DNA of 64,000 nt. Source: a virus. Both the position numbers and the translations under genes were made by a program. Shown piece after piece: positions 1-64,000 of this stretch. The notes beneath the pieces are model-generated. The model worked only from the letters and a program-made list of their open reading frames with translations, was not told where the DNA came from and did not search any database. The stretch lies in IMG/VR virus record IMGVR_UViG_3300037119_004556, positions 1 through 64,000 of that record. The stretch is one strand, 5' to 3'. Within the stretch, counting starts at the first letter, position 1. Each line of letters opens with the position of its first letter.

Positions 1-3000
1 TGCGAATCCTCGGCAACACAGTCGGCAAGACCACCGAGGAGATCCGCAAGATGATCTCGGAGGGGGCGATCACCTCCGAGTTCGCTCTCGACGCGATCAC
101 ACAAGGCATCCTCCACGGCACCGAGGGGATCAACGGCGCCACGGTCGCCTTCTCGGGCACGATGGAGAAGCTCGGCGACACCCTGTCGGGGTCGATCGAG
201 AACTTCGGTGCCGCCCGCGCCCGCTTCGGCGTCAAGATCATCGAGCCGATCTCGGACACGTTGATCGCCGGGTTCAAGTCGTTCACCGCCGTATTCGACC
301 AGTTGGGTGCTCGGATCGAGCCGGTCATGGCGGCTCTCGTTGAGGGTCCGGTGTTCGACGCCTTCAACCAGTTCTTCGAGAACGCCCCGGATCTGATCGA
401 GCCGACGATCGACGCCCTCGAAGGTCTCGGCCCGGCGCTCGCTCCGCTCGGGATCGCGTTCGGCGCGCTCGGCCTCGGCGCGCTCGGCGCCGTGCTCGGC
501 CCGTTCGGGAGGCTGATCCCGGGCATCACGACTCTGACCGGTGCGCTCACCGTGTTCGCCGCGTCGGCGGCGTTGCTCACCCCCGAGATCCGCGACGCTC
601 TGATCCCCGCTCTCAGAGAGTTGGGTGACGTCGGCCTTGAGATCGGCGGCACCCTGGTCGAGGGCATCGGCGAAGGCATCCAGGGCGTCGCCCCTGTCGT
701 CGTGCGTGCGCTCGGCGTGCTCAAGGACATCGGCCCCGAGATCCAAACACTGTTCACACAGGCGTTCGGTTCGATCGGTGAACTCGGCCCGAAGATCACA
801 CCGATCCTCGACAACATCGTCACGTTCGCCCAAGACGCGTTGCCGACTGCGTTCCGTGCCGCATCCCAGGGCATCGCGCTTGTCACCGGCGTGGCCGAGG
901 CCGCGGCGCCGGTCGTCAACCAGTTGGTGTTGGCCGCGACCGATCTTGTGCCCGCCTTCGAGACTCTCCTCAACGTCACTCAGGCCGTGGGCGAGGTGCT
1001 CATCCCGGTCCTGACCGTGGTCGGCGAGTTGATCGGCGACATCCCGGTCGGCGTCCTGCAAACACTGCTCGGAGTGTTCCTCGGGTTCAAGGCCGTCAGT
1101 TTCTTCCAGACACAGATCACCGGGATCTCCACGTCAGTGGGCCGCTTGTCCGGCACCCTCAAGACAGCGGTCAGCGACTTCGGGGAGTTCCGAGCCGCGG
1201 GACAGTCCAGTTTCCAGGCGGTGCGGTCCGAGGTTGCCAACCTCACCAAGTCGGGGGCCGTGGCGCAGGGCTTCGGTGTCGCCATCGCAGGCGCCTTCTC
1301 GGGGATGGCGCTCGCCTCCGAGGACGCGGCCACCCGGATCACCGGCGCGGTCGGCGCGATCGGTTCCGTGTTGACCGGACTCGCCACCGGCGGCGTGCCG
1401 GGCGGCATCTTCGCCACCATCGGTGTCGGGGTCGGTCTCATCGCTCAAGGCTTCATCGACGGCCAGAGAGAGGCAGAGGAACTCGAACGGTCGATCGAAT
1501 CACTCGCTGACAAGATCCGATCCGAGTTCTCCGACGATCTCATCAATCTCAAGGGGGTCATCAACAGTCGAGTGTTCGCCGACCTGGTGGACGAGGCGCT
1601 CGGCCCGCAAGGGTTCACCCTGCTCCGGTCGCTGGGCATCGACAAGGAAACCATCCGCCAAGAGGCACTCGCAGGCGAGGAGCAGTTCGGCAAGTTCATG
1701 AATGGACTTATCGTCCGGCTGACAGCGACGAAGGATGCGGTCAAGAACCTTGGCATCTCCGATGCAGTGCTCGGAGACCTGGTCGCCATCAAGGATGAGG
1801 GCGACCTGCTCAGTGCTCTCACCATTCAGTTCCCGACCGCCAACCTCCAACAGGTCAACGATGTCATCAACGCGATCGGTGATTCCCGCAAGGATCTTGA
1901 GGGACTGCCCACCCTGTATGGGGACATCGTGGCGGGCACCGATGCCGCTGCCGATAAGGCGTTCGTCCTCGGGGACGCAATGTCGGCGACTGGTGATGCC
2001 GCGAAGGGTCTCGGCGATGACACCGCCGACGCCGTCGACACGGCCAACAAGGCGTTGGCCGACTGGAAGCAGGCGCTCCTCGATGACGGCATCACGATGG
2101 AGGAACTCCGCGAGCAGGCCAAGCTGCTCGGCGAGCAAGCCGAATCCGCTGCCGACAAGGCCACTGCCGCGTTCAAGCGGTTCGGTGACGTGCTCGACTC
2201 GATCGGCGCCAAGCTCGATCTGACGGTCGCCAGCCAGAACCTCGACCAGGACTTCCGTGACATCACCAAGTCGTTGACCGGCATCGTCAACGAGGATGAC
2301 CTCAAGAAAGCCGAAGGTCTGACGAAGAACATTGACGAGTCGCAGAACCGGCTGGGCGATCTCAAAGAGCAGCTTGCCCGGGCCGTGCGCGATGGTCAGG
2401 ACAAGCTGTCGGCGTTCGATGATGACATCGCGCAGGCCGACGCGCTCGGCCTCGTGAACCGTGCCGCCGAGCTTCGCGCCCGCCGCGCTCGTGTCGCCAA
2501 CGAGGTCGCCGACGACCAGCGTGACATTCAGGATCGGATTGACGACGAGTTGAAGAAACTCGCCGACGTCCGCGCCGAGATGGCGGAACTGTCGACCGTC
2601 CCGACGACGTTGATGCAGCAGTTGACGGCGCAAGCCGCCGAGGCGAACCTTTCGTTCTTCGACTTCCTGTTGGCGGCACCGACACCGGAGGCGCAAGCGT
2701 TCTTCCAGGACGGCATCGTGAACACCGTCCAGGACGCGCTCGACCGGGCAGCGTCGATCGGTCTCACCGATCCGCTCGCCGGGGCACGCGCAGCCGAAGC
2801 GTTCCTCGCCCCGTTCCGCCAGTCGCTCATTGATGGTGGCATCGACCCGACGACCGTCGACCAACTCATCGCCCAGGTGTGGCCCGCCGACCGGGTCGCG
2901 CTCGGCGCCGAACAGGCAGCGCAGGCCGCGGTCGCGGCGTTCAACGAGGATGTCGAGGCCGCGCAGCAGACCGACCCGACCGACGTCCAACTCGACGTGC

Positions 3001-4094
3001 AGATCGCTGACCTTGAGAAGCAACGCGAAGATCTCAAGGCGTTCGCCACGGATCACCCGGCGATCGAGATCGACGTCGCTCCACTCGACAAGGCGATCAT
3101 TGATCTCCGGGCGAAGGAAGTGTTGGCCACGATCAACGAACGCATCGCCCAGGTCGAGGAGGCGAAACAGGTCGAGCGGCTCGAAGGGTTCGGTGGCCCG
3201 GCGCTGGTCGCCGCCCAGTTCAAGACGCCGGAGGAGTTGGCCGCGGAAGCCACCCAGGCGATCCTCGACCAGGTCGAGGAGGTCAACGCCAGCGGCAAGA
3301 ACACTGTCGAGTTGAAGACCGAGTTCATCGACATCGACAAGGAGATGACAGATCTTCGGACGCTGCTCGAATCGCAAGATCCGCCGATTCAACTTCCGGC
3401 CGAGTTGAACATCGAGAACGTGCAAGTGGCCGTCGATGACGCCAAGAGGCAGGCGATCGCGGAGCAGTTCAAGGATCTGATACCCGTCGCACTCGGCGGC
3501 AACCTCGACGCGCCCATCGTGACGCCGCCCTCTCGGAGCCGACCCGGCAGGAACACACCGCAGTCGGTGTTGGAGGACATCTTCGGGAAGGGCGGCGGTG
3601 CCTTCGCCGAGGGCGGCATCCACGGCTTCGGGACGATGGACGCGCCGCACACCGCTCAGATCGCACGCGGCCCGCGGATCTGGGCCGAACCCGAAACCGG
3701 CGGCGAGGCGTACATCCCGCTCGGAATGGGCAAGCGCGTCGGGGCGCTCGGCGTGTTCATGAAGGTCGCGGAGATCCTCGACCTCGACGTGCGTCCACGA
3801 GGTATGCCCGACGTGACATCCGAAACCAACGTGTTCGAGTCGCCGCCGGTCGTGCTCCCCGAACTGGACCGCATGTTCAGGGCGCTCGCCGAGCGCGGCC
3901 ATGACGCTCGTGGCGTCGACGGGCGCGTCGTCCGTCAGGCGATGATCGAGGCGATCCAGGCGACGCGGACCCCGCTCACGCAGGAGGAGTACGTCGATCG
4001 TGTGATGGTCGACAAGCTGTATCTCGGCGACGGATCCAACAACCGGCGCAAGGCATTCGAGTTCCTCGATGAGATGCGGAGACTGCTCCGATGA
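1..4094 (+). CDS. Tape measure protein, 5' end cut by window
   Basis: Sets tail length and spans the tail tube. The frame is open from the first bases, so the start lies upstream; about 1,363 residues are visible. An Ala/Gly/Leu-rich hydrophobic stretch (roughly residues 140-200) is followed by amphipathic helices, an Asp/Ala/Lys-rich coiled-coil region in the middle, and a Gly-rich linker before a compact C-terminus. Length, low complexity and position directly ahead of tail hub genes are typical of tape measures. Its stop overlaps the next start (ATGA). Long antisense frames inside it are by-products of the GC-rich codon pattern. Confidence 0.9.
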   Translation, partial: RILGNTVGKTTEEIRKMISEGAITSEFALDAITQGILHGTEGINGATVAFSGTMEKLGDTLSGSIENFGAARARFGVKIIEPISDTLIAGFKSFTAVFDQLGARIEPVMAALVEGPVFDAFNQFFENAPDLIEPTIDALEGLGPALAPLGIAFGALGLGALGAVLGPFGRLIPGITTLTGALTVFAASAALLTPEIRDALIPALRELGDVGLEIGGTLVEGIGEGIQGVAPVVVRALGVLKDIGPEIQTLFTQAFGSIGELGPKITPILDNIVTFAQDALPTAFRAASQGIALVTGVAEAAAPVVNQLVLAATDLVPAFETLLNVTQAVGEVLIPVLTVVGELIGDIPVGVLQTLLGVFLGFKAVSFFQTQITGISTSVGRLSGTLKTAVSDFGEFRAAGQSSFQAVRSEVANLTKSGAVAQGFGVAIAGAFSGMALASEDAATRITGAVGAIGSVLTGLATGGVPGGIFATIGVGVGLIAQGFIDGQREAEELERSIESLADKIRSEFSDDLINLKGVINSRVFADLVDEALGPQGFTLLRSLGIDKETIRQEALAGEEQFGKFMNGLIVRLTATKDAVKNLGISDAVLGDLVAIKDEGDLLSALTIQFPTANLQQVNDVINAIGDSRKDLEGLPTLYGDIVAGTDAAADKAFVLGDAMSATGDAAKGLGDDTADAVDTANKALADWKQALLDDGITMEELREQAKLLGEQAESAADKATAAFKRFGDVLDSIGAKLDLTVASQNLDQDFRDITKSLTGIVNEDDLKKAEGLTKNIDESQNRLGDLKEQLARAVRDGQDKLSAFDDDIAQADALGLVNRAAELRARRARVANEVADDQRDIQDRIDDELKKLADVRAEMAELSTVPTTLMQQLTAQAAEANLSFFDFLLAAPTPEAQAFFQDGIVNTVQDALDRAASIGLTDPLAGARAAEAFLAPFRQSLIDGGIDPTTVDQLIAQVWPADRVALGAEQAAQAAVAAFNEDVEAAQQTDPTDVQLDVQIADLEKQREDLKAFATDHPAIEIDVAPLDKAIIDLRAKEVLATINERIAQVEEAKQVERLEGFGGPALVAAQFKTPEELAAEATQAILDQVEEVNASGKNTVELKTEFIDIDKEMTDLRTLLESQDPPIQLPAELNIENVQVAVDDAKRQAIAEQFKDLIPVALGGNLDAPIVTPPSRSRPGRNTPQSVLEDIFGKGGGAFAEGGIHGFGTMDAPHTAQIARGPRIWAEPETGGEAYIPLGMGKRVGALGVFMKVAEILDLDVRPRGMPDVTSETNVFESPPVVLPELDRMFRALAERGHDARGVDGRVVRQAMIEAIQATRTPLTQEEYVDRVMVDKLYLGDGSNNRRKAFEFLDEMRRLLR

Positions 4095-4591
4095 CGTACA
4101 CCGCCTATCACCCGTTCGGCTGCGCGCCCAACTGCTACGGCACGCTCACGATCGAAGATGCACCGGACTTCCCGCTCAACACGTGGGGGTGGATGGTGCA
4201 GGACCTCACGACGTTGTGGTTCGAGCGGAGCTACGTCGGTGAGAACCGTGTCGTCCCCTCGTCTCCCGGCCGTGTCGGCTACCCGAAGGAATACGACGAA
4301 TGCCCGTTCTCGCTCGTGTTCTGGGTGACCGGCGACTTCAACGCTGCCGGGACGCCGTACGCGGATTCAACGGTCGGTCTCGAAACGAACATCGGTCTCC
4401 TCAACGCCGGTGTGTTCAACCCGGTCACGACCGGTGATGGTGCCCGTCTTTGCACGCTGGTCAAGCCGTCCGGCGCTACGCAGCAGGCGCACGTGCAGTT
4501 CGACCCGCTCAAGCTCGCGCATCCGATTGACGATCTGTCGCTGGTCGAGTTCGTGATGACCGGCACGATCCTTGAGGGACGCTTCGCGTAG
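4091..4591 (+). CDS. Minor tail protein, distal-tail-like (166 aa)
   Basis: ATG overlaps the tape measure stop. The predicted product is a compact, beta-rich, aromatic-rich protein without signal or membrane segment. In siphophages the gene between the tape measure and the hub usually encodes the distal tail protein joining tube and tip; that role is inferred from position only, as I recognise no family motif. Confidence 0.65.
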   Translation: MTYTAYHPFGCAPNCYGTLTIEDAPDFPLNTWGWMVQDLTTLWFERSYVGENRVVPSSPGRVGYPKEYDECPFSLVFWVTGDFNAAGTPYADSTVGLETNIGLLNAGVFNPVTTGDGARLCTLVKPSGATQQAHVQFDPLKLAHPIDDLSLVEFVMTGTILEGRFA

Positions 4592-6432
4592 TGGGCAACC
4601 CACTCAAGCTCTCAGCCGACCTGTACGACACCGACACCACGACGTTGGTCACGGCACTCGACGGAGCGTTCGGGATGGGCTTCATCGACGGCTACAACGG
4701 GTTCGGGAGCGGGAACTGCTCGATCGCGATGAACGACTCGGACCGTGCCGCCTGCACGAGGGGCCGGTTCATCGCGATCAAGGTCGGCGGGGTGCGACGG
4801 TTCACGTTCCGCATCGACGCCAAGCGGACCGCCACCGCCCGGCGACCGAAGACCGGCAACGTGCTCGTCATGACCGGCGATGGCTGGGGGTGCGTGTGGA
4901 ACAACGGGATCGTGGACGTCGACGTCCCCGCCGGGGCTGACCTCGATCCGTCGACACGGAACTGGTCGTGGGCGTCGCCGAACTTCCCGAACGCCGGGGG
5001 CTGGGGTGCGCCGACCGAACTGTACGAGTACAAGGACGGCGTCGCCTACGGGGCGCGTGTCCTCAAGGTGCAGTCGGCGACCGACGAGATCACCGACGAA
5101 CCGATCTACGACCTCGTGCCCGCTCCGCTCGCGTTTCCGTGGCCGTGGGCGCCGCACAACGGCGACGGGTTCTCGCCGACCCCGACGTACGTGCCGACGT
5201 ACTGGACGATCGCCGATGGTTCAACGGAGACGGCGATCGGCTGGCATTTCTTCCGCGGCGGATTCGGTCTCGCCGGGACCCAGTTGACGAAGTTCACGGT
5301 CACCGCCGACAACCTGTTCGACTTCCACCTGCATGGGATCCCGGCCTTGTCGGAGGAAGCCGACTTGTTGATGTGGACCGGCTGGAAAGAGATCTCGCTC
5401 GAACTCCCCGCCGCGTTCTGGTTGGTCGGGATGATGGTCGAGAACGTGTACGTCCCCGACTTGACATCGAACCCGGCCGGTCTTCTGTTCGCCGCTATCG
5501 CCATGGCGATCTGGCCTGACGAGGTCGAGATGTCCGAGGGCATCGGGCTGCTCCTGTCGAACGCCGCGGACTGGGTGTCGTACTTCGCGACGACGCTCGA
5601 AGAATGGCCCGGCTATACGCCTGGTCAGATCTTGCAGGAGTTCATCGCCGAGTGCCAGGCGCGGGGCGAGATGACGCAACACGCCGGTGAGACGTTCACC
5701 GACTTCACCGACTCGAACGGCGGCGACTGGGATTCGGCGGATCCGGACACCGAGATGGAGTTCGTGCCGTGGTTCGCGATGAAGCAGGGTGAGACCGGCG
5801 GCAAGCTCCTCGAACAGTTGCACCAGGAAGGTTGGATCGACTGGCACTTCAAGCCGGACACGTTGACACTCGAATGCTGGGCGCAGGGGTCTGGCGGTGT
5901 GTCATCCGGGGTGTCGTTCGTTGAGGGCGTCAACATCGGTGAGGACGGCATGGAGCGCGGCCCGACCCGCGTCTACGCCAACCGGTTGAAGGTGCAGTGG
6001 GCGAAGGGGTTTGTGTGGGTTGACGATCTCGCCGCACAGGCATCGTTCGGCGCGGTCGTTGCCGACACCTTGTCGACCGAGGCGGGCATCGCCGAGGACG
6101 CCGAACGGCAGGGCCGGATCGAACTCGCCAGAGCGGCGCGCGACGCTGACGTCGCGATCCGGATCGCGATCGAACCGGCCGGGTCGGGTGACACGCCGTA
6201 CGTCGGGTTCGAGGTCGGCGACTATGTGACGGTGCCGACCGATGATGGTGGCACCGAGGAAGTGCAGGTGTTGTCGATCGGCTGCAACACCGACGAGAAG
6301 GGGTACGCGATCTGGTCGTTGGAGTGCGGCCACCCGTGGTTGAGTCTCGACCAGGCGCAGGGCAAGTTGCTGCGTTCGATCGGCGGCAAGTCGATGGGCA
6401 CGCTCGGCGATCTCGGCGTCACGAAGATCTGA
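4591..6432 (+). CDS. Minor tail protein, probable tail hub/baseplate (613 aa)
   Basis: GTG start shares one base with the upstream TAG stop. The protein is Trp- and Asp-rich. Its C-terminal third runs through an anchor-like stretch (GEDGMERGPTRVYANRLKVQ) and a beta domain with VGDYVTVPTDDGG, which resembles hub proteins of actinophages. Position two genes after the tape measure supports a tail-tip role. The exact hub assignment is inference. Confidence 0.65.
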   Translation: MGNPLKLSADLYDTDTTTLVTALDGAFGMGFIDGYNGFGSGNCSIAMNDSDRAACTRGRFIAIKVGGVRRFTFRIDAKRTATARRPKTGNVLVMTGDGWGCVWNNGIVDVDVPAGADLDPSTRNWSWASPNFPNAGGWGAPTELYEYKDGVAYGARVLKVQSATDEITDEPIYDLVPAPLAFPWPWAPHNGDGFSPTPTYVPTYWTIADGSTETAIGWHFFRGGFGLAGTQLTKFTVTADNLFDFHLHGIPALSEEADLLMWTGWKEISLELPAAFWLVGMMVENVYVPDLTSNPAGLLFAAIAMAIWPDEVEMSEGIGLLLSNAADWVSYFATTLEEWPGYTPGQILQEFIAECQARGEMTQHAGETFTDFTDSNGGDWDSADPDTEMEFVPWFAMKQGETGGKLLEQLHQEGWIDWHFKPDTLTLECWAQGSGGVSSGVSFVEGVNIGEDGMERGPTRVYANRLKVQWAKGFVWVDDLAAQASFGAVVADTLSTEAGIAEDAERQGRIELARAARDADVAIRIAIEPAGSGDTPYVGFEVGDYVTVPTDDGGTEEVQVLSIGCNTDEKGYAIWSLECGHPWLSLDQAQGKLLRSIGGKSMGTLGDLGVTKI

Positions 6433-6433
6433 C

Positions 6434-6643
6434 ATGCGGCATCGTTCCTCGCACACACCGGTGTTCGACCCGGGCAAGATCAAACGGATGGCGGCGCCGC
6501 GCGATCTCGTGCCGGGCGGGGTCGCACTTGACTTCTGCGGCTGGGATGGTGGCACGTCGGCCGGATCAGGTTCGGATTCGTGGGATGGTGGCACGTCGGC
6601 GGGGAGTGGCTCGGACACGATCGACTTCGACGTAGTGTGCTGA
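6434..6643 (+). CDS. Small tail-associated protein with SSHTPVFD motif and tandem repeat (69 aa)
   Basis: Starts one base after the hub stop. The N-terminus RHRSSHTPVFDPGKI is related to the N-termini of the two fibre proteins at 8883 and 10704, suggesting a shared docking peptide. The C-terminal half is two copies of a 13-residue Gly/Ser-rich unit (WDGGTSAGSGSDS type) followed by an acidic tail. I see no enzyme motif; it may be a linker or a remnant of a longer fibre gene. Confidence 0.6.
   Translation: MRHRSSHTPVFDPGKIKRMAAPRDLVPGGVALDFCGWDGGTSAGSGSDSWDGGTSAGSGSDTIDFDVVC
6542..6619 (+). repeat. 39-bp tandem repeat, two copies
   Basis: Two in-frame units start at 6542 and 6581, both opening TGGGATGGTGGCACGTCGGC and diverging at synonymous positions in the second half. 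They encode the 13-residue duplication in the small tail protein. Confidence 0.85.
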
Positions 6644-6644
6644 C

Positions 6645-7787
6645 GTGACCGCCCTGAACGGACCCGGCCAGATCAAGCGTGCCACACAGGCGGACTGGGC
6701 CTCGGACAACCCGACGCTGCTCGACGGAGAACTGGGGTTGGTTCGCCTGACCGGTGCCGCTGGCCGCATCGGCGTCAAGGTGGGTGACGGGGCGACCGTC
6801 GCCAACTCTCTCGGCTATCCGTCCGGAACGTTCACACCGCCCGGCACGAAGATCACACACGCCGACGTGCAGCCCGGTCTCGTCGTCGTCGGACGGACGG
6901 GTGGGACCGGCGAGTTCGCGTGCGTGAGCAGTGCCAACAACGCGGGCGGGATCGTGTTCGGGTACGCAGGCACCGATGGGGCCGCCACCGGGCAAATAGA
7001 CGGGACCGCCACGTTGGGACTTTGCGGCGGCTACATCTACGGCGAGGACGGCGGTGACGCCAGCCTTTCTCTGCATGGCCCTGCGCTGGTTGTGGGTGGC
7101 GGGTTCGCGTCCGGCGCTGGCTCGACCGTGGGTATCCATGCGAGCTACGGCTGGGCGGGCGGCTACGTGGCCCACTGGAACGAGACGACCGGCTCGACCA
7201 TCACGTCGATCGAGGGCAGATTCGCCGGACTCGCCTTCGGATACGCCGCATACGGCGGGCACATCTACGCGACGCAAGGGACCGCGCTCGGCACCGCGTA
7301 CGGTGTCGGGGCGCTGGTCAGGACGTCCGAGGGCTGGGCGTTCGGATTCGCCTACACCGGGAGTGATGTGACGCATACGACGTCGTATGCGCAGGTCCAT
7401 GCCGAAGCGCGTGGCGCACTCGCATTCGGATACGCCAACGCCGACGTGGCATCGCCCGCGTTGGCACGGATCTGGGCCTCCGCCAAGGGAGCGTTCGCTG
7501 GTGGTCATGCTGTCGCCGCGACGAGTTCCAATGGTTTGATCACCGCTTCGGCGCTAGGTGCGTTTGCTTTCGGTGACGCTCAGCCTGGCGAGTCGATCGT
7601 CGCTTCCGCCGCTGGGGCTGTGCAGTTCGCGCCGGGCACGAACGCCGTCGCCGATTCGTTCCAGGTCGGCAACGACTTCCACGTCTACACGAACGGTGCC
7701 CCGGCCTCCCCGGCGCTCGGGGCGTGGTGGATCGCTGGCGGCTACGTCTACATCCGCTCGGGCGGCGTGTCCGTCAAGATCACATAG
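6645..7787 (+). CDS. Tail fibre / receptor-binding protein with beta-repeat shaft (380 aa)
   Basis: GTG start just after the previous stop. The N-terminus contains the fibre-attachment pattern NPTLLDGELGLVR followed by KVGDGATV, a motif common at the start of phage tail fibres. The rest is built of Gly/Ala/Phe-rich imperfect repeats (AFGYA, AFAFGDA, GHIYATQG) that suggest a trimeric beta-helix shaft. It ends in a small beta tip. Likely contacts the host surface; the receptor cannot be told from sequence. Confidence 0.75.
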   Translation: MTALNGPGQIKRATQADWASDNPTLLDGELGLVRLTGAAGRIGVKVGDGATVANSLGYPSGTFTPPGTKITHADVQPGLVVVGRTGGTGEFACVSSANNAGGIVFGYAGTDGAATGQIDGTATLGLCGGYIYGEDGGDASLSLHGPALVVGGGFASGAGSTVGIHASYGWAGGYVAHWNETTGSTITSIEGRFAGLAFGYAAYGGHIYATQGTALGTAYGVGALVRTSEGWAFGFAYTGSDVTHTTSYAQVHAEARGALAFGYANADVASPALARIWASAKGAFAGGHAVAATSSNGLITASALGAFAFGDAQPGESIVASAAGAVQFAPGTNAVADSFQVGNDFHVYTNGAPASPALGAWWIAGGYVYIRSGGVSVKIT

Positions 7788-7795
7788 GAGAACCA

Positions 7796-8089
7796 ATGCC
7801 CACCTTCCGCATCACCGGCGACGACCCAGAGCGCACCCAGAAGATCGCGTTGCGCCGCCTCGCGACACAAAGCCAGGGACCGGTGTCATCATTCACCGTT
7901 GACGAAGATGGTGCGATCACTGTCATCGCTGACCGGGTGCCGTCACTGCCGCCGCGGCTCACCGTCGAGGAAGTCGACATCGAAGTTGCTGTCGAAGCAT
8001 CCGAACGTGTCATCCAAGTCGAACGCGACGCCGTCGCCGCGGCGGCATCGGTGGTCGATGTCGGGACGGAGGAGACGAAGGACGTATGA
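7796..8089 (+). CDS. Hypothetical tail-module protein (97 aa)
   Basis: The ATG at 7796 is preceded by TAGGAGAACC, a good ribosome-binding site. The protein is acidic in its second half (TVEEVDIEVAVEASERV), with a basic N-terminus. Its stop overlaps the sulfotransferase start (ATGA), so the two are translationally coupled. I recognise no family. Confidence 0.7.
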   Translation: MPTFRITGDDPERTQKIALRRLATQSQGPVSSFTVDEDGAITVIADRVPSLPPRLTVEEVDIEVAVEASERVIQVERDAVAAAASVVDVGTEETKDV

Positions 8090-8883
8090 GGATCGCGACG
8101 CTCGCCGGTCTGCCCCGCTCCGGGTCGACGCTGCTGTGCAACCTGCTCGCCCAACGCGACGACGTCACGGTCTCATCGACATCCGGTCTGCCGGGTGCGC
8201 TCGCCAAGATGTCGGAGTTCCTGACGAACTCGCCGGAAGTCACGTCGGATCTGATCGGCCTGCCCGAGGCGCGTGAACGCAACGTGTCCGTGTTGCGGGG
8301 CATCGTCAACAACTGGCATCCCGACGACGGTCGCCTCGTAGTCGACAAGTCGCGGGGCTGGGGGTGGAGCTACCTGTTGTTGCAACGCCTGTACCCCGAC
8401 GCCCGCATGGTCGCCGCCGTCCGCCACCCACGCGACGTGTTCGCCTCAATCGAGAAGCAGCATCGGGCCACCGCCGAGTACGGCCCACACGAACCGTTGT
8501 GGGACAAAGCGAACGTCATGTTCTCCCAGGGCGGCATGATCGGCGGTCCGATCGCCGCGGTCGAGGACATGATCCGCCGTCGTCCGTTCACGCAGTCCGG
8601 CATCCCGTTCGTGTTCTTCGCCGTGTACGAGGGCTTCACCGCTGCCCCCGATGTCGCGATGCGTGGTATCGACAAGCATCTCGGTCTTGAGCCGTTCGAC
8701 TACGACTTCGACAAGGTCGTGTCGGTCGCCACCGACGCCGACGCTCTGTATCGCTTCAAGTTCCCCCATGACGGCTCCGGGCAGGTCGAGCAGCGGCCCG
8801 TCGATGCGGACCTCGTTCCCGATGACCTCGCCGCGCAGATCAAGGGGCGTTGGCCGCTGTTCCACCAGACCTTCGGGTACTGA
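8086..8883 (+). CDS. Sulfotransferase family protein (265 aa)
   Basis: Predicted to transfer sulfate from PAPS to a hydroxyl group. The N-terminus LAGLPRSGSTLLCNLL is the P-loop-like 5'-phosphosulfate-binding motif of the sulfotransferase superfamily. VRHPRDVFASIEKQ near residue 110 matches the 3'-phosphate-binding region. Length fits the family. It sits inside the tail-fibre operon, coupled on both sides, so a tail or host-surface glycan substrate is likely. That is inference; PAPS would have to come from the host. Confidence 0.85.
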   Translation: MRIATLAGLPRSGSTLLCNLLAQRDDVTVSSTSGLPGALAKMSEFLTNSPEVTSDLIGLPEARERNVSVLRGIVNNWHPDDGRLVVDKSRGWGWSYLLLQRLYPDARMVAAVRHPRDVFASIEKQHRATAEYGPHEPLWDKANVMFSQGGMIGGPIAAVEDMIRRRPFTQSGIPFVFFAVYEGFTAAPDVAMRGIDKHLGLEPFDYDFDKVVSVATDADALYRFKFPHDGSGQVEQRPVDADLVPDDLAAQIKGRWPLFHQTFGY

Positions 8884-10688
8884 TGCCGCACCGCCGCGAG
8901 TCGTCGCACAAGCCGCTGTTCGACCCGCCCAAGAGCAGAGGGTCCGTCGTTGCCGTGTCGCCGTTGCCGCCGCTCCCAGCGCCGGTGATCTACTACGACA
9001 CACGCCACCATGATGGTGGCACGAGCGACCTGCTCAACTTGGGCACGGCGGGCGCGGTCTTCGATCTACCGATCGAGGATCGAAGCGGCGGCCCCTGGAC
9101 GGGGGACTGGTGGGCGATCAAGCGATACAACTACTTCGCCCAGCCGGACAGCGGATCGTCGTTCCCGACCGGCTGGGACGATCTCGGAGGGCCGCCTACG
9201 ACCGCCGCGTTCCTGATGGTGACCGTCCTGCCCTCCACGATCCTCACCGCGCTCCGCGGCACCGGCGTGCCGACTGAGGCTTGGACCGGGTCCGAGTGCG
9301 AATGGTTCTTCACCGACGTAGCCGGGGACGGGATTCAGGTCGGTGTCGGTTCGACATACCTCTACGAGGACACGGGCAACCCCACGATGTTCGAGGGGTT
9401 TCAAGAGAGCTTCTGGGACGTCGCCTTCGCCGGTCTGCTCTATCAGTTCACCGACATCGAAGCATGGGGAGCCGACAACTCGATCACGGACCCAAGCAAC
9501 TACCTGTTCGGTCACTACTTCGACGCTGCCACTCGCACGATGTGGGACTTCATCTACGACGGCGCAGGTGGGCTGACCGAGTTCGAGCACACGTTCACGG
9601 CTGACGGTGCCGAGGAGTTCCCCGTCAGCCCACCTGCACCCAACGAATGGTTCGAGATGGAAGATGACCTCGACGCCTACGGCGGCGCGGTCGCGGCCGA
9701 AGCCGCCGAGACGGCGATGGTGCGAATGTACTGGGGGATCGGCTACCACGCCGGGCCATCGCTGCCCGGTCTCGGCACGGCCTGGAACTGCTGCACGACC
9801 AAAGGTTTGTGGCGTCCAACGAGCAAGCCGACTCTGACCCAGATCCACGAGATCTGGCTGCAAGCGACCACGCCGTACGTGGTCCCGATCCCGACCGGCG
9901 GGACGATCACGACGGACGGCGGATACACGTATCACACGTTCACGGCGGACGGGACGTTCGACCCGAACGGCTATCCCGCGCCGATCGAACGGTTCGCTAT
10001 CGCGGGCGGCGCGGCGGGTGGCGATCCTGGCTCGGAGCGGACCGGCGGTGGCGGTGGCAACGGCGAGTACGACGTTACGACCGGGGTCATCACGGTCCCG
10101 GAGGTCATCACGATCGGCCCTGGCGGCACAGTCGTCCCGAACTCGAACGGGTCGAGCGGTGGTCCGACCGTCATCGTCGGTGCGACGACGACAACGCTCG
10201 CCGGTGGCGCGGGCGGCGGCGCGAACGGGTCCGGCACGGCGAACGGATCGAGCGGCGTAGCGGGCGGCGGCGGCGGGCAGCATGGTGGTACTGGCGGCGG
10301 GGGCGTTCACTCGGGCGGTAACGGCTACAACTCTGGTGGTGCCGACAACTTCGGCGCCGGGGGTGGCGGCGGCGCGGCAGCGAACGGTGGGAACGCTCAG
10401 TCGAGCACATCGGGACACGCCGGTGACGGCGGCGCAGGCGTCGAATGGCCCGCTGGCTCAGGCGACTTCTACGGTGATGGTGGACCTGGCGGCGCTCAAC
10501 GGTTCACGGGCACCTACGTCGGCGGGACGGCTCCTCACAGCGGCGCTGTCGGAGCTACGGACGGCCCCGACATCGCCGCTGTAGCACCCGCAGCGAACAC
10601 CGGTTCAGGTGGCGCAGGCGGAGCGTTCGGTCTGACGGCCACGCCTGGCGCGGCCGGTCGGGTCGTGTATCGGTATCCGACGCCGTAG
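8883..10688 (+). CDS. Tail protein: SSHKPLFD N-terminus, LamG-like domain, Gly-rich tip (601 aa)
   Basis: Start chosen at 8883 (TGATG coupling with the sulfotransferase), which places SSHKPLFDPP at residues 7-16. Next comes a domain of about 300 residues (YYDTRHHDGG, LNLGTAGAVFDL) that resembles a domain in the next gene and looks like a concanavalin/LamG fold. From about residue 370 the chain becomes extremely Gly-rich, resembling the polyglycine tips of some phage adhesins. Probably a receptor-binding or accessory fibre. Confidence 0.7.
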   Translation: MPHRRESSHKPLFDPPKSRGSVVAVSPLPPLPAPVIYYDTRHHDGGTSDLLNLGTAGAVFDLPIEDRSGGPWTGDWWAIKRYNYFAQPDSGSSFPTGWDDLGGPPTTAAFLMVTVLPSTILTALRGTGVPTEAWTGSECEWFFTDVAGDGIQVGVGSTYLYEDTGNPTMFEGFQESFWDVAFAGLLYQFTDIEAWGADNSITDPSNYLFGHYFDAATRTMWDFIYDGAGGLTEFEHTFTADGAEEFPVSPPAPNEWFEMEDDLDAYGGAVAAEAAETAMVRMYWGIGYHAGPSLPGLGTAWNCCTTKGLWRPTSKPTLTQIHEIWLQATTPYVVPIPTGGTITTDGGYTYHTFTADGTFDPNGYPAPIERFAIAGGAAGGDPGSERTGGGGGNGEYDVTTGVITVPEVITIGPGGTVVPNSNGSSGGPTVIVGATTTTLAGGAGGGANGSGTANGSSGVAGGGGGQHGGTGGGGVHSGGNGYNSGGADNFGAGGGGGAAANGGNAQSSTSGHAGDGGAGVEWPAGSGDFYGDGGPGGAQRFTGTYVGGTAPHSGAVGATDGPDIAAVAPAANTGSGGAGGAFGLTATPGAAGRVVYRYPTP

Positions 10689-10703
10689 CTAGGGTCGCGT
10701 CCG

Positions 10704-12731
10704 ATGCCGATCTTCCACGATTCGTCGCACACGCCGCTGTTCGATGTCCCGATCACACATGGCAAGATCGACATCCTCGGTTCGCCGTTCGGCGGTGTCC
10801 CGCTGCCCGGGGTGTGGGTGCGCGATGACCGTTACTTCCCGGGGGCCAGCACGGAGCAGGCTCGCTGGGCGATCCCGACGACGAACGCCGTCGTGCAGGT
10901 CTCGAACTGGGCGAACGGTCTGATCAACTTCTACGGGCAACTGTCAGCGATCGCCACCGCTGACATCACGGGCGTGCTCGACTTCCTGGTGCTCCCGGCT
11001 GGCGGGGCGATCAGGCGACCGTGGGGTGGACGGGCGGCGGCCGGGACGAAGCTCGCCGTCGTCAACAACCACTATGACACGCCGCAATCCTCGAACCCGG
11101 CGCGTCTCTACGATCTCAGCGACCCGACCAACATCACCCTGATCACGAACAAGAGCGTCGGCCCCTACGGGATCGGCTCCGGTTCCGGGTTCTCTAGCTG
11201 CTGCCTCGATCCGAACAACGTCTTGTGGTTCACCCATCTGAGCGGGTCCACGTATCGGATTGTCGGTTCCGACTTTGACACCGCCAACGTCACCGACCAC
11301 GGCCCCTTCAACCTGTCACATCAGGTGTTCGGGCTCGGCATGGTCGACCACGTCTTCGTGAACGCGGGCACCTACTACGGGGCGATCGCCGGTCGTCAAA
11401 CCCTGTCGGTGTTCTCGACGGCGGGCATTGTCGGCACGGCGTCGTTGGGCACCGGCGCGACGTCGATCCCGTTCGACTGCTGGCGGGCCACCGATTCACT
11501 GCTGCTCGTCCACGTGCTCGACAGCACCGGCAGCGTCATGCGACTCAAGGGCATCAACGTTTCGACGCCGTCGTCGCCGACCGTCGCCTGGACGTGGACA
11601 CCGGGCCATCAGATCGAGTTCGTCGGCTGCCCCGACGCGGCCACGGCGATCTTCACCAACCTCGACAACGGCGACTGGGACTGGTTCGACCTGGCAACAC
11701 AGACCGTCACCCACACACTGGCGCCGGACGCGTCCGGGTTCGCTAGCGGCGGCGTGCTGCTCACTGACGGCAGCATCGCCGCGCTCGCGAACGATCTCGG
11801 TGAGGGCGACGGGATCATCTTCATCCCCCGTCCGCGCGAGCAGCCGAGTCCGAACCAGGCGGCAGGGCCGCGACCGTGGCGCACCCCGGTCACCGAACCA
11901 TCGACCGGACTCGGTGCGGCGATCGTCAAGTGGGATTCGCGTCTGTTGACCTCGGTCACGGCCGGGGCGACGTTCCCGAACACCGGGTCGGCTGGCTCGG
12001 TGTTCGACCTCAAGATCGTTGACGACGGGCCGGGCGACGTCATCTACGCGAAGAAGCAGGTCAACTGGGCGGGCGGCGCGGACTTCGGGCCGAACGCGAC
12101 ATTGCCGAGCGAGTCGGACATGGGTGGCGACTGGTCGGCCGGACCGGCGACGTTCATCTTCGCCCTACCCGCAGGGCACCGCACATTCGAGAACACGATC
12201 GGATACATCGAGGTTGACATCATCCCCGGCGACGGCGGCGCATACGACTTCGTCACCCCCTCCGCGGAAGGGTTCGCGTTCGACGGTGGCTTCTCCGGTC
12301 TGTACGGCGCGTCGCTGGGCGACTCGATCGGCGAGGGCACGTTCTTCGAGGCGTACTGGGATGAGACGATCACGAACCCGTTGATGGACCGCGACATCGA
12401 CCTGCTCGTCGCGCTCTACATCGACCCGGCGTCACGTTCGTATGGCGTGTGGGTCGTTGATAGCGGCGGCGTCAACACGGTCGCCCACGACGACAACGCA
12501 TACCCGGAGGGTCCCAACGTTGACGAGTATTTCTTCGAGAACGGGACGTGGCCGTGCCCGCAGTTCGATTCGCAGGGCACGACCGCCTCCGATCTGTTCC
12601 TGTTCTTCGCTGGCACCGCACACGACACCGCCGTCGCCGGTAACCCGTGGGATGGTTGCGTGTGGGCCGGGTTGTACCGCGGTCGCCCGTCGAACAGTGA
12701 ACTGTTGGCGTTGTACGCGTCGTCGTTCTGA
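10704..12731 (+). CDS. Large tail/fibre protein sharing SSHTPLFD motif (675 aa)
   Basis: N-terminus DSSHTPLFDVPITHGK repeats the motif of 6434 and 8883. Residues ~50-380 contain recurring short beta segments consistent with a beta-propeller or solenoid. The C-terminal ~270 residues (VKWDSRLL, NTGSAGSVFDLKIVDDG) are homologous to the LamG-like domain of 8883-10688. The pair therefore looks like a duplicated or shuffled module. Likely peripheral tail protein; the ligand is unknown. Confidence 0.7.
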   Translation: MPIFHDSSHTPLFDVPITHGKIDILGSPFGGVPLPGVWVRDDRYFPGASTEQARWAIPTTNAVVQVSNWANGLINFYGQLSAIATADITGVLDFLVLPAGGAIRRPWGGRAAAGTKLAVVNNHYDTPQSSNPARLYDLSDPTNITLITNKSVGPYGIGSGSGFSSCCLDPNNVLWFTHLSGSTYRIVGSDFDTANVTDHGPFNLSHQVFGLGMVDHVFVNAGTYYGAIAGRQTLSVFSTAGIVGTASLGTGATSIPFDCWRATDSLLLVHVLDSTGSVMRLKGINVSTPSSPTVAWTWTPGHQIEFVGCPDAATAIFTNLDNGDWDWFDLATQTVTHTLAPDASGFASGGVLLTDGSIAALANDLGEGDGIIFIPRPREQPSPNQAAGPRPWRTPVTEPSTGLGAAIVKWDSRLLTSVTAGATFPNTGSAGSVFDLKIVDDGPGDVIYAKKQVNWAGGADFGPNATLPSESDMGGDWSAGPATFIFALPAGHRTFENTIGYIEVDIIPGDGGAYDFVTPSAEGFAFDGGFSGLYGASLGDSIGEGTFFEAYWDETITNPLMDRDIDLLVALYIDPASRSYGVWVVDSGGVNTVAHDDNAYPEGPNVDEYFFENGTWPCPQFDSQGTTASDLFLFFAGTAHDTAVAGNPWDGCVWAGLYRGRPSNSELLALYASSF

Positions 12732-12768
12732 GGGTCCCCCGGTCGCGGGTTGCGACTCACTAGGTTGG

Positions 12769-13539
12769 ATGCCCATGTCGGTCGAGACCCACTTCTACAA
12801 CTGGGGTTTGCTCGCCGACCCGGCCACCCCGAAGTACCACACCTGCTCCCCGAACCTGATCTGCCTCGGGAACTATCTCGGTAAACGGTTCGCGATGACG
12901 AACAACGGCTGCTACGGGCAGCGTCCGATCCGGGGCGGCACGACTCCATCGGTCCACTGGTGGGGCGCGGCGACGGACCGCAACTATCCGGATCGGCTGA
13001 CCGCCAAGAACGTGATCATCCCATTCCTGATCGACAACTCGCATGAGTTGCACGTCCAGGCGATCCACGACTACTTCGGGTCACGGATCTGGCGTGCCGG
13101 GCGCACATCGAGTGTCGCCGACGCGCACACGTCGTGGTGGAAGACGAACACGACCGCCGAGGGGATGGGCGACGCGTGGGCGACGTACTTCCACATCGAA
13201 ACGAACCCGGAAGGGTGGGGTGACGCTGTCGACATCTCCGCCCGTCTCGGCCTCGCACCGCCGCCGGTCAACCCGCCACCGCTTCCACCGTCAGGAGTTG
13301 CCATCGTGTTCCCTCGTGTCATCAAGCCCGGTATGGAAGGCCCAGACGTCGCAATGGTCCAGACCGTGATCCGTGCCCCGGGCGCGGTCGGCGGCTCGAA
13401 GACGATCATCGTTGACGGCAAGTACGGGGCGCAGACCGTCACCGCCGTGAAGAACATCCAGACGGCGTTCAAGCTGACGCCGGATGGGATCATCGGCCCT
13501 CAGACGCAGGCTGTGTTCATCCAACTCGCCAACTCGTAG
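12769..13539 (+). CDS. Probable lysin: M15-like peptidase domain plus peptidoglycan-binding domain (256 aa)
   Basis: Residues ~50-70 contain SVHWWGAATD, matching the SxHxxGxAxD zinc motif of M15 (VanY-type) peptidases, and a later HIETNPEGWGD could supply the third ligand, although the usual E-W-W-H is not intact. After a Pro-rich linker, residues ~185-255 form a PG_binding_1-like repeat (VDGKYGAQTVTAVKNIQ, DGIIGPQTQAVF). Neighbouring holin-like gene supports an endolysin role. An alternative in-frame ATG lies at 12775. Catalytic assignment is tentative; the cell-wall-binding domain is clear. Confidence 0.65.
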   Translation: MPMSVETHFYNWGLLADPATPKYHTCSPNLICLGNYLGKRFAMTNNGCYGQRPIRGGTTPSVHWWGAATDRNYPDRLTAKNVIIPFLIDNSHELHVQAIHDYFGSRIWRAGRTSSVADAHTSWWKTNTTAEGMGDAWATYFHIETNPEGWGDAVDISARLGLAPPPVNPPPLPPSGVAIVFPRVIKPGMEGPDVAMVQTVIRAPGAVGGSKTIIVDGKYGAQTVTAVKNIQTAFKLTPDGIIGPQTQAVFIQLANS

Positions 13540-13548
13540 GAGAACCAA

Positions 13549-13848
13549 ATGAACGGTCTCATCGCTCGCATCAGGGTGCTCGGCACCGCCGTCAACACGT
13601 GGCTCGTCGCCGCCGCTCTGATCGCCCCCATCATCATCGGCGAGGTCGCCGAGGAGTTGCCGTCCGACAAGGCCGAGGTGTTCACGAAGTGGGGCAGCAA
13701 GGTCGTGTCGTGGATCGGCGCCGCGATCGCGATCGTGCGCCGCTCGACACCGGTCATCAAGTCGCAGCGTGGCCTGCTCGCCCCCGAGCCGGGCACCCCT
13801 GTCGTCCCGATGGCGAACGTCACCGGCGACAACGCTCACGCCGGTTAA
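13549..13848 (+). CDS. Holin-like small membrane protein (99 aa)
   Basis: Preceded by TAGGAGAACCAA. A hydrophobic segment (TWLVAAALIAPIIIGEVA, residues 17-34) and a second weaker one (WIGAAIAIV) are followed by a polar Pro-rich tail. Size, topology and position after the lysin fit a holin, which would permeabilise the membrane at lysis. Its stop shares bases TTAA with the convergent gene on the minus strand. Confidence 0.6.
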   Translation: MNGLIARIRVLGTAVNTWLVAAALIAPIIIGEVAEELPSDKAEVFTKWGSKVVSWIGAAIAIVRRSTPVIKSQRGLLAPEPGTPVVPMANVTGDNAHAG

Positions 13849-16800
13849 TCCGCTGACTGTGTGAGCACCACTGTTGGTGCGAGCACTTCGAGCGTGACGA
13901 TGGTGGCGTACACGTCGAGGTCGACGGTCGGGGTGAGCACTTCGAGTTCGACGGTCGGCGCCAGCACTTCGAGCGTGCATGTCGGGACCAGGACCTCCAA
14001 CGAGACCGTGCCGCGGAACAGGACCCCTGGCGCGGCGCCGACGAGGATGATGTCGCCGGTCGGGATCTCGATCGACGTGGCGGCGCCGGTGCCCGACACC
14101 GATGGTGCGGCACCCGAGAGCGTCACCTGAGCGGTCGGCACGAGCACCGTCGCCGAGCCGGTGGCCGTGACGATCGGTGCCACACCGGTCAGGGTCAGCG
14201 TGCCGGTCGGGATGGTGACGGTGCCCGCTCCGCCGGTCGTGATCGGCGCGACGCCGGTCAGGGTCAGCAGACCGGTCGGGATCTGAATGTTGAAGCCGCC
14301 GGTCGAGGAGACGAACGGGGCGACACCGTTGATCGTCAACGTGCCGGTCGGGACGAGGACGGTCGCGGTCCCGGTCGCGGTGATGACGGGGGCGACACCG
14401 GTCAGCGTGATCTGTCCGGGTGGGATCTCGATCCGGGTGCTGGCGTCGACGGTCGGCGCGACCCCGGTCAGCGTGATCGTGCCGGTCGGCGCGGGGATCG
14501 TGCGAGTGCCGGTCCCGGCGACGGTCGGCGTCCGCCCGCTGATCGTGATCTGCCCGGTCGGGGCGAGAACCGTCGCGGTCCCCGTCGCGGTCACGACCGG
14601 CGCGACGCCGGTCAGCGCGAGGGCGCCAGGCGGGATCGCGATGGTGATTCGGACGGTGACGGCTGGCGCGACGCCTGCGAGCGTCAACGCTCCGACCGGG
14701 GCGAGGATCGTCGCCGTGCCGGTCGGCGTAACAGTCGGCGCGACCCCGGTGATCGTGAGCGTGCCCGGCGGGATTGCGATGGTGGCCGGGGCCGAGATCG
14801 TCGGCGCGACACCGGTCAGCGTCAACGCGCCGATTGGGGCGAGGATCGTCGCGGTGCTCGACCCGGCGACGACCGGTTCGACGCCGGTCAGGGTCAGGTC
14901 GCCGGTCGGGATGTCGATCGTCTGGGCTTCGGGGGCGGGCGGTGCCGAGTGGAACCGTTGCGCCATCACGCGTTGGGCGGCGGTGTTGACGTCGCGTCGG
15001 GCCGCTACGAGGCGGACCTGCAACTGCTGCTTGCGGTTGACATTCGGAACGAGCGGGAAGCCCGCCGCGACCGCGGATGGGAGCAGACCGCCCTGCCGAT
15101 CCGAGCGGCGGCGGCGCAGCATCCACTTCCACGGCGCCGATGCGTCCGGGTTGCGCCATGCGGCGGTGTTGACCGCCTGCCGGTAGGCGGCGTTGGCGTC
15201 GGCGAGGTAGACGGGGTCGTCCCCGGCGAAGATCGTCGGTTCGACCCCGGTGAGCGTGATCAGCCCGACCGGGGCGAGGATCGTCGCCGTTCCGGTGCCT
15301 GCAACGCTCGGAGCGACGCCGTCGATGGTGAGCGCACCGACAGGTGTCAGGATCGTCGCTGTGCCCGTGGCGGTGGCCACAGGGGCCACACCGGTCAGAG
15401 TGAGGTCGCCTGGTGGGATCGCGATCGTCTGCGGGAACGCGATCAGGTTCGGGTCGAGCTTGCTCTGCCGCACCCAGAAGCGGGCGGGGAGTCGGCGGAC
15501 AGCGACGGCCAGCGTCGAGCGGCGACGGTTGACGTCGACGTATAGCGCCGGATCCATGCCGGTCGTGACGTCCGGGGCGATGCCGTCGATGGTGAGCAGA
15601 CCGGGCGGGACGAGGATCGTCGCGGTACTCGAACCGGCAACGACCGGGGCGACGCCCGTCAGTGTCAGTGCGCCGGTCGGGATCTGGACGTTGAAGCCGC
15701 CCGTGGATGACACGAACGGCGAGATGCCGTTGATCGTCAGTTGACCGGTCGGCGCGAGGATCGTCGCCGTCCCTGTCGATGTGACCACGGGGGCGACGCC
15801 GGTGAGGGTGACCGGGCCTGGTGGGACGGGGATCGTGGCGGTGCCCGTCGCGGTGACGACGGGCGCTACGCCGGTAATCGTGAGAGCGCCTGGTGGGACG
15901 GCGATGGTGGCCGTGCCGGTGCCCGCCACGATCGGCGCCACGCCGACGAGGGTCAGGTCTGCCGGTGGGATCGGGATCGTCTGCGCTTCGCCCGGGATCG
16001 TCCCGCCACGCCGAACCGCGGGCCGCTGAACCGGGGCACGTCGGGTAGCCGTGTTGACTGTGGAACGTCGCCGGTTCTGGTCGTAGATGAGGGCGATGTC
16101 CATCCCGGCGGTGACGTCTGGTTCGACGCCGGTGAGCACGATGTCGCCTGGCGGCACCGCGATGGTCTGCGGGTAGGCGACCAGTGGAACGTTGAGGCGA
16201 TGTGAACGCAGCCACGGCCGAGCCGGATCTCGCCGGGTGGCAATCGCGAGGGTGGAGCGGCGGCGGTTCTGGTCAACGATGAGCGACGGGTCCATGCCCG
16301 TCGTGACCGCAGGCGCGACGCCATCAATGGTGAGCGCGCCTGTCGGCACTTGGACGTTGAAGCCACCGGTCGCGCTGACGAACGGCGAGATGCCCAGGAA
16401 CGTGATCGCACCGGTCGGTTCGAGGATTGTCGCCGTGCCCGTTCCGGTGACGGTTGGTGCGACGCCGGTGATGACCAGGTCGCCGGGCGGGATCGCGATG
16501 GTCTGCGCCGCGATCTGAACGGCTTGTGTGGTGCGGGTGCGGGTGGGTCGCTGCCACGGTGGGCCGCGACGACCCGCGGCGGCGAGCGCCCAACGGCGAC
16601 GATTGATGTCGACGTACAGCAACGGGTCCATGCCGACCGCGACGTCGGGTGCGACACCGGCGAACGTGATGTCGCCCGGCGGGATCGGAATGGTCGCCGT
16701 GCCCGTTCCCGCGATCGTGGGGGCGACACCGGCGAAGATCAGATCCGCGACCGGAATGATGATCGTCAGGGCGACGTCAAGCACGAATGGCGGCAACTGG

Positions 16801-17888
16801 TGGTAACGCGGAAGCGAGGCCCGGTGTGCGGTGCGATCAGGCCGTGGACGCACCGCGGCGTGGATTGCTGGTCGTCGTTGCGCAACCAGCATCGGTGCTA
16901 GATCGTCTTCCTGATTGATGACGTACGGCGGAGCCTCGAATCGCCGACGCAACGCCTGGCTGTACGGCTGCAACCCGAGGTTCGGGCGGCGGAATATGTC
17001 GCCGCGCAGGAAGCGATGGTCGTAGGCCAGGTTCGGGATGTCTTCGACGCTCGGCTCCGCAGAGAAGTCATCGAGCGTGATTGCAGACCCCGTCGAGACC
17101 CACCCCGCTATGCCCACATCCCCCGATGTGAACGAGGCATCAAGGCGGGTCAGTTGGAGAACGCCATCGGCGTAGAGGCGGACGCCGGTCCCGGTGGATT
17201 CGCCCTTGATTCGTATGGTGCCCGATGTTGGGGCGACAGCGAATGTGCCGATGTCCGAGATGCCGTTGACGATCGCGTAGACCCTGTAGGTGCCGATCCC
17301 ACTGTCGACGCGCCATACAGCGATGAAGCAGTTGTCAAGGTTGCCGTCCCGTGCGAGAAGCACGACGCCAGCGGTCCCGTCGCCGCTTCCCATCGTGACG
17401 GTCACTTCCGCGGACTGGATGTCGGCGAATCTGTTGGAACGCCAGATCATCCCCCCGATCAGCGGCGAACTGATAGGCACGACGTCAGAGACAATGGACA
17501 GTGGGACTAGCGGCCCGAGGTCGATTACACCTGGCCCCGGGAACCGCCAGTTGTACCCAAGGTCGACGGTCCCTCGGTTGAAGTTGTCTATGATTCGTAG
17601 GTACGGGGGTTGCTGATATCTCGATCGTGTTGAGTGATTCCAGATCGCAGACCGGTCAGGGTCGCGGCGCACCGCTGTGTGGACGGTCTGGTGATGGCGT
17701 GACTGGTCGTTGAGCAGTGAGTCAAGTTGAGGGACGACCGTGACGACCGGGGGGGTGTCCGTCGCGAACGTGATGTCGCCGGTCGGGATGTCGATGGTCA
17801 GCGGTGGTGCCGCCAACGGTCCGACAGCCATCGACACCGGGGGTGCGAGGCGTGGCGGGTTGTGGGCGGGGACCCTGTAGGCGACCAT
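13845..17888 (-). CDS. Giant repetitive structural (tail/fibre) protein (1,347 aa)
   Basis: Start at 17888 overlaps the upstream stop (TGATG). After an N-terminal ~380 residues with a jelly-roll-like region, the protein is a long array of ~28-30-residue beta repeats of the form IPPGDLTLTGVAPVVTATGT. The repeats are interrupted several times by a basic module (DVNRRRSTLAVAVRR). The C-terminal 80 residues change to Val/Leu/Glu-rich repeats (LEVLAPTVELEVLTPT). Such arrays form extended beta-solenoid fibres. Gene family unknown to me. Confidence 0.75.
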   Translation of the reverse strand: MVAYRVPAHNPPRLAPPVSMAVGPLAAPPLTIDIPTGDITFATDTPPVVTVVPQLDSLLNDQSRHHQTVHTAVRRDPDRSAIWNHSTRSRYQQPPYLRIIDNFNRGTVDLGYNWRFPGPGVIDLGPLVPLSIVSDVVPISSPLIGGMIWRSNRFADIQSAEVTVTMGSGDGTAGVVLLARDGNLDNCFIAVWRVDSGIGTYRVYAIVNGISDIGTFAVAPTSGTIRIKGESTGTGVRLYADGVLQLTRLDASFTSGDVGIAGWVSTGSAITLDDFSAEPSVEDIPNLAYDHRFLRGDIFRRPNLGLQPYSQALRRRFEAPPYVINQEDDLAPMLVAQRRPAIHAAVRPRPDRTAHRASLPRYHQLPPFVLDVALTIIIPVADLIFAGVAPTIAGTGTATIPIPPGDITFAGVAPDVAVGMDPLLYVDINRRRWALAAAGRRGPPWQRPTRTRTTQAVQIAAQTIAIPPGDLVITGVAPTVTGTGTATILEPTGAITFLGISPFVSATGGFNVQVPTGALTIDGVAPAVTTGMDPSLIVDQNRRRSTLAIATRRDPARPWLRSHRLNVPLVAYPQTIAVPPGDIVLTGVEPDVTAGMDIALIYDQNRRRSTVNTATRRAPVQRPAVRRGGTIPGEAQTIPIPPADLTLVGVAPIVAGTGTATIAVPPGALTITGVAPVVTATGTATIPVPPGPVTLTGVAPVVTSTGTATILAPTGQLTINGISPFVSSTGGFNVQIPTGALTLTGVAPVVAGSSTATILVPPGLLTIDGIAPDVTTGMDPALYVDVNRRRSTLAVAVRRLPARFWVRQSKLDPNLIAFPQTIAIPPGDLTLTGVAPVATATGTATILTPVGALTIDGVAPSVAGTGTATILAPVGLITLTGVEPTIFAGDDPVYLADANAAYRQAVNTAAWRNPDASAPWKWMLRRRRSDRQGGLLPSAVAAGFPLVPNVNRKQQLQVRLVAARRDVNTAAQRVMAQRFHSAPPAPEAQTIDIPTGDLTLTGVEPVVAGSSTATILAPIGALTLTGVAPTISAPATIAIPPGTLTITGVAPTVTPTGTATILAPVGALTLAGVAPAVTVRITIAIPPGALALTGVAPVVTATGTATVLAPTGQITISGRTPTVAGTGTRTIPAPTGTITLTGVAPTVDASTRIEIPPGQITLTGVAPVITATGTATVLVPTGTLTINGVAPFVSSTGGFNIQIPTGLLTLTGVAPITTGGAGTVTIPTGTLTLTGVAPIVTATGSATVLVPTAQVTLSGAAPSVSGTGAATSIEIPTGDIILVGAAPGVLFRGTVSLEVLVPTCTLEVLAPTVELEVLTPTVDLDVYATIVTLEVLAPTVVLTQSAD

Positions 17889-18604
17889 CAGGACCCGATC
17901 CTCGCGGGCGCCACCATCGGCGGCATCTTGATTTCGGGCGGCATGATGGACGGAAGGGGGTGGACGATGATGTGCTGCGTGCGCCAGGCGGCCGACACGT
18001 CGACACCGAACGTGCCGGGATCTTGTGCAGCCCCGGTGTTCAACTGGCGGGTGGCAACGGTGATCAGACCACCGAGGTTGGTGCCCGCGGTGCCGCACGA
18101 CTTCTGGTAGGGCGGCGACGGCAGGTAGTTGGTGGGCGGCGTGTTGGCCCATGTGTCGTCGTCGGCTTCCTCGCCCGCCATCCCGGCCATGACGATGAAC
18201 AGGTAGTCCTTGACGACGCCCCCGGTCGGTGTCACTGACGGCGGGTCAGGCGTCGCCGATGTCCCGGTGCCGGTCGTCGCGATTTGCGGTGTGATCGACT
18301 TGTCTGCGTTCGAGATTCGCAACGAGATCGTGGCGTCACGCGTGCTGGCCGACGATGTGAACGTCGGGTTGCTGGGGACGCCACCGCCTGTGTACCACAG
18401 GATCTTCAATCCGTTGGCGGCTGACTCATCGAGGATCTCGCCCCAGTTGGTGAGCGCGTTGAGCGTCGCCGACGTCGACCCGATGTCCATCAGGACCAGC
18501 ACAAGGTCGGTAGCGACGATCCCTGCCGGGAGGCTCACGACGTGGCTGGTGCCTGCCGTGTTCGTACTCGACTCGTTGGTCGTCTCGATCGCCGGGAACC
18601 CCAC
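17888..18604 (-). CDS. Minor structural protein, beta-rich (238 aa)
   Basis: Ser/Thr-rich beta protein with segments such as HVVSLPAGIVATDLVLVLMD and LTNWGEILDES that recur in phage tail accessory proteins (the 19526-21445 product has related segments). It ends in a Pro/Met-rich stretch. It is coupled to the giant repeat protein by TGATG. Function inferred only from context. Confidence 0.65.
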   Translation of the reverse strand: MGFPAIETTNESSTNTAGTSHVVSLPAGIVATDLVLVLMDIGSTSATLNALTNWGEILDESAANGLKILWYTGGGVPSNPTFTSSASTRDATISLRISNADKSITPQIATTGTGTSATPDPPSVTPTGGVVKDYLFIVMAGMAGEEADDDTWANTPPTNYLPSPPYQKSCGTAGTNLGGLITVATRQLNTGAAQDPGTFGVDVSAAWRTQHIIVHPLPSIMPPEIKMPPMVAPARIGS

Positions 18605-19069
18605 CTAACCCTCCCCGCGATGTACGTGCGCGACGGGCGGCGAGTGCTCACACACCGGCTTGCGATCGGGAGACTCGGCCCGCAACACGTCGGCGATCGC
18701 TGACAGCATCGGACCCTCGAACTCGTTGAACGCCAGGCCCTCCCAACGGTACGGCAAATCCGGGTAGATGCGAACGAGCCGGGTCGAGAACTTGACGCAG
18801 CCGAGCGACCGGATCAGATGCTGGTACTTCGGAAAGCGGTAGGCGCACCAATCGCGGGGACATCCGATCAGTTGTCCAATGGCGCCGGGCCACGGAGCGA
18901 CGTCATGCTCCACCAACACGAACCCTTCGCCGTCGCGCCACCACGCGGCGAGTTGTTCGGCGTAACTCAACTCGTGGCCGACAACGTCGTGGTCGACGCC
19001 TTCGGCGTTCAACGCGAGGTGGGCGGGGCAGTCCTTGTTGGCGGCGGACACGACGACACGCAAGCTCAC
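18605..19069 (-). CDS. Small glycosyltransferase-like protein (154 aa)
   Basis: The GTG at 19069 overlaps the upstream stop (GTGA), giving a 154-residue product starting VSLRVVVSAANKDCPAHLAL. EGFVLVEHDVAPWPGAI contains a D-x-D-like metal/nucleotide-sugar site after hydrophobic beta strands, as in GT-A glycosyltransferases. It is short for the family and lies among structural genes. It may decorate tail proteins. I would not exclude a non-catalytic protein. Confidence 0.5.
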   Translation of the reverse strand: MSLRVVVSAANKDCPAHLALNAEGVDHDVVGHELSYAEQLAAWWRDGEGFVLVEHDVAPWPGAIGQLIGCPRDWCAYRFPKYQHLIRSLGCVKFSTRLVRIYPDLPYRWEGLAFNEFEGPMLSAIADVLRAESPDRKPVCEHSPPVAHVHRGEG

Positions 19070-19512
19070 TCGTCCCAGACGAAGTAGACCTCGCACACTT
19101 GGCCCGTGCCGATCGGCTGGATGGCGAGGGCGATGGTCGAACCCAGCGCGGTCCGTAGCCCGTTGTCGCCGAACGTGAGGATGCCGCCCGAACCGACCGC
19201 GGCTCCGAGTTGGATGCGGTAGCCGGTGTCGAGCGCGGATGAGATGTCGGCGGTCCACAGTTGCTTGGCGAGACAGGTGGGAGTGCCGAGGATGCCGAGG
19301 TCCGTCGCGTAGGCGGTGACGGTCGCTCCCGGTGTGCCGCCCGTGACCGCCACGACACGGTACGCGCAGGCGGTGGCGGTGGTGTTGAAGATGCCGATCT
19401 CTCGGACCTTGGGTGTGACCGCGGCGGTGGCGAGGATGCCGAAGATCGGACGGCCAGTTCCACCGGACGTGCCAGCCCCGGCTGCTGTCATTCCTGCTGA
19501 GTATCGGGACAT
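19066..19512 (-). CDS. Structural protein (148 aa)
   Basis: Ala/Gly/Thr-rich beta protein (MSRYSAGMTAAGAGTSGGTG start, FVWDE end) with no signal or membrane segment. Preceded by AGGTAGGAGAAT, a strong ribosome-binding site. Similar Thr/Ala-rich proteins serve as capsid decoration or tail tube accessory proteins in actinophages. Role inferred from context. Confidence 0.6.
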   Translation of the reverse strand: MSRYSAGMTAAGAGTSGGTGRPIFGILATAAVTPKVREIGIFNTTATACAYRVVAVTGGTPGATVTAYATDLGILGTPTCLAKQLWTADISSALDTGYRIQLGAAVGSGGILTFGDNGLRTALGSTIALAIQPIGTGQVCEVYFVWDE

Positions 19513-19525
19513 GGTTCGTATTCTC

Positions 19526-21445
19526 CTACCTGAGACGCAGCGCCGAGCGGATGGGCAGAGGGAAGATCAGGGCTGGCGGTGGCACGGTGGTGAGAACGCC
19601 AACGACCAGGACGACGACCGCCGAGTAGTCGGCCGTCGCCACAGCCGTCGCAGTCCCGGCCCCCGACGATGCGCCGTCAACAACGTACTTCCAATACAGG
19701 CCCGAGCCTGCACCGCCAATGACGTTCCACCCGGCCGGGTCCGCCGTGATCGCCTCATCGGGAGCGATGTAAGCGACGGCCAGGCATGTCAGTCCTGACG
19801 TGTTGGCTACTGACGGCAAGGTCAACGTGCTGCTCGACCCGCTGTTCGTCCCGAAGTTGTGAATCGGTGTCGTAGGGTCCACATCTGTGATGTGAAGAAA
19901 CTCGCCACCAGAGAAATCTGTTGGGGCAGCGACGGTCGATGTGTACGTCGGGCCTTCGGTGCCATCAGCAACACGCCAGCATGAGCGTACGTGGGTGACA
20001 CCGCCGTTGACGGTGGCGATGTTGTTGAAGCCGCTGATCAAGCCGGGGTTGGGACCGCCTGATCCGTAGTTCACCATGTCAGCCAACAACAGATCAGCAA
20101 TCGCCAAGCTGGCTGGCTCGGTGAACGAGATGTCACCACCGGCACCGTTGTCGTCGGTTGTCTCGGTGACGTAGACAGGCACATGTGCCGCCGCAATCAG
20201 TACAACGTCCACTGACCACGTGTCGGAAGTCAGCCCACCGATTGTGGCGGCATTCGTGGACTGGCCGGGGGAAACGGTCTTGTAGTAGATCGCCGCCGAA
20301 CCGGGAACCCCGTCGTAGGCGTCGTATAGAGTCCAGCCAGTCGCCCCGCCCGAAACGTCGCCGTTGCCATTGACCATTGCGACCGCCAGGCACACCGCCG
20401 TGCCGACGACCGCCACGACGGGGAAGGTGAGCGTCGTGCCGGTGCCCTCAGTCGAACCCGTGTTGTTGACCGGGTTGGTGGTGTCAACTCCGGTGATCCG
20501 AAGCAGCTTGCCCGACGATCCCGTCCCGTCAGCAATAACCGACGTGTAGGTCGGCCCTTCCGTCCCATCGGCCACCCGTCGAGTGAGCCGCCCCATGATG
20601 GTCGATGTCCCGTCGTCGGCAGTAGTCGTCACAACCGACGTGAACCCAGTGATATTGCCAGGGGAAGCGATCACACCGCCGACGTTGCTAAAGCTCGCCA
20701 GGCAAGCCAGCAGCAGATCATCAACGGCGAGTCCGGCAGGCTCACTGAACACAAGATTGGCCAGTCCGGTGTTGACATCCTCGGTGTCATTGACAATCGC
20801 CACCGCCCTGAGATTGAGACCGATCATCACCCACTGGTCGCTGACAGAGGACGTGAAGTCCATGTCGACCGTTGCTGCGCCAGCCTCGTCGCCGCTGACG
20901 ATGTTGTTGCCAGCGAAGGTGTTGTTGACGTTGCGACGTGTGCGCTCGTTTGTTCCGGTGCCGACCCCGGTGATCGTGTCACCGTGACTTGCGGCGCAGA
21001 AGGCACGGCTGCCTCTCGCTGACGTGATGCTCAACGTTGGCGAGTTCGCAGCGCCGTTGGACGTTGTTGACGCGACGTTCTCGATGCCGCCGCAGTTGAT
21101 GTACGACGATGCGGCGATGATGGAACTCTGTGAGTTGCCGGTGTAGGTGACGACGATGTTGGCCGCCCCGGCAGCCGGATTCAACAGATAGAACAAGCAC
21201 ATACCTGACGTGGCCGACGAGCCTGAGAGGGGCGTGCCCGATGCCGTGCCGGATCGAACCTCGGTCATTGACACGCCGCCGTAGGTGCAGGTCATCGGTG
21301 TCACCGTGCCGACACCCGAGCCGTGGCTGACGGTGACAGCGACTAGGAGGATTCCGTTAGTTGCTGTCCCGGTGCATGTCTTGCTGAACGTGTGCGAGCT
21401 ACCAGACGACACATCATTGGAGGCTGCATCAAGAACGGCGGCCAT
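19526..21445 (-). CDS. Large Ser/Thr/Gly-rich tail or fibre protein (639 aa)
   Basis: The start at 21445 is fixed by TGATG overlap with the 13-codon frame upstream. It contains three homologous ~200-residue units; compare GEFLHITDVDPTTPIHNFGT and GKLLRITGVDTTNPVNNTGS, and FSEPAGLAVDDLLLA with FTEPASLAIADLLLA. This is a repeated jelly-roll-like domain. Likely an extended fibre or decoration protein. Confidence 0.7.
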   Translation of the reverse strand: MAAVLDAASNDVSSGSSHTFSKTCTGTATNGILLVAVTVSHGSGVGTVTPMTCTYGGVSMTEVRSGTASGTPLSGSSATSGMCLFYLLNPAAGAANIVVTYTGNSQSSIIAASSYINCGGIENVASTTSNGAANSPTLSITSARGSRAFCAASHGDTITGVGTGTNERTRRNVNNTFAGNNIVSGDEAGAATVDMDFTSSVSDQWVMIGLNLRAVAIVNDTEDVNTGLANLVFSEPAGLAVDDLLLACLASFSNVGGVIASPGNITGFTSVVTTTADDGTSTIMGRLTRRVADGTEGPTYTSVIADGTGSSGKLLRITGVDTTNPVNNTGSTEGTGTTLTFPVVAVVGTAVCLAVAMVNGNGDVSGGATGWTLYDAYDGVPGSAAIYYKTVSPGQSTNAATIGGLTSDTWSVDVVLIAAAHVPVYVTETTDDNGAGGDISFTEPASLAIADLLLADMVNYGSGGPNPGLISGFNNIATVNGGVTHVRSCWRVADGTEGPTYTSTVAAPTDFSGGEFLHITDVDPTTPIHNFGTNSGSSSTLTLPSVANTSGLTCLAVAYIAPDEAITADPAGWNVIGGAGSGLYWKYVVDGASSGAGTATAVATADYSAVVVLVVGVLTTVPPPALIFPLPIRSALRLR

Positions 21446-21486
21446 CAGCCGATCACCAGCCCTGCCGGTGTGATCGGCGGTGCCAT
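21445..21486 (-). CDS. Possible 13-codon linking ORF
   Basis: Reads MAPPITPAGLVIG. Its ATG overlaps the stop of the upstream gene (TAATG) and its own stop overlaps the next ATG (TGATG). It may simply pass ribosomes from one gene to the next. Coding status is uncertain because the peptide is so short. Confidence 0.35.
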   Translation of the reverse strand: MAPPITPAGLVIG

Positions 21487-21725
21487 TACAGCCTCTCGGA
21501 GCACGCTGGGCAGAGTTCTTGGCCTTGCGGTGCGAAGTCGGCTGCGTATCCGTTGGTGATCGCCCACCGGCCACACAGGGCCGTGCCGATCGTCTTGCCT
21601 TGTTCGCCGACTTGGGGGATCGCGTGACGACCGGGTTGCATGATGTGCCACGGCCCGAGGGGGCGGTCCATGTCGACGCCGAGCACGGCCAGCTTGCGGC
21701 CGACCATGAGGAGCTTGCCCATCAT
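21486..21725 (-). CDS. Small Cys-containing protein (79 aa)
   Basis: Reads MMGKLLMVGRKLAVLGVDMD at the N-terminus and ends with CGRW...CPACSERL, a possible three- to four-Cys metal site. A second ATG lies one codon in. It sits between structural genes. No family recognised. Confidence 0.6.
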   Translation of the reverse strand: MMGKLLMVGRKLAVLGVDMDRPLGPWHIMQPGRHAIPQVGEQGKTIGTALCGRWAITNGYAADFAPQGQELCPACSERL

Positions 21726-21736
21726 CCGACCTTAGT

Positions 21737-21761
21737 CCCCGCGAGCGCGCCGCTCGCGGGG
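21737..21761 (-). terminator. Strong GC hairpin between structural genes
   Basis: Eleven-base-pair perfect stem (CCCCGCGAGCG with CGCTCGCGGGG) and three-base loop, just after the stop of 21763-22236 and before the 21725 start. No T-tract follows, so it may be a weak terminator or an RNA processing/stability hairpin. Confidence 0.5.
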
Positions 21762-21762
21762 T

Positions 21763-22236
21763 CTAGTAGCTGAACTCTAGGAACGTGACGCCGTGCAGCC
21801 AGTTCCCGGTCGGGGCGACGGAGTGCTTCAAGCCGATGAACTCGGACGGTCCGACACCGATGCGTTCCTCGGGGACCGGGAGGTACAGGCAGCCGTTGCC
21901 GACGATGTTCAACCCCTCGTTCCACAGGTAGTTCGCGGCGTCGGTGCCTTCCGCCGAAGCGTTGATGCCGGTCGCCGAGGCGCCACCGACGCACTTCGAT
22001 GCCTGCATACCGTCCGTCAACGGATCGGGGGTCCGCGACGTCACCGACGCCGCGGCCGACTTCTTGATGAGGCCGAGCGCGGTCGCGGTCGACGTCGTGG
22101 ACGACGACTGCCCGCCCCAAGCACGGATGATGTCGATCGCCACGTTCGCCGGGGTGGCGACCTGGATGACGGTGATCGCTGTGGTGGTCGCGACGTTCGA
22201 TCGAACGACGGCGTAGGACCCGGATGGTGCTGGCAT
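21763..22236 (-). CDS. Structural protein (157 aa)
   Basis: N-terminus MPAPSGSYAVVRSNVATTTA, with a beta-rich body. Preceded by AGGAGGAT. Context and composition fit a minor head or tail protein, but no family motif is visible. Confidence 0.6.
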   Translation of the reverse strand: MPAPSGSYAVVRSNVATTTAITVIQVATPANVAIDIIRAWGGQSSSTTSTATALGLIKKSAAASVTSRTPDPLTDGMQASKCVGGASATGINASAEGTDAANYLWNEGLNIVGNGCLYLPVPEERIGVGPSEFIGLKHSVAPTGNWLHGVTFLEFSY

Positions 22237-22248
22237 GGCTCTATCCTC

Positions 22249-22713
22249 CTACGAGGCTCGGTAGAGATCGGTGATGGTCAACGTGATGTCTGACCCGTTG
22301 GTCGGGATGCCAGGCGCGTCCAACAGGAACACGCTGATCACCGGGCTGTCGGCGTCGTTCGTGACAAACTCGAACACGAACCCACCGATGATCGTTTCGC
22401 CCGCGGCGACACCGGAGATCACGACATCGGAAGCGTCCATGTTGACCCGGTCGTTGGTGTCGTCCTCGGTCGCGTTCGAGCGGGTGAGGTTCTGACGCGA
22501 GTACCCGGCGACCGTCAACTCGACCACGCCTGAGAGGCCGAGGAAGTCGGACACGAAGTTGACGTCGGCGACCTCGGCGGCGGTGTCGATCGTCGTCGGC
22601 CGCGACGTGCCGTTGATGAGGCCGAGCCGGATCGCCGTGCCGCCCGAGTCATCCCACGACCCCTGCATCAGCTTCAACTTGCCCTTGTTGGTCAACCAGT
22701 TGACGCTTGCCAT
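22249..22713 (-). CDS. Structural protein, tail-tube/head-completion candidate (154 aa)
   Basis: MASVNWLTNKGKLKLMQGSW start, preceded by CGAGGAGT. A compact beta protein (AGYSRQNLTRSNATEDDTND, GGFVFEFVTND) found among genes downstream of the capsid gene, where tube and connector proteins normally lie. Specific role unproven. Confidence 0.6.
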   Translation of the reverse strand: MASVNWLTNKGKLKLMQGSWDDSGGTAIRLGLINGTSRPTTIDTAAEVADVNFVSDFLGLSGVVELTVAGYSRQNLTRSNATEDDTNDRVNMDASDVVISGVAAGETIIGGFVFEFVTNDADSPVISVFLLDAPGIPTNGSDITLTITDLYRAS

Positions 22714-22799
22714 TTACCACTCCTCGGCCGGGTGAACTACGTCGGGGAAACTACGCGAGAGGAATCTAGTGGATCTCTCGTTGTCATTCGGGGACCGCC
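22714..22799. other. Short intergenic gap without a called element
   Basis: 86 bases between two minus-strand structural genes. It holds the ribosome-binding site of the 22713 start; no hairpin or clear promoter is visible. Confidence 0.5.
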
Positions 22800-23132
22800 T
22801 CAGACGTAGACGGCGGCGCGGACAATGGTGAACCACGTCGACTTCGACGCGCCTCCACCGACGAACGTGACGACCCACTTGCCGGTCTCGGTCAGCGGGT
22901 CAGGGAAGTTGAAGTCCCAGTAGCCGGTCTCGGTCGAGGAGATCTCGGCGGTCGGCGTCGTGTAGACGGTCAAGACTCCCGATGGTGACTTGGTGGTGAC
23001 GGTGATCGTCGTCGGGTTGAACAGGTCGCCCTCGGTTTCACCCGGGTCGGGGATGCCGGTGTACGTGGCGCGCACGGTCGGCATCACGCCCTGTTCGTAC
23101 TCGCCCGGTCCGCACGCCTGCGTCGTTCTCAT
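22800..23132 (-). CDS. Ig-like structural / head-tail connector candidate (110 aa)
   Basis: Contains a beta-sandwich pattern (TTITVTTKSPSGVLTVYTTP, TGYWDFNFPDPLTETGKWVV) like the Ig-like proteins that appear between capsid and tail genes in actinophages. Starts seven bases after the small membrane protein stop. Confidence 0.6.
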   Translation of the reverse strand: MRTTQACGPGEYEQGVMPTVRATYTGIPDPGETEGDLFNPTTITVTTKSPSGVLTVYTTPTAEISSTETGYWDFNFPDPLTETGKWVVTFVGGGASKSTWFTIVRAAVYV

Positions 23133-23138
23133 CGCGTC

Positions 23139-23255
23139 TCACTCGTAGCGGACACCGCGCCGGTACGGGTTGCGGCGCGACGCCATGAACGGGGCCAGCG
23201 CGAAGATCGCCACTGTCGCGACGACCCCGATCACGAACTGGCCCCAGCGCGGCAT
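23139..23255 (-). CDS. Single-span membrane microprotein (38 aa)
   Basis: ATG at 23255 overlaps the upstream stop (TGATG). The peptide begins MPRWGQFVIGVVATVAIFAL, one membrane helix, and finishes with a basic tail (ASRRNPYRRGVRYE), predicting an N-out, C-in topology. It lies in the capsid operon; function unknown. Confidence 0.65.
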   Translation of the reverse strand: MPRWGQFVIGVVATVAIFALAPFMASRRNPYRRGVRYE

Positions 23256-24190
23256 CAGCCGCCGCCACCACTGTTCGTGGAAGCGTTGAGCAGGACCGCC
23301 GAATGGCAGCACGGATCGAAGCGGACGAGCGCCTGGCGTTCGGCGCGGAACTCGACGTAGTTCGTGGTCCGGTTGAACGACTCGGCGATCGTCTCGCCGA
23401 TGATCACGCCTTCGTCAATGTAGACCTCGACCGGGCCGGTGGCGAAGATCCACGTGTCGAGACCCGTGACCGCGGCGACTCCGCTCGGGCCGGTGCCCGG
23501 GTAGCCGGATCCGGCGACGACGCGATCCTCGCGGCCTGCGGTCACGAGGTAGCCGTCCTTCTCGATCACGATGCCATCACCGATCCAGAGCGTCACGAGC
23601 CACGATGGTGCGTGGATCATGCCCTTCGTCCCGGCGCCGCATCCGGCGAGTTGCTTCTCGGCCATCGCCAGGCCGACCTGGCGGTCGAAGATGGTGGAGC
23701 CGGTGACGATCGTCGCCGCCGACGTGAGGCCGGTGATCTCGGTCGCCGACGAGTCGAGGGACTGCATCCGTGAGCCGAGCGTCCCGGTCCAGAACTGGGT
23801 TTCGAGCGCCTTGGGTGTGCCGAGATCCAACTGCATCAACGCGATCTGGCGGTACGCGTCGGTGGCCGAGCCGTTGGCGTTGCCGACGAGCGTGCAACCC
23901 ACCGACGTTTCGATCACGAACGTGTCGGTTTCCAACATCGCCGGGATGGTGGGCGGCGTCGACTTGTCAGCCTTCGGGAAGTCGGCGCAGTTCGGATCCC
24001 AAGCGAACGCTCCGATGCAGCCGGTGGGGCGCCACTTCACACCGCCGCGCCATGCCTCCTGCCAGTTCTCGCCGATGCCGGGGATGTTCGCCCAGTCCGG
24101 ATCAACCTGGCCGGGCCATGCGGCGGCGAGCAGGTTGTGCGGGGGGACCTCACCCTGGATCGGTTGTGCCTGGACCCGAAGACCCCACAT
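23255..24190 (-). CDS. Capsid-associated structural protein (311 aa)
   Basis: Lies directly downstream of the major capsid gene. Contains conserved-looking blocks LQLDLGTPKALETQFWTG-like, AMAEKQLAGCGAGTKGMIHA and VEFRAERQALVRFDPCCHS. I associate this family with the gene after the capsid in several actinophage genomes, but its biochemical role is unknown to me. No signal or membrane segment. Confidence 0.6.
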   Translation of the reverse strand: MWGLRVQAQPIQGEVPPHNLLAAAWPGQVDPDWANIPGIGENWQEAWRGGVKWRPTGCIGAFAWDPNCADFPKADKSTPPTIPAMLETDTFVIETSVGCTLVGNANGSATDAYRQIALMQLDLGTPKALETQFWTGTLGSRMQSLDSSATEITGLTSAATIVTGSTIFDRQVGLAMAEKQLAGCGAGTKGMIHAPSWLVTLWIGDGIVIEKDGYLVTAGREDRVVAGSGYPGTGPSGVAAVTGLDTWIFATGPVEVYIDEGVIIGETIAESFNRTTNYVEFRAERQALVRFDPCCHSAVLLNASTNSGGGG

Positions 24191-24229
24191 GATTCACTCC
24201 TGGTTCTCGATGGTGGACGGGGACGGTTC

Positions 24230-24259
24230 GGGTGCCACCCGGCTGCACAGGTGGCACCC
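24230..24259 (-). terminator. Hairpin after major capsid gene
   Basis: Ten-base-pair perfect inverted repeat GGGTGCCACC / GGTGGCACCC with a ten-base loop, between the capsid stop and the next start. It lacks a T-tract. Likely a partial terminator or mRNA stabiliser that raises capsid output over downstream genes. Confidence 0.55.
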
Positions 24260-24297
24260 TCGCCGTGTCCGTCACTGTTGAGTTGTGTCAGGGATCG

Positions 24298-26058
24298 TCA
24301 GGGGCAGGTGCAAGGCGTGACACCGGCGGGACCCGAGCCGTTGACGCACAGCGTGCTCAGGAGGCCGACCGACTCGAAGCCGAGCTTCGCGATGCCGATC
24401 CACTCCTCCATGAACAGTTGCAGGTCGTTGGTGCGGTTGAGCGTGCTGTCACGCACGAGGCCGACGTCGAGCGTGCCGCCGTCGAGGCGGACGAACGTCC
24501 CTGGTGCGTAGATGAACGCCTTGACCTTCGTCGGGAACTGGTTGAGGCCACCGACCGCCTGGGCGCCGTTGAACTTCTGGTTCGGCAACACCCCGGTCGG
24601 GTTGTCGTTGTACCAGATGGCGTCGATGTTGCGGGCCGACAGGGCAGCGTTCATGTGGTTGTCGGTGATGTCGAAGAACGACAGACCTTGGTACCCGTCC
24701 ATCGCCATGTCGAGCTTGACGGCCTCACGCGCCCAGTCCGGAGCGGCGACTTGCATCGTCGCGTCCGACGCCATGCCGTGACGCTTGCGGTAGCCGACCG
24801 TGGCCGTGACCCAGTCGTGCAGCAGGCTGCGCGAGAAGCCGTAGCAGTAGTTGCCGGTGACCGCCGTCGAGTTCGAGTTGACGTAGTCGAGGTAGAACAC
24901 CTCTTTGGTCGACATGAACTGGACGGCGACGTCCTCAAGGAACGCCGACACCTGCTCCGGGAACACCTTGTAGTTGAGGTTGTCGAACGTGACGCATTGC
25001 GACACGGCCGACACCTCGGCCGACGAGGTGCTCGGGCACGACACCGTGATGCACGCCTTCGGACCGGCCGAGAACTGCACGAACGACGCTGCGAAGTTGC
25101 GGTCCTGGGCCGAGATGTCGATGGCGGCGGCGGCGGCGGCGACGGACGGCGGCACGATGTAGTTGATGCCGCCACGAGGCGCCTGCACGACGTTGGTCCC
25201 CTGCTCAAACGGGTTCTGCGGCTCCGCGAGGCGGAAGAACTCGTAGCTCGGGGCGTACTCGGCGCAGGCGTGACCGGAGGCAACGAGTGCCTTCGGCGCT
25301 CCGACCTGGACGTCGCGCAGGATGCGGAAGTTCTCCGCCGCGTCCATCTGCGACAGGTGCTCGCCCTCGATGAACTTGTCGGTGTGGGCGATCGACACGA
25401 AGTCGCGCGTGCCGCCCGGCACCGACGTCAGGCTGAGACGCTTGTTGACGATCGCCGAGGCGACGGCCAACGGGTCCTCGAACGGGGTGCCTTCGCGCAT
25501 GTGCGGGGCGTGCGCCGTCGCCACCATGAAGGCGTCGTTGCTGGCTTCGCGGACCTTCGAGCGGGCCGACTGGCGGGCTGAGAGGGCGGCGACGTTGCCC
25601 GGCACCCCGCCCTTGCCGTTCGGCATCGTGACCCCGGCGATGGCGAGCGCCTGGGTGACCCCGGCCGACACGGCGGCGGCGATCTGGTCGATGATCGCAG
25701 GCTCGGGTGCGGCTTCGACCTTGGCCTTGGCCTTCGGCTTGCCGTCCTCGTCCAGGTCCTCCTCGTTCTCGCCGATGGTGACCTGGTCGCCCTCGGTCGG
25801 GTCGGCGAGGTCCTTCTTGAAGCGCCCGGCGGCGGCTTCCTTGCGGCCGTCGAGGTCTGCCCGCTCGGTCTCACGGCGGGTGTTCTCGGCGTCGATCGCG
25901 TCGGCCTGCTGCGAGAGCAGTTCGAGTTCATCGACCGACTCGGGCGAGGACTCGGCGTCGGAGAGTTCTTCGCCGCGCGAGTTGATCTGCTGCTCCAACG
26001 CCGTCAACTGATCGGGTTCGAGTTGCGTGAGGTCCTGTGGGAAGTTGATGACGTCCAT
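24298..26058 (-). CDS. Major capsid protein with fused N-terminal scaffold domain (586 aa)
   Basis: Builds the HK97-type head. Start 26058 follows CAGGAGCACGACGC. Residues 1-~110 are acidic, helical and Gln/Glu-rich (LEQQINSRGEELSDAESS), as in a delta/scaffold domain. The shell domain from about residue 170 includes segments such as GGINYIVPPSVAAAAAA and a C-terminal FVRLDGGTLDVGLVRDS. The protein is long for the family and ends CTCP. The adjacent prohead protease supports cleavage of the N-terminal domain, probably near the Ala/Ser/Arg-rich linker around residues 155-165. Confidence 0.85.
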   Translation of the reverse strand: MDVINFPQDLTQLEPDQLTALEQQINSRGEELSDAESSPESVDELELLSQQADAIDAENTRRETERADLDGRKEAAAGRFKKDLADPTEGDQVTIGENEEDLDEDGKPKAKAKVEAAPEPAIIDQIAAAVSAGVTQALAIAGVTMPNGKGGVPGNVAALSARQSARSKVREASNDAFMVATAHAPHMREGTPFEDPLAVASAIVNKRLSLTSVPGGTRDFVSIAHTDKFIEGEHLSQMDAAENFRILRDVQVGAPKALVASGHACAEYAPSYEFFRLAEPQNPFEQGTNVVQAPRGGINYIVPPSVAAAAAAIDISAQDRNFAASFVQFSAGPKACITVSCPSTSSAEVSAVSQCVTFDNLNYKVFPEQVSAFLEDVAVQFMSTKEVFYLDYVNSNSTAVTGNYCYGFSRSLLHDWVTATVGYRKRHGMASDATMQVAAPDWAREAVKLDMAMDGYQGLSFFDITDNHMNAALSARNIDAIWYNDNPTGVLPNQKFNGAQAVGGLNQFPTKVKAFIYAPGTFVRLDGGTLDVGLVRDSTLNRTNDLQLFMEEWIGIAKLGFESVGLLSTLCVNGSGPAGVTPCTCP

Positions 26059-26198
26059 GCGTCGTGCTCCTGCGTCGTGTAAGCCCTCGCGGGCGGTGGA
26101 TCTGCTCACCGCGGGACGGCTAGGCCGCTCGCTCACGACGGAACTACGCGCGTCGATCGGACGCGAAGTTACAGCGATGTGGTTACACGAATGGTGGA

Positions 26199-26223
26199 TA
26201 CCCCGCGAGAATCCCGCGGGGTA
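26199..26223 (-). terminator. Hairpin in the capsid leader
   Basis: Nine-base-pair stem TACCCCGCG / CGCGGGGTA with seven-base loop, within the 171-base gap (26059-26229) between the 75-aa gene and the capsid gene. The same gap contains two direct copies of GGTTACACGA (near 26182 and 26229). It may be a terminator, or part of a capsid-specific control region. Confidence 0.45.
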
Positions 26224-26229
26224 CCGCGG

Positions 26230-26457
26230 TTACACGAGGACGGCAGCGCGGTCGGAGTCGTCCAACACGAACGTGACGCAGTCCGTTGGGTACTCCTCGC
26301 CGCAGGCGCCGACCGCGACCGAGTCAGGATCACACGCGGTGATCGACGTCAACCCGCGGAACCTCTGCACGCTCGCGACGATGTACGGCTTGTCCCGACC
26401 TTCGATGAGGATCGCGTCCCCACTCCGGATCTCACGCACCGCGACAGTTACGCGCAT
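26230..26457 (-). CDS. Small hypothetical beta-barrel-like protein (75 aa)
   Basis: MRVTVAVREIRSGDAILIEG followed by KPYIVASVQRF is a short beta pattern similar to SH3-like domains. Lies between protease and capsid genes. Function unknown. Confidence 0.6.
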   Translation of the reverse strand: MRVTVAVREIRSGDAILIEGRDKPYIVASVQRFRGLTSITACDPDSVAVGACGEEYPTDCVTFVLDDSDRAAVLV

Positions 26458-26519
26458 AACACCAGGATAGCTGGTGACGGAGCGCGGTGAAAGTGAGTTG
26501 ACAGATTGTCAGCGGATGT

Positions 26520-28472
26520 TCACTTGCGCGTAAACCGCTGGCGTGCCTCGGCGAACCGGGCGTCGAGCGCGCGTTGGCGGCGGGCTTGCAGCTTGCCGAG
26601 CGCGGCTGCCTTGCGTTCGGCGAGTTGCGTCGCCATCAGCGTCTCGACCTGCGCGCGCAGTGTCTCGACCTCGGCCGAGAGCGCGGCGACACCGGAGCCG
26701 GTGTGCGGCTTCATGCCTGCCGCCACGAGCGCCAGGATCTCGCCGGTCTCGAACGACACCTCGACAGCGACCTTGCCGGGCTTGACCGCGCCGTCGAGCG
26801 CGGCTTCACCGGCCGACGCGACGAGCGCCGGGGTGATGAAGCCGGACGTGTTGACGGCGAGCAGCGCGACGCATTCGAGGTGGCCTTGGATGATGCGCCA
26901 GTCGGGCGAGATGTCCGAGCCGCGCAGGGCACGGATCTGGTCGGGCGTAGCGGATGGTCGCACGGCACCGGCGACGTACATGCCCTTCGGCGTGTCGTAC
27001 ACGGCGACGTCCGCGACAGCGCATCCGGTGTGGGCGTAGAACGCCTGCGCGTCCGATGCCTTCAACTTCAACGATGGGTGGACGGTGTCCATGAAGATCG
27101 GACCCGAGGCGACCATGATCCCTTCGGCGGTCTCGCATTGCTTGTTCGCGAAGTAGCGGTAGTTGGCGCGCGACTTGGGTGTCCGCACGCAACGATCGGC
27201 GAAGCCGATGTGGCACGACTTGTCGTCGGCGGCGAGGCCGTAGATGCGGCCGTCGCTCGTGATCCGAACCGACTCGTCGGCGATGGCGTCGTGCGCCGGG
27301 CACTCGAACCAGGCGACAGGTGGGCGCAGCGGGATGACCGGCGCCGAACCGGCCGAGGCGACGAGAGCGTCGGCGCCGAATGGTGTGAACACCCGGACCT
27401 GGGCGCCCTTCATCGGTTCGCCAGCGGAGGCGACCATCGCTGCCTCATGGTCGCAGTCGCAGCCGCCACCGGTGATCGCCGCGATCAGCGCGTTGTCGGA
27501 CACGAGCGTGACTTGTGCCTCTTGGAACGCGGGGAACGGCGTCAACGTCGCGCCCATGATGCGGCCCTTGGCGACCTTCATCGGTGCCGACATGCCGAGG
27601 TCGCCGATGTCGATGATGCCTTCGGGTCCCTCGAATGCCATCTCGACGTCATCGAGATCGACGGACACGCCGCGCAGCAACGTGAAGCCGTCAGCGTCGG
27701 GGGTGAGCAGCCGCATCGCTTCCTTGCCAGCTTCGGACCCGGAGTCGAGGATGCCGCTGCCCCAGATCTCGCCGTTGTCCTTGCGTTCGATCTTGTCGAT
27801 CCGTCCGGCGAGTTCCGCTCCGTCGTGGCCTTCGCCGCCGACTGGGTTGCGGGTCATCATCATCAAGGGCAGCGGCAGGTTCCGCCACGTCAACGCCTCA
27901 AAGTCGATCTGGCGTCCGTCGCCGGACTTGATGCCTTCGACCACGAGCAGACCTTGCCAGCGGGGCGCCTTCGGGTCGTCGGTGACCGCGACCGCGCCGA
28001 AGTCGCCCGCCCGACGCCACGAGAACTCGGGGGCCGGGACGTCAGCGGGGACATCACCGCCGCCGCCGTCACCCCCAACGACGGCGACGGTGTAGGTCCC
28101 ACCCTCGGCCGGGATCCCGTCCGGGGGTGCGCTGTTCAACTGTGCCTCGGTGATTCCCAAACCCTCCAACGCCGATTGCAGCGGCGCGAGGTCAACGACA
28201 TCTGGTGACGTGAACACGATCGAGACACCGGCGAGCGCGGCGTCGACCTCGGACGGGTCGCCGTCGTAGTTGATGGTGCCGATGTCGCCGATCGGTGTGC
28301 CGTCCTCGGCCACCAGTCCGAGCGTGATCGCTGCCCCGGTTGGCTCGGCGGGCGCGTCACCGGCCATCGGGTCACCGGCCATCGGGTCGGCGAACGTGGC
28401 ACGCTTGGCTGCGGCGGCGGCGCGGAAACGGTCGCCGGGCTTGGCGGCGGTCGTTGAGGCTGGTGCTGTCAT
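26520..28472 (-). CDS. Capsid maturation (prohead) protease, two-domain (650 aa)
   Basis: ATG at 28472 follows AACAGGAGGATGCC. Residues ~160-380 carry the protease region, with the pattern GHDGAELAGRIDKIERKDNG and LLRGVSVDLDDVEMAF seen in actinophage capsid maturation proteases. From about residue 420 a second conserved domain (TSDGRIYGLAADDKSCHIGF, RCVRTPKSRANYRYF) leads to a Lys/Arg-rich coiled-coil end. VASAG occurs three times (AMVASAGEPM, ALVASAGSAP, ALVASAGEAA), possible self-cleavage sites. I could not assign catalytic residues with confidence. Confidence 0.8.
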   Translation of the reverse strand: MTAPASTTAAKPGDRFRAAAAAKRATFADPMAGDPMAGDAPAEPTGAAITLGLVAEDGTPIGDIGTINYDGDPSEVDAALAGVSIVFTSPDVVDLAPLQSALEGLGITEAQLNSAPPDGIPAEGGTYTVAVVGGDGGGGDVPADVPAPEFSWRRAGDFGAVAVTDDPKAPRWQGLLVVEGIKSGDGRQIDFEALTWRNLPLPLMMMTRNPVGGEGHDGAELAGRIDKIERKDNGEIWGSGILDSGSEAGKEAMRLLTPDADGFTLLRGVSVDLDDVEMAFEGPEGIIDIGDLGMSAPMKVAKGRIMGATLTPFPAFQEAQVTLVSDNALIAAITGGGCDCDHEAAMVASAGEPMKGAQVRVFTPFGADALVASAGSAPVIPLRPPVAWFECPAHDAIADESVRITSDGRIYGLAADDKSCHIGFADRCVRTPKSRANYRYFANKQCETAEGIMVASGPIFMDTVHPSLKLKASDAQAFYAHTGCAVADVAVYDTPKGMYVAGAVRPSATPDQIRALRGSDISPDWRIIQGHLECVALLAVNTSGFITPALVASAGEAALDGAVKPGKVAVEVSFETGEILALVAAGMKPHTGSGVAALSAEVETLRAQVETLMATQLAERKAAALGKLQARRQRALDARFAEARQRFTRK

Positions 28473-28528
28473 GGCATCCTCCTGTTGCAGCGGATGCGGC
28501 CCGGACACCCGAAACCGCACCCGTGTAA

Positions 28529-29665
28529 CTACGTCGCCGCAACAGTATCGGCCGTCGTCGGCTCAGTGGTCGATGGCGCGCTCTGGCCTTTGTCCTCGTG
28601 GATCACGGTGCCGTCCGGGAGGACTGCGATCAGTCCGGCGAAGTCGACCGCTTGGCCCTTCAATGCCACCACGTCCGCTTTGCTGATGCCTTCGTTGCCG
28701 AGTTGCACGACGAACGGGTAGTCATCGACGGTCGTGCCGTACGGTTCGAGCGCGGCCTTGATCGCGTCGGACGCCGCGGCCAATGGTGCCGGGTCCATCA
28801 GCACCGCGCGTCGTGCCGGGCGTGTGTCCGATGCGGTCAGCGACTTCGTCGCCGTCGACGTGGCGGGTGGCGGGTGGACGTCCCCGAGCACCTGGGCGAG
28901 TTGCTCGGGGACCTCGTTCTGGCGGAGCTTGACTTCGAGCAGCGCGACGTACGGCTCCGGTGACTGGTACGGCAGGCCGGTCGGCTTGTACGGCACCTTG
29001 CTCGGATCGACCACCGGCATCCCGACCAGGATCACCTGTCGCTTCGGACGTGCTCCCGCGCCCGGGGCGGGACCCGGGGCGGGAGCAGCCGCGCCCGGCA
29101 CCGGCGGCGGGACCGCTGCCGGGGCGGCGAATGTGAAGATCGGTTCCGAGTAGACATCGGACTCGATGTCGACCTCGGCGGGTTCGGCGGCGGCGCCGAG
29201 CGGGGTTTCGTGGCGTTCGTCGCCGTTCAAGCAGGCGAGGCGGTCGAGCGTGATCACGTCGCCGACCATCGGCAGGCAGTGATCGAGGAGGGATTGGCCG
29301 TGCTCGACGGAGTCGGCGTAGCCGATGGTGAGATGCGGGATGAACGACGGGAACTGGACGGCGTCGTTCATCAACGCCGCGCAGGCGTCCTTGAGTTGCG
29401 CGCGCACATCCATGATCTCTTGCGATTCGAGGATCAGCACGATCGCGGCGTCCTTGCCGAGCATCCCGGCGCCGGACACGTCGGCGTCGATCGGCGGCAT
29501 CGACGCGCACGAGGCGACAGCTTCGGACACGAGCGCGTACTGGTCGGGCGGCAGCGTCTCGTCGGACAGGTACAGCAGGGTGACGTGGAGTTCCTCCGCC
29601 GGGTCGCCGTCGTCCGCTGCGAGCGCCGCCGGGTCGGCGGGGAGTAGCACGATCACTGCGCCCAT
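28529..29665 (-). CDS. 2H phosphoesterase (2'-5' RNA ligase-like) fused to C-terminal domain (378 aa)
   Basis: Two HxTx motifs, EELHVTLLYL near residue 25 and FIPHLTIGYAD near residue 110, define the 2H phosphoesterase fold that cleaves 2',5' or cyclic phosphodiesters. A Pro/Ala-rich linker follows (residues ~185-210), then an unrecognised domain and a Thr-rich tail. Such genes recur beside actinophage capsid genes. Phage Acb1 anti-CBASS enzymes share the fold, so a defence-countering role is possible but not shown. Confidence 0.8.
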   Translation of the reverse strand: MGAVIVLLPADPAALAADDGDPAEELHVTLLYLSDETLPPDQYALVSEAVASCASMPPIDADVSGAGMLGKDAAIVLILESQEIMDVRAQLKDACAALMNDAVQFPSFIPHLTIGYADSVEHGQSLLDHCLPMVGDVITLDRLACLNGDERHETPLGAAAEPAEVDIESDVYSEPIFTFAAPAAVPPPVPGAAAPAPGPAPGAGARPKRQVILVGMPVVDPSKVPYKPTGLPYQSPEPYVALLEVKLRQNEVPEQLAQVLGDVHPPPATSTATKSLTASDTRPARRAVLMDPAPLAAASDAIKAALEPYGTTVDDYPFVVQLGNEGISKADVVALKGQAVDFAGLIAVLPDGTVIHEDKGQSAPSTTEPTTADTVAAT

Positions 29666-29675
29666 CGAACGCAGG

Positions 29676-30011
29676 CTATTGCGATGGTGGAGCCACGACG
29701 GTGATCGTCGCCGGGTCGACGGTGAGACCGGCGACCGAGTAGCGCGACACGCCCGGGAGCTTCGAGCGCACGATGGTGAGCAGCCCGGTGACCGGCGCCG
29801 GGTGGGGGGCGCCGCCGACGATCATGTCCCCCGTGTCCTCGATGCTCATCGGCCGGGCGCGCACCCAGTCGCCGTCCTGCGCGCCGCGCCCGGTGGCGAA
29901 CACGGCGCCTTCGGCCTGGTGCTTGATCTTGCCGCAATACGCCTCCGGGTTGGCCTTGTCCTGGTTCTTGGCGACGCAGTCCGCAAAGTTCCGGTACGGT
30001 CCCATTGGCAT
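29676..30011 (-). CDS. Small capsid-module protein with FADCVAKN...PEAYC motif (111 aa)
   Basis: The 30011 start overlaps the HNH stop (TGATG). The N-terminus FADCVAKNQDKANPEAYC resembles a two-Cys helical motif found fused to, or beside, phage head and protease proteins. The second half is a small beta domain. Probably a virion or assembly factor; exact role unknown. Confidence 0.6.
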   Translation of the reverse strand: MPMGPYRNFADCVAKNQDKANPEAYCGKIKHQAEGAVFATGRGAQDGDWVRARPMSIEDTGDMIVGGAPHPAPVTGLLTIVRSKLPGVSRYSVAGLTVDPATITVVAPPSQ

Positions 30012-30619
30012 CACTGCACCCCCGGTCGGGGCGGATCGAACACAAGCACGTCGCCTCGCCGATGGTGCCCCGTGTGGCAACCACCGCAGAGCGTGATTAG
30101 GTTGGCGTCGTTATACGGAGCGCCGCCATCTCCGAGATGGATGATGTGATGCACGTGCAACTTCCCTCGCCGTCCCGGGCATCCGGTGTGCTGACAGCGC
30201 CATCCGTCACGTTGAAGCACGGCGTCGCGAACGGCGATCCATTCGGGGGTGAGGTAGAAGTTCCGCCACCGGGCTGCCACGCCGCCCCGCCAGTTCGGGT
30301 TCGCCGACCCACTTGGGTACTTGCGGGATCTGTTCGAGCAGGACTTCGAGCAGAACCGCCGACGCTTGGCTGGCACGTGCTCGAAGGCGACGCCGCAGAT
30401 CTCACAGCGTGTCGTCGCTCGCCGGTAGCGGTGGTGAGTCGGACCGCGCCGGTGCTCGGACAGATCCACGCCTGCGCATTTCGGTGAGCAGAAGCGACGT
30501 CCACGGTTCACATCGCTCCGGAACACGGTGAACGAAGTGCCGCACCGAGCGCAGAGTTGTTGAAGCAGCGCGCCGGTGTTGACAATCCGACCGTACGTGT
30601 CCCGTTGACCGATGGCCAT
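30011..30619 (-). CDS. HNH endonuclease with zinc fingers (202 aa)
   Basis: Begins the minus-strand capsid operon. The N-terminal half has two Cys-pair fingers (CARCG...CSPKC and CEICG...CSKSC). The HNH core is RDGWRCQHTGCPGRRGKLHV, HHIIHLGDGG and NLITLCGGCHTGHH. May be a homing endonuclease or the packaging-associated HNH. Its location beside capsid genes rather than terminase makes a mobile nuclease equally likely. Confidence 0.85.
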   Translation of the reverse strand: MAIGQRDTYGRIVNTGALLQQLCARCGTSFTVFRSDVNRGRRFCSPKCAGVDLSEHRRGPTHHRYRRATTRCEICGVAFEHVPAKRRRFCSKSCSNRSRKYPSGSANPNWRGGVAARWRNFYLTPEWIAVRDAVLQRDGWRCQHTGCPGRRGKLHVHHIIHLGDGGAPYNDANLITLCGGCHTGHHRRGDVLVFDPPRPGVQ

Positions 30620-30633
30620 GACGCGACCGTAGT

Positions 30634-30655
30634 TGTCGCCGCGGTTGTTTACGAT
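30634..30655 (+). promoter_or_regulatory. Class II promoter (TGTCGC-N10-TACGAT)
   Basis: TGTCGC at 30634-30639, ten bases, then TACGAT at 30650-30655. The ATG at 30664 is eight bases further on, giving an almost leaderless mRNA. One of five sites with identical spacing in this region. Confidence 0.6.
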
Positions 30656-30663
30656 GGATCGAC

Positions 30664-31044
30664 ATGAGCACCACGCCGGGAACGACCTATAGCTACTGGT
30701 ACCACGGGATCAGCCACAATCCGTTGGCCGAGCAGGTCGCCCGGTTCATGGCCGAGAACTACGAGCGGCTCGCCGAGGTCGACCAGGAGGGTCCCGCCTT
30801 CCACTACGTGATTCGTCACGCGCTCGCCTCCCCCGACGAAGCGGCGACCCTCGCGGTGTTGATCAACGGTCTCGCCGACATGCAGAAGCAGATGATCGCG
30901 ATGACGAAGATGGCCGAGGCGTACGCCCGCTCGCGGATCTCGGCGGGGATCATCATGACCGACGACCCCGACAAGTGGATGGCCGACTTCGCGCGCCGCA
31001 AGGAACAACAACTCACCGATGAGATGCGGAGTCCCGACGCGTGA
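30664..31044 (+). CDS. Hypothetical helical protein (126 aa)
   Basis: MSTTPGTTYSYWYHGISHNP, then a helical body (EQVARFMAENYERLAEVDQE) and a charged C-terminus. No known domain. First gene of a short plus-strand operon that diverges from the HNH gene. Confidence 0.65.
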   Translation: MSTTPGTTYSYWYHGISHNPLAEQVARFMAENYERLAEVDQEGPAFHYVIRHALASPDEAATLAVLINGLADMQKQMIAMTKMAEAYARSRISAGIIMTDDPDKWMADFARRKEQQLTDEMRSPDA

Positions 31045-31316
31045 GCGGTTCGATCATTCAGGGCAAGCGGTACCCGGAGTCGCAACGCACGATCGTGTTG
31101 CAGTTCGGATCCCCGGAGGAAGCAGCCGCGTGGGAGGAGGCCGGGTGCCCGTTCACGCTCGCCTGGCCGCCAGTGGCGTCAGGAGCGGCGGCGATACCCG
31201 AGGATGAACAACACCAGCGCCACGATGGCGAGGATGACCAGGATCGTCCAAAGCATGAGGCGACATTACCCCTCAAGCGGCGCGGCAAACCGCGCATCCG
31301 AATCGGGGGACCGTGA
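31041..31316 (+). CDS. Hypothetical protein (91 aa)
   Basis: GTG start overlaps the previous stop (GTGA). The first half (SQRTIVLQFGSPEEAAAWEE) looks like a small alpha/beta fold; the second half is highly charged and probably disordered. Function unknown. Confidence 0.55.
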   Translation: MSGSIIQGKRYPESQRTIVLQFGSPEEAAAWEEAGCPFTLAWPPVASGAAAIPEDEQHQRHDGEDDQDRPKHEATLPLKRRGKPRIRIGGP

Positions 31317-31483
31317 GAGACACCTACGGCGCGCTCCCTCCGTCCGAACTCGACATGCGTCGCTGCGCATCGAGGCTCATCAACCGGGAGGACCTGACAC
31401 GCGAGGACCTGGCGATCATCGGATGGTGCCAGCGCGAGAACCATCCGATGCTGAGGGTGACCGGTGACCTATCTGGATCCTGA
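31313..31483 (+). CDS. Small hypothetical protein (56 aa)
   Basis: GTG start overlaps the previous stop (GTGA). Encodes a helical peptide with SELDMRRCASRLINREDLTR; its last 20 bases overlap the HNH gene start. Continuous coupling in this operon supports translation, though the peptide is unrecognised. Confidence 0.5.
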   Translation: MRDTYGALPPSELDMRRCASRLINREDLTREDLAIIGWCQRENHPMLRVTGDLSGS

Positions 31484-31868
31484 CCGCCAACGGCAGTATC
31501 AGCGCGAGTACGCCGCTGGTCGACGGTCCGCGTGGATTGCCGAGCATGGGCCTTGCGCGTCATGCGGTTCGTCCGAGGATCTCGAAGTCGACCACGTCGA
31601 TCCAGCAACCAAGGTGACCCACAACGTTTGGTCGTGGTCCGAGCAACGTCGCGCCGCCGAACTGGCGAAATGCCAAGTCCTTTGTCACGTCTGTCATCGA
31701 GCGAAGACGGCAGCCTGGCGCGCGGCAACGCCCATCCAGCACGGGACTGCTGGTGGATACACCAAACGAAAGTGCCGGTGTCGCCGATGCGCTGACGCAC
31801 ACAACGCTGCAAAGCGAGCCTGGTACGCGAAGCGTCGCGCTATGACTTCGGTGACCGGCGAGACTTGA
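31464..31868 (+). CDS. Small HNH endonuclease / recombination endonuclease VII-like (134 aa)
   Basis: Zinc site CASCG...CHVC brackets LEVDHVDPATK and an Asn-rich stretch, the HNH/endonuclease VII pattern. A basic C-terminus (KRKCRCRRCADAHNAAKRAW) holds extra Cys pairs. GTG start. Its stop lies inside the 3' end of the opposing tRNA-His gene, so expression of the two units meets head to head. Confidence 0.7.
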   Translation: MTYLDPDRQRQYQREYAAGRRSAWIAEHGPCASCGSSEDLEVDHVDPATKVTHNVWSWSEQRRAAELAKCQVLCHVCHRAKTAAWRAATPIQHGTAGGYTKRKCRCRRCADAHNAAKRAWYAKRRAMTSVTGET

Positions 31869-31922
31869 ACTCGCCCTACCGGGGCCACATCCCGGTGTGC
31901 TAACCACTGACACTACGGCCAC
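31851..31922 (-). tRNA. tRNA-His (GTG)
   Basis: Acceptor GTGGCCG/CGGTCAC, anticodon loop ATGTGGC, T-loop TTCAAGT. Confidence 0.9.
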
Positions 31923-31925
31923 AGT

Positions 31926-32008
31926 GGGTGACGAGGGACTCGAACCCCCCAAGTCGAATGACAACTGGTTTACAGCCAGCCCCACCTCACCACCGGTGGC
32001 GGTCACCC
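31926..32008 (-). tRNA. tRNA-Tyr (GTA)
   Basis: Acceptor GGGTGAC/GTCACCC, anticodon loop CTGTAAA, long variable arm (class II) as expected for bacterial Tyr. Confidence 0.9.
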
Positions 32009-32067
32009 AAGATTTCTCAGATTCCTCGCGAGATTTCGCGATGTCGTTCCCCTATAAGCGGGGTGGC

Positions 32068-32151
32068 GGAGGGCGGAGGAATCGAACCCCTACCGTGAGG
32101 CACCTTCCCTGTTTTCGAGACAGGTCGCACAACGCATGTGCGGCGCCCTCC
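32068..32151 (-). tRNA. tRNA-Ser (CGA)
   Basis: Acceptor GGAGGGC/GCCCTCC, anticodon loop CTCGAAA, long variable arm. Confidence 0.9.
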
Positions 32152-32156
32152 TGGGC

Positions 32157-32239
32157 GGAGAGGGTGGGACTCGAACCCACGAACCCGAAGGCGCCTCCGA
32201 TTAGCAATCGGGCCGGTTACCTGACTCGCGCACCTCTCC
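32157..32239 (-). tRNA. tRNA-Ser (GCT)
   Basis: Acceptor GGAGAGG/CCTCTCC, anticodon loop TTGCTAA, long variable arm; one mismatch at the base of the anticodon stem. Confidence 0.85.
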
Positions 32240-32327
32240 GTTGGATCAACGGGACGACGCGGAAGAACTCGAATGTCGACCCGTATATCGGGCACGTGAC
32301 ACGAAGTTCGTCATGCCGTTGATGGTA

Positions 32328-32411
32328 TCAGACCGGCTCGTCATCGTCAGCGGCGGTTTCGAGTTCCTCGACACGACGTTCCAACTTAACGATCTTGGAC
32401 CACGCCGCCAT
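32328..32411 (-). CDS. Small membrane/coiled-coil ORF, start uncertain (27 aa from ATG)
   Basis: From the ATG at 32411 (TGATG overlap) it reads MAAWSKIVKLERRVEELETA and ends DDDEPV, a coiled coil with acidic tail. The same frame upstream of this ATG encodes a convincing membrane helix (ETLLFLITTLYGISL) but lacks a standard start. So the true protein may arise by a -1 shift from the frame at 32411-32497. Confidence 0.4.
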   Translation of the reverse strand: MAAWSKIVKLERRVEELETAADDDEPV

Positions 32412-32497
32412 CAAGCTGATCCCGTACAGCGTGGTGATGAGGAATAGCAGCGTTTCGCCGAGGTGGCGGTGACCCGGCGCTCGTCAATCCCGGCCAT
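32411..32497 (-). CDS. Short coupled ORF (28 aa)
   Basis: Reads MAGIDERRVTATSAKRC... and is joined by TAATG and TGATG overlaps to its neighbours. The C-terminal half is Ser/Cys-rich and not protein-like, whereas the overlapping -1 frame is a membrane helix. Translation is plausible; the native product is uncertain. Confidence 0.35.
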   Translation of the reverse strand: MAGIDERRVTATSAKRCYSSSPRCTGSA

Positions 32498-32574
32498 TAT
32501 CGGGTGCCCCAGATCCGGCCGTCGCTCGACACGATCCATCCGGTCGTGGTGGTGATGTAGGTGGTGGTTTCCAT
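32497..32574 (-). CDS. METTT leader microprotein (25 aa)
   Basis: Reads METTTYITTTTGWIVSSDGR then IWGTR. Its ATG is ten bases after the CATAAT of a strong promoter, so the mRNA is nearly leaderless. The METTT start recurs in the 43180-43530 protein. Confidence 0.5.
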   Translation of the reverse strand: METTTYITTTTGWIVSSDGRIWGTR

Positions 32575-32584
32575 GTCCAACTAC

Positions 32585-32614
32585 ATTATGCGCAGACCGA
32601 CTATGGTTTGTCAA
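32585..32614 (-). promoter_or_regulatory. Class I promoter TTGACA-N18-CATAAT
   Basis: Minus strand: -35 TTGACA (32609-32614), 18-base spacer starting AACCATAGTC, -10 CATAAT (32585-32590). Drives the 32574 microprotein and probably the tRNAs below it. Confidence 0.85.
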
Positions 32615-32900
32615 CACTGTTGCCAGCGATGACGGAGAGGGCACGGTTGGTCCCGAGGATGGCGTGCCGACCGTCGTCGTCGCTGTACTCGATCCACCAG
32701 GCCACCCCGTCGTTCTCGATCAGCACCGGGCGCAGCGTCATGTGCCAACTGTCGGTGCCCCACGACCAGCCGTCCGGCGGCATCGTCCACAGGAACGACT
32801 TGGGCGGGAACGGGGTCACGCACAGGTCGGCGGCTTCGGCGGCTTCGAGCAGCGGCACGAACTCGGCCGGTGTCCCGGGGACAGCGTCGAGGTTGTCCAT
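32601..32900 (-). CDS. Hypothetical protein (99 aa)
   Basis: MDNLDAVPGTPAEFVPLLEA start, Trp-rich middle (DGWSWGTDSWHMTLRPVLIE) and WWIEYSDDDGRHAILGTN. The pattern suggests a small alpha/beta domain. Start overlaps the stop of the upstream gene. Function unknown. Confidence 0.65.
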   Translation of the reverse strand: MDNLDAVPGTPAEFVPLLEAAEAADLCVTPFPPKSFLWTMPPDGWSWGTDSWHMTLRPVLIENDGVAWWIEYSDDDGRHAILGTNRALSVIAGNSVDKP

Positions 32901-33241
32901 CAGCCGACGATCAGTTCTTGGCCGACGCCGAGTCCGAGACCGACACCGCGCTCAGCGAAGTGAACGATGCACAAGTCGCACTTCGGCAGGGCGTCGACGC
33001 GGACAGCTTCGTGTCTGCGCATGTTCGCCCACGATGAGCGGCCACGCAGACGGCCGTCGAACGTCGCGCACGCCGGGCAGAGGCGGTCGGTGAGTTCGCC
33101 GTGGAACTCCTCGAATCCGAGACGGCCAGAGAACCAGTCGGCATCGAAGATCCGGCGCATCGAGGGGGAGCGGGGTGGGGCATCCTCGCCGGGCATCGCC
33201 CGGTCGGCGGCGGTGAGGTCGGTGGACGTGGTGGTTCCCAT
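32900..33241 (-). CDS. Putative zinc-binding protein (113 aa), leaderless start
   Basis: Begins MGTTTSTDLTAADR, with ATG six bases after a degenerate -10, so the transcript is probably leaderless. Contains CPAC and CDLC pairs flanking a basic helix (RGRSSWANMRRHEAVR), suggesting one zinc site. Function unknown. Confidence 0.65.
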   Translation of the reverse strand: MGTTTSTDLTAADRAMPGEDAPPRSPSMRRIFDADWFSGRLGFEEFHGELTDRLCPACATFDGRLRGRSSWANMRRHEAVRVDALPKCDLCIVHFAERGVGLGLGVGQELIVG

Positions 33242-33247
33242 ATCGTA

Positions 33248-33277
33248 GAGTCTCTCACTCGGACTGCGGTTTGTCAA
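33248..33277 (-). promoter_or_regulatory. Class I promoter, weak -10
   Basis: TTGACA (33272-33277), 18-base spacer AACCGCAGTCCG..., -10 position AGACTC (33248-33253), then six bases to ATG. The spacer matches the other family members. Confidence 0.65.
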
Positions 33278-33295
33278 CTGTCTTGCCGGGCGTTC

Positions 33296-33754
33296 TCAGA
33301 ACAGTGTTTCGCCGGTTTCGGTCGGGACGTTGAGCCGAACCGCCCACGGCAAGCCGCCGCGCTGCTGTTGGATCTCGACCGGCCAGCCGTTCTGGCGCAA
33401 CTCGCGGTAGCGGCGATCACCCGAGTCGCCAGCGACCTGGCGTACGACCTCACGCTCGATCCACACGCCCGGGATCTTCAACATGTACTCCAACATCCGC
33501 ACAGTCTTCGTGTCCCGACGCGCAGCGAACTCCTCGAACGCCCGGATCGAGTTCGCCGGATCGAGCGGCGAGAACACCGGGAACGGGTCCTTCGGCTCAG
33601 TGGACGGCTTGACGGGTTGCCGCGCCTTAAAGCCGTGCAATCGGAACAGAGCCGCCAGCTTCGGTGACGGCCAGTCATGCACGAGCACTTCCCACACGAC
33701 ATTGTCGTCGCTGTCAAGAACTTCGGCCTTGAATCGGGTCGCTCGTTTGGACAT
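33296..33754 (-). CDS. Possible winged-helix DNA-binding protein (152 aa)
   Basis: Start MSKRATRFKAEVLDSDDNVV is seven bases after a class II -10. The N-terminal beta segment is followed by helices and a C-terminal VRQVAGDSGDRRYRELRQNG plus GWPVEI, which resembles the winged-helix end of some restriction-like and regulatory proteins. May be a regulator or DNA-binding accessory factor. Confidence 0.55.
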   Translation of the reverse strand: MSKRATRFKAEVLDSDDNVVWEVLVHDWPSPKLAALFRLHGFKARQPVKPSTEPKDPFPVFSPLDPANSIRAFEEFAARRDTKTVRMLEYMLKIPGVWIEREVVRQVAGDSGDRRYRELRQNGWPVEIQQQRGGLPWAVRLNVPTETGETLF

Positions 33755-33761
33755 GGTGTCC

Positions 33762-33783
33762 AGAGTACGCGAGGGCTGCGACA
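33762..33783 (-). promoter_or_regulatory. Class II promoter (TGTCGC-N10-TACTCT)
   Basis: TGTCGC (33778-33783), ten bases ending CTCGCG, then TACTCT (33762-33767); ATG seven bases on. Confidence 0.6.
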
Positions 33784-33852
33784 TTCTGGCCGGGACGCGG
33801 CACCGCCCCGACCGGCGAGGATCGGGGCGGTGGCGGCTCTATCGCAAAGAGA

Positions 33853-33923
33853 GCACCGGACGGGAGTCGAACCCGCATCATCAGATTGGAAGTCTGAGGT
33901 CGTAGCCGTTGGACCACCGACGC
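33853..33923 (-). tRNA. tRNA-Gly (TCC)
   Basis: Acceptor GCGTCGG/CCGGTGC (two wobble pairs), anticodon loop CTTCCAA. Confidence 0.9.
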
Positions 33924-33962
33924 ATTGACCAGTGTACGCGATGGTGAGCGCGGCGTCGACTA

Positions 33963-34014
33963 CGTTTCGTGTGTCGCCCGGAGCGGTCCGGGACCAACGA
34001 CACACGTACGAACG
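33963..34014 (+). ncRNA. Structured 5' leader, copy 1
   Basis: Outer stem TGTGTCG/CGACACA, inner stem CCCGG/CCGGG, loop AGCGGT and a 3' bulge starting ACCA, with CGTTTCG/CGAACG extending the base. Ends immediately before the GGAG of the 34025 gene. Matches copy 2 with compensatory changes. Confidence 0.75.
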
Positions 34015-34024
34015 GAGAACGATC

Positions 34025-34657
34025 ATGCTCACCTTGAAGCTGTCCCACATCGACTGGCGAGGCGCCCCCTACCGGTGGACGTACGAGTTGAACGGCGTGG
34101 CGGTCCGAGCGCACGGCGCCGAATCGGTCGGTGTCAGCGGTCCCGCCTACTTCATGTTGGAGACCCAAGAGGACGTCGAGACGCGCACCGGTCTCATCTT
34201 CGAGGGCAACAAGCTGTTCGAGGACGCTGGCACGCCGGGCGCCAGCGTCTACATGAAGCTCCCGTTCCGCGACTCGACCGAGTACGCGATCTGGAAGCTG
34301 AACGAGATCGACGGCAAGCTGCACCCTGACTTCCAGATCGACCGGATCACGTTCCAGAGCGAGCCGTCCGACACGATCGAGGCGTGGATCGGTGGCGTGC
34401 GCCAGGTCACCGCGCTCGGCGAGGTGATGCCCGGCAAGGGCATCCGTGACGTTCTCAGCGGCGCCGACCCGCGGTTCGCTCATCTGGTCGGCCCCGGTGG
34501 CGGCATGGAGATCCACACGTGGACGGGCGCCGGGAAGAACACGATCCGCAAGGTGATCGGTGTCAACCTCGACAACGGCGAGTACCGCTGGATGCTCGTG
34601 GAGAAGGCGTGGCTGCTCGGCTCGAACGGTGACACGATCCAGAAGATCTGCCCCTGA
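34025..34657 (+). CDS. Hypothetical protein, paralogue of 34723 gene (210 aa)
   Basis: ATG at 34025 follows CGGAGAACGATC. Beta-rich protein (MLTLKLSHIDWRGAPYRWTY) whose C-terminus EKAWLLGSNGDTIQKI matches the end of the next gene (SHAWLLGPNGDTIERV). Both have the same structured leader, so they are probably duplicated, co-regulated genes. Function unknown. Confidence 0.7.
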   Translation: MLTLKLSHIDWRGAPYRWTYELNGVAVRAHGAESVGVSGPAYFMLETQEDVETRTGLIFEGNKLFEDAGTPGASVYMKLPFRDSTEYAIWKLNEIDGKLHPDFQIDRITFQSEPSDTIEAWIGGVRQVTALGEVMPGKGIRDVLSGADPRFAHLVGPGGGMEIHTWTGAGKNTIRKVIGVNLDNGEYRWMLVEKAWLLGSNGDTIQKICP

Positions 34658-34662
34658 GTTTG

Positions 34663-34715
34663 CTACCTTCGTGATGTCGCCCGCAGCGGTGCGGGACCAC
34701 GACATCGGAAGGTAG
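34663..34715 (+). ncRNA. Structured 5' leader, copy 2
   Basis: CTACCTTC/GAAGGTAG, GATGTCG/CGACATC and CCCGC/GCGGG stems around the same AGCGGT loop. The 3' strand GAAGGTAG covers the ribosome-binding region of the 34723 gene, so folding could block translation. Confidence 0.75.
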
Positions 34716-34722
34716 GTAGGAC

Positions 34723-35097
34723 ATGTACACGTTGAAGATCTATTGGACGCGCTACGAGACGGTCGATGGGATCGGCGGAGTCGCCGACGAGACCACCTTG
34801 TTCATCCCGGCCAGCGAGGTCCGAGTCCACGGCCACATCGACGCCGGAACCCGCGAGCAGAAGATGAAGGCGTGGGACGAAGGCGAAGCCGGGTACTTCA
34901 ACTACCTGAGCGTCGTCGGCGTGGAGACCACGACCAAGGTTGACGATCACGGTGGTGAGGTCACGAGCCGTGTCGAGAACGAGGACGGCGGACGTCTGAT
35001 TCACGTCATCCGGCTCGACGGCAAGCAGGAGTGGTATCTCGCCTCCCACGCCTGGCTGCTCGGCCCGAACGGGGACACGATCGAGCGTGTCTCCTGA
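34723..35097 (+). CDS. Hypothetical protein, paralogue of 34025 gene (124 aa)
   Basis: MYTLKIYWTRYETVDGIGGV start, beta-rich, ending in the shared WLLGPNGDTI motif. Ribosome-binding site AGGTAGGTAGG lies at the edge of the leader hairpin. Its end overlaps the next gene. Function unknown. Confidence 0.7.
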   Translation: MYTLKIYWTRYETVDGIGGVADETTLFIPASEVRVHGHIDAGTREQKMKAWDEGEAGYFNYLSVVGVETTTKVDDHGGEVTSRVENEDGGRLIHVIRLDGKQEWYLASHAWLLGPNGDTIERVS

Positions 35098-35314
35098 CGT
35101 CAAGTGCCCGACGACCGGGAAGATCTGCTACTCCAAAGCCGATGCCACCCGGGCAGCTTCGGCTGCTCGCGGGCGGACGCTCGGTGAGCGGATCACGAGG
35201 TACCACTGCGACGACTGGCGCGCCCATCCATCCGGCGCCGGGCACTATCACATCGGGCACAAGCCTCGGGTCAACACGCGGCGGCGGCGCCGGTACAAGG
35301 TCGGGCCGTTGTGA
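35087..35314 (+). CDS. Small zinc-finger-like protein (75 aa)
   Basis: GTG start within the end of the previous gene. Cys/His pattern KCPTTGKICYSKADA ... YHCDDWRAHP ... HYHIGH, followed by an Arg-rich tail, is of a type common in phages and resembles small DNA- or RNA-binding zinc proteins. Confidence 0.65.
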   Translation: MSPDVKCPTTGKICYSKADATRAASAARGRTLGERITRYHCDDWRAHPSGAGHYHIGHKPRVNTRRRRRYKVGPL

Positions 35315-35320
35315 CGCGGT

Positions 35321-35393
35321 GAGGGTGACAGGAATCGAACCTGCAACTCTCCGGGTAAAGGCCGGTGGCTCTGCCTAGTTGAGCTACACCCCC
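35321..35393 (-). tRNA. tRNA-Lys (TTT)
   Basis: Acceptor GGGGGTG/CACCCTC, anticodon loop CCTTTAC (C at position 33 is C-T as read 32-33, normal T33). Confidence 0.9.
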
Positions 35394-35473
35394 GCGGTGA
35401 ACGAATGACCGCGGAAGTGTTTGCTCAGATATGACCGATGGCAACCCACGACCGTGAGTGTAGCGTTTCGATC

Positions 35474-35662
35474 ATGCTCACACCGGCTCATCTCGTCAGC
35501 GGCACGACGCATCTCCGCGCGATCTTCGACGGCCCGAAGTTCAAGGTCGGCGACCAGGTGACGTTGCGCGATGACGAGCCGGACCGGCGCTGGGATGTGA
35601 TCGAGGTGCAGCCGATCCACTCAGGTTGCTTCTACAAGCGGGGTTGGAACAACAACATCTGA
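35474..35662 (+). CDS. Small hypothetical protein (62 aa)
   Basis: MLTPAHLVSGTTHLRAIFDG then KFKVGDQVTLRDDEPDRRWD, an SH3-like small beta barrel pattern. TAGCGT lies seven bases before the ATG, suggesting another leaderless start. Its 3' end overlaps the opposing gene by 42 bases. Confidence 0.5.
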   Translation: MLTPAHLVSGTTHLRAIFDGPKFKVGDQVTLRDDEPDRRWDVIEVQPIHSGCFYKRGWNNNI

Positions 35663-35791
35663 CGGGCGGTTCGGGCACGTCTGTTCGCGATGGTCCTCCC
35701 AGCCGCAGAAGCGGCAGCCGGGGTAGTGCCACGTTGACCAGTCGATCCAGTCGTCCTCGGGTTCCTCGTCGTCGCGGTAGTGCCGCTTCAC
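35621..35791 (-). CDS. Acidic CxxC protein (56 aa)
   Basis: GTG at 35791 overlaps the upstream stop (GTGA). Asp/Glu/Trp-rich start (VKRHYRDDEEPEDDWIDW) followed by CRFCG and a further Cys, a possible zinc knuckle. Function unknown. Confidence 0.6.
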   Translation of the reverse strand: MKRHYRDDEEPEDDWIDWSTWHYPGCRFCGWEDHREQTCPNRPSDVVVPTPLVEAT

Positions 35792-36042
35792 TCGGCGAGG
35801 AGATCCGCCTCGGTCGCCCGCTCGATCGTGATCGCAACGTCAGCGCCGAGGTTCTCCTCGAACCAGGCCGTGGCTGCCGGGTTCGTGGTCGACATCGTGA
35901 ACTCGCCGGTCGGCGTCCACTCCGACCATTTCTTGTACGGTCCCTTCGCTGTCGCGGTCAGCTTGATCTTGCCGCCCTTGCGGCCCTCGGACAGGGGGAC
36001 CTTGGTCACCTCGGCGACGTAGAACACGCACTTCACTCCCAT
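35788..36042 (-). CDS. Hypothetical phage protein (84 aa)
   Basis: MGVKCVFYVAEVTKVPLSEG, then KKWSEWTPTGEFTMSTTNPA and a short C-terminal beta unit. I recall this KWSEWTPTG-type pattern in other phage small proteins of unknown role. Preceded by a structured leader. Confidence 0.65.
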   Translation of the reverse strand: MGVKCVFYVAEVTKVPLSEGRKGGKIKLTATAKGPYKKWSEWTPTGEFTMSTTNPAATAWFEENLGADVAITIERATEADLLAE

Positions 36043-36070
36043 GATCGCTCCATTCGGTTGATTGGCTTCA

Positions 36071-36206
36071 CGAATGGCTGCGACCCTCCACGGGAGCGGC
36101 CGACCGTGGCAGAGTGTAGCGTCCCGGCCTCACGGCAGCCGGGACGGTGGGAACCTCAGAGGCCGTACGTCCTCCCGTGACCCGGGCCGTCGCCCGGCGG
36201 GTCCAT
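36071..36206 (-). promoter_or_regulatory. Leader region with hairpins and a 16-codon ORF
   Basis: Between a class II promoter and the 36042 start lie a 16-codon ORF (MDPPGDGPGHGRTYGL, 36156-36206) and two hairpins: CGTCCCGGC/GCCGGGACG and CCACGG/CCGTGG. Layout resembles an attenuator-type leader, though nothing shows what it would sense. Confidence 0.4.
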
Positions 36207-36214
36207 CCGCTCGT

Positions 36215-36236
36215 ATCTTACGCGAGGGGTGCGACA
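36215..36236 (-). promoter_or_regulatory. Class II promoter (TGTCGC-N10-TAAGAT)
   Basis: TGTCGC (36231-36236), ten bases ending CTCGCG, TAAGAT (36215-36220), just after the stop of 36240-36434. Confidence 0.6.
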
Positions 36237-36239
36237 TTC

Positions 36240-36434
36240 TCAGGAGGGCCACGGCTGGTCGGGGTCGTATCCGGCGTGGATCTTCAACAGGCGGGTGCGT
36301 TCCTCGCCCTCGACCCGTTCGATCCGCACGGCGTCGGGGCATTCCTTGGCGAACTTGGCGAGCGTCGGGTAGAACTGGCAGCCGCCGAACGAGTACGGGA
36401 ACCCGTCAGAGTTGAACGCCACCCAGTCGCTCAT
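36240..36434 (-). CDS. Hypothetical protein (64 aa)
   Basis: MSDWVAFNSDGFPYSFGGCQ followed by YPTLAKFAKECPDAVRI. Last gene of a three-gene overlapping operon (ATGA overlaps). Function unknown. Confidence 0.6.
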   Translation of the reverse strand: MSDWVAFNSDGFPYSFGGCQFYPTLAKFAKECPDAVRIERVEGEERTRLLKIHAGYDPDQPWPS

Positions 36435-36640
36435 GGCACGATCCTCTCGACGTTCACGATCTTCCCGTAGCCCTGCTGCTCGATCGCGAAACGCAGGAAC
36501 CCGGCGTTCGTCGTCGCCACGAGGTAGCGGCCGTTGCCTTCGTCCTGCGGGTCGTGTTCGCCGCCGGGTAGCGATCGGATCAGAGTCATGGCTGCCTCGG
36601 GGGGACCGCCGATCTCGACAAGAACGTAGTGGAGGCTCAT
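36431..36640 (-). CDS. Hypothetical protein (69 aa)
   Basis: MSLHYVLVEIGGPPEAAMTL with a small alpha/beta pattern ending FAIEQQGYGKIVNVERIVP. Overlaps both neighbours. Function unknown. Confidence 0.6.
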   Translation of the reverse strand: MSLHYVLVEIGGPPEAAMTLIRSLPGGEHDPQDEGNGRYLVATTNAGFLRFAIEQQGYGKIVNVERIVP

Positions 36641-36984
36641 CGCCAGTCGATCCCTTCCTGGTCGAGCAGATCTTTGGCGATCTGGTGTGGGCATTTCTCG
36701 GGTGGTTCGAGCGAGAGGAAGCCGTGGGCTTGGCACCCGCCGTGATGGTCGTAGTTGCAGTCGTCGGGGTCGACCATGTCGGCGAGCAACCCGAGCGCGA
36801 GTTGCAGTAGGTCGGCGTCGCTGCCCGGCCGGGTCGGCGGTGTGTTGTGGGTCACCTCGTGGAGCGAGAACATCGTGGTCGGCACGAGCACCCAACATTC
36901 GGGGCAGACGTCGAACGAAGCGGCGACTGAGAGGCCGGGCGCGCTCGGCGCTGAGAGGGCGACGCTGAACTGTTCTCGTGGCAT
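36637..36984 (-). CDS. Putative metal-binding protein (115 aa), leaderless start
   Basis: MPREQFSVALSAPSAPGLSV; Cys/His positions CPEC, CNYDHHGGCQAH and CPHQ suggest one or two zinc sites. ATG is six bases after a class II -10. First gene of the operon. Confidence 0.6.
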   Translation of the reverse strand: MPREQFSVALSAPSAPGLSVAASFDVCPECWVLVPTTMFSLHEVTHNTPPTRPGSDADLLQLALGLLADMVDPDDCNYDHHGGCQAHGFLSLEPPEKCPHQIAKDLLDQEGIDWR

Positions 36985-36990
36985 CGTTCG

Positions 36991-37012
36991 ATGGTACGCG
37001 AGCGCGGCGACA
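36991..37012 (-). promoter_or_regulatory. Class II promoter (TGTCGC-N10-TACCAT)
   Basis: TGTCGC (37007-37012), ten bases ending CTCGCG, TACCAT (36991-36996), six bases, ATG. Confidence 0.65.
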
Positions 37013-37015
37013 GTT

Positions 37016-37243
37016 TCAGCCGACGCGCTTGAACGAGTCGACGGTCTCTCGGAAGATCTGTTCGTGGTGGACCCAGTTGCCGTGGCGGGTGCCCCAGCCG
37101 CCACGCATCCGGAGCGTGGAGTTCCATGCCCGGTTCATCGACTGGATGGTCATCGGGTGTCGGATGAGTTCCCACGCTTCGATCGAGAACGGGGTGAGAT
37201 CTTCGGTGTGGCAGCGAGCGACGTAGATCTCGTACGTCTGCAT
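37016..37243 (-). CDS. Hypothetical protein (75 aa)
   Basis: MQTYEIYVARCHTEDLTPFS, helical, with a basic segment RMRGGWGTRHGNW. No known family. Confidence 0.55.
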   Translation of the reverse strand: MQTYEIYVARCHTEDLTPFSIEAWELIRHPMTIQSMNRAWNSTLRMRGGWGTRHGNWVHHEQIFRETVDSFKRVG

Positions 37244-37306
37244 TCGATCAACTCTGATCGGCGCGTCGGCGGCGAGGCGCGGATGGTGGATGAGTCTTGA
37301 CGCGGT

Positions 37307-37378
37307 GGGGGCACGAGGAGTTGAACCTCGGACCCGGGCATTATGAGTGCCACGCTCTAACCGTTGAGCTATACCCCC
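37307..37378 (-). tRNA. tRNA-Met or tRNA-Ile2 (CAT)
   Basis: Acceptor GGGGGTA/TGCCCCC with paired 1-72, anticodon loop CTCATAA. Paired acceptor rules out an initiator; elongator Met and lysidine-modified Ile cannot be told apart here. Confidence 0.85.
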
Positions 37379-37581
37379 GTGTCTGGTTGGCGAGCGCGAG
37401 CGCGGGCCTGACCGCCGCTCGACTTGGCGAGCGCCTGTATCTCGGGCAGTGACGCCGGGTCGGAGAACGTGCCGTCCTTGAACAGGACGACGAACTCGAT
37501 GTTCCGGGGCGAAGGCGCGGGGAACATCCTCGGTGGGTGATTCCCACACTTGCCGTTGGCGCAGCGTCGTGGTTCGTTCAT
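37369..37581 (-). CDS. Hypothetical protein between tRNA genes (70 aa)
   Basis: MNEPRRCANGKCGNHPPRMF then IEFVVLFKDGTFSDPASLPE. The Cys-rich N-terminus may bind metal. Its stop lies inside the 5' end of the following tRNA, so RNA processing would cut the mRNA end. Confidence 0.5.
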   Translation of the reverse strand: MNEPRRCANGKCGNHPPRMFPAPSPRNIEFVVLFKDGTFSDPASLPEIQALAKSSGGQARARARQPDTGV

Positions 37582-37584
37582 GGT

Positions 37585-37656
37585 GCGGTCGGAGGGACTC
37601 GAACCCCCAGCACGAAGATTAGAACGCTCCTGCTCTATCCATTGAGCTACGACCGC
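37585..37656 (-). tRNA. tRNA-Arg (TCT)
   Basis: Acceptor GCGGTCG/CGACCGC, anticodon loop GTTCTAA. Confidence 0.9.
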
Positions 37657-37661
37657 ATGGT

Positions 37662-37734
37662 GGGGGCGGAGGGACTCGAACCCCCGACCGGCTGGGTGTA
37701 AACCAGAAGCTCTGCCGCTGAGACATACGCCCCC
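37662..37734 (-). tRNA. tRNA-Val (TAC)
   Basis: Acceptor GGGGGCG/CGCCCCC, anticodon loop TTTACAC. Confidence 0.9.
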
Positions 37735-37740
37735 TTGTGT

Positions 37741-37813
37741 GGTCCCGGCAGGAGTTGAACCTGCGGCCTTCGGTGTTTCAAGCCGACGCTCTCGCCGTCT
37801 GAGCTACAGAACC
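37741..37813 (-). tRNA. tRNA-Phe (GAA)
   Basis: Acceptor GGTTCTG/CGGGACC, anticodon loop TTGAAAC; short variable loop excludes Ser. Confidence 0.85.
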
Positions 37814-37818
37814 TTGGT

Positions 37819-37890
37819 GCGGGTGGAGGGCATCGAACCCCCGACTGTTCGCTTAAGAGGCGACTACTCTGCCGTCTGAGTTACACCCGC
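37819..37890 (-). tRNA. tRNA-Lys (CTT)
   Basis: Acceptor GCGGGTG/CACCCGC, anticodon loop CTCTTAA. Confidence 0.9.
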
Positions 37891-37900
37891 AGGGTGTTGT

Positions 37901-37970
37901 AGGCGTGGCAGGTGTCGAACCTGCGCCCCCGGTTCCAGAGACCAGTGCTCTCCCGTTGAGCTACACGCCA
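37901..37970 (-). tRNA. tRNA-Gln (CTG)
   Basis: Acceptor TGGCGTG/CACGCCT with unpaired first position, as in the other Gln gene here; anticodon loop CTCTGGA. Confidence 0.85.
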
Positions 37971-37984
37971 TCGTTGTGATGAGA

Positions 37985-38055
37985 GCCGACGCCAGGAGTC
38001 GAACCCGGGATGCGTCCTTACGAAAGGCGAGTGTTACCACTGACACCACGTCGGC
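37985..38055 (-). tRNA. tRNA-Thr (CGT)
   Basis: Acceptor GCCGACG/CGTCGGC, anticodon loop TTCGTAA; one anticodon-stem mismatch. Confidence 0.85.
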
Positions 38056-38070
38056 GTTGTTGTATTGCGC

Positions 38071-38143
38071 TCCGAGGGCAGGGATCGAACCTGCGCGGAA
38101 CCCGCTTAACAGGCGGGCGCTCTGCCAACTGAGCTACCTCGGA
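38071..38143 (-). tRNA. tRNA-Asn (GTT)
   Basis: Acceptor TCCGAGG/CCTCGGA, anticodon loop CTGTTAA. Confidence 0.9.
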
Positions 38144-38158
38144 AAGGCTTGCATCTCA

Positions 38159-38188
38159 ACTCTACCCGGTCTGTCCCGGGTCTGTCAA
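38159..38188 (-). promoter_or_regulatory. Class I promoter for tRNA array
   Basis: TTGACA (38183-38188), 18-base spacer, TAGAGT (38159-38164), 15 bases upstream of tRNA-Asn; probably drives the eight tRNAs down to 37307. Confidence 0.8.
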
Positions 38189-38196
38189 GACAGTTG

Positions 38197-38286
38197 TCAG
38201 GGCTGGGGATTGACTCGTGTGCTCACGAATCGCGTCACCACAGCGCCGGTGCGCTTGGTTCGCTGGGTCGTGAATCGCCTCGTCAT
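38197..38286 (-). CDS. Basic microprotein (29 aa)
   Basis: MTRRFTTQRTKRTGAVVTRF and short tail; strongly basic, coupled to the nuclease gene by ATGA. Could be a nucleic-acid-binding peptide; coding status moderately uncertain. Confidence 0.4.
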   Translation of the reverse strand: MTRRFTTQRTKRTGAVVTRFVSTRVNPQP

Positions 38287-38726
38287 GCCAGTGACAGTAC
38301 CGGCCCAGGTGGCGTCGGCGCAACAAGGTATTGAGCGGCGTATCTGACGCCCGTCACCTGACCGTTCCTCGCCGGGTCCAGGCGGAGCACGCCATCGCTC
38401 GCCGCGAGATCTGAGCGCGGCACCAAGTACACCGCTTCCAACGCCGGACAGTAGACACCGAACAGGTCGACCTCGGCCTCGGTGTAGTAGCGCGTCGCCT
38501 GCGGCGCAGCCCGTGTGGCGGGCTTCACGGAGTACATCTTGAAGCGGACGGCACCTCGAACGATCCGGCCGGTCTTGACCTGCACGCGCTCGAACGAACC
38601 GGCGCGCTCGATGACCATGTCGTAGCGTTCGTTGTCGCCCCACGGCAACAGCACGGCGTATCCGGCCCCGAGCAGGGCGGCGAGCACCTTCGCCTCGCTC
38701 AGGTTCCCGGTGGTCTTGGTGTTCAT
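38283..38726 (-). CDS. PD-(D/E)XK endonuclease (147 aa)
   Basis: Reads TGNLSEAKVLAALLGAGYAV, then PWGDNERYDMVIERAG and VQVKTGRIVRG, the E...D...QxK catalytic order of the PD-(D/E)XK family of stand-alone and intron-associated nucleases. VDLFGVYCP and VYLVP are also family-typical. Could be a homing nuclease or act on host or competing phage DNA. Lies between tRNA genes and starts just inside the tRNA-Asp 3' flank. Confidence 0.8.
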   Translation of the reverse strand: MNTKTTGNLSEAKVLAALLGAGYAVLLPWGDNERYDMVIERAGSFERVQVKTGRIVRGAVRFKMYSVKPATRAAPQATRYYTEAEVDLFGVYCPALEAVYLVPRSDLAASDGVLRLDPARNGQVTGVRYAAQYLVAPTPPGPVLSLA

Positions 38727-38730
38727 TGGC

Positions 38731-38804
38731 GCCGACAAAGGGACTTGAACCCTCGACCTCCGCCGTGACAGGGCGGCGCTCTAACCTGACTGAGCTATGC
38801 CGAC
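38731..38804 (-). tRNA. tRNA-Asp (GTC)
   Basis: Acceptor GTCGGCA/TGTCGGC, anticodon loop CTGTCAC, G73 discriminator. Confidence 0.9.
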
Positions 38805-38813
38805 ACGGCCAAT

Positions 38814-39347
38814 CTAGCCGCTCGACAGGAAGTCGGCCGACGAGGATTCGACCTCGAAGTCGCCCGAGGTGAGATCGGTCGACGTGTCCTCGATCGGCGC
38901 CTCGACACAGAACTCGGGGGCGGTGTCGGCCTCGAAGATCAGACCGCACGTGCCGCCAAAGAACTCGTACTCGGAATCGACCGGCGACTGCTGGTACAGA
39001 TCGTCGCAAGCTTGCATCTGCCCGGCCTCGCAGCCGAGCCACAGTTGATCGAGGTCGCCGTCGTCGCCGAACGTGTACGGCTCATCCGGCGCGGACTCAT
39101 CGAACACGGCCTCCTCGACAACCGAGAGCGGCACTTCCGATGGTGGGTCCTTCTGGTTGACGTGCTCGGTGTCGAACCACCAGTGCCCGAAGATCGCGGC
39201 GAGGCCCATCGCCACGATGATCAACCACGAGGCGCCCGAGATGTTGATCTTGAAGAACTGGACGCCTGCTGCCTCGTCGCCGCGGTGGTAGATCCCGAGC
39301 GCGACGCCGACTGCGATCAACGCGATGCCGACGATCACCAGGAGCAT
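38814..39347 (-). CDS. Membrane protein with actinobacterial ACDDLY...TCG motif (177 aa)
   Basis: Two membrane helices (MLLVIVGIALIAVGVALGIY at residues 1-20; SWLIIVAMGLAAIFGHWW at ~40-57) precede an acidic outside region. Region GCEAGQMQACDDLY ... SEYEFFGGTCG matches a cysteine-containing motif I associate with many actinobacterial secreted or membrane proteins of unknown function, which supports an actinobacterial origin. May alter the host envelope. Confidence 0.7.
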   Translation of the reverse strand: MLLVIVGIALIAVGVALGIYHRGDEAAGVQFFKINISGASWLIIVAMGLAAIFGHWWFDTEHVNQKDPPSEVPLSVVEEAVFDESAPDEPYTFGDDGDLDQLWLGCEAGQMQACDDLYQQSPVDSEYEFFGGTCGLIFEADTAPEFCVEAPIEDTSTDLTSGDFEVESSSADFLSSG

Positions 39348-39372
39348 GGGCGAACGGTACTGGGCGGTGAGA

Positions 39373-39442
39373 GCGTCGACGGGGACTCGAACCCCGATCG
39401 GTTGACTGGCAGTCAACGGTCCTGCCGTTGAACGATCGACGC
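39373..39442 (-). tRNA. tRNA-Gly (GCC)
   Basis: Acceptor GCGTCGA/TCGACGC, anticodon loop CTGCCAG. Confidence 0.9.
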
Positions 39443-39488
39443 GGGCTGCGGCCGATGGTGGTGATCAAACCATCATCGACCGCCTCGT

Positions 39489-39562
39489 TGGGGAGCCAGG
39501 ACTTGAACCTGGGACACGTTGCGTATCAGACAACTGCTCTAACCGGACTGAGCTACACCCCA
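39489..39562 (-). tRNA. tRNA-Ile (GAT)
   Basis: Acceptor TGGGGTG/CTCCCCA (one mismatch), anticodon loop CTGATAC. Confidence 0.88.
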
Positions 39563-39567
39563 ATGGA

Positions 39568-39639
39568 GATCCGGGCGGGAATCGAACTCGCATGTCCCGC
39601 TTTGCAGGCGGGCGCCTTCACCACGTTGGCTACCGGATC
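39568..39639 (-). tRNA. tRNA-Cys (GCA)
   Basis: Acceptor GATCCGG/CCGGATC, anticodon loop CTGCAAA. Confidence 0.9.
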
Positions 39640-39693
39640 GCGCTAGGCGATTCGACAACCTCGACATCGGGCGATGGTCTGCGTGTTCATCGT

Positions 39694-39767
39694 GGCGCGA
39701 GGGGGATTTGAACCCACCGACTTTCAGCTTATGAGGCTGATGAGCTACCGGACTGCTCTACCGCGCT
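39694..39767 (-). tRNA. tRNA-Met (CAT), initiator-like
   Basis: D-arm GAGC/GCTC and unpaired A1-C72 recall initiator tRNA, but the anticodon stem CAGC/GCTG lacks the three G-C pairs typical of initiators. Its 5' end is where transcription from the promoter at 39774 should begin. Confidence 0.8.
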
Positions 39768-39773
39768 GACATG

Positions 39774-39802
39774 ATCGTACCACACGTCAACTCAGTTGAC
39801 AA
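39774..39802 (-). promoter_or_regulatory. Promoter TTGTCA-N17-TACGAT
   Basis: -35 TTGTCA (39797-39802), 17-base spacer, -10 TACGAT (39774-39779), six bases to the tRNA-Met 5' end. Confidence 0.7.
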
Positions 39803-39810
39803 GGTGGGTT

Positions 39811-40080
39811 TCAGTGATTCCGGAGCAGGTCCCAGTATTTCGGGATCTCCTCGTGCTCGGCGTGTTCGAGCGTGATCCGGATCTGGCTTCCCAGGCGGAA
39901 CTCGCCGTGCTCGCGATGGTCCCAGCGCGGGATCCACAGGAACCCACCGCCCTCTTTGTGCGAGGTCGACTGCAACATGTGTTGCTCGCTCTTGTCCCAG
40001 GCGAGCGGCGCCAACTTCAACATCGGTCCGAGTTCGTACTCCTCGGTCACTGCGGTCACGTGGGTCAACCATGTCGTCAT
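39811..40080 (-). CDS. Hypothetical protein (89 aa), leaderless start
   Basis: MTTWLTHVTAVTEEYELGPM; His/Trp-rich body (FLWIPRWDHREHGEFRLGSQ). ATG is seven bases from a class II -10. Function unknown. Confidence 0.55.
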   Translation of the reverse strand: MTTWLTHVTAVTEEYELGPMLKLAPLAWDKSEQHMLQSTSHKEGGGFLWIPRWDHREHGEFRLGSQIRITLEHAEHEEIPKYWDLLRNH

Positions 40081-40087
40081 GGCGCGC

Positions 40088-40109
40088 ACCATAGTCATCC
40101 GCGACGACA
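40088..40109 (-). promoter_or_regulatory. Class II promoter (TGTCGT-N10-TATGGT)
   Basis: TGTCGT (40104-40109), ten bases, TATGGT (40088-40093), seven bases to ATG. Confidence 0.55.
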
Positions 40110-40136
40110 TCCTCGATGGTGGTCATACTGGTGGCC

Positions 40137-40739
40137 ATGCCGAACCCGTGGCACGACGAGATCGGGCGTTTCGCGCCGAAGGGGACCGGCACGAAGTCGG
40201 GCGGCGACATCGTGGCCAAGAGCGAATCGCAGCCCGGGTCGTTGCGCCGCAAGATCGAGGACGAGATCGACATCTTCCTGCGCGGACGCCCACGGCTGCG
40301 CGACTCGGACATCGAGCTACTCAAGGACTCGATCGGCGCCCTCATGCCGCCAGGCGAAGACGATCCACCCTGGTCCGACGTCCGCCGCCGCGAGGGCGGC
40401 GACATCGTGGCGAAGAACACGAGCGTCGCCCCCGATGGTGGCGGTCCGAGTCCTCTGCCGTGGCTGAACCCGTTGCCGAAGGGCGGGGCGGCCTCGCGGC
40501 CGTTGGTCAAGAGCAGCCAGGTCGATGACTTCTACGGCGAGGTGAACCGGGTGTTGAAGGAATCACTGGACGGCGTCCATGACATCAAGCCGCCGCTCAG
40601 GGACCGGGTGAAGCGCAAGCTTCACGAGTTGGTCGACAAGTTCATGGAAGGTCTGGACGAGGACCTCGGCGACAAGAACTGGGATCCGATCGGCCTCGTT
40701 CCGTACACCGAGCGTCGCCGCTGGGATGAGTGGCAGTAG
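40137..40739 (+). CDS. Stand-alone tagged protein NPWHDEIGRFAPKGTG (200 aa)
   Basis: Begins MPNPWHDEIGRFAPKGTG, placing the tag of the 54-64 kb polyproteins at its very N-terminus. The rest is helical and charged, with two GGDIVAK segments about 65 residues apart and a C-terminal helical bundle (KRKLHELVDKFMEGLDEDLG). No enzyme motif. It is one of few plus-strand genes among minus-strand tRNAs. Likely a co-packaged protein or a regulator of the same system; this is inference from the tag. Confidence 0.7.
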   Translation: MPNPWHDEIGRFAPKGTGTKSGGDIVAKSESQPGSLRRKIEDEIDIFLRGRPRLRDSDIELLKDSIGALMPPGEDDPPWSDVRRREGGDIVAKNTSVAPDGGGPSPLPWLNPLPKGGAASRPLVKSSQVDDFYGEVNRVLKESLDGVHDIKPPLRDRVKRKLHELVDKFMEGLDEDLGDKNWDPIGLVPYTERRRWDEWQ

Positions 40740-40741
40740 GT

Positions 40742-40811
40742 AGACCGCCGAGGAATCGAACCTCGATACCCGGCACCAAAGACCAGGGTCCTACCGTTGA
40801 ACGAGCGGTCA
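40742..40811 (-). tRNA. tRNA-Gln (TTG)
   Basis: Acceptor TGACCGC/GCGGTCT with unpaired first position, anticodon loop CTTTGGT. Confidence 0.85.
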
Positions 40812-40813
40812 GT

Positions 40814-40884
40814 CGGGGAGGTCAGAATCGAACTGACGCCATCCTGGTCCCAGGCCAGGTGCGAGACCACTACGCTGCTCCCCG
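40814..40884 (-). tRNA. tRNA-Pro (TGG), C33 variant
   Basis: Acceptor CGGGGAG/CTCCCCG, anticodon loop CCTGGGA with C instead of the near-universal T at position 33. Confidence 0.8.
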
Positions 40885-41046
40885 TACGCGTCCCAGCCCG
40901 ATGAGGGCCGGGGGTTCAGGGTTGCGGTCGGCGCGTGAGCACGGTTGAGAGCGTAGCAGACCCCGGTCCATGGTTGCCACAGGGTTTATCGCTGCGTGTG
41001 ATCGGCATCGCGCTGACGGCGCACATTTGACAGGTACTTTCGCGGT
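40885..41046. other. Intergenic region without a called element
   Basis: 162 bases between tRNA-Pro and the 41047 gene. TTTGACAGG occurs 16 bases before the GTG start on the plus strand, but I see no convincing -10. Confidence 0.4.
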
Positions 41047-41331
41047 GTGCCTGCCCCGGCGGAGTTCCAGGAGTACGTGCCGCTCACGGGCGCGGCGGCG
41101 ATGCTCGCGTTCCTGTTGAAGACGTGGATCACGAACTCCCGCGACCGTGAGCGCGAACGTAAAGACATGATCATCGAGCATCGCGACGCGATGGCCGCCA
41201 AGGACACCGCTCATCGACAAGCGATGATTGATGCCGTGGCCGACAAGGACGCCCACATCCGACATCTCCGCGAACGAGTCGCCGAGCAAGAGGCCGAACT
41301 ACGCGCGTCGAAGACCGGAGGGGCAGCATGA
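41047..41331 (+). CDS. Membrane-anchored coiled-coil protein (94 aa)
   Basis: GTG start. Short hydrophobic segment ([18 protein letters not shown]), then a long charged coiled coil ([20 protein letters not shown] ...). Coupled to the collagen-like gene by ATGA. Resembles lysis accessory (spanin-like) proteins in outline only. Confidence 0.6.
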
Positions 41332-42050
41332 GTAAGCGGGAGGGATTGGTGGTCGGAGCCGCGGCCGTGATCGTCGGGTGGCTCGGTGTGACGCTCGTGG
41401 CGAACGCCCGCAACGACGACAAGCAGGACGACCGGATCTCCACGGTCGAGAGCGGCGCCGCCGCGCTCGCCGGGGCGCTCGATGAGTTGCAGGCCAAGTA
41501 CCCGACGTTGTCGATCCCGTCGCCCGAGGCCGTTCTCGATAACGCCGGAGTCGGCGATCAAGTCGACATCCAGACCATCCAGGGCGAGCAGGGCGAGCAG
41601 GGCGTACCCGGCGCGCCAGGAGAACCAGGCGCACCGGGCGTAGGTGAACCTGGGTCGCCCGGCGCCCCTGGTGACACCGGCGCGCCAGGCGTGAGCGGAC
41701 CGCCCGGGCCGAGTGGCCCTCCTGGACCGAGTGGCCCGCCAGGGACCGGAGAGGCCGGTGAGACGGGCGCTACGGGACCGCCAGGGCCAGCGGGTCCGGA
41801 GGGGCCAGCGGGGCCATCACCGACGCAGGAGGAGCTACTGGCGGCAGTGACGCTGTACTGCTCGACGTTCAACTGTGTCGGTCCTGTCGGTCCGCAGGGG
41901 CCGGAAGGTCCGCAGGGTCCCGCCGGTCCGGCGGGTCCGCCCGGTGCTCAGGGTCCACCCGGACCCGGGCCGACGCAGGCGCAGTTGATCGCCGCCGTCC
42001 AGGCGTACTGCCAGGCGAGCCGCGGGAACTGCCGACCCGGCAACGGCTAG
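41328..42050 (+). CDS. Membrane-anchored collagen-like protein (240 aa)
   Basis: N-terminal membrane helix ([18 protein letters not shown]), coiled-coil spacer, then Gly-X-Y collagen repeats ([16 protein letters not shown] and similar) in two blocks. After each block comes a homologous Cys-containing module: [19 protein letters not shown] and [20 protein letters not shown]. Probably a trimeric surface stalk, displayed on the host or virion. Unlike normal fibre genes, it lies in the accessory region. Confidence 0.75.
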
Positions 42051-42253
42051 TCGACGTCGAACACGACCTTGACACCGGCCGAGCCGTCAAGCAGTTCCTC
42101 GACGGTGCAGCCGCGGATCAGCGCGAACCCGGCGAGCGCGTCCTGCTGATGGTGGTAGCCCTCGCCGCTGTCGCCGAGTTTCTTGTAGTTCCCGTCAGCG
42201 ATCGCGGTCCAGCGGACCTCACCGGCATGGTCTTTCTTGACGTGCAGTTCCAT
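42047..42253 (-). CDS. YegP/DUF1508-like small protein (68 aa)
   Basis: [20 protein letters not shown] followed by [20 protein letters not shown] has the pattern of DUF1508-like domains (W/R-x-N-x-SGEGY). Stop overlaps the convergent collagen-like gene. Function unknown. Confidence 0.55.
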
Positions 42254-42287
42254 GCCGGGATCGTAGACCCGGCGTCCACAGTCTGGT

Positions 42288-42360
42288 GGCGATGGCAGGA
42301 CTCGAACCTGCGACACGCGGTTCCGTAGACCGCTGCTCTAATCCACTGAGCTACATCACC
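42288..42360 (-). tRNA. tRNA-Arg (ACG)
   Basis: Acceptor GGTGATG/CATCGCC, anticodon loop CTACGGA. Confidence 0.9.
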
Positions 42361-42365
42361 TTGGT

Positions 42366-42437
42366 AGCGCGTGCGGGGATCGAACCCGCGATCTCCTGGT
42401 TGAAAGCCAGGCGTCCGTACCTCTCGACCAACGCGCC
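42366..42437 (-). tRNA. tRNA-Glu (TTC)
   Basis: Acceptor GGCGCGT/ACGCGCT, anticodon loop CTTTCAA. Confidence 0.9.
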
Positions 42438-42444
42438 TTGTAGT

Positions 42445-42514
42445 ACCGCCAGCGGGGGACGATCCCGCATTGTCAGGTTGAGAACCTGGTGTCCTGCCGT
42501 TAGACGATGGCGGC
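42445..42514 (-). tRNA. tRNA-Glu (CTC), unusual T-loop
   Basis: Acceptor GCCGCCA/TGGCGGT, anticodon loop TTCTCAA. T-loop ATCGTCC lacks the normal TTC start, so function is less certain. Confidence 0.7.
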
Positions 42515-42526
42515 TTGATTGTGAGT

Positions 42527-42598
42527 ACCGAGGACAGGAGTCGAACCTGCACTGGACGCATTTTGAGTGCGCTGCATCTGCCGTTGTGCTACCTCGGC
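42527..42598 (-). tRNA. tRNA-Leu (CAA), class I shape
   Basis: Acceptor GCCGAGG/CCTCGGT, anticodon loop CTCAAAA, variable loop only CCAGT. Confidence 0.75.
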
Positions 42599-42603
42599 TT
42601 GGT

Positions 42604-42677
42604 CCCGAGAGCGGGGGTCGAACCCGCACTGGTCGGCCCCTCAGACCGATGTCTCTGCCAGATTGGACTATCTCGGG
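42604..42677 (-). tRNA. tRNA-Leu (GAG), class I shape
   Basis: Acceptor CCCGAGA/TCTCGGG, anticodon loop CTGAGGG, variable loop only CCAGT. Confidence 0.8.
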
Positions 42678-42684
42678 ATTGAGT

Positions 42685-42760
42685 AGCGACGACGGGGATC
42701 GAACCCGCACTGGCCGGTTCCTGAAACCGGTGCCTCTGCCGTGGATTGGGCTACGTCGCT
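42685..42760 (-). tRNA. tRNA-Leu (CAG), class I shape
   Basis: Acceptor AGCGACG/CGTCGCT, anticodon loop TTCAGGA, variable loop only CCAGT, long D-loop. Confidence 0.8.
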
Positions 42761-42840
42761 AGGGACGAACGCGTCGACCTCGCGGTCAGCGTTCGAGTCG
42801 CTCTCGGAGTCGTAGCAATCGGGTCACGACACCGATGGTA

Positions 42841-43017
42841 TCACTCGGGTGTGACAGCCGCGTCGACGGTTTCGCTGTGCGCCCACAGAGCGCCCTGTTC
42901 CCGGCACGTCGCGCAGCACCATTCGTTCGGAGTGGTTTCCCGGAAGCGACGGCCGCATTCGAGAGCCGATGTCCCGCAGTGCGCACACGGCGTCGAGTCG
43001 TCAATCCCGATCTTCAC
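42841..43017 (-). CDS. Zinc-ribbon-like protein (58 aa)
   Basis: GTG at 43017 inside the end of the previous gene. CAHCG...CCATC two Cys pairs around RRFRETTPNEW indicate a zinc ribbon. Small DNA/RNA-binding or adaptor protein. Confidence 0.65.
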   Translation of the reverse strand: MKIGIDDSTPCAHCGTSALECGRRFRETTPNEWCCATCREQGALWAHSETVDAAVTPE

Positions 43018-43183
43018 GGCGTCCCGCCATCTCGCTCAGGTCGGCGTCCATCGAGGAACCGTTCGACTCGTACCAACGCCGCACCTCGTCGCGAGTGGCC
43101 AGCCCGGTGCGGCCGTACCACTCGCTGATCGAGGCGCGGATCTCGTCATCGACGTCGACCGTGAACGCGACCCGAACCTTCAT
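43001..43183 (-). CDS. Hypothetical protein (60 aa)
   Basis: MKVRVAFTVDVDDEIRASIS then EWYGRTGLATRDEVRRWYES, similar in outline to small ribbon-helix-helix-type proteins. Overlaps both neighbours. Function unknown. Confidence 0.6.
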   Translation of the reverse strand: MKVRVAFTVDVDDEIRASISEWYGRTGLATRDEVRRWYESNGSSMDADLSEMAGRREDRD

Positions 43184-43530
43184 GCGTACCACGACCGGCG
43201 TGTCGCCTCGGTCGGGGCGATGCGCTCGCCGCAGCCGAAGTCGAACGAGAGCATCCAGATGTTCTCGCCGCGCCAGGTCGACAGGTACGGGCGCTTCGTG
43301 AGGATTGTCTCGGACACGAACTTGCCGGGGACCGGCACGCACTTGTCGCTCATGAAGCCTTCCGAGCCGGGCACCGAGTGGGCGCCGATCTTGCGGATCT
43401 TCACGGTCTTCGCGGTGGTGGCGACGACCTCGAAGTAGTCGACGTTCGTTTGGTCGTAGCCCCACGAATACTCGAAGATGTCGCCGACGACGATGTCGTG
43501 AGTGGTGGGCGTTGCGGTGGTGGTTTCCAT
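43180..43530 (-). CDS. Conserved phage-type hypothetical protein, leaderless (116 aa)
   Basis: METTTATPTTHDIVVGDIFE; the block GDIFEYSWGYDQTNVDYFEV is one I recall in other phage and actinobacterial proteins. ATG is exactly six bases after GATAAT. Likely highly expressed early gene; function unknown. Confidence 0.7.
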   Translation of the reverse strand: METTTATPTTHDIVVGDIFEYSWGYDQTNVDYFEVVATTAKTVKIRKIGAHSVPGSEGFMSDKCVPVPGKFVSETILTKRPYLSTWRGENIWMLSFDFGCGERIAPTEATRRSWYA

Positions 43531-43536
43531 ACCTTG

Positions 43537-43566
43537 ATTATCTCCCATCCGGACCAGGGTTGTCAA
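43537..43566 (-). promoter_or_regulatory. Class I promoter TTGACA-N18-GATAAT
   Basis: TTGACA (43561-43566), spacer ACCCTGGTCCGGATGGGA, GATAAT (43537-43542), six bases, ATG. The upstream gene's TAA stop lies inside the -10. Confidence 0.9.
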
Positions 43567-43813
43567 GAGTCTTTACGCCGGTGAACTCGTGGCAGTTGCC
43601 GCAGTAGCCCTCCCGAATATCGTTCGGGTTGTACGAGGTCATGGCGCACACCGGGCAGGTGATGCTCGGCTCGCTCGTGGCGGGTCGGGCGCCCTCGGGG
43701 ACGTACCGGCAGACGGGGCAGAACGGCGTGCCCGCGGACCACGCCCAATCGAGGTTGTGCTCGGGGCACGACATCTCGATCCACCCGGCGTACTCGTCCC
43801 AGACGAACATCAT
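43538..43813 (-). CDS. Double zinc-ribbon protein (91 aa)
   Basis: MMFVWDEYAGWIEMSCPEHN; Cys pairs CPVC, CPVC and CGNC indicate two zinc ribbons. Overlaps the upstream gene start (ATGA type). Function unknown. Confidence 0.65.
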   Translation of the reverse strand: MMFVWDEYAGWIEMSCPEHNLDWAWSAGTPFCPVCRYVPEGARPATSEPSITCPVCAMTSYNPNDIREGYCGNCHEFTGVKTLDNPGPDGR

Positions 43814-44004
43814 TCGCCCGCCATCGCGCAGGCGTGCTCGTTGGCGTCGCTCTCGGCGTCGCGGCGCGAGACCATCTCGCGTCCGACCCAGCCGCAGTCG
43901 CAGGTCGCGAAGTAGGCGGTGGTCTTGGCGAACGCCAGGCCGGGCATCCGCTCAAAGTGGACCTCAGTGCGGTGGCGGTGGTCGCCTGTGTGCTTCGTGT
44001 TCAT
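43810..44004 (-). CDS. Small Cys-containing protein (64 aa)
   Basis: MNTKHTGDHRHRTEVHFERM then ATCDCGWVGREMVSRRDAES, a single CxC ribbon with a helical end. Coupled operon gene; function unknown. Confidence 0.6.
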   Translation of the reverse strand: MNTKHTGDHRHRTEVHFERMPGLAFAKTTAYFATCDCGWVGREMVSRRDAESDANEHACAMAGE

Positions 44005-44258
44005 CGTGCTCCGATCCTTGCGCGGAAGTCGCCGATCGCGGCGTCCTTGGCGGCGGCGATGGTGGCCTCGCTGAACGGCTCGTGGGCGTTGAAGTAGTGG
44101 CCGACCTCGGCGTCCCACTCGGTCTCGCCTGGACGCAGGTAGGCGTCCCAGGTGACGAACTCGTGAGCGTTCCACGTCGCGAGCACGACCGCTGTGGCCG
44201 TCTCGCCCTCGTAGTTGATGGCAGCGCGCAGAACGGTCGCCCCGTTGGTCAGTTTCAT
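44001..44258 (-). CDS. Hypothetical protein (85 aa)
   Basis: MKLTNGATVLRAAINYEGET, then TWNAHEFVTWDAYLRPGETE, a mixed beta/helix protein I have seen as a conserved phage hypothetical. Coupled to both neighbours. Confidence 0.65.
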   Translation of the reverse strand: MKLTNGATVLRAAINYEGETATAVVLATWNAHEFVTWDAYLRPGETEWDAEVGHYFNAHEPFSEATIAAAKDAAIGDFRARIGAR

Positions 44259-44512
44259 GTTGGTGCTCCGTGGTACTCGTGGGCGCCGTGCTTGGCGCAC
44301 CTGGGGTTGACGATGAAGTCGCCGGGGCGACGGTCGCACAGGCACGCCGTGTCGAGGATGAAGTCGCCGGTGCGGCGCAGCCGCAGCAGAGTCTCCATGC
44401 TGTCGGACCGCTTGACGATGACCGGCTTGTCGGTGTAGCGGCGCAGCAGGATGAAGCGTCGCATCGAGGCGACGCGGATCTTGCCGAGCGGCGTGTTGAA
44501 GGTGCCGGTCAC
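44255..44512 (-). CDS. Hypothetical protein (85 aa)
   Basis: MTGTFNTPLGKIRVASMRRF, basic N-terminus and Cys/His-containing end (CLCDRRPGDFIVNPRCAKHG). Possible metal-binding, nucleic-acid-associated protein. Confidence 0.6.
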   Translation of the reverse strand: MTGTFNTPLGKIRVASMRRFILLRRYTDKPVIVKRSDSMETLLRLRRTGDFILDTACLCDRRPGDFIVNPRCAKHGAHEYHGAPT

Positions 44513-44706
44513 GAGAGTGCCTTTCCGTGGGCGAGGTGAAGCAGCGCCTTCTCGACCTCGTCGGCGATGACGCTGCGGCTGGCGTTGTTGAGGTAGCGGT
44601 TGGTGAGCGTGTCGCTCAGATGGATCTCGGACAGTTCGGCCCCCTCCAACTCGAAGGTGACCGACTCTCCGTCGTAGGTGACCGTGACGGTGGCGTTCAT
44701 GCTCAT
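44509..44706 (-). CDS. Hypothetical protein (65 aa)
   Basis: MSMNATVTVTYDGESVTFEL then a helical C-terminus. Overlaps both neighbours. Function unknown. Confidence 0.6.
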   Translation of the reverse strand: MSMNATVTVTYDGESVTFELEGAELSEIHLSDTLTNRYLNNASRSVIADEVEKALLHLAHGKALS

Positions 44707-44942
44707 GCCTCGGCGAATCCGAAGTAGAAGCGGGGGCGACCGCTGAACATCAGCGTGCCCTTGACGCCATCGGACCGGCGCCGGACCATCACGAACGGGG
44801 CGAGGAATCCGATCGCCTCGAACTCGGCGGTCATCTCGTCGGTCGTCCAGACCGGCTCACCGCGCTCGGCCGCGGCGAGCGCCTCGGCGGGCATGGTCGG
44901 GATCAACTCCCGTCGTGCGGCTTCGGTGGGATCTGACATCAC
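44703..44942 (-). CDS. Conserved hypothetical protein (79 aa)
   Basis: Helical N-terminus, then VWTTDEMTAEFEAIGFLAPF and VMVRRRSDGVKGTLMF, a small alpha/beta protein pattern common in actinophages. A second ATG lies one codon in. Confidence 0.65.
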   Translation of the reverse strand: MMSDPTEAARRELIPTMPAEALAAAERGEPVWTTDEMTAEFEAIGFLAPFVMVRRRSDGVKGTLMFSGRPRFYFGFAEA

Positions 44943-45133
44943 GTCACCTCCGTGACCGTGAACTCGTCAAGGGGGAGCATCTCATCGAACTCCCGCAGGA
45001 TGTACATCGACGCCCAGGCGGCGAGTGCTCGCGGGGTCCGTTCGACCTCGGAGTCCATCACCAGCGGATGCGACAGGTTCGGGTGGCTGACTTCGTAAGT
45101 GTGGGTCATGGTGGTGGTGGTTTCCTTTCTCAC
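44939..45133 (-). CDS. Hypothetical protein with alternative leaderless/RBS starts (64 aa)
   Basis: A leaderless GTG at 45133 lies six bases after GATAAT and reads VRKETTTTMTHTYEV. A second in-frame ATG at 45109 has the SD cassette AGAAAGGA before it. Either start gives the same C-terminus. Dual starts may be regulatory. Confidence 0.6.
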   Translation of the reverse strand: MRKETTTTMTHTYEVSHPNLSHPLVMDSEVERTPRALAAWASMYILREFDEMLPLDEFTVTEVT

Positions 45134-45139
45134 GTCTTG

Positions 45140-45169
45140 ATTATCTCCCATCCGGACTAAGGTTGTCAA
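45140..45169 (-). promoter_or_regulatory. Class I promoter TTGACA-N18-GATAAT
   Basis: TTGACA (45164-45169), spacer ACCTTAGTCCGGATGGGA, GATAAT (45140-45145), six bases, GTG. Confidence 0.9.
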
Positions 45170-45175
45170 GAGTAT

Positions 45176-45439
45176 TCACGACGCTCGGCGGGCGGCGAAG
45201 GTGAGATCCTCGGCCAGCCGTGCGGCGTTTGACCAGGCCGACTCGCCGTAGAACGGGACGGTGCCGCCCTTGCCCTTGACGGCGGGCTTGCCGTAGGCGT
45301 CGACAACTCGGTAGGCACCGGCTCGGAACACGTCGCCGGTCTTCGTGTCGAGCGCATCAGCGAACATCACGAAGAACATGTCGCGTGGGCCGAGTTCGCC
45401 GTCGACTGTCCAGTCGCCGTGGACCTTGTAGCGGCTCAT
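45176..45439 (-). CDS. Hypothetical protein (87 aa)
   Basis: MSRYKVHGDWTVDGELGPRD then MFFVMFADALDTKTGDVFRA, compact alpha/beta. Coupled to the upstream gene by TGATG. Function unknown. Confidence 0.6.
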   Translation of the reverse strand: MSRYKVHGDWTVDGELGPRDMFFVMFADALDTKTGDVFRAGAYRVVDAYGKPAVKGKGGTVPFYGESAWSNAARLAEDLTFAARRAS

Positions 45440-45591
45440 CAGTTGGCCTCGCAGTCGTGGCCGTTGGTGAACTCGTCGGCGTCGGTCGGGTCGCACAGGT
45501 CGAACACCCGGCCGCACTCGCGACACTTCCGGGTGAAGCCGACCGGGATGACCATCACGTGTTCCTTGAGGAACTTCTCGAAGTCGGTCAT
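45439..45591 (-). CDS. Zinc-ribbon protein (50 aa)
   Basis: MTDFEKFLKEHVMVIPVGFT then CRECGRVFDLC and a final Cys, a small zinc ribbon. ATG overlaps the upstream stop; ribosome-binding site AGAAAGGAAACCACC is inside the upstream gene. Confidence 0.65.
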   Translation of the reverse strand: MTDFEKFLKEHVMVIPVGFTRKCRECGRVFDLCDPTDADEFTNGHDCEAN

Positions 45592-45797
45592 GGGGTGGTT
45601 TCCTTTCTCATTCGGGCGAGCGCCTCGGCGCGGGCCTTGGCGGCGGTGAGCGTGAGGTGGGCGGTTCGTCCGTGGTCACCGGCGGGCGACAGGAACCAAA
45701 GGCCGTCGCCGTGCGGGTTCTTGTCCACGGCTCCTACCTCGCTCTTGTAGCCGATCACCCGACCACCGGGGTCGGTCACTCGTGTCCATCGGGTCAT
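45588..45797 (-). CDS. Hypothetical protein (69 aa)
   Basis: MTRWTRVTDPGGRVIGYKSE, beta-rich, ending MRKETTP because its last codons are the SD cassette of the next gene. Preceded by its own GAAAGGAAACCACCACC. Confidence 0.6.
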   Translation of the reverse strand: MTRWTRVTDPGGRVIGYKSEVGAVDKNPHGDGLWFLSPAGDHGRTAHLTLTAAKARAEALARMRKETTP

Positions 45798-45826
45798 CGG
45801 TGGTGGTTTCCTTTCGTCTGGCTGAA

Positions 45827-45868
45827 CGGGGAGTCGGAGCCAGTGGGTGGGCGGCTCACGACTCCCCG
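45827..45868 (-). terminator. Long hairpin overlapping a microprotein stop
   Basis: CGGGGAGTCG/CGACTCCCCG ten-base-pair stem with an inner GAGCC/GGCTC extension. No T-tract; may act as mRNA processing or attenuation hairpin between 45856-45927 and 45797. Confidence 0.5.
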
Positions 45869-45927
45869 GGCAGCCTCCCGGCGACGTAGTTGTCGGGTTG
45901 TGGTACCCGGCCGGGAAGCTGGCTCAT
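45856..45927 (-). CDS. Microprotein (23 aa)
   Basis: MSQLPGRVPQPDNYVAGRLP then GES, preceded by GGAGAAACCACCACGACAGA, a spaced form of the SD cassette. Short but with a clear ribosome-binding site. Confidence 0.45.
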   Translation of the reverse strand: MSQLPGRVPQPDNYVAGRLPGES

Positions 45928-45959
45928 GGGTTCTGTCGTGGTGGTTTCTCCTCTCTCGG

Positions 45960-45977
45960 ACGTTTCACGTGAAACGT
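45960..45977. promoter_or_regulatory. parS-like palindrome
   Basis: ACGTTTCACGTGAAACGT is an 18-bp perfect palindrome containing GTTTCACGTGAAAC, the core of the bacterial chromosomal parS site bound by ParB. It lies in a gap between two minus-strand genes. Confidence 0.75.
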
Positions 45978-45982
45978 TCCGG

Positions 45983-46192
45983 CTAGCTGATGACCTTCGT
46001 GATCACCCCGTTGACGACGGCCACCCTGGCGTACCAGGTGTGAGCGGCCGGGAAGTGGGGACCTTCGAGGCTGGCCGTCCCGTTCTCGGGGGCGACTCCC
46101 AGGCCGGGGTTGAAGATCCCGACCTTCTCGCCCGCGGCTACGGCCTCTTTCAAGGCTTTCTTCGTCTTGAAGTTCCTGTCGGCGTAGGCCAT
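45983..46192 (-). CDS. Conserved actinobacterial/phage hypothetical protein (69 aa)
   Basis: MAYADRNFKTKKALKEAVAA, then VGIFNPGLG and GPHFPAAHTWYARVAVVNG. I recognise this as a small family present in Streptomyces and their phages, of unknown function. Preceded by the SD cassette GAAAGGAAACCACCACT. Confidence 0.7.
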   Translation of the reverse strand: MAYADRNFKTKKALKEAVAAGEKVGIFNPGLGVAPENGTASLEGPHFPAAHTWYARVAVVNGVITKVIS

Positions 46193-46211
46193 GAGTGGTG
46201 GTTTCCTTTCC

Positions 46212-46230
46212 GTGAGGGTCCTTCCCTCAC
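46212..46230 (-). promoter_or_regulatory. 5'-UTR hairpin before SD cassette
   Basis: GTGAGGG/CCCTCAC seven-base-pair stem between the class I promoter and the SD of the 46192 gene; unlike the leaderless family members, this gene has a structured leader. Confidence 0.5.
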
Positions 46231-46236
46231 AAGAGA

Positions 46237-46266
46237 ATCTTAGGTCATCGTGACTAGGGTTGTCAA
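46237..46266 (-). promoter_or_regulatory. Class I promoter TTGACA-N18-TAAGAT
   Basis: TTGACA (46261-46266), spacer ACCCTAGTCACGATGACC, TAAGAT (46237-46242). Confidence 0.85.
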
Positions 46267-46267
46267 G

Positions 46268-46429
46268 TCACTTGCCAGGTTCGATGGGTCCGAGGATCAT
46301 TGCCAGGTACTCGGTCAGCGCCGCCCAGGCCGGGAACTCGCTGAACGGCGGCAGGCGCCGATCGCCCAGACGGATCGTGATGTTCGAGGCGTCGAGGCTG
46401 ATGGGTGGGTGGTTGGCGGTGGCGATCAC
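46268..46429 (-). CDS. Hypothetical protein (53 aa)
   Basis: GTG at 46429 overlaps the upstream stop (GTGA). Reads VIATANHPPISLDASNITIR then a helical end. Function unknown. Confidence 0.55.
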   Translation of the reverse strand: MIATANHPPISLDASNITIRLGDRRLPPFSEFPAWAALTEYLAMILGPIEPGK

Positions 46430-46665
46430 TTGTTCCTCGCTTTCGTGGCGGTGGGGTTCGCGGCCAGCCACGCTTTCTTCGCGGCCAGCTTGGCCTCCCA
46501 ACGCTTGGCGTTCGCCAGGTGCATCGGGCACAGGTCCGATCCGGGCGCGACGTTGGCGCCGCAGATGACAGGGCGGGTCGTGAACGACTCTTTGCCCTTG
46601 CCGAGGACGCCCCGGCTGACCCGGACATTCTTGATCTTGCCGCAGGTGGTGGGACCCTCTCTCAC
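46426..46665 (-). CDS. Zinc-binding, Lys-rich protein, leaderless GTG (79 aa)
   Basis: GTG at 46665 is exactly six bases after CATAAT. VREGPTTCGKIKNVRVSRGV; Cys residues (CGK, CGA, CPMHL) plus a C-terminal basic helix (KRWEAKLAAKKAW) suggest nucleic acid binding. Confidence 0.6.
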   Translation of the reverse strand: MREGPTTCGKIKNVRVSRGVLGKGKESFTTRPVICGANVAPGSDLCPMHLANAKRWEAKLAAKKAWLAANPTATKARNK

Positions 46666-46671
46666 GTCTTC

Positions 46672-46701
46672 ATTATGCGCAGACGGACTAGGGTTTGTCA
46701 A
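46672..46701 (-). promoter_or_regulatory. Class I promoter TTGACA-N18-CATAAT
   Basis: TTGACA (46696-46701), spacer AACCCTAGTCCGTCTGCG, CATAAT (46672-46677), six bases, GTG. Confidence 0.9.
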
Positions 46702-46715
46702 GACTGTTGACGTCC

Positions 46716-46853
46716 CTAGTCCGGATCTGCGGGGAGGTCCGCCGGTGGCCACGGCATCGTCTCGAAGACGAAGTAGGCGTCGAAGCGCCGCTTGGCGCGC
46801 CGCTCGTTGTCCGTCATCGCGTCGGGGTCCAGGTCGTAACGCGGACGCAGCAT
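46716..46853 (-). CDS. Small hypothetical protein (45 aa)
   Basis: MLRPRYDLDPDAMTDNERRA then FDAYFVFETMPWPPADLPAD. Strong ribosome-binding site GAGGAGGAAACCACC. Expressed with the tRNA array upstream. Function unknown. Confidence 0.55.
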   Translation of the reverse strand: MLRPRYDLDPDAMTDNERRAKRRFDAYFVFETMPWPPADLPADPD

Positions 46854-46884
46854 GGTGGTTTCCTCCTCTCGTGGCGGTTTGAGC

Positions 46885-46954
46885 GGGACCGGAAGGAATC
46901 GAACCCTCGTAGCCTGGACTGGAATCAGGCGCCCTACCACTGGACGACGTTCCC
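46885..46954 (-). tRNA. tRNA-Trp (CCA)
   Basis: Acceptor GGGAACG/CGGTCCC (one mismatch), anticodon loop TTCCAGT. Confidence 0.85.
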
Positions 46955-46964
46955 TATGTTGAGC

Positions 46965-47035
46965 GCCACCGGCGGGTGCTGACCCCGCGACTTCCGGCTT
47001 GACGGGCCGGTACTCTGCCGTTGAGTTACGGCGGC
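46965..47035 (-). tRNA. tRNA-Asp (GTC), C33 variant, unusual T-loop
   Basis: Acceptor GCCGCCG/CGGTGGC, anticodon loop CCGTCAA with C33, T-loop GTCAGCA, G73 discriminator. Second Asp gene; may be degenerate. Confidence 0.65.
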
Positions 47036-47037
47036 GT

Positions 47038-47109
47038 GGAGAGGACGGGAGTCGAACCCGCAACCTTCTGCGTGCGAAGCAGTTGCTCTACCCTCTGAGC
47101 TTCATCCCC
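47038..47109 (-). tRNA. tRNA-Ala (CGC)
   Basis: Acceptor GGGGATG/CCTCTCC with the G3-T70 wobble pair that defines Ala identity; anticodon loop TTCGCAC. Confidence 0.85.
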
Positions 47110-47178
47110 ATTTTCTGTCCCGCCGCCACGCGTTCCGGCGACGGTCCCAGGCTGGTGACTCGGGCCTGGGCCTTGGGC

Positions 47179-47250
47179 GACGGTGACAGGACTCGAACCT
47201 GCGACACCCAGCTTCGGAAGCTGGTGCTCTATCCACTGAGCTACACCATC
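47179..47250 (-). tRNA. tRNA-Arg (CCG)
   Basis: Acceptor GATGGTG/CACCGTC, anticodon loop TTCCGAA. Confidence 0.9.
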
Positions 47251-47328
47251 AGTTCATTCTGGCAGTTCGACGCCCGGGCCGCACCCCGGGTTTTCAGCGG
47301 GTCATTCAAGTCTCGCCGAACTGCTCGT

Positions 47329-47400
47329 CCGAATGGAGAGGCTCGAACTCCCGACCCCCTGGTCCCAAACCAGGTGCGCTACCAACTGCGCCACATTCGG
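47329..47400 (-). tRNA. tRNA-Pro (TGG)
   Basis: Acceptor CCGAATG/CATTCGG, anticodon loop TTTGGGA with normal T33; second Pro(TGG) gene. Confidence 0.9.
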
Positions 47401-47405
47401 TCGCC

Positions 47406-47538
47406 CCACCGCATGTGCTGTTACGCCTAAGACGAGGCTCTATAGGTTCCTCACCAGTTCCCTGGCTCCCACCGGACCGTCCGGACTCGGGTGTCACTCC
47501 TTAGAGGATGGCTGCTTCTAAGCCAACCTTTGCGGTGG
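47406..47538 (-). ncRNA. 23S rRNA GTPase-associated-centre mimic RNA
   Basis: No protein gene fits here. On the minus strand, TTGGCTTAGAAGCAGCCATC (47507-47526) equals the E. coli 23S rRNA hairpin at about positions 1058-1081, which carries A1067. GCGTAACAGC (47417-47426) corresponds to the second loop of the same centre, GCGTAATAGC, with A1095. A CTAAG/CTTAG stem (47500-47504 with 47427-47431) lies between, as in rRNA helix 44, but its hairpin is replaced by a ~68-base insertion. CCACCGCA/TGCGGTGG closes the whole domain, replacing the rRNA closing stem. It sits between tRNA-Pro and tRNA-Arg in one minus-strand array. That it folds and works as a decoy is inference. Confidence 0.75.
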
Positions 47539-47544
47539 AGTAGT

Positions 47545-47616
47545 GACGCTGGCAGGACTCGAACCTGCGACAACCGGCTTCGCAAGCCGGTGCTCTTTCC
47601 ACTGAGCTACAGCATC
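47545..47616 (-). tRNA. tRNA-Arg (GCG)
   Basis: Acceptor GATGCTG/CAGCGTC, anticodon loop TTGCGAA. GCG anticodon is rare in bacteria, which normally read CGN with inosine from ACG. Confidence 0.88.
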
Positions 47617-47638
47617 ATTGGGCGGTTCCTGTGCTCTC

Positions 47639-47756
47639 AGCGCCGTAGCGGACTCGAACCGCTAACCGGTCGTACCCACCCTGGTGGCCACCAGGTGCCG
47701 TGGGCCACGGACCTTCTCTCACGCTCCGTGCACGGACCGTGAGTCTGCTCGGCGCC
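47639..47756 (-). ncRNA. tRNA-like structured RNA (118 nt)
   Basis: Ends GGCGCCG...CGGCGCT can pair as a seven-base acceptor stem, and the 3' part has a canonical T-arm GCGG-TTCGAGT-CCGC. The interior is not a normal tRNA: it contains hairpins CTCACG/CGTGAG, CCGTG/CACGG and CCTGG/CCAGG with no clear anticodon loop. First gene of the array behind the 47831 promoter. Confidence 0.4.
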
Positions 47757-47830
47757 GGGTTGAGACGACGCTGACAGCACAGGAACTCTCGGAGGAGAAG
47801 AACCCCAACTCCCTTCTCCTTCCACCAGTA

Positions 47831-47860
47831 TTATGCGCAGAACGTCCAGGGTTTGTCAAC
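47831..47860 (-). promoter_or_regulatory. Class I promoter for tRNA / rRNA-mimic array
   Basis: TTGACA (47855-47860), spacer AACCCTGGACGTTCTGCG, CATAAT (47831-47836). No start codon follows; the first products are the structured RNA, tRNAs and the rRNA mimic. A GGAGAAG/CTTCTCC hairpin lies early in the transcript. Confidence 0.85.
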
Positions 47861-47913
47861 ACATTTCACAGGTATTCCTCGATGGTGGAGCAGGCCAGAA
47901 CTACGTTGATGTC

Positions 47914-49134
47914 ATGACGGATCTGTTCTCGCTCGGTCGGTTGTACGTGTCGGACTTCCTTCGCCCGGACGAGGAACCGCGGGCCGAGCCGGTCGAGTTG
48001 AAGCTCGTGTTCGATGAGTCGACGCGGCGCGTCCATCTCTCCGAGTCGGCGGACGCCGAGTTCATGTACGGCCGCTACTGGTACCGGTCCGGTACGAACG
48101 CGACGATGACCAACGAGTTGGCTGGGATCGTCACGTCGATCACCGACGCGATGCCGATCGAGCGCGGTGATCTGTGGGTCGACATCGCCTGCAACGACGG
48201 GACGCTGCTCGCCCACGTGCCCGAGTCGATGGTGCGCGCCGGGATCGACCCGGCCGATGACACGTTCGCGGTCGAGTCGCGCCGCCACGCCGATCTGATC
48301 TTGCAGGAGCCGTTCAGCTACAGCGGGTGGAAGAACTCCGAACTCGGGAACCTGCGCGCCAAGGTCGTGACGTGCATCGCCATGTTCTACGACCTCGAAG
48401 ATCCGATGCCGTTCCTGCGCGACGTCGTGGATCTCATGCGTGACGATGGTCTGTTCGTCGTCCAGATGTCGTACACACCGTTGATGCTGCGCCAGGTCGC
48501 GTTCGACAACATCTGCCACGAGCACATCCACTACTACACGTTGGCGACGATCGACGCCTTGTTCCGGTCCGCTGGGCTGCGGATCGTGGATGTCCAGTTG
48601 AACGACGTCAATGGTGGCTCGTTCCGGGTGTACGCGATGAAGCACGGCGGCGACCCGACGATGTTCGCGACGCAGCCGCACCGCGACGTGTGCCACATGC
48701 GGATCGCGGCGCTCGAAGCGATGGAGTTCGTACACGATCTCAACTCGCCCGAGGTGTGGTTCGCGTTCCGCGACAAGATCGAGTCGCTCAAGGCGACCGT
48801 CGTCAGCTTCATTGCGCAGGAGCGCGCCCGCGGCAAGTCGGTGTGGGCGTACGGGGCGTCGACCAAGGGCAACACGTTGCTCCAATACTTCGGTCTCGAC
48901 CACACGATGATCGACGGCATCGCCGAACGGTCGCAGTACAAGTTCGGGCTGCGCACGGTCGGCACGAACATCCCGATCGTCTCGGAGGACGAGATGCGCG
49001 CCGCCAACCCCGACTACCTGCTCGTGCTGCCGTGGCACTTCATCTCCGAGTTCGTGAAGCGCGAGCGCGCCTACCTCGAAGGTGGCGGTCAGTTCATCGT
49101 GCCCTGTCCGGAGTTCCGGGTGATCGGCGCATGA
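47914..49134 (+). CDS. SAM-dependent sugar C-methyltransferase-like protein (406 aa)
   Basis: Reads DLWVDIACNDGTLLAHVP (SAM-binding motif I), EHIHYYTLATI and C-terminal YGASTKGNTLLQYFGLD. These are the motif order of the NDP-sugar C-methyltransferases (NovU/TylC3 type). The usual N-terminal zinc domain with paired Cys is missing and replaced by ~80 unrelated residues. Likely modifies a deoxysugar or similar glycan. First gene of a three-gene plus-strand operon. Confidence 0.8.
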   Translation: MTDLFSLGRLYVSDFLRPDEEPRAEPVELKLVFDESTRRVHLSESADAEFMYGRYWYRSGTNATMTNELAGIVTSITDAMPIERGDLWVDIACNDGTLLAHVPESMVRAGIDPADDTFAVESRRHADLILQEPFSYSGWKNSELGNLRAKVVTCIAMFYDLEDPMPFLRDVVDLMRDDGLFVVQMSYTPLMLRQVAFDNICHEHIHYYTLATIDALFRSAGLRIVDVQLNDVNGGSFRVYAMKHGGDPTMFATQPHRDVCHMRIAALEAMEFVHDLNSPEVWFAFRDKIESLKATVVSFIAQERARGKSVWAYGASTKGNTLLQYFGLDHTMIDGIAERSQYKFGLRTVGTNIPIVSEDEMRAANPDYLLVLPWHFISEFVKRERAYLEGGGQFIVPCPEFRVIGA

Positions 49135-50090
49135 TCAACGTCTTGTACGTCAACCACGCTCACAGCGAGGTGTGCGGCGTACACGATCTTGGGCGGCGAC
49201 ACGCCCGACTGGTCGCGCTCGGGGAGGACATCGCGCTCGACTACATCGAGGTCAACGACATCGAGGCGTATCACCGGGTGATGGAGTCCGACAAGTTCGA
49301 CGCGGTGATCATCAACTTCATGCCGGGGATCATGCCGTGGGTGACCGAGGACATCAAGCGACATCGGGCGACACGAATCGCGGTGATCCACAACTACCAG
49401 CACGACACAATCGACCAGGTCGCCGCCGACCATCACCGCCTGTTCGACTTCATGCTCGCGCTCGACCCGACGTTGATCGCCACGAACCCGTGGGTGCTCG
49501 TCACCGACCGGCCGCTACCCGACACCGTCACGCTCGGACCGTTGCCGTCACCGCCGCGGATCGGATCGTTCGGGTTCGCGTTCCCGCACAAGAACTTCCC
49601 GGCCGTCGCCACCGAGATCGCGGCGACGTTGCAGGTCGCCATCTTCGATCTCCACATGCCCGAGGCGTACTTCAACGGCGCTGGGGGCCGCGAACTGTAC
49701 GGTCCGGGGATCGTGCGCCAGATCGAGGAGATCTTCGATGGTCATCCCGGGCTGCGTCTGCACCGCACGAGCGACCATCTCGAAGCGGACGACGTCGTCG
49801 CCCGGCTCGCCGAGAACACCGTCAACTGTCTGTTCTACGTTCCCGGTCAGCACAACGCCGGGCTGTCGTCGGCGCTCGACTACCTCGTCGCCGCCCGTCG
49901 TCCGATCATGGTGACCGACTGCACGATGTTCGCCCACTTCGATCGCGCCTGCGCGCATTTCCCCGAGGTCCGACTGAGTGAGGTGCTCGCCGATCACCGG
50001 TTCTGGTCCCAGCAGGTCGACGCCGTCTACAAGGAATCGTCGGCGGCGATCACCGAGCAGACCGCCGCTCATCTTCGACGCATCGCATGA
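49131..50090 (+). CDS. Glycosyltransferase-like protein, GT-B type (319 aa)
   Basis: ATG overlaps the methyltransferase stop (ATGA). N-terminal half is Rossmann-like (MINVLYVNHAHSEVCGVHDL, YEDIALDYIEVN-type); the C-terminal half has GSFGFAFPHKNFPAVATEIA and NAGLSSALDYLVAARRPIMV, a nucleotide-sugar-binding pattern. Probably transfers sugar onto a phage or host acceptor. Family level assignment only. Confidence 0.65.
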   Translation: MINVLYVNHAHSEVCGVHDLGRRHARLVALGEDIALDYIEVNDIEAYHRVMESDKFDAVIINFMPGIMPWVTEDIKRHRATRIAVIHNYQHDTIDQVAADHHRLFDFMLALDPTLIATNPWVLVTDRPLPDTVTLGPLPSPPRIGSFGFAFPHKNFPAVATEIAATLQVAIFDLHMPEAYFNGAGGRELYGPGIVRQIEEIFDGHPGLRLHRTSDHLEADDVVARLAENTVNCLFYVPGQHNAGLSSALDYLVAARRPIMVTDCTMFAHFDRACAHFPEVRLSEVLADHRFWSQQVDAVYKESSAAITEQTAAHLRRIA

Positions 50091-50719
50091 ACTGGTACTC
50101 GCAGGCCGGTCAGGACCAGTGGGTGGTCGACACCCTCGGTGACCGGCCCGGCTACTTCGTGGATGTCGGCGCCTACGACGGGGTGCAGACATCCAACACG
50201 TTCGCGTTGGAGAAGATGGGTTGGGATGGTGTCTGCATCGAGGCGTCGCCGTCGATCGCCGCCGCCTGCGCGTCGAACAGGAAGTGCCACACGGTCGCTA
50301 AGGCGGTCGCAGAGCGCGAGGGGCAGGTGTGGATGCTCGGGGACCGGATCGTCGGTCACGGGGGCGTACAGGTGCCATCGGCGACGCTCACGGAGATCCT
50401 GCGGTCCGTGCGCGCGCCCGACACGATCGACTACATGTCGCTCGACATCGAAGGCGGCGAACTGATCGCCCTCCAAGGCTTGGACTTCGACAGGTACACC
50501 GTGATCCTGATGACCGTCGAACACAACCTCTACGCCGACGGCCCAGCCCACAAAGACGCCATCTACGACTTCCTCACCGGTCACGGCTTCGAGCGGGTCG
50601 TCGACAACGCTCTCTGCATGGACCCGAACCCGCTGTACTACAAGCAGCCCTATGAAGACTGGTACATGAACGCCGACTACCTCGTCAGCAGAGCGTCCCC
50701 TGGCTCATCCCCGGCTTGA
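50087..50719 (+). CDS. FkbM-family methyltransferase (210 aa)
   Basis: MNWYSQAGQDQWVVDTLGDR; motif YFVDVGAYDGVQTSNTFALE binds SAM, and DYMSLDIEGGELIALQGLDF is the family-typical acidic motif. FkbM enzymes O-methylate sugars and other small acceptors. Coupled to the glycosyltransferase (ATGA), suggesting methylation of the same glycan. Its 3' end overlaps the Dam-like gene on the other strand. Confidence 0.85.
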   Translation: MNWYSQAGQDQWVVDTLGDRPGYFVDVGAYDGVQTSNTFALEKMGWDGVCIEASPSIAAACASNRKCHTVAKAVAEREGQVWMLGDRIVGHGGVQVPSATLTEILRSVRAPDTIDYMSLDIEGGELIALQGLDFDRYTVILMTVEHNLYADGPAHKDAIYDFLTGHGFERVVDNALCMDPNPLYYKQPYEDWYMNADYLVSRASPGSSPA

Positions 50720-51476
50720 CCCAAAGAACCTCCGCGCGCACGGCGGCCTTCTCGGCTTTGGGGGCGGTGATGATCAGGCGCCGCCAGTCAGCGAACGCTT
50801 CGTCGTACATCGGGTTGGCGTAGCCGCTCACCACGACCGGGCCGGGATGATTGAGGAGCGCGGCGATCAGCTTGAGATGTTCAGCGTCGGACATCTCGTC
50901 GCCGTACATCGGCTGCGTGCGCACATCGTGCGGATACGGCGGGTCGGCGTAGATGAGACAGTCAGGACCGGCGTGGCGTTCGATGACTTCGAGTGCGTCG
51001 CGGTTCTCGATCTCGGCGTCCTTCAATCGCCACGCGATCTGTCGCAGTTGTGCGGGGACCTTGTTCCAACGGTGCGACATGCCTGCCGCCCGTTGGCTCG
51101 GTCCCCGGTTCTTCCATCCGGTCTTCTTGGCGAGATCGCTGGCGTGCGCCTGCCAGCATCGGACGACGAATCGGCGGGCCGCTTCGAGTTCGTCCACGGT
51201 CGCGGTGTCGCACTGGTCGTATTCGTCGCGGCTCCACGGTGTCGCTTCAAGCGCCCAGCGCAGATCGTCGGTTCGGTCGCGAAGCACCCGGAACAGGTTG
51301 GTGACCGAGCCGTTCCGGTCGTTGATCACCTCGTGCGGGACTGGGGGTTTGGTGAAGAACACGGCGCCGGATCCGAAGAACGGTTCGATGTAGTGACGGT
51401 GCGGCTCAAACTGGTTGACGATCGTCGCTGCGAGCGTCCACTTCGATCCGGGGTATCGGAGCGCCGCCGGGGTCAC
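50685..51476 (-). CDS. dam: DNA adenine methylase, Dam/D12 class (263 aa)
   Basis: GTG at 51476 overlaps the upstream stop (GTGA). LRYPGSKWTLAATIVNQFEP is the SAM-binding motif, YIEPFFGSGAVFFTKPPVPH the D12 signature, and CLIYADPPYPHD the catalytic DPPY. Probably methylates adenine at GATC or a related site, though target specificity cannot be read from sequence. GATC is abundant in the window. Confidence 0.88.
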   Translation of the reverse strand: MTPAALRYPGSKWTLAATIVNQFEPHRHYIEPFFGSGAVFFTKPPVPHEVINDRNGSVTNLFRVLRDRTDDLRWALEATPWSRDEYDQCDTATVDELEAARRFVVRCWQAHASDLAKKTGWKNRGPSQRAAGMSHRWNKVPAQLRQIAWRLKDAEIENRDALEVIERHAGPDCLIYADPPYPHDVRTQPMYGDEMSDAEHLKLIAALLNHPGPVVVSGYANPMYDEAFADWRRLIITAPKAEKAAVRAEVLWVKPGMSQGTLC

Positions 51477-52219
51477 GACGGCACGCCGCGCATGAACTCG
51501 GCGTTGCGCGCTTCGTAGAGCGCCCGGTCGCCGCGCATCAAAGCGCCGGTGCCGTGCATGTCGGCGGCTTCGTGGGCGATCGCTCCGAGCAGGTATTGCT
51601 CGGGGATCCCGTTCGCCGCGAGGTACGCCTTCACGGTCCGTTCGGCGAGATGCCCGGCGAAGACGTGATCCTTGAACACCTCGAACATCGGCGCGAACCA
51701 GATCATGAACTCCGTCAACGTCTTCGTGCGCCAGGCGGTGCCCTGTGTGCATGGCCACTCGTTGAACGGCCCGAAGTCGTCGGGGTTGACACCGACCGTT
51801 GCCAGCCCGGCCCGGTACGCCTCCTCGAAGCCCGGGATGTGCAGCATCCAGTTCGGCCCCCAGTACCCGGCGTTGAACGCCACCATCCCCGGCGCCGCGT
51901 CGAGCAGCGCGTCGACCTTGGTCTCGATCTCGGAGTCGATGATCCACATGTCGTACTGCAACATGATCGCATGGTCGGCCGTGATCAACTCGTGGCTCGC
52001 GAGCACATGCCAGCCGGTGAAGTCGTAGAACATTGGCAGATGCTCAACATTGGGGCTGTAGTCACGCGCGACGACGACCTTGACGTCTGCCGGGATTCGA
52101 TCCACCGGGCGATGACCCACGAACAGGTACGTATGTGAGAGCAAGTCGAACTGCCCTGTCCGCTCGGCTTCAAGCACCAGATCTTGGTCATGAATCGTGA
52201 CGTAACACTCGGTTCTCAC
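51473..52219 (-). CDS. Glycosyltransferase-like protein (248 aa)
   Basis: GTG at 52219 overlaps the HNH stop. HDQDLVLEAERTGQFDLLSH and HAIMLQYDMWI give alternating strand/helix with an acidic D-x-W site. It could be a GT-A type enzyme. Rated as likely glycosyltransferase from context with its neighbours; the fold match is weak. Confidence 0.5.
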   Translation of the reverse strand: MRTECYVTIHDQDLVLEAERTGQFDLLSHTYLFVGHRPVDRIPADVKVVVARDYSPNVEHLPMFYDFTGWHVLASHELITADHAIMLQYDMWIIDSEIETKVDALLDAAPGMVAFNAGYWGPNWMLHIPGFEEAYRAGLATVGVNPDDFGPFNEWPCTQGTAWRTKTLTEFMIWFAPMFEVFKDHVFAGHLAERTVKAYLAANGIPEQYLLGAIAHEAADMHGTGALMRGDRALYEARNAEFMRGVPS

Positions 52220-52671
52220 GCCCCAGCCCTCCGACGCCCGGATCGGATCTTGTAGATGTGACTCGCATTGACCCCGTATTCGGCTGCCAGGACGCGGGCG
52301 CTCTCGCTTCGCGAGCGGATGGCAGCGACCTCGGCGGTTGTCAGCTTCGCTTGGCCGTTGCGCTCGCCTTGATTCATTCCCCGGCTCGCCGCCATCCGAA
52401 GGTTCTCGGCGTGGCTGCCGACAACGAGATGGTCGCCCCGGAAGCAGGGTGGGTTGTCGCACAGGTGCATGACCTCCTCGTGCCGTTCAAGGGTTCGACC
52501 GACCATGCGTTCAGCGATCCGGCGATGGACGTACTGGTTCCGGCGGCGACCGCTGCCATCGGTGTACCACATCCAGCCGTAGCCCTTGGCCCGCCCACTC
52601 TTGATGCGGACTGCCTCCGGGATCTCGATGCAGGGAGTCGTCGGGTACGCCTCGGTGGTCACGGTCTGCAA
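52216..52671 (-). CDS. HNH endonuclease with helix-turn-helix tail (151 aa)
   Basis: HNH core EEVMHLCDNPPCFRGDHLVV and HAENLRMAASRG, followed by a helix-turn-helix (LTTAEVAAIRSR ... LAAEYGVNASHIYKIRSGR), the HNH_3-type homing endonuclease layout. Diverges from the DNA methyltransferase, with which it may form a mobile pair. Confidence 0.82.
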   Translation of the reverse strand: MQTVTTEAYPTTPCIEIPEAVRIKSGRAKGYGWMWYTDGSGRRRNQYVHRRIAERMVGRTLERHEEVMHLCDNPPCFRGDHLVVGSHAENLRMAASRGMNQGERNGQAKLTTAEVAAIRSRSESARVLAAEYGVNASHIYKIRSGRRRAGA

Positions 52672-52681
52672 CCATAGTCCG

Positions 52682-53695
52682 ATGCTCCATAATCGGATCC
52701 ACCAAGGCGACTGTATGGAACTCCTAGCGGCGTTGGACGACGGGTCCGTTGATCTTGTCGTTTCATCGCCGCCTTACAACATCGGCAAGTCGTACGAGTC
52801 GAAGTTGACACTTTCGGACTACCTCGCCCGACAATCGGAGGTACTTCGTGAGTGTGTGCGGGTCATGGATGACGGAGCCTCGATCTTCTGGCAGGTGGGA
52901 GCACACTCCGATGACGGAACGCTCATCCCACTCGATGTCCGTTTCTTTCCGATTCTCGAAGACCTTGGCCTTCGGCCCCGCAACCGCATCATTTGGGTTC
53001 GTCAGCATGGGCTTCACGGACGAAGGAAGTTCAGCGCGCGACATGAGACGGTGCTGTGGTTCACCAAGGGTGACGACTACACGTTCAACCTCGACCCCAT
53101 CAGAGTCCCGCAGAAATACCGGAACAAGAGAGCGTGGACGGGTGATCGCAAAGGCGAGTTGACGTGCCACCCGGATGGGAAGAACCCGGGTGACATCTGG
53201 GTGTTCCGAAACGTGAAACACAATCACGAGGAACAGACGGTCCACCCATGCCAGTTTCCCGAAGACATGATCGCTCGGATCGTCCTGTCAACGACGAACG
53301 AGGGCGCCGTCGTTCTCGACCCGTACATGGGGACCGGAACGGTCGCCGTCGTGGCCAGGGATCTCAGCCGCACGTTCCTCGGCGCCGAGTTGAACGCCAA
53401 CTATCACAGGATCGCGGAGCAGCGCATCAGCGGTCTGCCTGACGAGCATGGCGTCTTCCCGAATCTAAAGACGCTACGCGCCTACGTGGAGCGAACCGGC
53501 GAGCCGATCGAGACGTTCCGCTTCGCGATGCAGGTTGGTCAGAAAGCAACCAGTAGCGGAGCCGCCAAGATCAAGGCCGAACCAGAACATTTCGAGGAGA
53601 TGTTGAATCGACTCAGCCACGAGGAGGACTCTTTCGCCGCCGACATCCGCGGTATGACCCGACCAAGCGACTATTTCAAGGGCGGCCAAGTCTGA
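52682..53695 (+). CDS. DNA methyltransferase, N4/N6 type (337 aa)
   Basis: NRIHQGDCMELLAALDDGSV then SSPPYNIGKSYESK (catalytic SPPY), and late DPYMGTGTVAVVARDLSRTF (SAM motif), the beta-class order of N6-adenine/N4-cytosine methyltransferases. A ~70-residue C-terminal extension follows. Codons use more AT-rich wobble bases than neighbours, suggesting recent transfer. No restriction partner seen except the divergent HNH gene. Confidence 0.85.
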   Translation: MLHNRIHQGDCMELLAALDDGSVDLVVSSPPYNIGKSYESKLTLSDYLARQSEVLRECVRVMDDGASIFWQVGAHSDDGTLIPLDVRFFPILEDLGLRPRNRIIWVRQHGLHGRRKFSARHETVLWFTKGDDYTFNLDPIRVPQKYRNKRAWTGDRKGELTCHPDGKNPGDIWVFRNVKHNHEEQTVHPCQFPEDMIARIVLSTTNEGAVVLDPYMGTGTVAVVARDLSRTFLGAELNANYHRIAEQRISGLPDEHGVFPNLKTLRAYVERTGEPIETFRFAMQVGQKATSSGAAKIKAEPEHFEEMLNRLSHEEDSFAADIRGMTRPSDYFKGGQV

Positions 53696-54402
53696 TGGAT
53701 TTACACCACTTTTTCCATTGCTATGCCGATGGTGCTTGGGAGATCCCCGTCCACGAGCACATCGGCGCGCTGCGCTTCGGTGGTCTCTACGACCAGTTGG
53801 CGTCGTTCCAGATCGGGTTCGTCGGCTCCGACGACAACATCGAGCGGGTGTGCGACGCTCTCGCCGTGTACGGGGTCAACTACACGCCGGTCGCGTCGGT
53901 CACCCAGGGTTTCGAGCAGGAGACGCTCGACAAGCTGTACGACTTCTCGCAGGACCACGATGGTGCCGTGCTGTACACGCACACCAAGGGGTCGAGTCGC
54001 GTCGAGTCGATCGACAATCCGTGGCGCCAGTCGATGGAGCAGCTATGCGTGGTCGACTGGCGTGTCGCTGTCGCCGCCTTGGAGTGCGACGGCAAGTCGA
54101 TCGTCGGCTGCCATTGGATCAAGGGTGACCCGGACATCGAGCGGCTCGCCGAGGCGTGGCGCAACCGCGAGTTGAACCCGCCCGGCCTCGATGGTGTCGG
54201 CGGGATGTTCGGCGGGAACTTCTGGTGGACGCGGCTCGAACTGGTCCGCCAGAACTGTCGGCCCGGGCGCGAATCGCGCTTCGCTGCCGAACACTGGTTG
54301 GGTCAACTGTCCGAGGTGATGCCGATCAACGTCGACACGATCCTCGACTTGAACCCGGTGCCGATCACCCGATCGAACCTGGTGCCACTCCGCCTCGCTT
54401 AG
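53695..54402 (+). CDS. Glycosyltransferase-like protein (235 aa)
   Basis: ATG overlaps the methyltransferase stop. LYTHTKGSSRVESIDNPWRQ and GGMFGGNFWWTRLE are landmarks of a family I have seen in phage and bacterial glycan clusters, related to GT-A enzymes. Probably part of the modification island. Confidence 0.6.
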   Translation: MDLHHFFHCYADGAWEIPVHEHIGALRFGGLYDQLASFQIGFVGSDDNIERVCDALAVYGVNYTPVASVTQGFEQETLDKLYDFSQDHDGAVLYTHTKGSSRVESIDNPWRQSMEQLCVVDWRVAVAALECDGKSIVGCHWIKGDPDIERLAEAWRNRELNPPGLDGVGGMFGGNFWWTRLELVRQNCRPGRESRFAAEHWLGQLSEVMPINVDTILDLNPVPITRSNLVPLRLA

Positions 54403-54640
54403 ACGCGATCCACGCCTCGGCGTCCTGCTCGGAGACTTGCTCCCAGTCCGGTTCGGTTTGGAGCCGCTCGAACAGGTTGGTGCTACCCGAGAACGGTGTC
54501 CAGTCGCCGGTTTGGGCGTTGTACACGTCGACGTCGATGGACGACGGCGCGTAGAAGCGAGCCGCCGCCATGTAGCCGCCCTCGTCGTCGGACCGCAGGA
54601 ACCAGCCGGTCGGCGACAGGGTGGTCTCGGTGTTACTCAT
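54365..54640 (-). CDS. Hypothetical protein (91 aa)
   Basis: MSNTETTLSPTGWFLRSDDE, mixed alpha/beta, overlapping the convergent glycosyltransferase by 38 bases and the polyprotein by eight. Last gene of the tag-polyprotein operon. Function unknown. Confidence 0.6.
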   Translation of the reverse strand: MSNTETTLSPTGWFLRSDDEGGYMAAARFYAPSSIDVDVYNAQTGDWTPFSGSTNLFERLQTEPDWEQVSEQDAEAWIASKRGGVAPGSIG

Positions 54641-56912
54641 GGACGCTCCAATGTCGGGTCTGGGAGAGGATGTGTCGTTGGGTGAGGAAGTGGCGGAGGC
54701 GGGCGGCGCTCGCTGCCAGCCGTTCGCGCCACCGCTCTGGCGTCGAAACCTCGATCGCGCCGGTCGGCGGTTCGACGCCCTTGCTCAACTGGTCCATCTG
54801 CGCTTCGAGTTGGACTCGACGCGGGTCGCCTTTGGGGAGCACACGGGCCTGCTTGTACAGGTCGTGTTGGGCGTCCTTGATGGCTTGCGACTCGGGGGTG
54901 TGGAACTGGATCTCGTACGTGTAGCCATCGTCGGTGGTGACGTTGACGTTGACGCCCTTGTACACGTTGTTCGAGCCGGGGGGCCACGTGTTCTTGACCT
55001 TGCCGCCCGGGTTGTCCTGCGCGAGTTGGTCGATCACGGCTTGCGCTTTCTCGCCGAACTCGTCTTGCGTGTAGTGAACGGTGTAGCGCACCGCGTCCTT
55101 GATCTTGGCGGCGGCTTGCTCGCGGGTCATCACGATGCCTTCCTCGTGGGCTTCGAGGACTTCCCGTTCGATCTTCTCGGCGATCTTGTCTTGTTCCTTG
55201 CGGCGGAACTCGAAGCCGTACAACTGCGGCGGTGGTGGTTCCTCGTACTGCTCCGGGGAGCGGTCGCCGACGATCTCGATCAGCCGGTCGGAGATCGCCC
55301 GTTCACGGCGTTGGGCCTCCTCGTAGACCGGCTTGGCGAGCGCCATCGCCTCGTCGGACACGACGATCTCGCCCTTGTCATCGAACTCGATGGTGACGTC
55401 ACCGCTCGTCACCGGCGGGTGGGATCCGCCGGACTGCGTGCCGGTTCCCTTCGGCGCGAAGCGCCCGATCTCGTCGTGCCATGGGTTCATGAACTCGGCC
55501 AGGCCGAACTGGCGGCGGGCGCCCGACGCCGTCACAGCGTCGCCTTCGGCTGGCTTCTCGGCGACAGCCGTGTTGGCGTTGGCGGCGGACAACGAACCGT
55601 CGCCCTGCGGCAGACCAACGAAGTCGGCGTCGGTGAGGCCGTCCTCGGCGTCGGTCGCGAACTTCGGGTACTCGCCCTCGGGGACGGGGGTTCCGCCCTC
55701 CATGAAGTTCTTGGCCGCGAAGGTCACGCCCTTCATAGTAAAGATCCACGGCGACATTCCAGCCGCCTGCTTCTTACTCGGCGTTCCGACCCCGGCGCGG
55801 GGGATCCCTCGTGCGTCAGTCCAGTTGAGGCCGTACGAGACCAGTTCCGTGATTGGCAGGTCGATCACGATCACCGGGATCTTGATGCAGCCGCCACAGT
55901 CCGCTGACATCGCCGCCGCAGCCGCCCAACGATGGTGGCCGTCGAGGATGTGGCCGTCCGACGAGACGAGCAGGGCGTCGCCTTCGAGCGACATCGTGCC
56001 GCCCTCCATCGCCCTGATCATGCCGCCGACTTTCTTGCCGTTCAGTTCCGACTGTGTTGCCGACAGTGACGCCGGGTCGACTTCGTTTGCGACGAAGTTG
56101 ATGCCTTCCTGGCGGAGCGTGTCGAACCACTCGGGTTGCACGTCGGGGGTGATCTGCGGCATCTCGGTACGGGCGCGCCCTGACTCGCGCATCTTCGAGA
56201 ACATGTTGGGGGCGCCCTCGACCGTGACCCCGGTCAAGTCAACGACGTCCTGGGGTGCGTCGGCGAAGTTGCGGATCACGTCGTCGGCGTCGATCGGGTT
56301 GACGACGATGTCGCCGCCGTTGATCACCTCCTGAGCGAGCGCCTCATGGTCGACTCCGGTCGAGCGGTTACCGCCCGGCTTCACTTCGAGCTTCGAGACG
56401 ATGTCGCCCTCGTTGCCCTGGGTCGGCTGATCGGTCCCCTCGGGAGCGGCGACGCCGGACGACTTCGTGCCTGCGCCCTTCGGCGCGAACTTGCCTTCCT
56501 CGTCGTGCCACGGGTTGGCGAACTCGTTGATCCCCCACGTGAGGACAGGCGGCATGGTGAACCCGGCGCGGCGGATCTCGTCCAACTGGCGTTCGATGTC
56601 GAGCATCTCGCCGCTCGTGCCGCCAGCGCGTGCGATGGCGTTCAAGGCGTCCTCCATCCACGCATCGAACTCGTCCGGGTCTTCGGCCTCGGCCGCGCCC
56701 TTCACGAGGTCGGCTACTTCGCGGGTCTCGGGCATGGAGTCCAGGATCCGTGCGACCCGCGTCAGCGTCTTCGCGCTCTTGGGGGCGTGCAGTCCCAGCC
56801 ATCCTGGTCGGGTCATCCCGCCGCTGTCGTCAATGTCGCCCTTGGTGCCGGTGCCTTTCGGCGCGAAGCGGCCGATTTCGTCGTGCCACGGGTTGGCGAA
56901 GGTGGCGGTCAT
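54633..56912 (-). CDS. Tag-separated polyprotein: ParB-like and RelA/SpoT-like domains (759 aa)
   Basis: Three NPWHDE tags at about residues 7, 133 and 475. Section 1 is a helical domain. Section 2 carries a ParB/sulfiredoxin-like domain (SSDGHILDGHHRWAAAAA, ~residue 324). Section 3 ends in a RelA/SpoT-like domain: KIKDAVRYTVHYT and NNVYKGVNVNVTTDDGYTYE then IQFHTPES (~600-690), as in toxin domains of many actinobacterial proteins. Starts four bases inside the upstream stop (ATGA). Likely virion cargo delivering enzymes to the host; catalytic activity is unproven. Confidence 0.75.
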   Translation of the reverse strand: MTATFANPWHDEIGRFAPKGTGTKGDIDDSGGMTRPGWLGLHAPKSAKTLTRVARILDSMPETREVADLVKGAAEAEDPDEFDAWMEDALNAIARAGGTSGEMLDIERQLDEIRRAGFTMPPVLTWGINEFANPWHDEEGKFAPKGAGTKSSGVAAPEGTDQPTQGNEGDIVSKLEVKPGGNRSTGVDHEALAQEVINGGDIVVNPIDADDVIRNFADAPQDVVDLTGVTVEGAPNMFSKMRESGRARTEMPQITPDVQPEWFDTLRQEGINFVANEVDPASLSATQSELNGKKVGGMIRAMEGGTMSLEGDALLVSSDGHILDGHHRWAAAAAMSADCGGCIKIPVIVIDLPITELVSYGLNWTDARGIPRAGVGTPSKKQAAGMSPWIFTMKGVTFAAKNFMEGGTPVPEGEYPKFATDAEDGLTDADFVGLPQGDGSLSAANANTAVAEKPAEGDAVTASGARRQFGLAEFMNPWHDEIGRFAPKGTGTQSGGSHPPVTSGDVTIEFDDKGEIVVSDEAMALAKPVYEEAQRRERAISDRLIEIVGDRSPEQYEEPPPPQLYGFEFRRKEQDKIAEKIEREVLEAHEEGIVMTREQAAAKIKDAVRYTVHYTQDEFGEKAQAVIDQLAQDNPGGKVKNTWPPGSNNVYKGVNVNVTTDDGYTYEIQFHTPESQAIKDAQHDLYKQARVLPKGDPRRVQLEAQMDQLSKGVEPPTGAIEVSTPERWRERLAASAARLRHFLTQRHILSQTRHWSVHE

Positions 56913-59900
56913 TGCTTCTCCTCCGGATAGGGCAGCACGATTGCGTCGAAGCTCGGGGTGCCGAGCAGCTTGTGCATCACGATTCGATGGTGGCCGTCAG
57001 CGACGAGGTAGCTGCCGTCCGGCAACTGGTACAGGCGGGGCGGGTAGCCGGGTCGGAATGCTTCGCCGTCGAGCACGACGTCGCGCACCGGTCGTGTCTT
57101 GACGGATTCCTCGGATGCGACGAACTTGTCCTGCGCCGAGACCTTGATCGGTGTGGCGGTTTCCCACAGGGCGTCGTCGTCGCGGGTGTCGGTCGTCAAC
57201 TTGATCTGTTCGGGGGTTCCCATTGGCACGTCGACATCGGCGAGCGCGATTCGTTCCCCGGCCAACAGTTCACGTGCCCGGCCCTCGGCGGCGACCTGCT
57301 TGCCGGTGCCCTTCGGCGCGAAGCGCCCGACCTCGTCATGCCACGGGTTGCCGAACGCGGCACGCGTGATGGTGGCGTCGGCGAGGACACCCGCATCCCA
57401 GATCAGCCGGAACTGGCGGCGGTTCGTCATCACGTCGATGTCGGCGGGATCCCATGAGAGGCGCTCGTGAACGATGAGGCCACCGGCGGAGGCGGCGAGG
57501 CCGCGGCGTTCTTGTTGCCCCGCGGTCCGTTCGAGCAAGTCGTTGATGGTTGGGATCCCCTTCGTCACCGGCGGCGACTCGGGGAATGTCACCTCGACCT
57601 CGGCGATGCGGACCCCGTCGCCCTCGATCACGTTCGTCACGGTGTACGTGCCGCCACGTGGCAGCACCCATTCCTTCTCGTTCTCGGCGCCCGGCATCGC
57701 CTTGGTTCCCTTCGGGACCTTCAACGCGACGATGGTGCCCGGGTTCGCCGAGGGTGGGAAACCGGCCGGGCGTTGTTGCTGCCCGGACGCCTGCGCGGCT
57801 TCGCCGGGTGACGCTGTCACGGACACGAACGCGGGATCGGTGAACTCGGTGCCGACCGTCAGGTTCCCGGCCTGCGTGTTGCGCACGCCGCGCAGCAGGA
57901 CGGTGTCCTCGGCGAACACGACACCGGACCGTTCGATGGCTTCATCGAGCACGACGGCGTTCATCAGCGCCCGCCGGTGCGCCGGATCCTTGACTGTGCT
58001 GTCGCCGTTGGTGCGGAGTTGGCGGTCCATCTCCGATGAGCCGTAGGCGAGGTACTCGTCGCGGGCCTGAGCGAACGTCGACTGTTTCTCGCCGCCGCGT
58101 TCGTAGTGGATGCGGTATGGCTCGGCCATCGCGTCGGCGTTGGCGTTGAGTGTGGCGAGATCGTCGGCGAACTGGTTGGAGGCGGCGTCGGCGTCGAAGC
58201 CGATCTTCGTGCCGGTGCCCTTGGGCGCGAAGCGTCCGATCTCGTCGTGCCAAGGGTTGGCGAACGAGGCGGGGGAAGCGACCACGCCCTCCCCCTCCTC
58301 GAACGCGGAGCCGTCGCCGTGTGGCAGGTCGGCGAGTTGCTCGTCGGTGATCCCGTCATCGGTGTCGGTCGCGTACTCGAACTCCACCTGCTCATTCTGC
58401 GATGGTGGGATGACAGCCGCGGCGATCTTCTCGTGCAGGGGCGGCGGCTGCGGGCTGTGCTTTCCGTGCTCGCCGTGGCCCTGACGGACGATGCCGAGAC
58501 TGTCCACGAAGTCGTCGGCGACGTGGAGCAGTTCGCTCATCGGCAGGTCGACACGCATGATCGGCATCTCGATGCAGCCGCCGCACGCCGCGGACTCGAT
58601 CGCCGCCGCGGCCCAACGATGGTGACCGTCCAGGATCCGGTTGTCGGAGGAGACGACCAACGGCTTCGACGTGAAGTTGAAGCCGCCGTCCCGGTAGGAC
58701 TGGATCATGTTGCCGACTGCCTGACCGTCCAACTCGGATTGGGTGCCGTGCAACTCGCGGGGGTCGATCGTCTCCGGAGTCATGGTCACACCCAACTCGC
58801 GCAGGTGCTCCTCGAAGGCGGGGTGGAACTTGCCGGGGATCTGCGGCATCTCGACCCGTGACCGCCCGTTCGCTCGCATCTCACTGAACATGTGCGACCC
58901 GTCGACCGTGACGAGGGTCATGTCGATCGGATGGTAAAGCCGGGCCATCTCCAACGCGAGGTCGACGGCCTCGACGCCGGTGACCGACACCGGCTTGCCG
59001 TTCTGCACGTCCTGCATCGCGCTCACTGCGTCGAACTTGGAGCCGGTCCCCTTCGGGGCGAACCGTCCGATCTCGTCATGCCAAGGATTCATGAACTGCC
59101 CGGCGGAGGCGACAACGGGTTCGGTGGCGGCGAGCGCCGCGTCGCCGTACACGTAGCTGGCGCCGTCGCGGCTGTCGATGAGGATGACCGGCTCCTCCGG
59201 GAAGTACCAGATCGGCACCCACGGCTCGATCGGTGGCGCCCCTGCCGCGGCCAATGGCAGGTCTTCGGCGGCGCGGCCCGTCGACCAGCCGTACTGGTCG
59301 GCCATGCGTAGCACCCACGGGTTGTTCGTGTTGCCGCCGGTGTTGGTCCACTCAGCGAACGCTTCGGCGTGCATCTCGGTCGTGTTCTCCTGGGCGTACA
59401 GCGACATGAACGGCTTGTCGGTGATCGGCGTCGTGTTCGCCGTCTGAATCATCTGCTCGTTGAACCATTCCTTGCCCTGCGTGAGATCGCCTTGCCGGTG
59501 GAACGCCTCCTCGAACAACGAGACGTGGCCCATCTCGTGCAGCACGGTGATCCGCAACGGTTCCACGAGCGCCGCTGATGCCGTCAACGTCGACGGGATG
59601 CGCTCGGTGCTCCCGCCCGGGTCGAAGTTACCGTTGATCAACTCGGGTGTGATGTTGACGGTTCGATGCGGGTCGGTGCCGATGTCCGGGTTGGCGACGA
59701 CGAACCCCATCACCAGTGGCTCGCGCGACATCGTGTCCCGGTTGAACGAGGCTTGGACTTGGATGGTGACGTCTTGGTCCATGTTCCCGGCGCGCGCCGC
59801 GGTCGTCGCTGCCGACAGGATCGTGTACGCCTGTTCGTCGGTCACGGTGTGACCGCGGCTGTTGAACGTGATGGTGTGCCCTTCGGGGGTGACGGTCTGC

Positions 59901-60439
59901 CAGATCGTCGGGCCGAAGCCGGACTCCGGGGGTTGCCCGCCGGTGACCGTGATCTTCTCCGGTGGCGGGACCTCGAACTCCTCGGTGAACGGCTTGAACA
60001 CCTCGCTGTCGGCGTCAACGATCAACTCGTGCGCCGTGTCCATGTCGTTGTCGCCGATTGCCCGCGCGGCCGGTTTGATCAGGCGTTCCATGAGGTCCTG
60101 GTCTGCGGCCTCGGCTGTCTTGATCAGCGCGTGGAGGGCTTCGTGGATGGCGGGCATCGGGTCTCCACGGTTGACGGCGTTGTACAGGGTCATCGCCGCG
60201 TACACAGCGGCGGCGTCCTCGACGCTGCGGGGGACCGCGACCTCACGGCTGTACTTGTTGCCGCCCATGTGCCCGTAACCCTTCGGCGCGAACCGTCCGA
60301 TCTCGTCATGCCACGGGTTGTTGAACTCGGTGGCCCGGAACTTGACGGTGAACTCGCCGCCTGGTTCGAGGGTCATGGTGGTCACTGCCACCTCGGCTGC
60401 GCGTTCGGCCCAGCGGTCGTCGTCCGGGTCGAAGCTCAT
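56909..60439 (-). CDS. Tag-separated polyprotein: metalloprotease, ParB-like and ADP-ribosyltransferase-like domains (1,176 aa)
   Basis: Tags near residues 41, 450, 728 and 1030. Section 1: zinc metalloprotease with LHEMGHVSLFEEAF (~residue 300) and downstream EMHAEAFAEW. Section 2: ParB-like domain (DNRILDGHHRWAAAA, ~610). Section 3: ADP-ribosyltransferase-like, with Arg in LLRGVRNT (~850), AFVSVTAS, and an acidic ENEKEWVLPRG (~923). Section 4: second ParB-like domain (VADGHHRIVMHKLLG, ~1150). VASAG lies six residues before tag 2 and VASPAS before tag 3, possible cleavage sites. ATGA overlap on both sides. Confidence 0.75.
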   Translation of the reverse strand: MSFDPDDDRWAERAAEVAVTTMTLEPGGEFTVKFRATEFNNPWHDEIGRFAPKGYGHMGGNKYSREVAVPRSVEDAAAVYAAMTLYNAVNRGDPMPAIHEALHALIKTAEAADQDLMERLIKPAARAIGDNDMDTAHELIVDADSEVFKPFTEEFEVPPPEKITVTGGQPPESGFGPTIWQTVTPEGHTITFNSRGHTVTDEQAYTILSAATTAARAGNMDQDVTIQVQASFNRDTMSREPLVMGFVVANPDIGTDPHRTVNITPELINGNFDPGGSTERIPSTLTASAALVEPLRITVLHEMGHVSLFEEAFHRQGDLTQGKEWFNEQMIQTANTTPITDKPFMSLYAQENTTEMHAEAFAEWTNTGGNTNNPWVLRMADQYGWSTGRAAEDLPLAAAGAPPIEPWVPIWYFPEEPVILIDSRDGASYVYGDAALAATEPVVASAGQFMNPWHDEIGRFAPKGTGSKFDAVSAMQDVQNGKPVSVTGVEAVDLALEMARLYHPIDMTLVTVDGSHMFSEMRANGRSRVEMPQIPGKFHPAFEEHLRELGVTMTPETIDPRELHGTQSELDGQAVGNMIQSYRDGGFNFTSKPLVVSSDNRILDGHHRWAAAAIESAACGGCIEMPIMRVDLPMSELLHVADDFVDSLGIVRQGHGEHGKHSPQPPPLHEKIAAAVIPPSQNEQVEFEYATDTDDGITDEQLADLPHGDGSAFEEGEGVVASPASFANPWHDEIGRFAPKGTGTKIGFDADAASNQFADDLATLNANADAMAEPYRIHYERGGEKQSTFAQARDEYLAYGSSEMDRQLRTNGDSTVKDPAHRRALMNAVVLDEAIERSGVVFAEDTVLLRGVRNTQAGNLTVGTEFTDPAFVSVTASPGEAAQASGQQQRPAGFPPSANPGTIVALKVPKGTKAMPGAENEKEWVLPRGGTYTVTNVIEGDGVRIAEVEVTFPESPPVTKGIPTINDLLERTAGQQERRGLAASAGGLIVHERLSWDPADIDVMTNRRQFRLIWDAGVLADATITRAAFGNPWHDEVGRFAPKGTGKQVAAEGRARELLAGERIALADVDVPMGTPEQIKLTTDTRDDDALWETATPIKVSAQDKFVASEESVKTRPVRDVVLDGEAFRPGYPPRLYQLPDGSYLVADGHHRIVMHKLLGTPSFDAIVLPYPEEKQ

Positions 60440-63400
60440 CCCGTGAAGTCTCGCATCCAGGCGCCGACATCGGATGGACTCATCACGACGTGCTTGGGGT
60501 CGGAAACATCGAAGCCGAGCGACGACCAGAACTCGGGAGCGGTGTCGTTCTGGGCTGCCTCGAACTCGACCCCAGCACCGTTCGACGCGGCTTGGATCAT
60601 GACCTGAGTCGCCAGCCGAGTGCCGGTCCCGGGGGCGATCCCGGTCGAGCCGAGGTGATGGATCATGTACATCTTGCTGTCCGGGTCGTAGTCGTACGAG
60701 ATGATCCCGGCGATCCCGTTCTTGTGGTTGGCGATCAACGACTTCGAGCCAGCCCCGACGTCATTCAACGCTTCGCGGATCATGCCGACCCCTTCGTCGG
60801 CGTCGAAGTCGGATCCCATCTGCTTGGCCCAGGCGTCGAGCTTGGAGAGCGTCGCCTGCGGGTCGCCGACGCGGTCGACGTTGACCCCGGCCTCCATCGA
60901 CGCTTTCACCTTGGCCTTGATCGCCGCCGAGTCGTATTTCTTGCCGGTGCCTTTCGGCGCGAACTTGCCTTGCTCGTCGTGCCACGGGTTCGCGAACTGG
61001 GCCAGGATCGGTCCCCAGCCGGTGAACGTGGCGGCGATCGCCGTCCATGAGTTGTCGATGGTGAACGTCGCCGAGAGCTTCTCCGTGCCGAGCTTGGCGA
61101 GCTTCGGGGCGCAGGCGAGGCACGCCGGGAACGCGTTGCGGGCGGACCACGAGATCTTCGGGTCGATCCGGATCAGCGTCACCTGTTCCCAGCGTGTCGT
61201 GTTCGACCAGTGCATCCGGGCCGCGCAGCCGACGCACATCGCGGTGCCGGTGTCGGCGCCGCCGTAGCGGCGGAACACCTTGCGGCGCATCGTGTCGACC
61301 TTCTCGACTGATGGTGGCGGTCCGGCGCCGACGATCGGACCTTGGTGCAGCGCGGCGATGTCGGCGGCGAGTTGGGTTTGGACGGCGGCGATCTGTTCGC
61401 GGGTGCCGTGCCCGGCGTCGATCAGCCAGCGGTCACGGGTCCGACCGGTCGACAGGTCGCGCAAGCGGATCATCAACTCGGGGCGCGACATCTTCGAGCG
61501 GCCGACGATCCCCGCCGCGCGGGCACGGATCAGCAGTTGCGCCCGGGACATCTCCTCCAATGGTTGGAACCCGAACCCGTTGCGGTACCGGTCGATCGCC
61601 TGGAACAGGTCCTCTTTCAGCATCTTCGAGCGGCCCGGAATGTTCAACTCTTGGGCGAGGCGGTACAGCGTGGCGCGGGTCGAGTCGACCAGCCGTGTGC
61701 CGATGGTCGTGCCATCTTCACCGATGCGGTCCATGTAGCAGCGGCAGTTGATGCGCAGATGCACCGGGAGGCGTGGGTCGCCGGGGTATTGGGCGGGCCA
61801 GCCGCCGACCTCGAACTCCTGCTCGGTCGGTTTGATCTGCTTGTCGGCTTCGAGGTGCGCATGGCGGACACGTTCGTCGTGAAGACTGATCCATTGCTTG
61901 AACGGGAACCCGTCGCGTTTCCATCCGGTCAACATCCCGCCGTTCGTGGCGGCGGTGAGTTCGGTGCGTGCGATCGCGCGTGCCGCGGTTGCTCCCAATG
62001 GTCCGGTGGCTTGGATCTCGCGGATGACCTCATCGAGCGTCAACTGGTTGGAGACGGCGAGGTGCAGCGCGTCGCGCAGTGAGGCTTGCACGAGCGGGCC
62101 GAGATCTTGGAGCCGTCCGATGTGGCGGTCCACGAGATCGGTGATGATCTTGTCCGACACGTTCAGGCCGGGGCGGAGCGCCTGACCGGTGGCGGCGTCC
62201 ACGACGACATCGCCGACGATGTCCGCTGCCTCGACATCGAACGCCAGCGCCCACTCCTCGGCGGTCATCACGTTGAAGTCGTCCAGATCGAACGGCCCCG
62301 CCGCGACCAGCCCGCCCTGCATCAACGCTTCCCATGCGGCCTCGGCCTCCGGGTCAACGATGTAGCCCTCGGCCGCGGCCGGGTACTGCGGCCACCACTG
62401 GGCGTACGCCTCGCGCACCTTGGCGAGACGCTCCTCACGGGGCGCTATGGCGGTGGCGGCGAGTGCCAGTGCCCGGGTGCGCAGCGGCTTGGTGCCCGAC
62501 CAGTTCGGGAACTGCGGATGGAGGATCGCTTTGCGACCGAGAATGTTCGACAACTCGTACGGCGTTGGTAGATCGTCAGGGATGGTGACGTCCTGCCACG
62601 CCCGCCTGAATGAGCGACCGACTGGGTCGGCGTCGCCGAGCAGGTTGGCGATGTCGCCGAACGCTTCGGTGTTCGCCCAGTCATAACCGGCGCGCATCCA
62701 CGCCCACCGGCCGACCATCGTGGCGAACACGTTGATCGCACTGAGATCCTGCGATGCCGCCCAGTGCTCGAAGCCCTCTTGCAGCACGGTGCCGATGCCC
62801 TTGCCCTGCATCGAGTCGTCAACCCACATCCCGGCAGCGAATGCGCTGTCATCCTCCATCTCGATGACCCGCGCCATCTTCGCCACGTCTTCGCCGTCAG
62901 CGTTCGTCAGCCGAAACTGAGCATGGTATTCGGGGGGCCGGGTGCTCTTGGCGATCTTGTGATACTCGTCAAGGCCGAAGATGAGTTCCTCGCCGGGGAA
63001 CATGTCGGCGAGTTCCGCGGTCACATGGTCGGCGTACGCTTCGAGGCTGGCCTTGGTTGCCTCCATGTCATCGAGATCGACCTTGTCGTAGGCGGTCGGG
63101 TCGTCGTTGAGGGTCTTCGGGCCGAGCCGCTTGACGCCGGTGCCTTTCGGCGCGAAGCGACCGATCTCGTCGTGCCACGGATTCATGAACTGCCCGGCGG
63201 CGGCGACGAGCGCGCCGGTTTCGTCGTAGTGGTGGAACGGTTGGTCGAGGATCGCCAGGATCACGGCGTCGTCGCCGATCGACGCGGCCAACGCCTCCTC
63301 TTGGGCGTTCGAGGCGTCGACCCAGATCTGCCAGATCCCGTGCTCGTTCTTCTCCATCCGTGTGATCCGGCCGCGTCCCCGCATCACGACTTCCTTCGAG

Positions 63401-64000
63401 TCGCTCATGTTGCCGGTCACATGCGGACGCAGGCTCGTGCCTTCGGCGCCGGTGAACTGGAACGACAGCCGGACCGGGTCGAGGTAGGACGTGGGAGAAC
63501 CGAATGGTGACGAGTACGGCGCGGCCTCGAACCGGTCCGGTGTCGCCGAGACCAGGTCGAGCGGGATGTCAGCACCGACCTTGAAGACACCCATCTTCGA
63601 TTCGTCGGTCATCGCCCCGCGGTAGAGCACGGGCTGCTTCTCGACGGGCTGGACCAGGATCCATTCGGCTGCGGCTTGCAGATCGTTGTGGAGATCGGTT
63701 TCGTTGTACTCGTGCTTGGGGCCGCCCGCGAAGCGGGATGGCTTCGAGTACCGCTCCAAGAGCGGGTCGTTGAGATCGACCCCGTCGAACGGCTCGTTCC
63801 CGGCGAGCAGATTGCGGGCGATCTGCTTCACCGCTCGATGCGTCTGATAGGTGCGTTGCCACAGCCACGTAAACCGCTTGCCCATGTCGGCCTGGTAGCG
63901 GAAGTCGGCGTTCGCCAACATCTCCTGCGACGGTTCGCCGGGGAACTCGCCGAGCACCTTGATGTAGCGGCCGGTCCCCTTCGGGGCGAACCGGCCGATC
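60436..64000 (-). CDS. MuF minor head protein polyprotein with ART, GNAT and tag modules, 5' end cut by window
   Basis: Three tags: at the window edge (IGRFAPKGTGRYIKV), near 63190 and near 60997. From the 5' side: an ADP-ribosyltransferase-like domain (~63200-63700; VLYRGAMTDE, DLVSATPD, KEVVMRGRGRI); tag; GNAT-like domain (~62700-63100; MWVDDSMQGKGIGTVLQEGF); MuF head domain (~61700-62400; ARAIARTELTAATN, RINCRCYM); two SAP/Rho-N-like units (GRSKMLKEDLFQAI, GRSKMSRPELMIRL); a Cys-rich domain (CVGCA, CLAC); tag; second GNAT-like domain. MuF proteins sit near the portal and can be ejected with DNA. This links all the tagged proteins to the virion. Confidence 0.8.
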   Translation of the reverse strand, partial: IGRFAPKGTGRYIKVLGEFPGEPSQEMLANADFRYQADMGKRFTWLWQRTYQTHRAVKQIARNLLAGNEPFDGVDLNDPLLERYSKPSRFAGGPKHEYNETDLHNDLQAAAEWILVQPVEKQPVLYRGAMTDESKMGVFKVGADIPLDLVSATPDRFEAAPYSSPFGSPTSYLDPVRLSFQFTGAEGTSLRPHVTGNMSDSKEVVMRGRGRITRMEKNEHGIWQIWVDASNAQEEALAASIGDDAVILAILDQPFHHYDETGALVAAAGQFMNPWHDEIGRFAPKGTGVKRLGPKTLNDDPTAYDKVDLDDMEATKASLEAYADHVTAELADMFPGEELIFGLDEYHKIAKSTRPPEYHAQFRLTNADGEDVAKMARVIEMEDDSAFAAGMWVDDSMQGKGIGTVLQEGFEHWAASQDLSAINVFATMVGRWAWMRAGYDWANTEAFGDIANLLGDADPVGRSFRRAWQDVTIPDDLPTPYELSNILGRKAILHPQFPNWSGTKPLRTRALALAATAIAPREERLAKVREAYAQWWPQYPAAAEGYIVDPEAEAAWEALMQGGLVAAGPFDLDDFNVMTAEEWALAFDVEAADIVGDVVVDAATGQALRPGLNVSDKIITDLVDRHIGRLQDLGPLVQASLRDALHLAVSNQLTLDEVIREIQATGPLGATAARAIARTELTAATNGGMLTGWKRDGFPFKQWISLHDERVRHAHLEADKQIKPTEQEFEVGGWPAQYPGDPRLPVHLRINCRCYMDRIGEDGTTIGTRLVDSTRATLYRLAQELNIPGRSKMLKEDLFQAIDRYRNGFGFQPLEEMSRAQLLIRARAAGIVGRSKMSRPELMIRLRDLSTGRTRDRWLIDAGHGTREQIAAVQTQLAADIAALHQGPIVGAGPPPSVEKVDTMRRKVFRRYGGADTGTAMCVGCAARMHWSNTTRWEQVTLIRIDPKISWSARNAFPACLACAPKLAKLGTEKLSATFTIDNSWTAIAATFTGWGPILAQFANPWHDEQGKFAPKGTGKKYDSAAIKAKVKASMEAGVNVDRVGDPQATLSKLDAWAKQMGSDFDADEGVGMIREALNDVGAGSKSLIANHKNGIAGIISYDYDPDSKMYMIHHLGSTGIAPGTGTRLATQVMIQAASNGAGVEFEAAQNDTAPEFWSSLGFDVSDPKHVVMSPSDVGAWMRDFTG

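Follow-up and report, generated by a model that had tools for sequence, protein, structure and literature searches.

The question raised by this locus is whether a stretch of phage DNA that lies between two tRNA genes, and that resembles the GTPase-associated centre (GAC) of 23S rRNA, encodes a free-standing RNA that mimics the GAC or is a stray piece of rRNA. The locus is part of the window, by which we mean the whole 64,000-nt stretch of viral DNA that was analysed (positions 1 to 64,000 of IMG/VR record IMGVR_UViG_3300037119_004556). The window derives from a tailed phage, with PHROGs matching 6 of the 9 large ORFs tested, including those for portal, minor tail and head morphogenesis proteins. 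All of the sequence features that a preliminary description had claimed for the gap between the two tRNA genes were found in place, and the full extent of the element is 47540–47404 on the minus strand (137 nt). Its upstream neighbour, tRNA-Arg(gcg) (47543–47616, minus strand), is 2 nt away and its downstream neighbour, tRNA-Pro(tgg) (47327–47400, minus strand), is 3 nt away (both called by ARAGORN), so that the gap between them is almost exactly taken up by the element. The element thus sits between tRNA genes, not within a 23S rRNA gene. At the element itself neither ARAGORN nor Rfam gave a tRNA or tmRNA match, and BLAST found one copy of it in the 101,249-base virus record.

In E. coli 23S numbering, assigned by aligning the element to a true 23S sequence (L068), the window element is a complete copy of the GAC, in which a 10-bp stem closes helices 43 and 44 and the junction between them. 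In the 5′ to 3′ direction it consists of CTCCACCGCA, A, AGGTTGGCTTAGAAGCAGCCATCCT, CTAAG, GAGT, a 68-nt insert, G, GCGTAACAGCAC, A and TGCGGTGGGG, all on the minus strand. The first and last of these are the arms of the closing stem (47531–47540 and 47404–47413), which replaces the upper part of helix 42 (1055 and outward on the 5′ side, 1104 and outward on the 3′ side). The helix-43 hairpin AGGTTGGCTTAGAAGCAGCCATCCT (47505–47529; 1057–1081) carries A1067 at 47519 and contains the loop motif TTGGCTTAGAAGCAGCCATC (47526–47507); its outer pairs, 1057–1081 and 1058–1080, covary in the family described below. CTAAG (47500–47504) corresponds to the 1082–1086 mini-hairpin closed by C1082–G1086, and GAGT (47496–47499) to the 5′ strand of helix 44 (1087–1090), including A1088, which we take to be the tertiary partner of U1060 (G1087 and A1088 are each found in 98% of 126 aligned family members). 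The preliminary description had noted some 68 extra bases in the helix-44 hairpin; these are a 68-nt domain (47428–47495) inserted in the helix-44 bulge, with basal pairs G47495–C47431, A47494–T47432 and C47493–G47433. The helix-44 hairpin GCGTAACAGCAC (47415–47426; 1091–1102) follows, with the second-loop motif GCGTAACAGC at 47426–47417, A1095 at 47422 and a derived A1101 at 47416. The window copy retains A1067, A1095 and A1096, and its helix-43 loop is intact.

The minimum free energy (MFE) fold of the element is a three-way junction of −54.8 kcal/mol (z −2.09; 7 of 200 shuffles were equally good) that keeps the two loops together, as the preliminary description had expected. A search with the Rfam bacterial large-subunit rRNA model (RF02541) had a divided outcome: the match is significant by E-value (1.9e-5; 171 bases searched) but covers the helix-43 half alone, helix 44 being split by the insert, and its 22.6 bits lie under the gathering score of 50. 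A covariance model of our own, R1, built from 30 sequences picked from 39 short-insert copies of the element, gives the window 105.4 bits at 47401–47543, a score that is not independent because the window sequence is among the members of R1.

The homologues in other phages that the preliminary description had called for are numerous. Across IMG/VR contigs, named phages and bacterial contigs we found at least 180 loci of the element, at least 139 of them non-redundant by insert. Among viral contigs, the exact 20-mer TTGGCTTAGAAGCAGCCATC occurs in 78 stretches, in 69 of which the 3′ motif follows 30–480 nt downstream; the other 9 comprise one true 23S sequence (L068), one copy in which no 3′ motif is recognisable (L065) and seven stretches that end before or inside the expected region. 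One of the elements (L056) is identical to that of the window. Conversely, the 3′ motif TTTGGCGTARNAGCACACC occurs in at least 120 stretches of viral contigs, and 87 of the 96 new loci among the matches listed also have the 5′ motif. The same architecture is recovered from either seed, the helix-43 20-mer (69/78) or the 3′ motif (87/96 further contigs). The motif scripts tolerated no more than 5 substitutions in the 5′ motif and 4 in the 3′ motif; very divergent copies are therefore missing from these counts, and the degree of conservation is to that extent too high.

Among annotated phages, a 38-base query matched 47 records, 8 of which have an annotated 23S rRNA under the match, and others are probably 23S. 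Ten of the eleven regions inspected are elements, namely those of phages pf16, UNO-G1W1, Astolliot, 4_4572, XacN1, GAP32, CBB, BF, XbC2 and Kaldavass. The eleventh, from Paenibacillus phage Pd_22F (MZ092003.1; L082), is a true 23S rRNA stretch inside a phage record, whether by contamination, misassembly or otherwise, and was rejected as a member. By the query match alone, further candidates are Milchi, six Erwinia pEa_SNUABM records and, for a 3′ part, Acinetobacter phage ME3. The hosts of the carrier phages include Pseudomonas, Aeromonas, Xanthomonas, Cronobacter, Pectobacterium, Serratia and Erwinia. In contigs assigned to bacterial or archaeal species, 13 of 22 pattern matches are elements and 9 are not, several of the elements being in Clostridia-type contigs. 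Three such bacterial-contig elements (L199, L203 and L205) likely sit in prophages: 8 of 9 proteins encoded near them match PHROG families (RNA ligase, DNA methyltransferases, integrase, RNA-binding protein and one unknown), none of them structural.

R1 matched all 86 further element loci at E ≤ 1, with best scores of 30 to 111 bits; long-insert copies were matched in pieces, and some of the matched loci (for example L009) are closely related to members of the model. Thirteen true 23S loci score 41–52 bits with R1, so that the scores of long-insert copies and of rRNA overlap. Two loci have tandem copies: in one (L144, 3842–4340) both are good (88.4 and 68.1 bits), and in Astolliot (L085, 2654–2985) the second, upstream copy is degenerate (19.1 bits); the insert length of 449 obtained for Astolliot is not real, the degenerate copy having been picked. 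Three loci (L158, L176 and L119) have a further insertion after helix 43 in addition to the usual insert.

Covariation in this family supports the GAC-like fold. The core alignment comprised 126 copies, 13 of the 139 having been dropped because the helix-43/44 junction held a further insertion, the sequence was shifted or the locus was too short. The preliminary description had proposed a helix that closes the domain and had asked for covariation in it; the 10-bp stem CTCCACCGCA/TGCGGTGGGG is that helix, and it covaries strongly over its first seven pairs, which are formed in 123, 121, 109, 105, 114, 101 and 97 of the 126 copies. All four Watson–Crick types are present from the third pair outward, none of 500 shuffles reached the observed pairing, and support fades past about 10 pairs. 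The outer helix-43 pair 1058–1080 is formed in 119 of 126 copies, against 51.6 after shuffling, and pair 1082–1086 in 113, against 68.9; the latter is UA in 56 copies, CG in 40 and AU in 16, and UA in all 50 of the 23S genes compared. In a fixed register, the basal helix of the insert is paired in 124, 121, 109 and 80 of 125 copies, against 77, 66, 51 and 47 after shuffling, with no support beyond these four pairs; a free search did not show it (mean 5.29, against 5.08 with mismatched partners, for which the highest mean was 5.35). When 30 short-insert copies were aligned with MAFFT, 86.2% of cells were paired under the structure named here, with a covariation score of 0.550; shuffling lowered these values to 63.9% and 0.150, and sliding gave no more than 51.5% and 0.192. 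Unguided, RNAalifold recovers the closing stem together with helix 43 and the helix-44 hairpin in these 30 copies but not pair 1082–1086, G1087–C1102 or the basal helix of the insert; it pairs columns 187–188 with 200–201, which rules out G1087–C1102, and pairs that are invariant cannot be told apart in this way.

The preliminary description had joined the two loops by a CTAAG/CTTAG helix. This helix is present as letters and in the MFE fold of the window but does not covary in the family (n = 126): in its register position 1086 pairs in 54 copies (shuffled mean 56) and position 1082 in 106 (shuffled 106), position 1083 stands opposite T in 119 of 126 copies, and positions 1084 and 1085 are uninformative because they hardly vary. 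We thus rejected it as a family trait; CTAAG is the rRNA 1082–1086 mini-hairpin, whose closing pair does covary. The inserts range from 28 to over 300 nt and have subfamily motifs, such as the CACCCC..GGTAAGG type of 29 of the 139 loci, with no motif common to all 139 and no Rfam family match in the loci and two elements searched. There is little sign that the insert imitates another part of 23S rRNA: in a comparison that covered only 3,141 bases around one 23S gene, the top 9-mer was found in 4 inserts, against 2–3 when shuffled.

We compared individual positions of non-seeded copies (80 for positions up to 1090 and 46 for later ones) with those of 50 23S genes. Since the latter were retrieved with an E. 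coli-like BLAST query (matching 57 of 136 genomes, as 12/46, 26/45 and 19/45, plus an overlapping 7/8), the comparison set leans to conserved genes. Positions kept in 96–100% of the phage copies are G1055, G1059, U1060, G1062, G1063, C1064, U1066, G1071, C1072, A1073, G1074, C1075, A1077, C1079, A1084, A1085, G1087, A1088, G1091–A1095, A1098–C1100 and C1102. In particular, G1055, G1059, U1060 and G1063 are kept in 100% of the 80 copies, C1072 and A1085 in 99%, A1084 in 98% and G1087 and A1088 in 96%, and in the 46 copies G1091, U1094 and A1095 are kept in 98% and A1098 in 100%; for G1055 the value is raised by the seed, in which its partner C1104 is fixed. Four positions that are constant in the 23S genes (each 50/50) are relaxed in the phage copies: A1067 (78%, with G in 19%), G1068 (78%), A1070 (74%) and A1096 (67%, with G in 30%). 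A1069 is found in 91%. U1061, also 50/50 in the 23S genes, is U in 58% of the non-seeded phage copies and A, G or C in 42%. Position 1101 is A in all 46 non-seeded copies, as opposed to U1101 of rRNA, and the letters before G1091 are UUUG in 39 and UUUA in 4 of 46 copies (UUAG in the window). In GAC crystal structures the kept positions make up the tertiary core and the surface that the C-terminal domain of L11 contacts, and the relaxed ones are in the loops met by translation factors, the tRNA elbow and thiostrepton. The rRNA letters outside 1055/1104 (1051–1054 and 1105–1108) are not kept; as the L10 site is located on helix 42, that site is probably absent.

These findings leave us with very little doubt that the elements form a real family of GAC-mimic RNAs. 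A stray rRNA fragment, an assembly chimaera or chance similarity would be in keeping with the true 23S sequences that phage and viral collections do contain (L068, L082 and the 8 of 47 records annotated as 23S), but these true 23S sequences were set aside, and the family has shared derived features (an insert at one place and A1101 in 46/46 non-seeded copies), covariation, and ten copies in named phage genomes. The covariation refutes chance and contamination, and we regard this explanation as practically out of the question; together with the comparative evidence it bears out the earlier proposal that a phage RNA mimics the GAC.

The association with tRNA genes extends across the family. ARAGORN calls a tRNA or tmRNA within 2 kb of 84 of the 139 non-redundant loci and within 100 nt of 61, and all 449 calls in the 2-kb range share the strand of the element. 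A tRNA lies at most 10 nt upstream in 27 of the 139 loci and at most 10 nt downstream in 26; a tmRNA is also present in 5 of 180 loci. The remaining 55 of the 139 (40%), many of them short, have no tRNA within 2 kb. No constant protein partner emerged: when ORFs of at least 70 aa within 4 kb were clustered, the largest cluster (HNH-like by eye) accounted for only 10 of 139 loci. We also searched the proteins of 30 viral records (29 with both motifs and that of L065, which has the 5′ half only). A TROVE/Ro protein was rejected as a universal partner, being found in 4 of the 30 at E ≤ 0.001, with three over the cut-off and the window's own genome among them. An L11 domain was found in none of the 30 (14 of 14 in the control), so any L11 partner would come from the host, and a RelA/SpoT domain likewise in none (11 of 14 in the control). 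By eye, the XacN1 element is followed by a terminator-like hairpin and a T run. Genes for RNA-repair-type proteins occur near some copies: a 2′-5′ RNA ligase is annotated just upstream of the XacN1 element (L081, 2329–2979), an RNA ligase with kinase- and phosphatase-type matches is encoded in L203 (2522–4714), and a PNK-like P-loop protein is encoded in the carrier L055.

Together with its fold and defined ends, the strand bias of the element points to a stable RNA made with the tRNAs. Our best explanation, to which we would give an even chance, is that this is a stand-alone phage noncoding RNA that folds like the GAC and binds host uL11. The constant part of the element is what we take to be the uL11 site, which makes host uL11 the most likely ligand; we consider binding of the candidate RNA to uL11 somewhat probable in its own right. 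The RNA would be transcribed together with the tRNAs and, where tRNAs abut the element as in the window, could be freed by tRNA-processing nucleases. Its retained GAC core would then bind host uL11, and the RNA may compete with ribosomes for L11 or keep L11 in an RNP whose variable arm acts further. Because mature ribosomes already contain L11, a sponge would need free or exchangeable L11. L11-dependent events might in this way be tuned during infection, most plausibly the response of RelA to uncharged tRNA. RelA function is partly L11-dependent (PMC7873864), and an enzyme with alarmones as its probable target is encoded by some jumbo phages, according to an overview (PMC7824862); we therefore take damping of RelA during tRNA damage or shortage as the first candidate for the benefit, while holding it doubtful that damping of the stringent response is the main one.

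Several observations count against these proposals. The core could have been conserved for the sake of its fold, whichever ligand of the GAC it serves, an insert at 1090/1091 could interfere with L11 or with helix 44, and U1061, constant in the 23S genes, is replaced in 42% of non-seeded copies; against the explanation as a whole stand the omissions of RNAalifold, the 55 of 139 loci without a tRNA within 2 kb and the 0 of 30 records with RelA/SpoT. Placement of the element among phage tRNAs, RNA-repair genes near some copies (the 2′-5′ RNA ligase of XacN1 and the RNA ligase of L203) and the fast change of closing stem and insert would also suit a decoy, in which a host defence factor, such as a nuclease, a modifying enzyme or a ribosome-sensing effector, recognises the GAC and its attack is soaked up by the RNA, which would act side by side with phage tRNAs and RNA-repair genes. 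There is no constant neighbouring gene, however, and the relaxed positions are those of the exposed loops; we know of no defence factor that acts on the GAC, and rate a decoy as unlikely. Equally unlikely, in our estimation, is that L11 is a mere handle in an RNP scaffold that brings its effector, the variable insert, to ribosomes with or without L11 or to pre-ribosomes. The combination of a constant GAC with an insert that varies in length from 28 to over 300 nt, has subfamily motifs and stands on a covarying basal helix argues for such a scaffold, but the inserts share no motif, have no Rfam match and hold hardly any other 23S part beyond shuffles.

On the ribosome, the GAC touches the tRNA elbow and translation factors, and this, with the genomic link to tRNAs, is what would be expected if the RNA bound factors or the tRNA elbow directly without L11, as a tRNA chaperone or by titrating EF-G or EF-Tu. 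Relaxation of loop positions 1067, 1068, 1070 and 1096, loss of 1051–1054 and 1105–1108 and the probable absence of the L10 site speak against direct binding of this kind, which we place slightly below the decoy and the scaffold. The thiostrepton cleft is formed at 1067/1095, and the window copy keeps both adenines, as would befit a thiopeptide antibiotic sponge. A1067 is also the target of the thiostrepton-resistance methylase TsnR (PMC9508554). But A1067 is replaced in about 22% of the 80 non-seeded copies, and the element occurs in phages of hosts without a known thiopeptide link. The actinobacterial thiopeptides invoked in the preliminary description are thus not supported as an explanation of the family, whose carriers are phages of the genera listed above (Pseudomonas to Erwinia) and Clostridia-type and other bacterial contigs. 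To our knowledge the hosts of these phages have no thiopeptide link, and a sponge is very improbable; because of the carrier hosts and the relaxed A1067 such a role is unlikely for the whole family, and because A1067, A1095 and A1096 are kept, the window copy alone could still bind a thiopeptide.

Returning to the GAC mimic, we asked how it relates to known systems. With the 23S GAC (RF02541, helices 42–44) the element shares helix 43, the 1082–1086 pair, the helix-44 hairpin and the junction core. The helix-43 hairpin has the conserved loop, partly relaxed in the family, and the GAC features that appear kept, as judged from sequence conservation and covariation, are the 1082–1086 pair, U1060/A1088, A1084, A1085, C1072, G1091–C1100 and C1092–G1099. 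Unlike the 23S GAC, the element is a free-standing phage RNA with an unrelated closing stem, a helix-44 insert, A1101 for U1101, relaxed positions 1067/1068/1070/1096 and 1061, and a score under the RF02541 gathering score. The GOLLD and ROOL RNAs are likewise structured noncoding RNAs of phages and prophages near tRNA islands, but they are far larger, and Rfam detected neither in the window or in 14 carrier loci; GOLLD is said to bind ribosomes in pull-downs (PMC12286853). Imitation of a ribosomal-protein site by RNA outside the ribosome is shared with ribosomal-protein leaders, such as the uL1 site in the L11–L1 operon mRNA (PMC10931766), and with OLE RNA, for which an RpsU pocket is proposed (PMC12286853). 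The leaders act in cis at ribosomal-protein genes, whereas the element is viral, often lies in tRNA arrays and has no constant adjacent protein gene; no conserved ribosomal-protein gene lies beside it, there being no constant neighbour in 139 loci and no L11 domain in the 30 viral records. The rnaC and rnaD genes of phage T4 also encode small stable RNAs within a phage tRNA cluster; they are not members, the T4 tRNA stretch (L187) having no GAC motif and no R1 match, and we know of no function for them. T4 rnaC (L187, 1409–1547) ends in a tRNA T-arm-like sequence, and its plan resembles that of the tRNA-like RNA of the window described below.

The GAC mimic is apparently an undescribed viral RNA family that works like, but is not, an rRNA domain, with GOLLD/ROOL, ribosomal-protein leaders and OLE as its nearest kinds. 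This agrees with the earlier statement that no phage RNA of such a kind had been described: Rfam 15 has no family above its gathering score at the element in the window and 14 carrier loci, and, as far as titles and abstracts show, no such RNA is described among the open-licence papers listed by our literature searches, although a description elsewhere is possible. By term search, the XacN1 paper (PMC5852040) does not mention rRNA, ncRNA or noncoding, and the jumbo-phage overview (PMC7824862) does not mention rRNA or L11. It is conceivable, if speculative, that the family represents a widespread class of trans-acting viral RNA in which the GAC mimic of tRNA-rich phages takes up host L11 and a lineage-specific arm is the effector, with the result that translation in the infected cell no longer senses uncharged tRNA, or is rewired in some other way, while tRNAs come from the phage itself. 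Viruses that imitate tRNAs are known; imitation in trans of a functional domain of rRNA would, if true, be a new way to act on host translation, and some seemingly empty gaps in phage tRNA arrays would gain a function. Since cultured phages such as pf16 (host P. putida PpG1) carry the element, the family is open to experiment, and it supplies natural covarying variants of one of the best-studied RNA–protein domains of the ribosome.

Around the element, the region 46700–48000 contains one promoter-like site (0.2 expected) and no terminator-like site was found there; the former, TTGACA-18-CATAAT (47830–47859, minus strand, upstream of the element), is a consensus match only (11 of 12 positions). 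The window has 32 ARAGORN tRNA genes between 31850 and 47616, all on the minus strand, and one extra tRNA by Rfam at 46964–47035. An ORF at 28529–29665 has an RNA-ligase PHROG match. At 47638–47757 on the minus strand, a tRNA-like RNA (about 120 nt) combines an acceptor-like stem with a T-arm sequence; ARAGORN missed it, and Rfam gave no match at the gathering score; the stretch around it (47636–47764) has a fold z of −2.90. The same phage genome encodes a TROVE/Ro-type protein (record position 86805–87050), so that this tRNA-like RNA could be a Y RNA.
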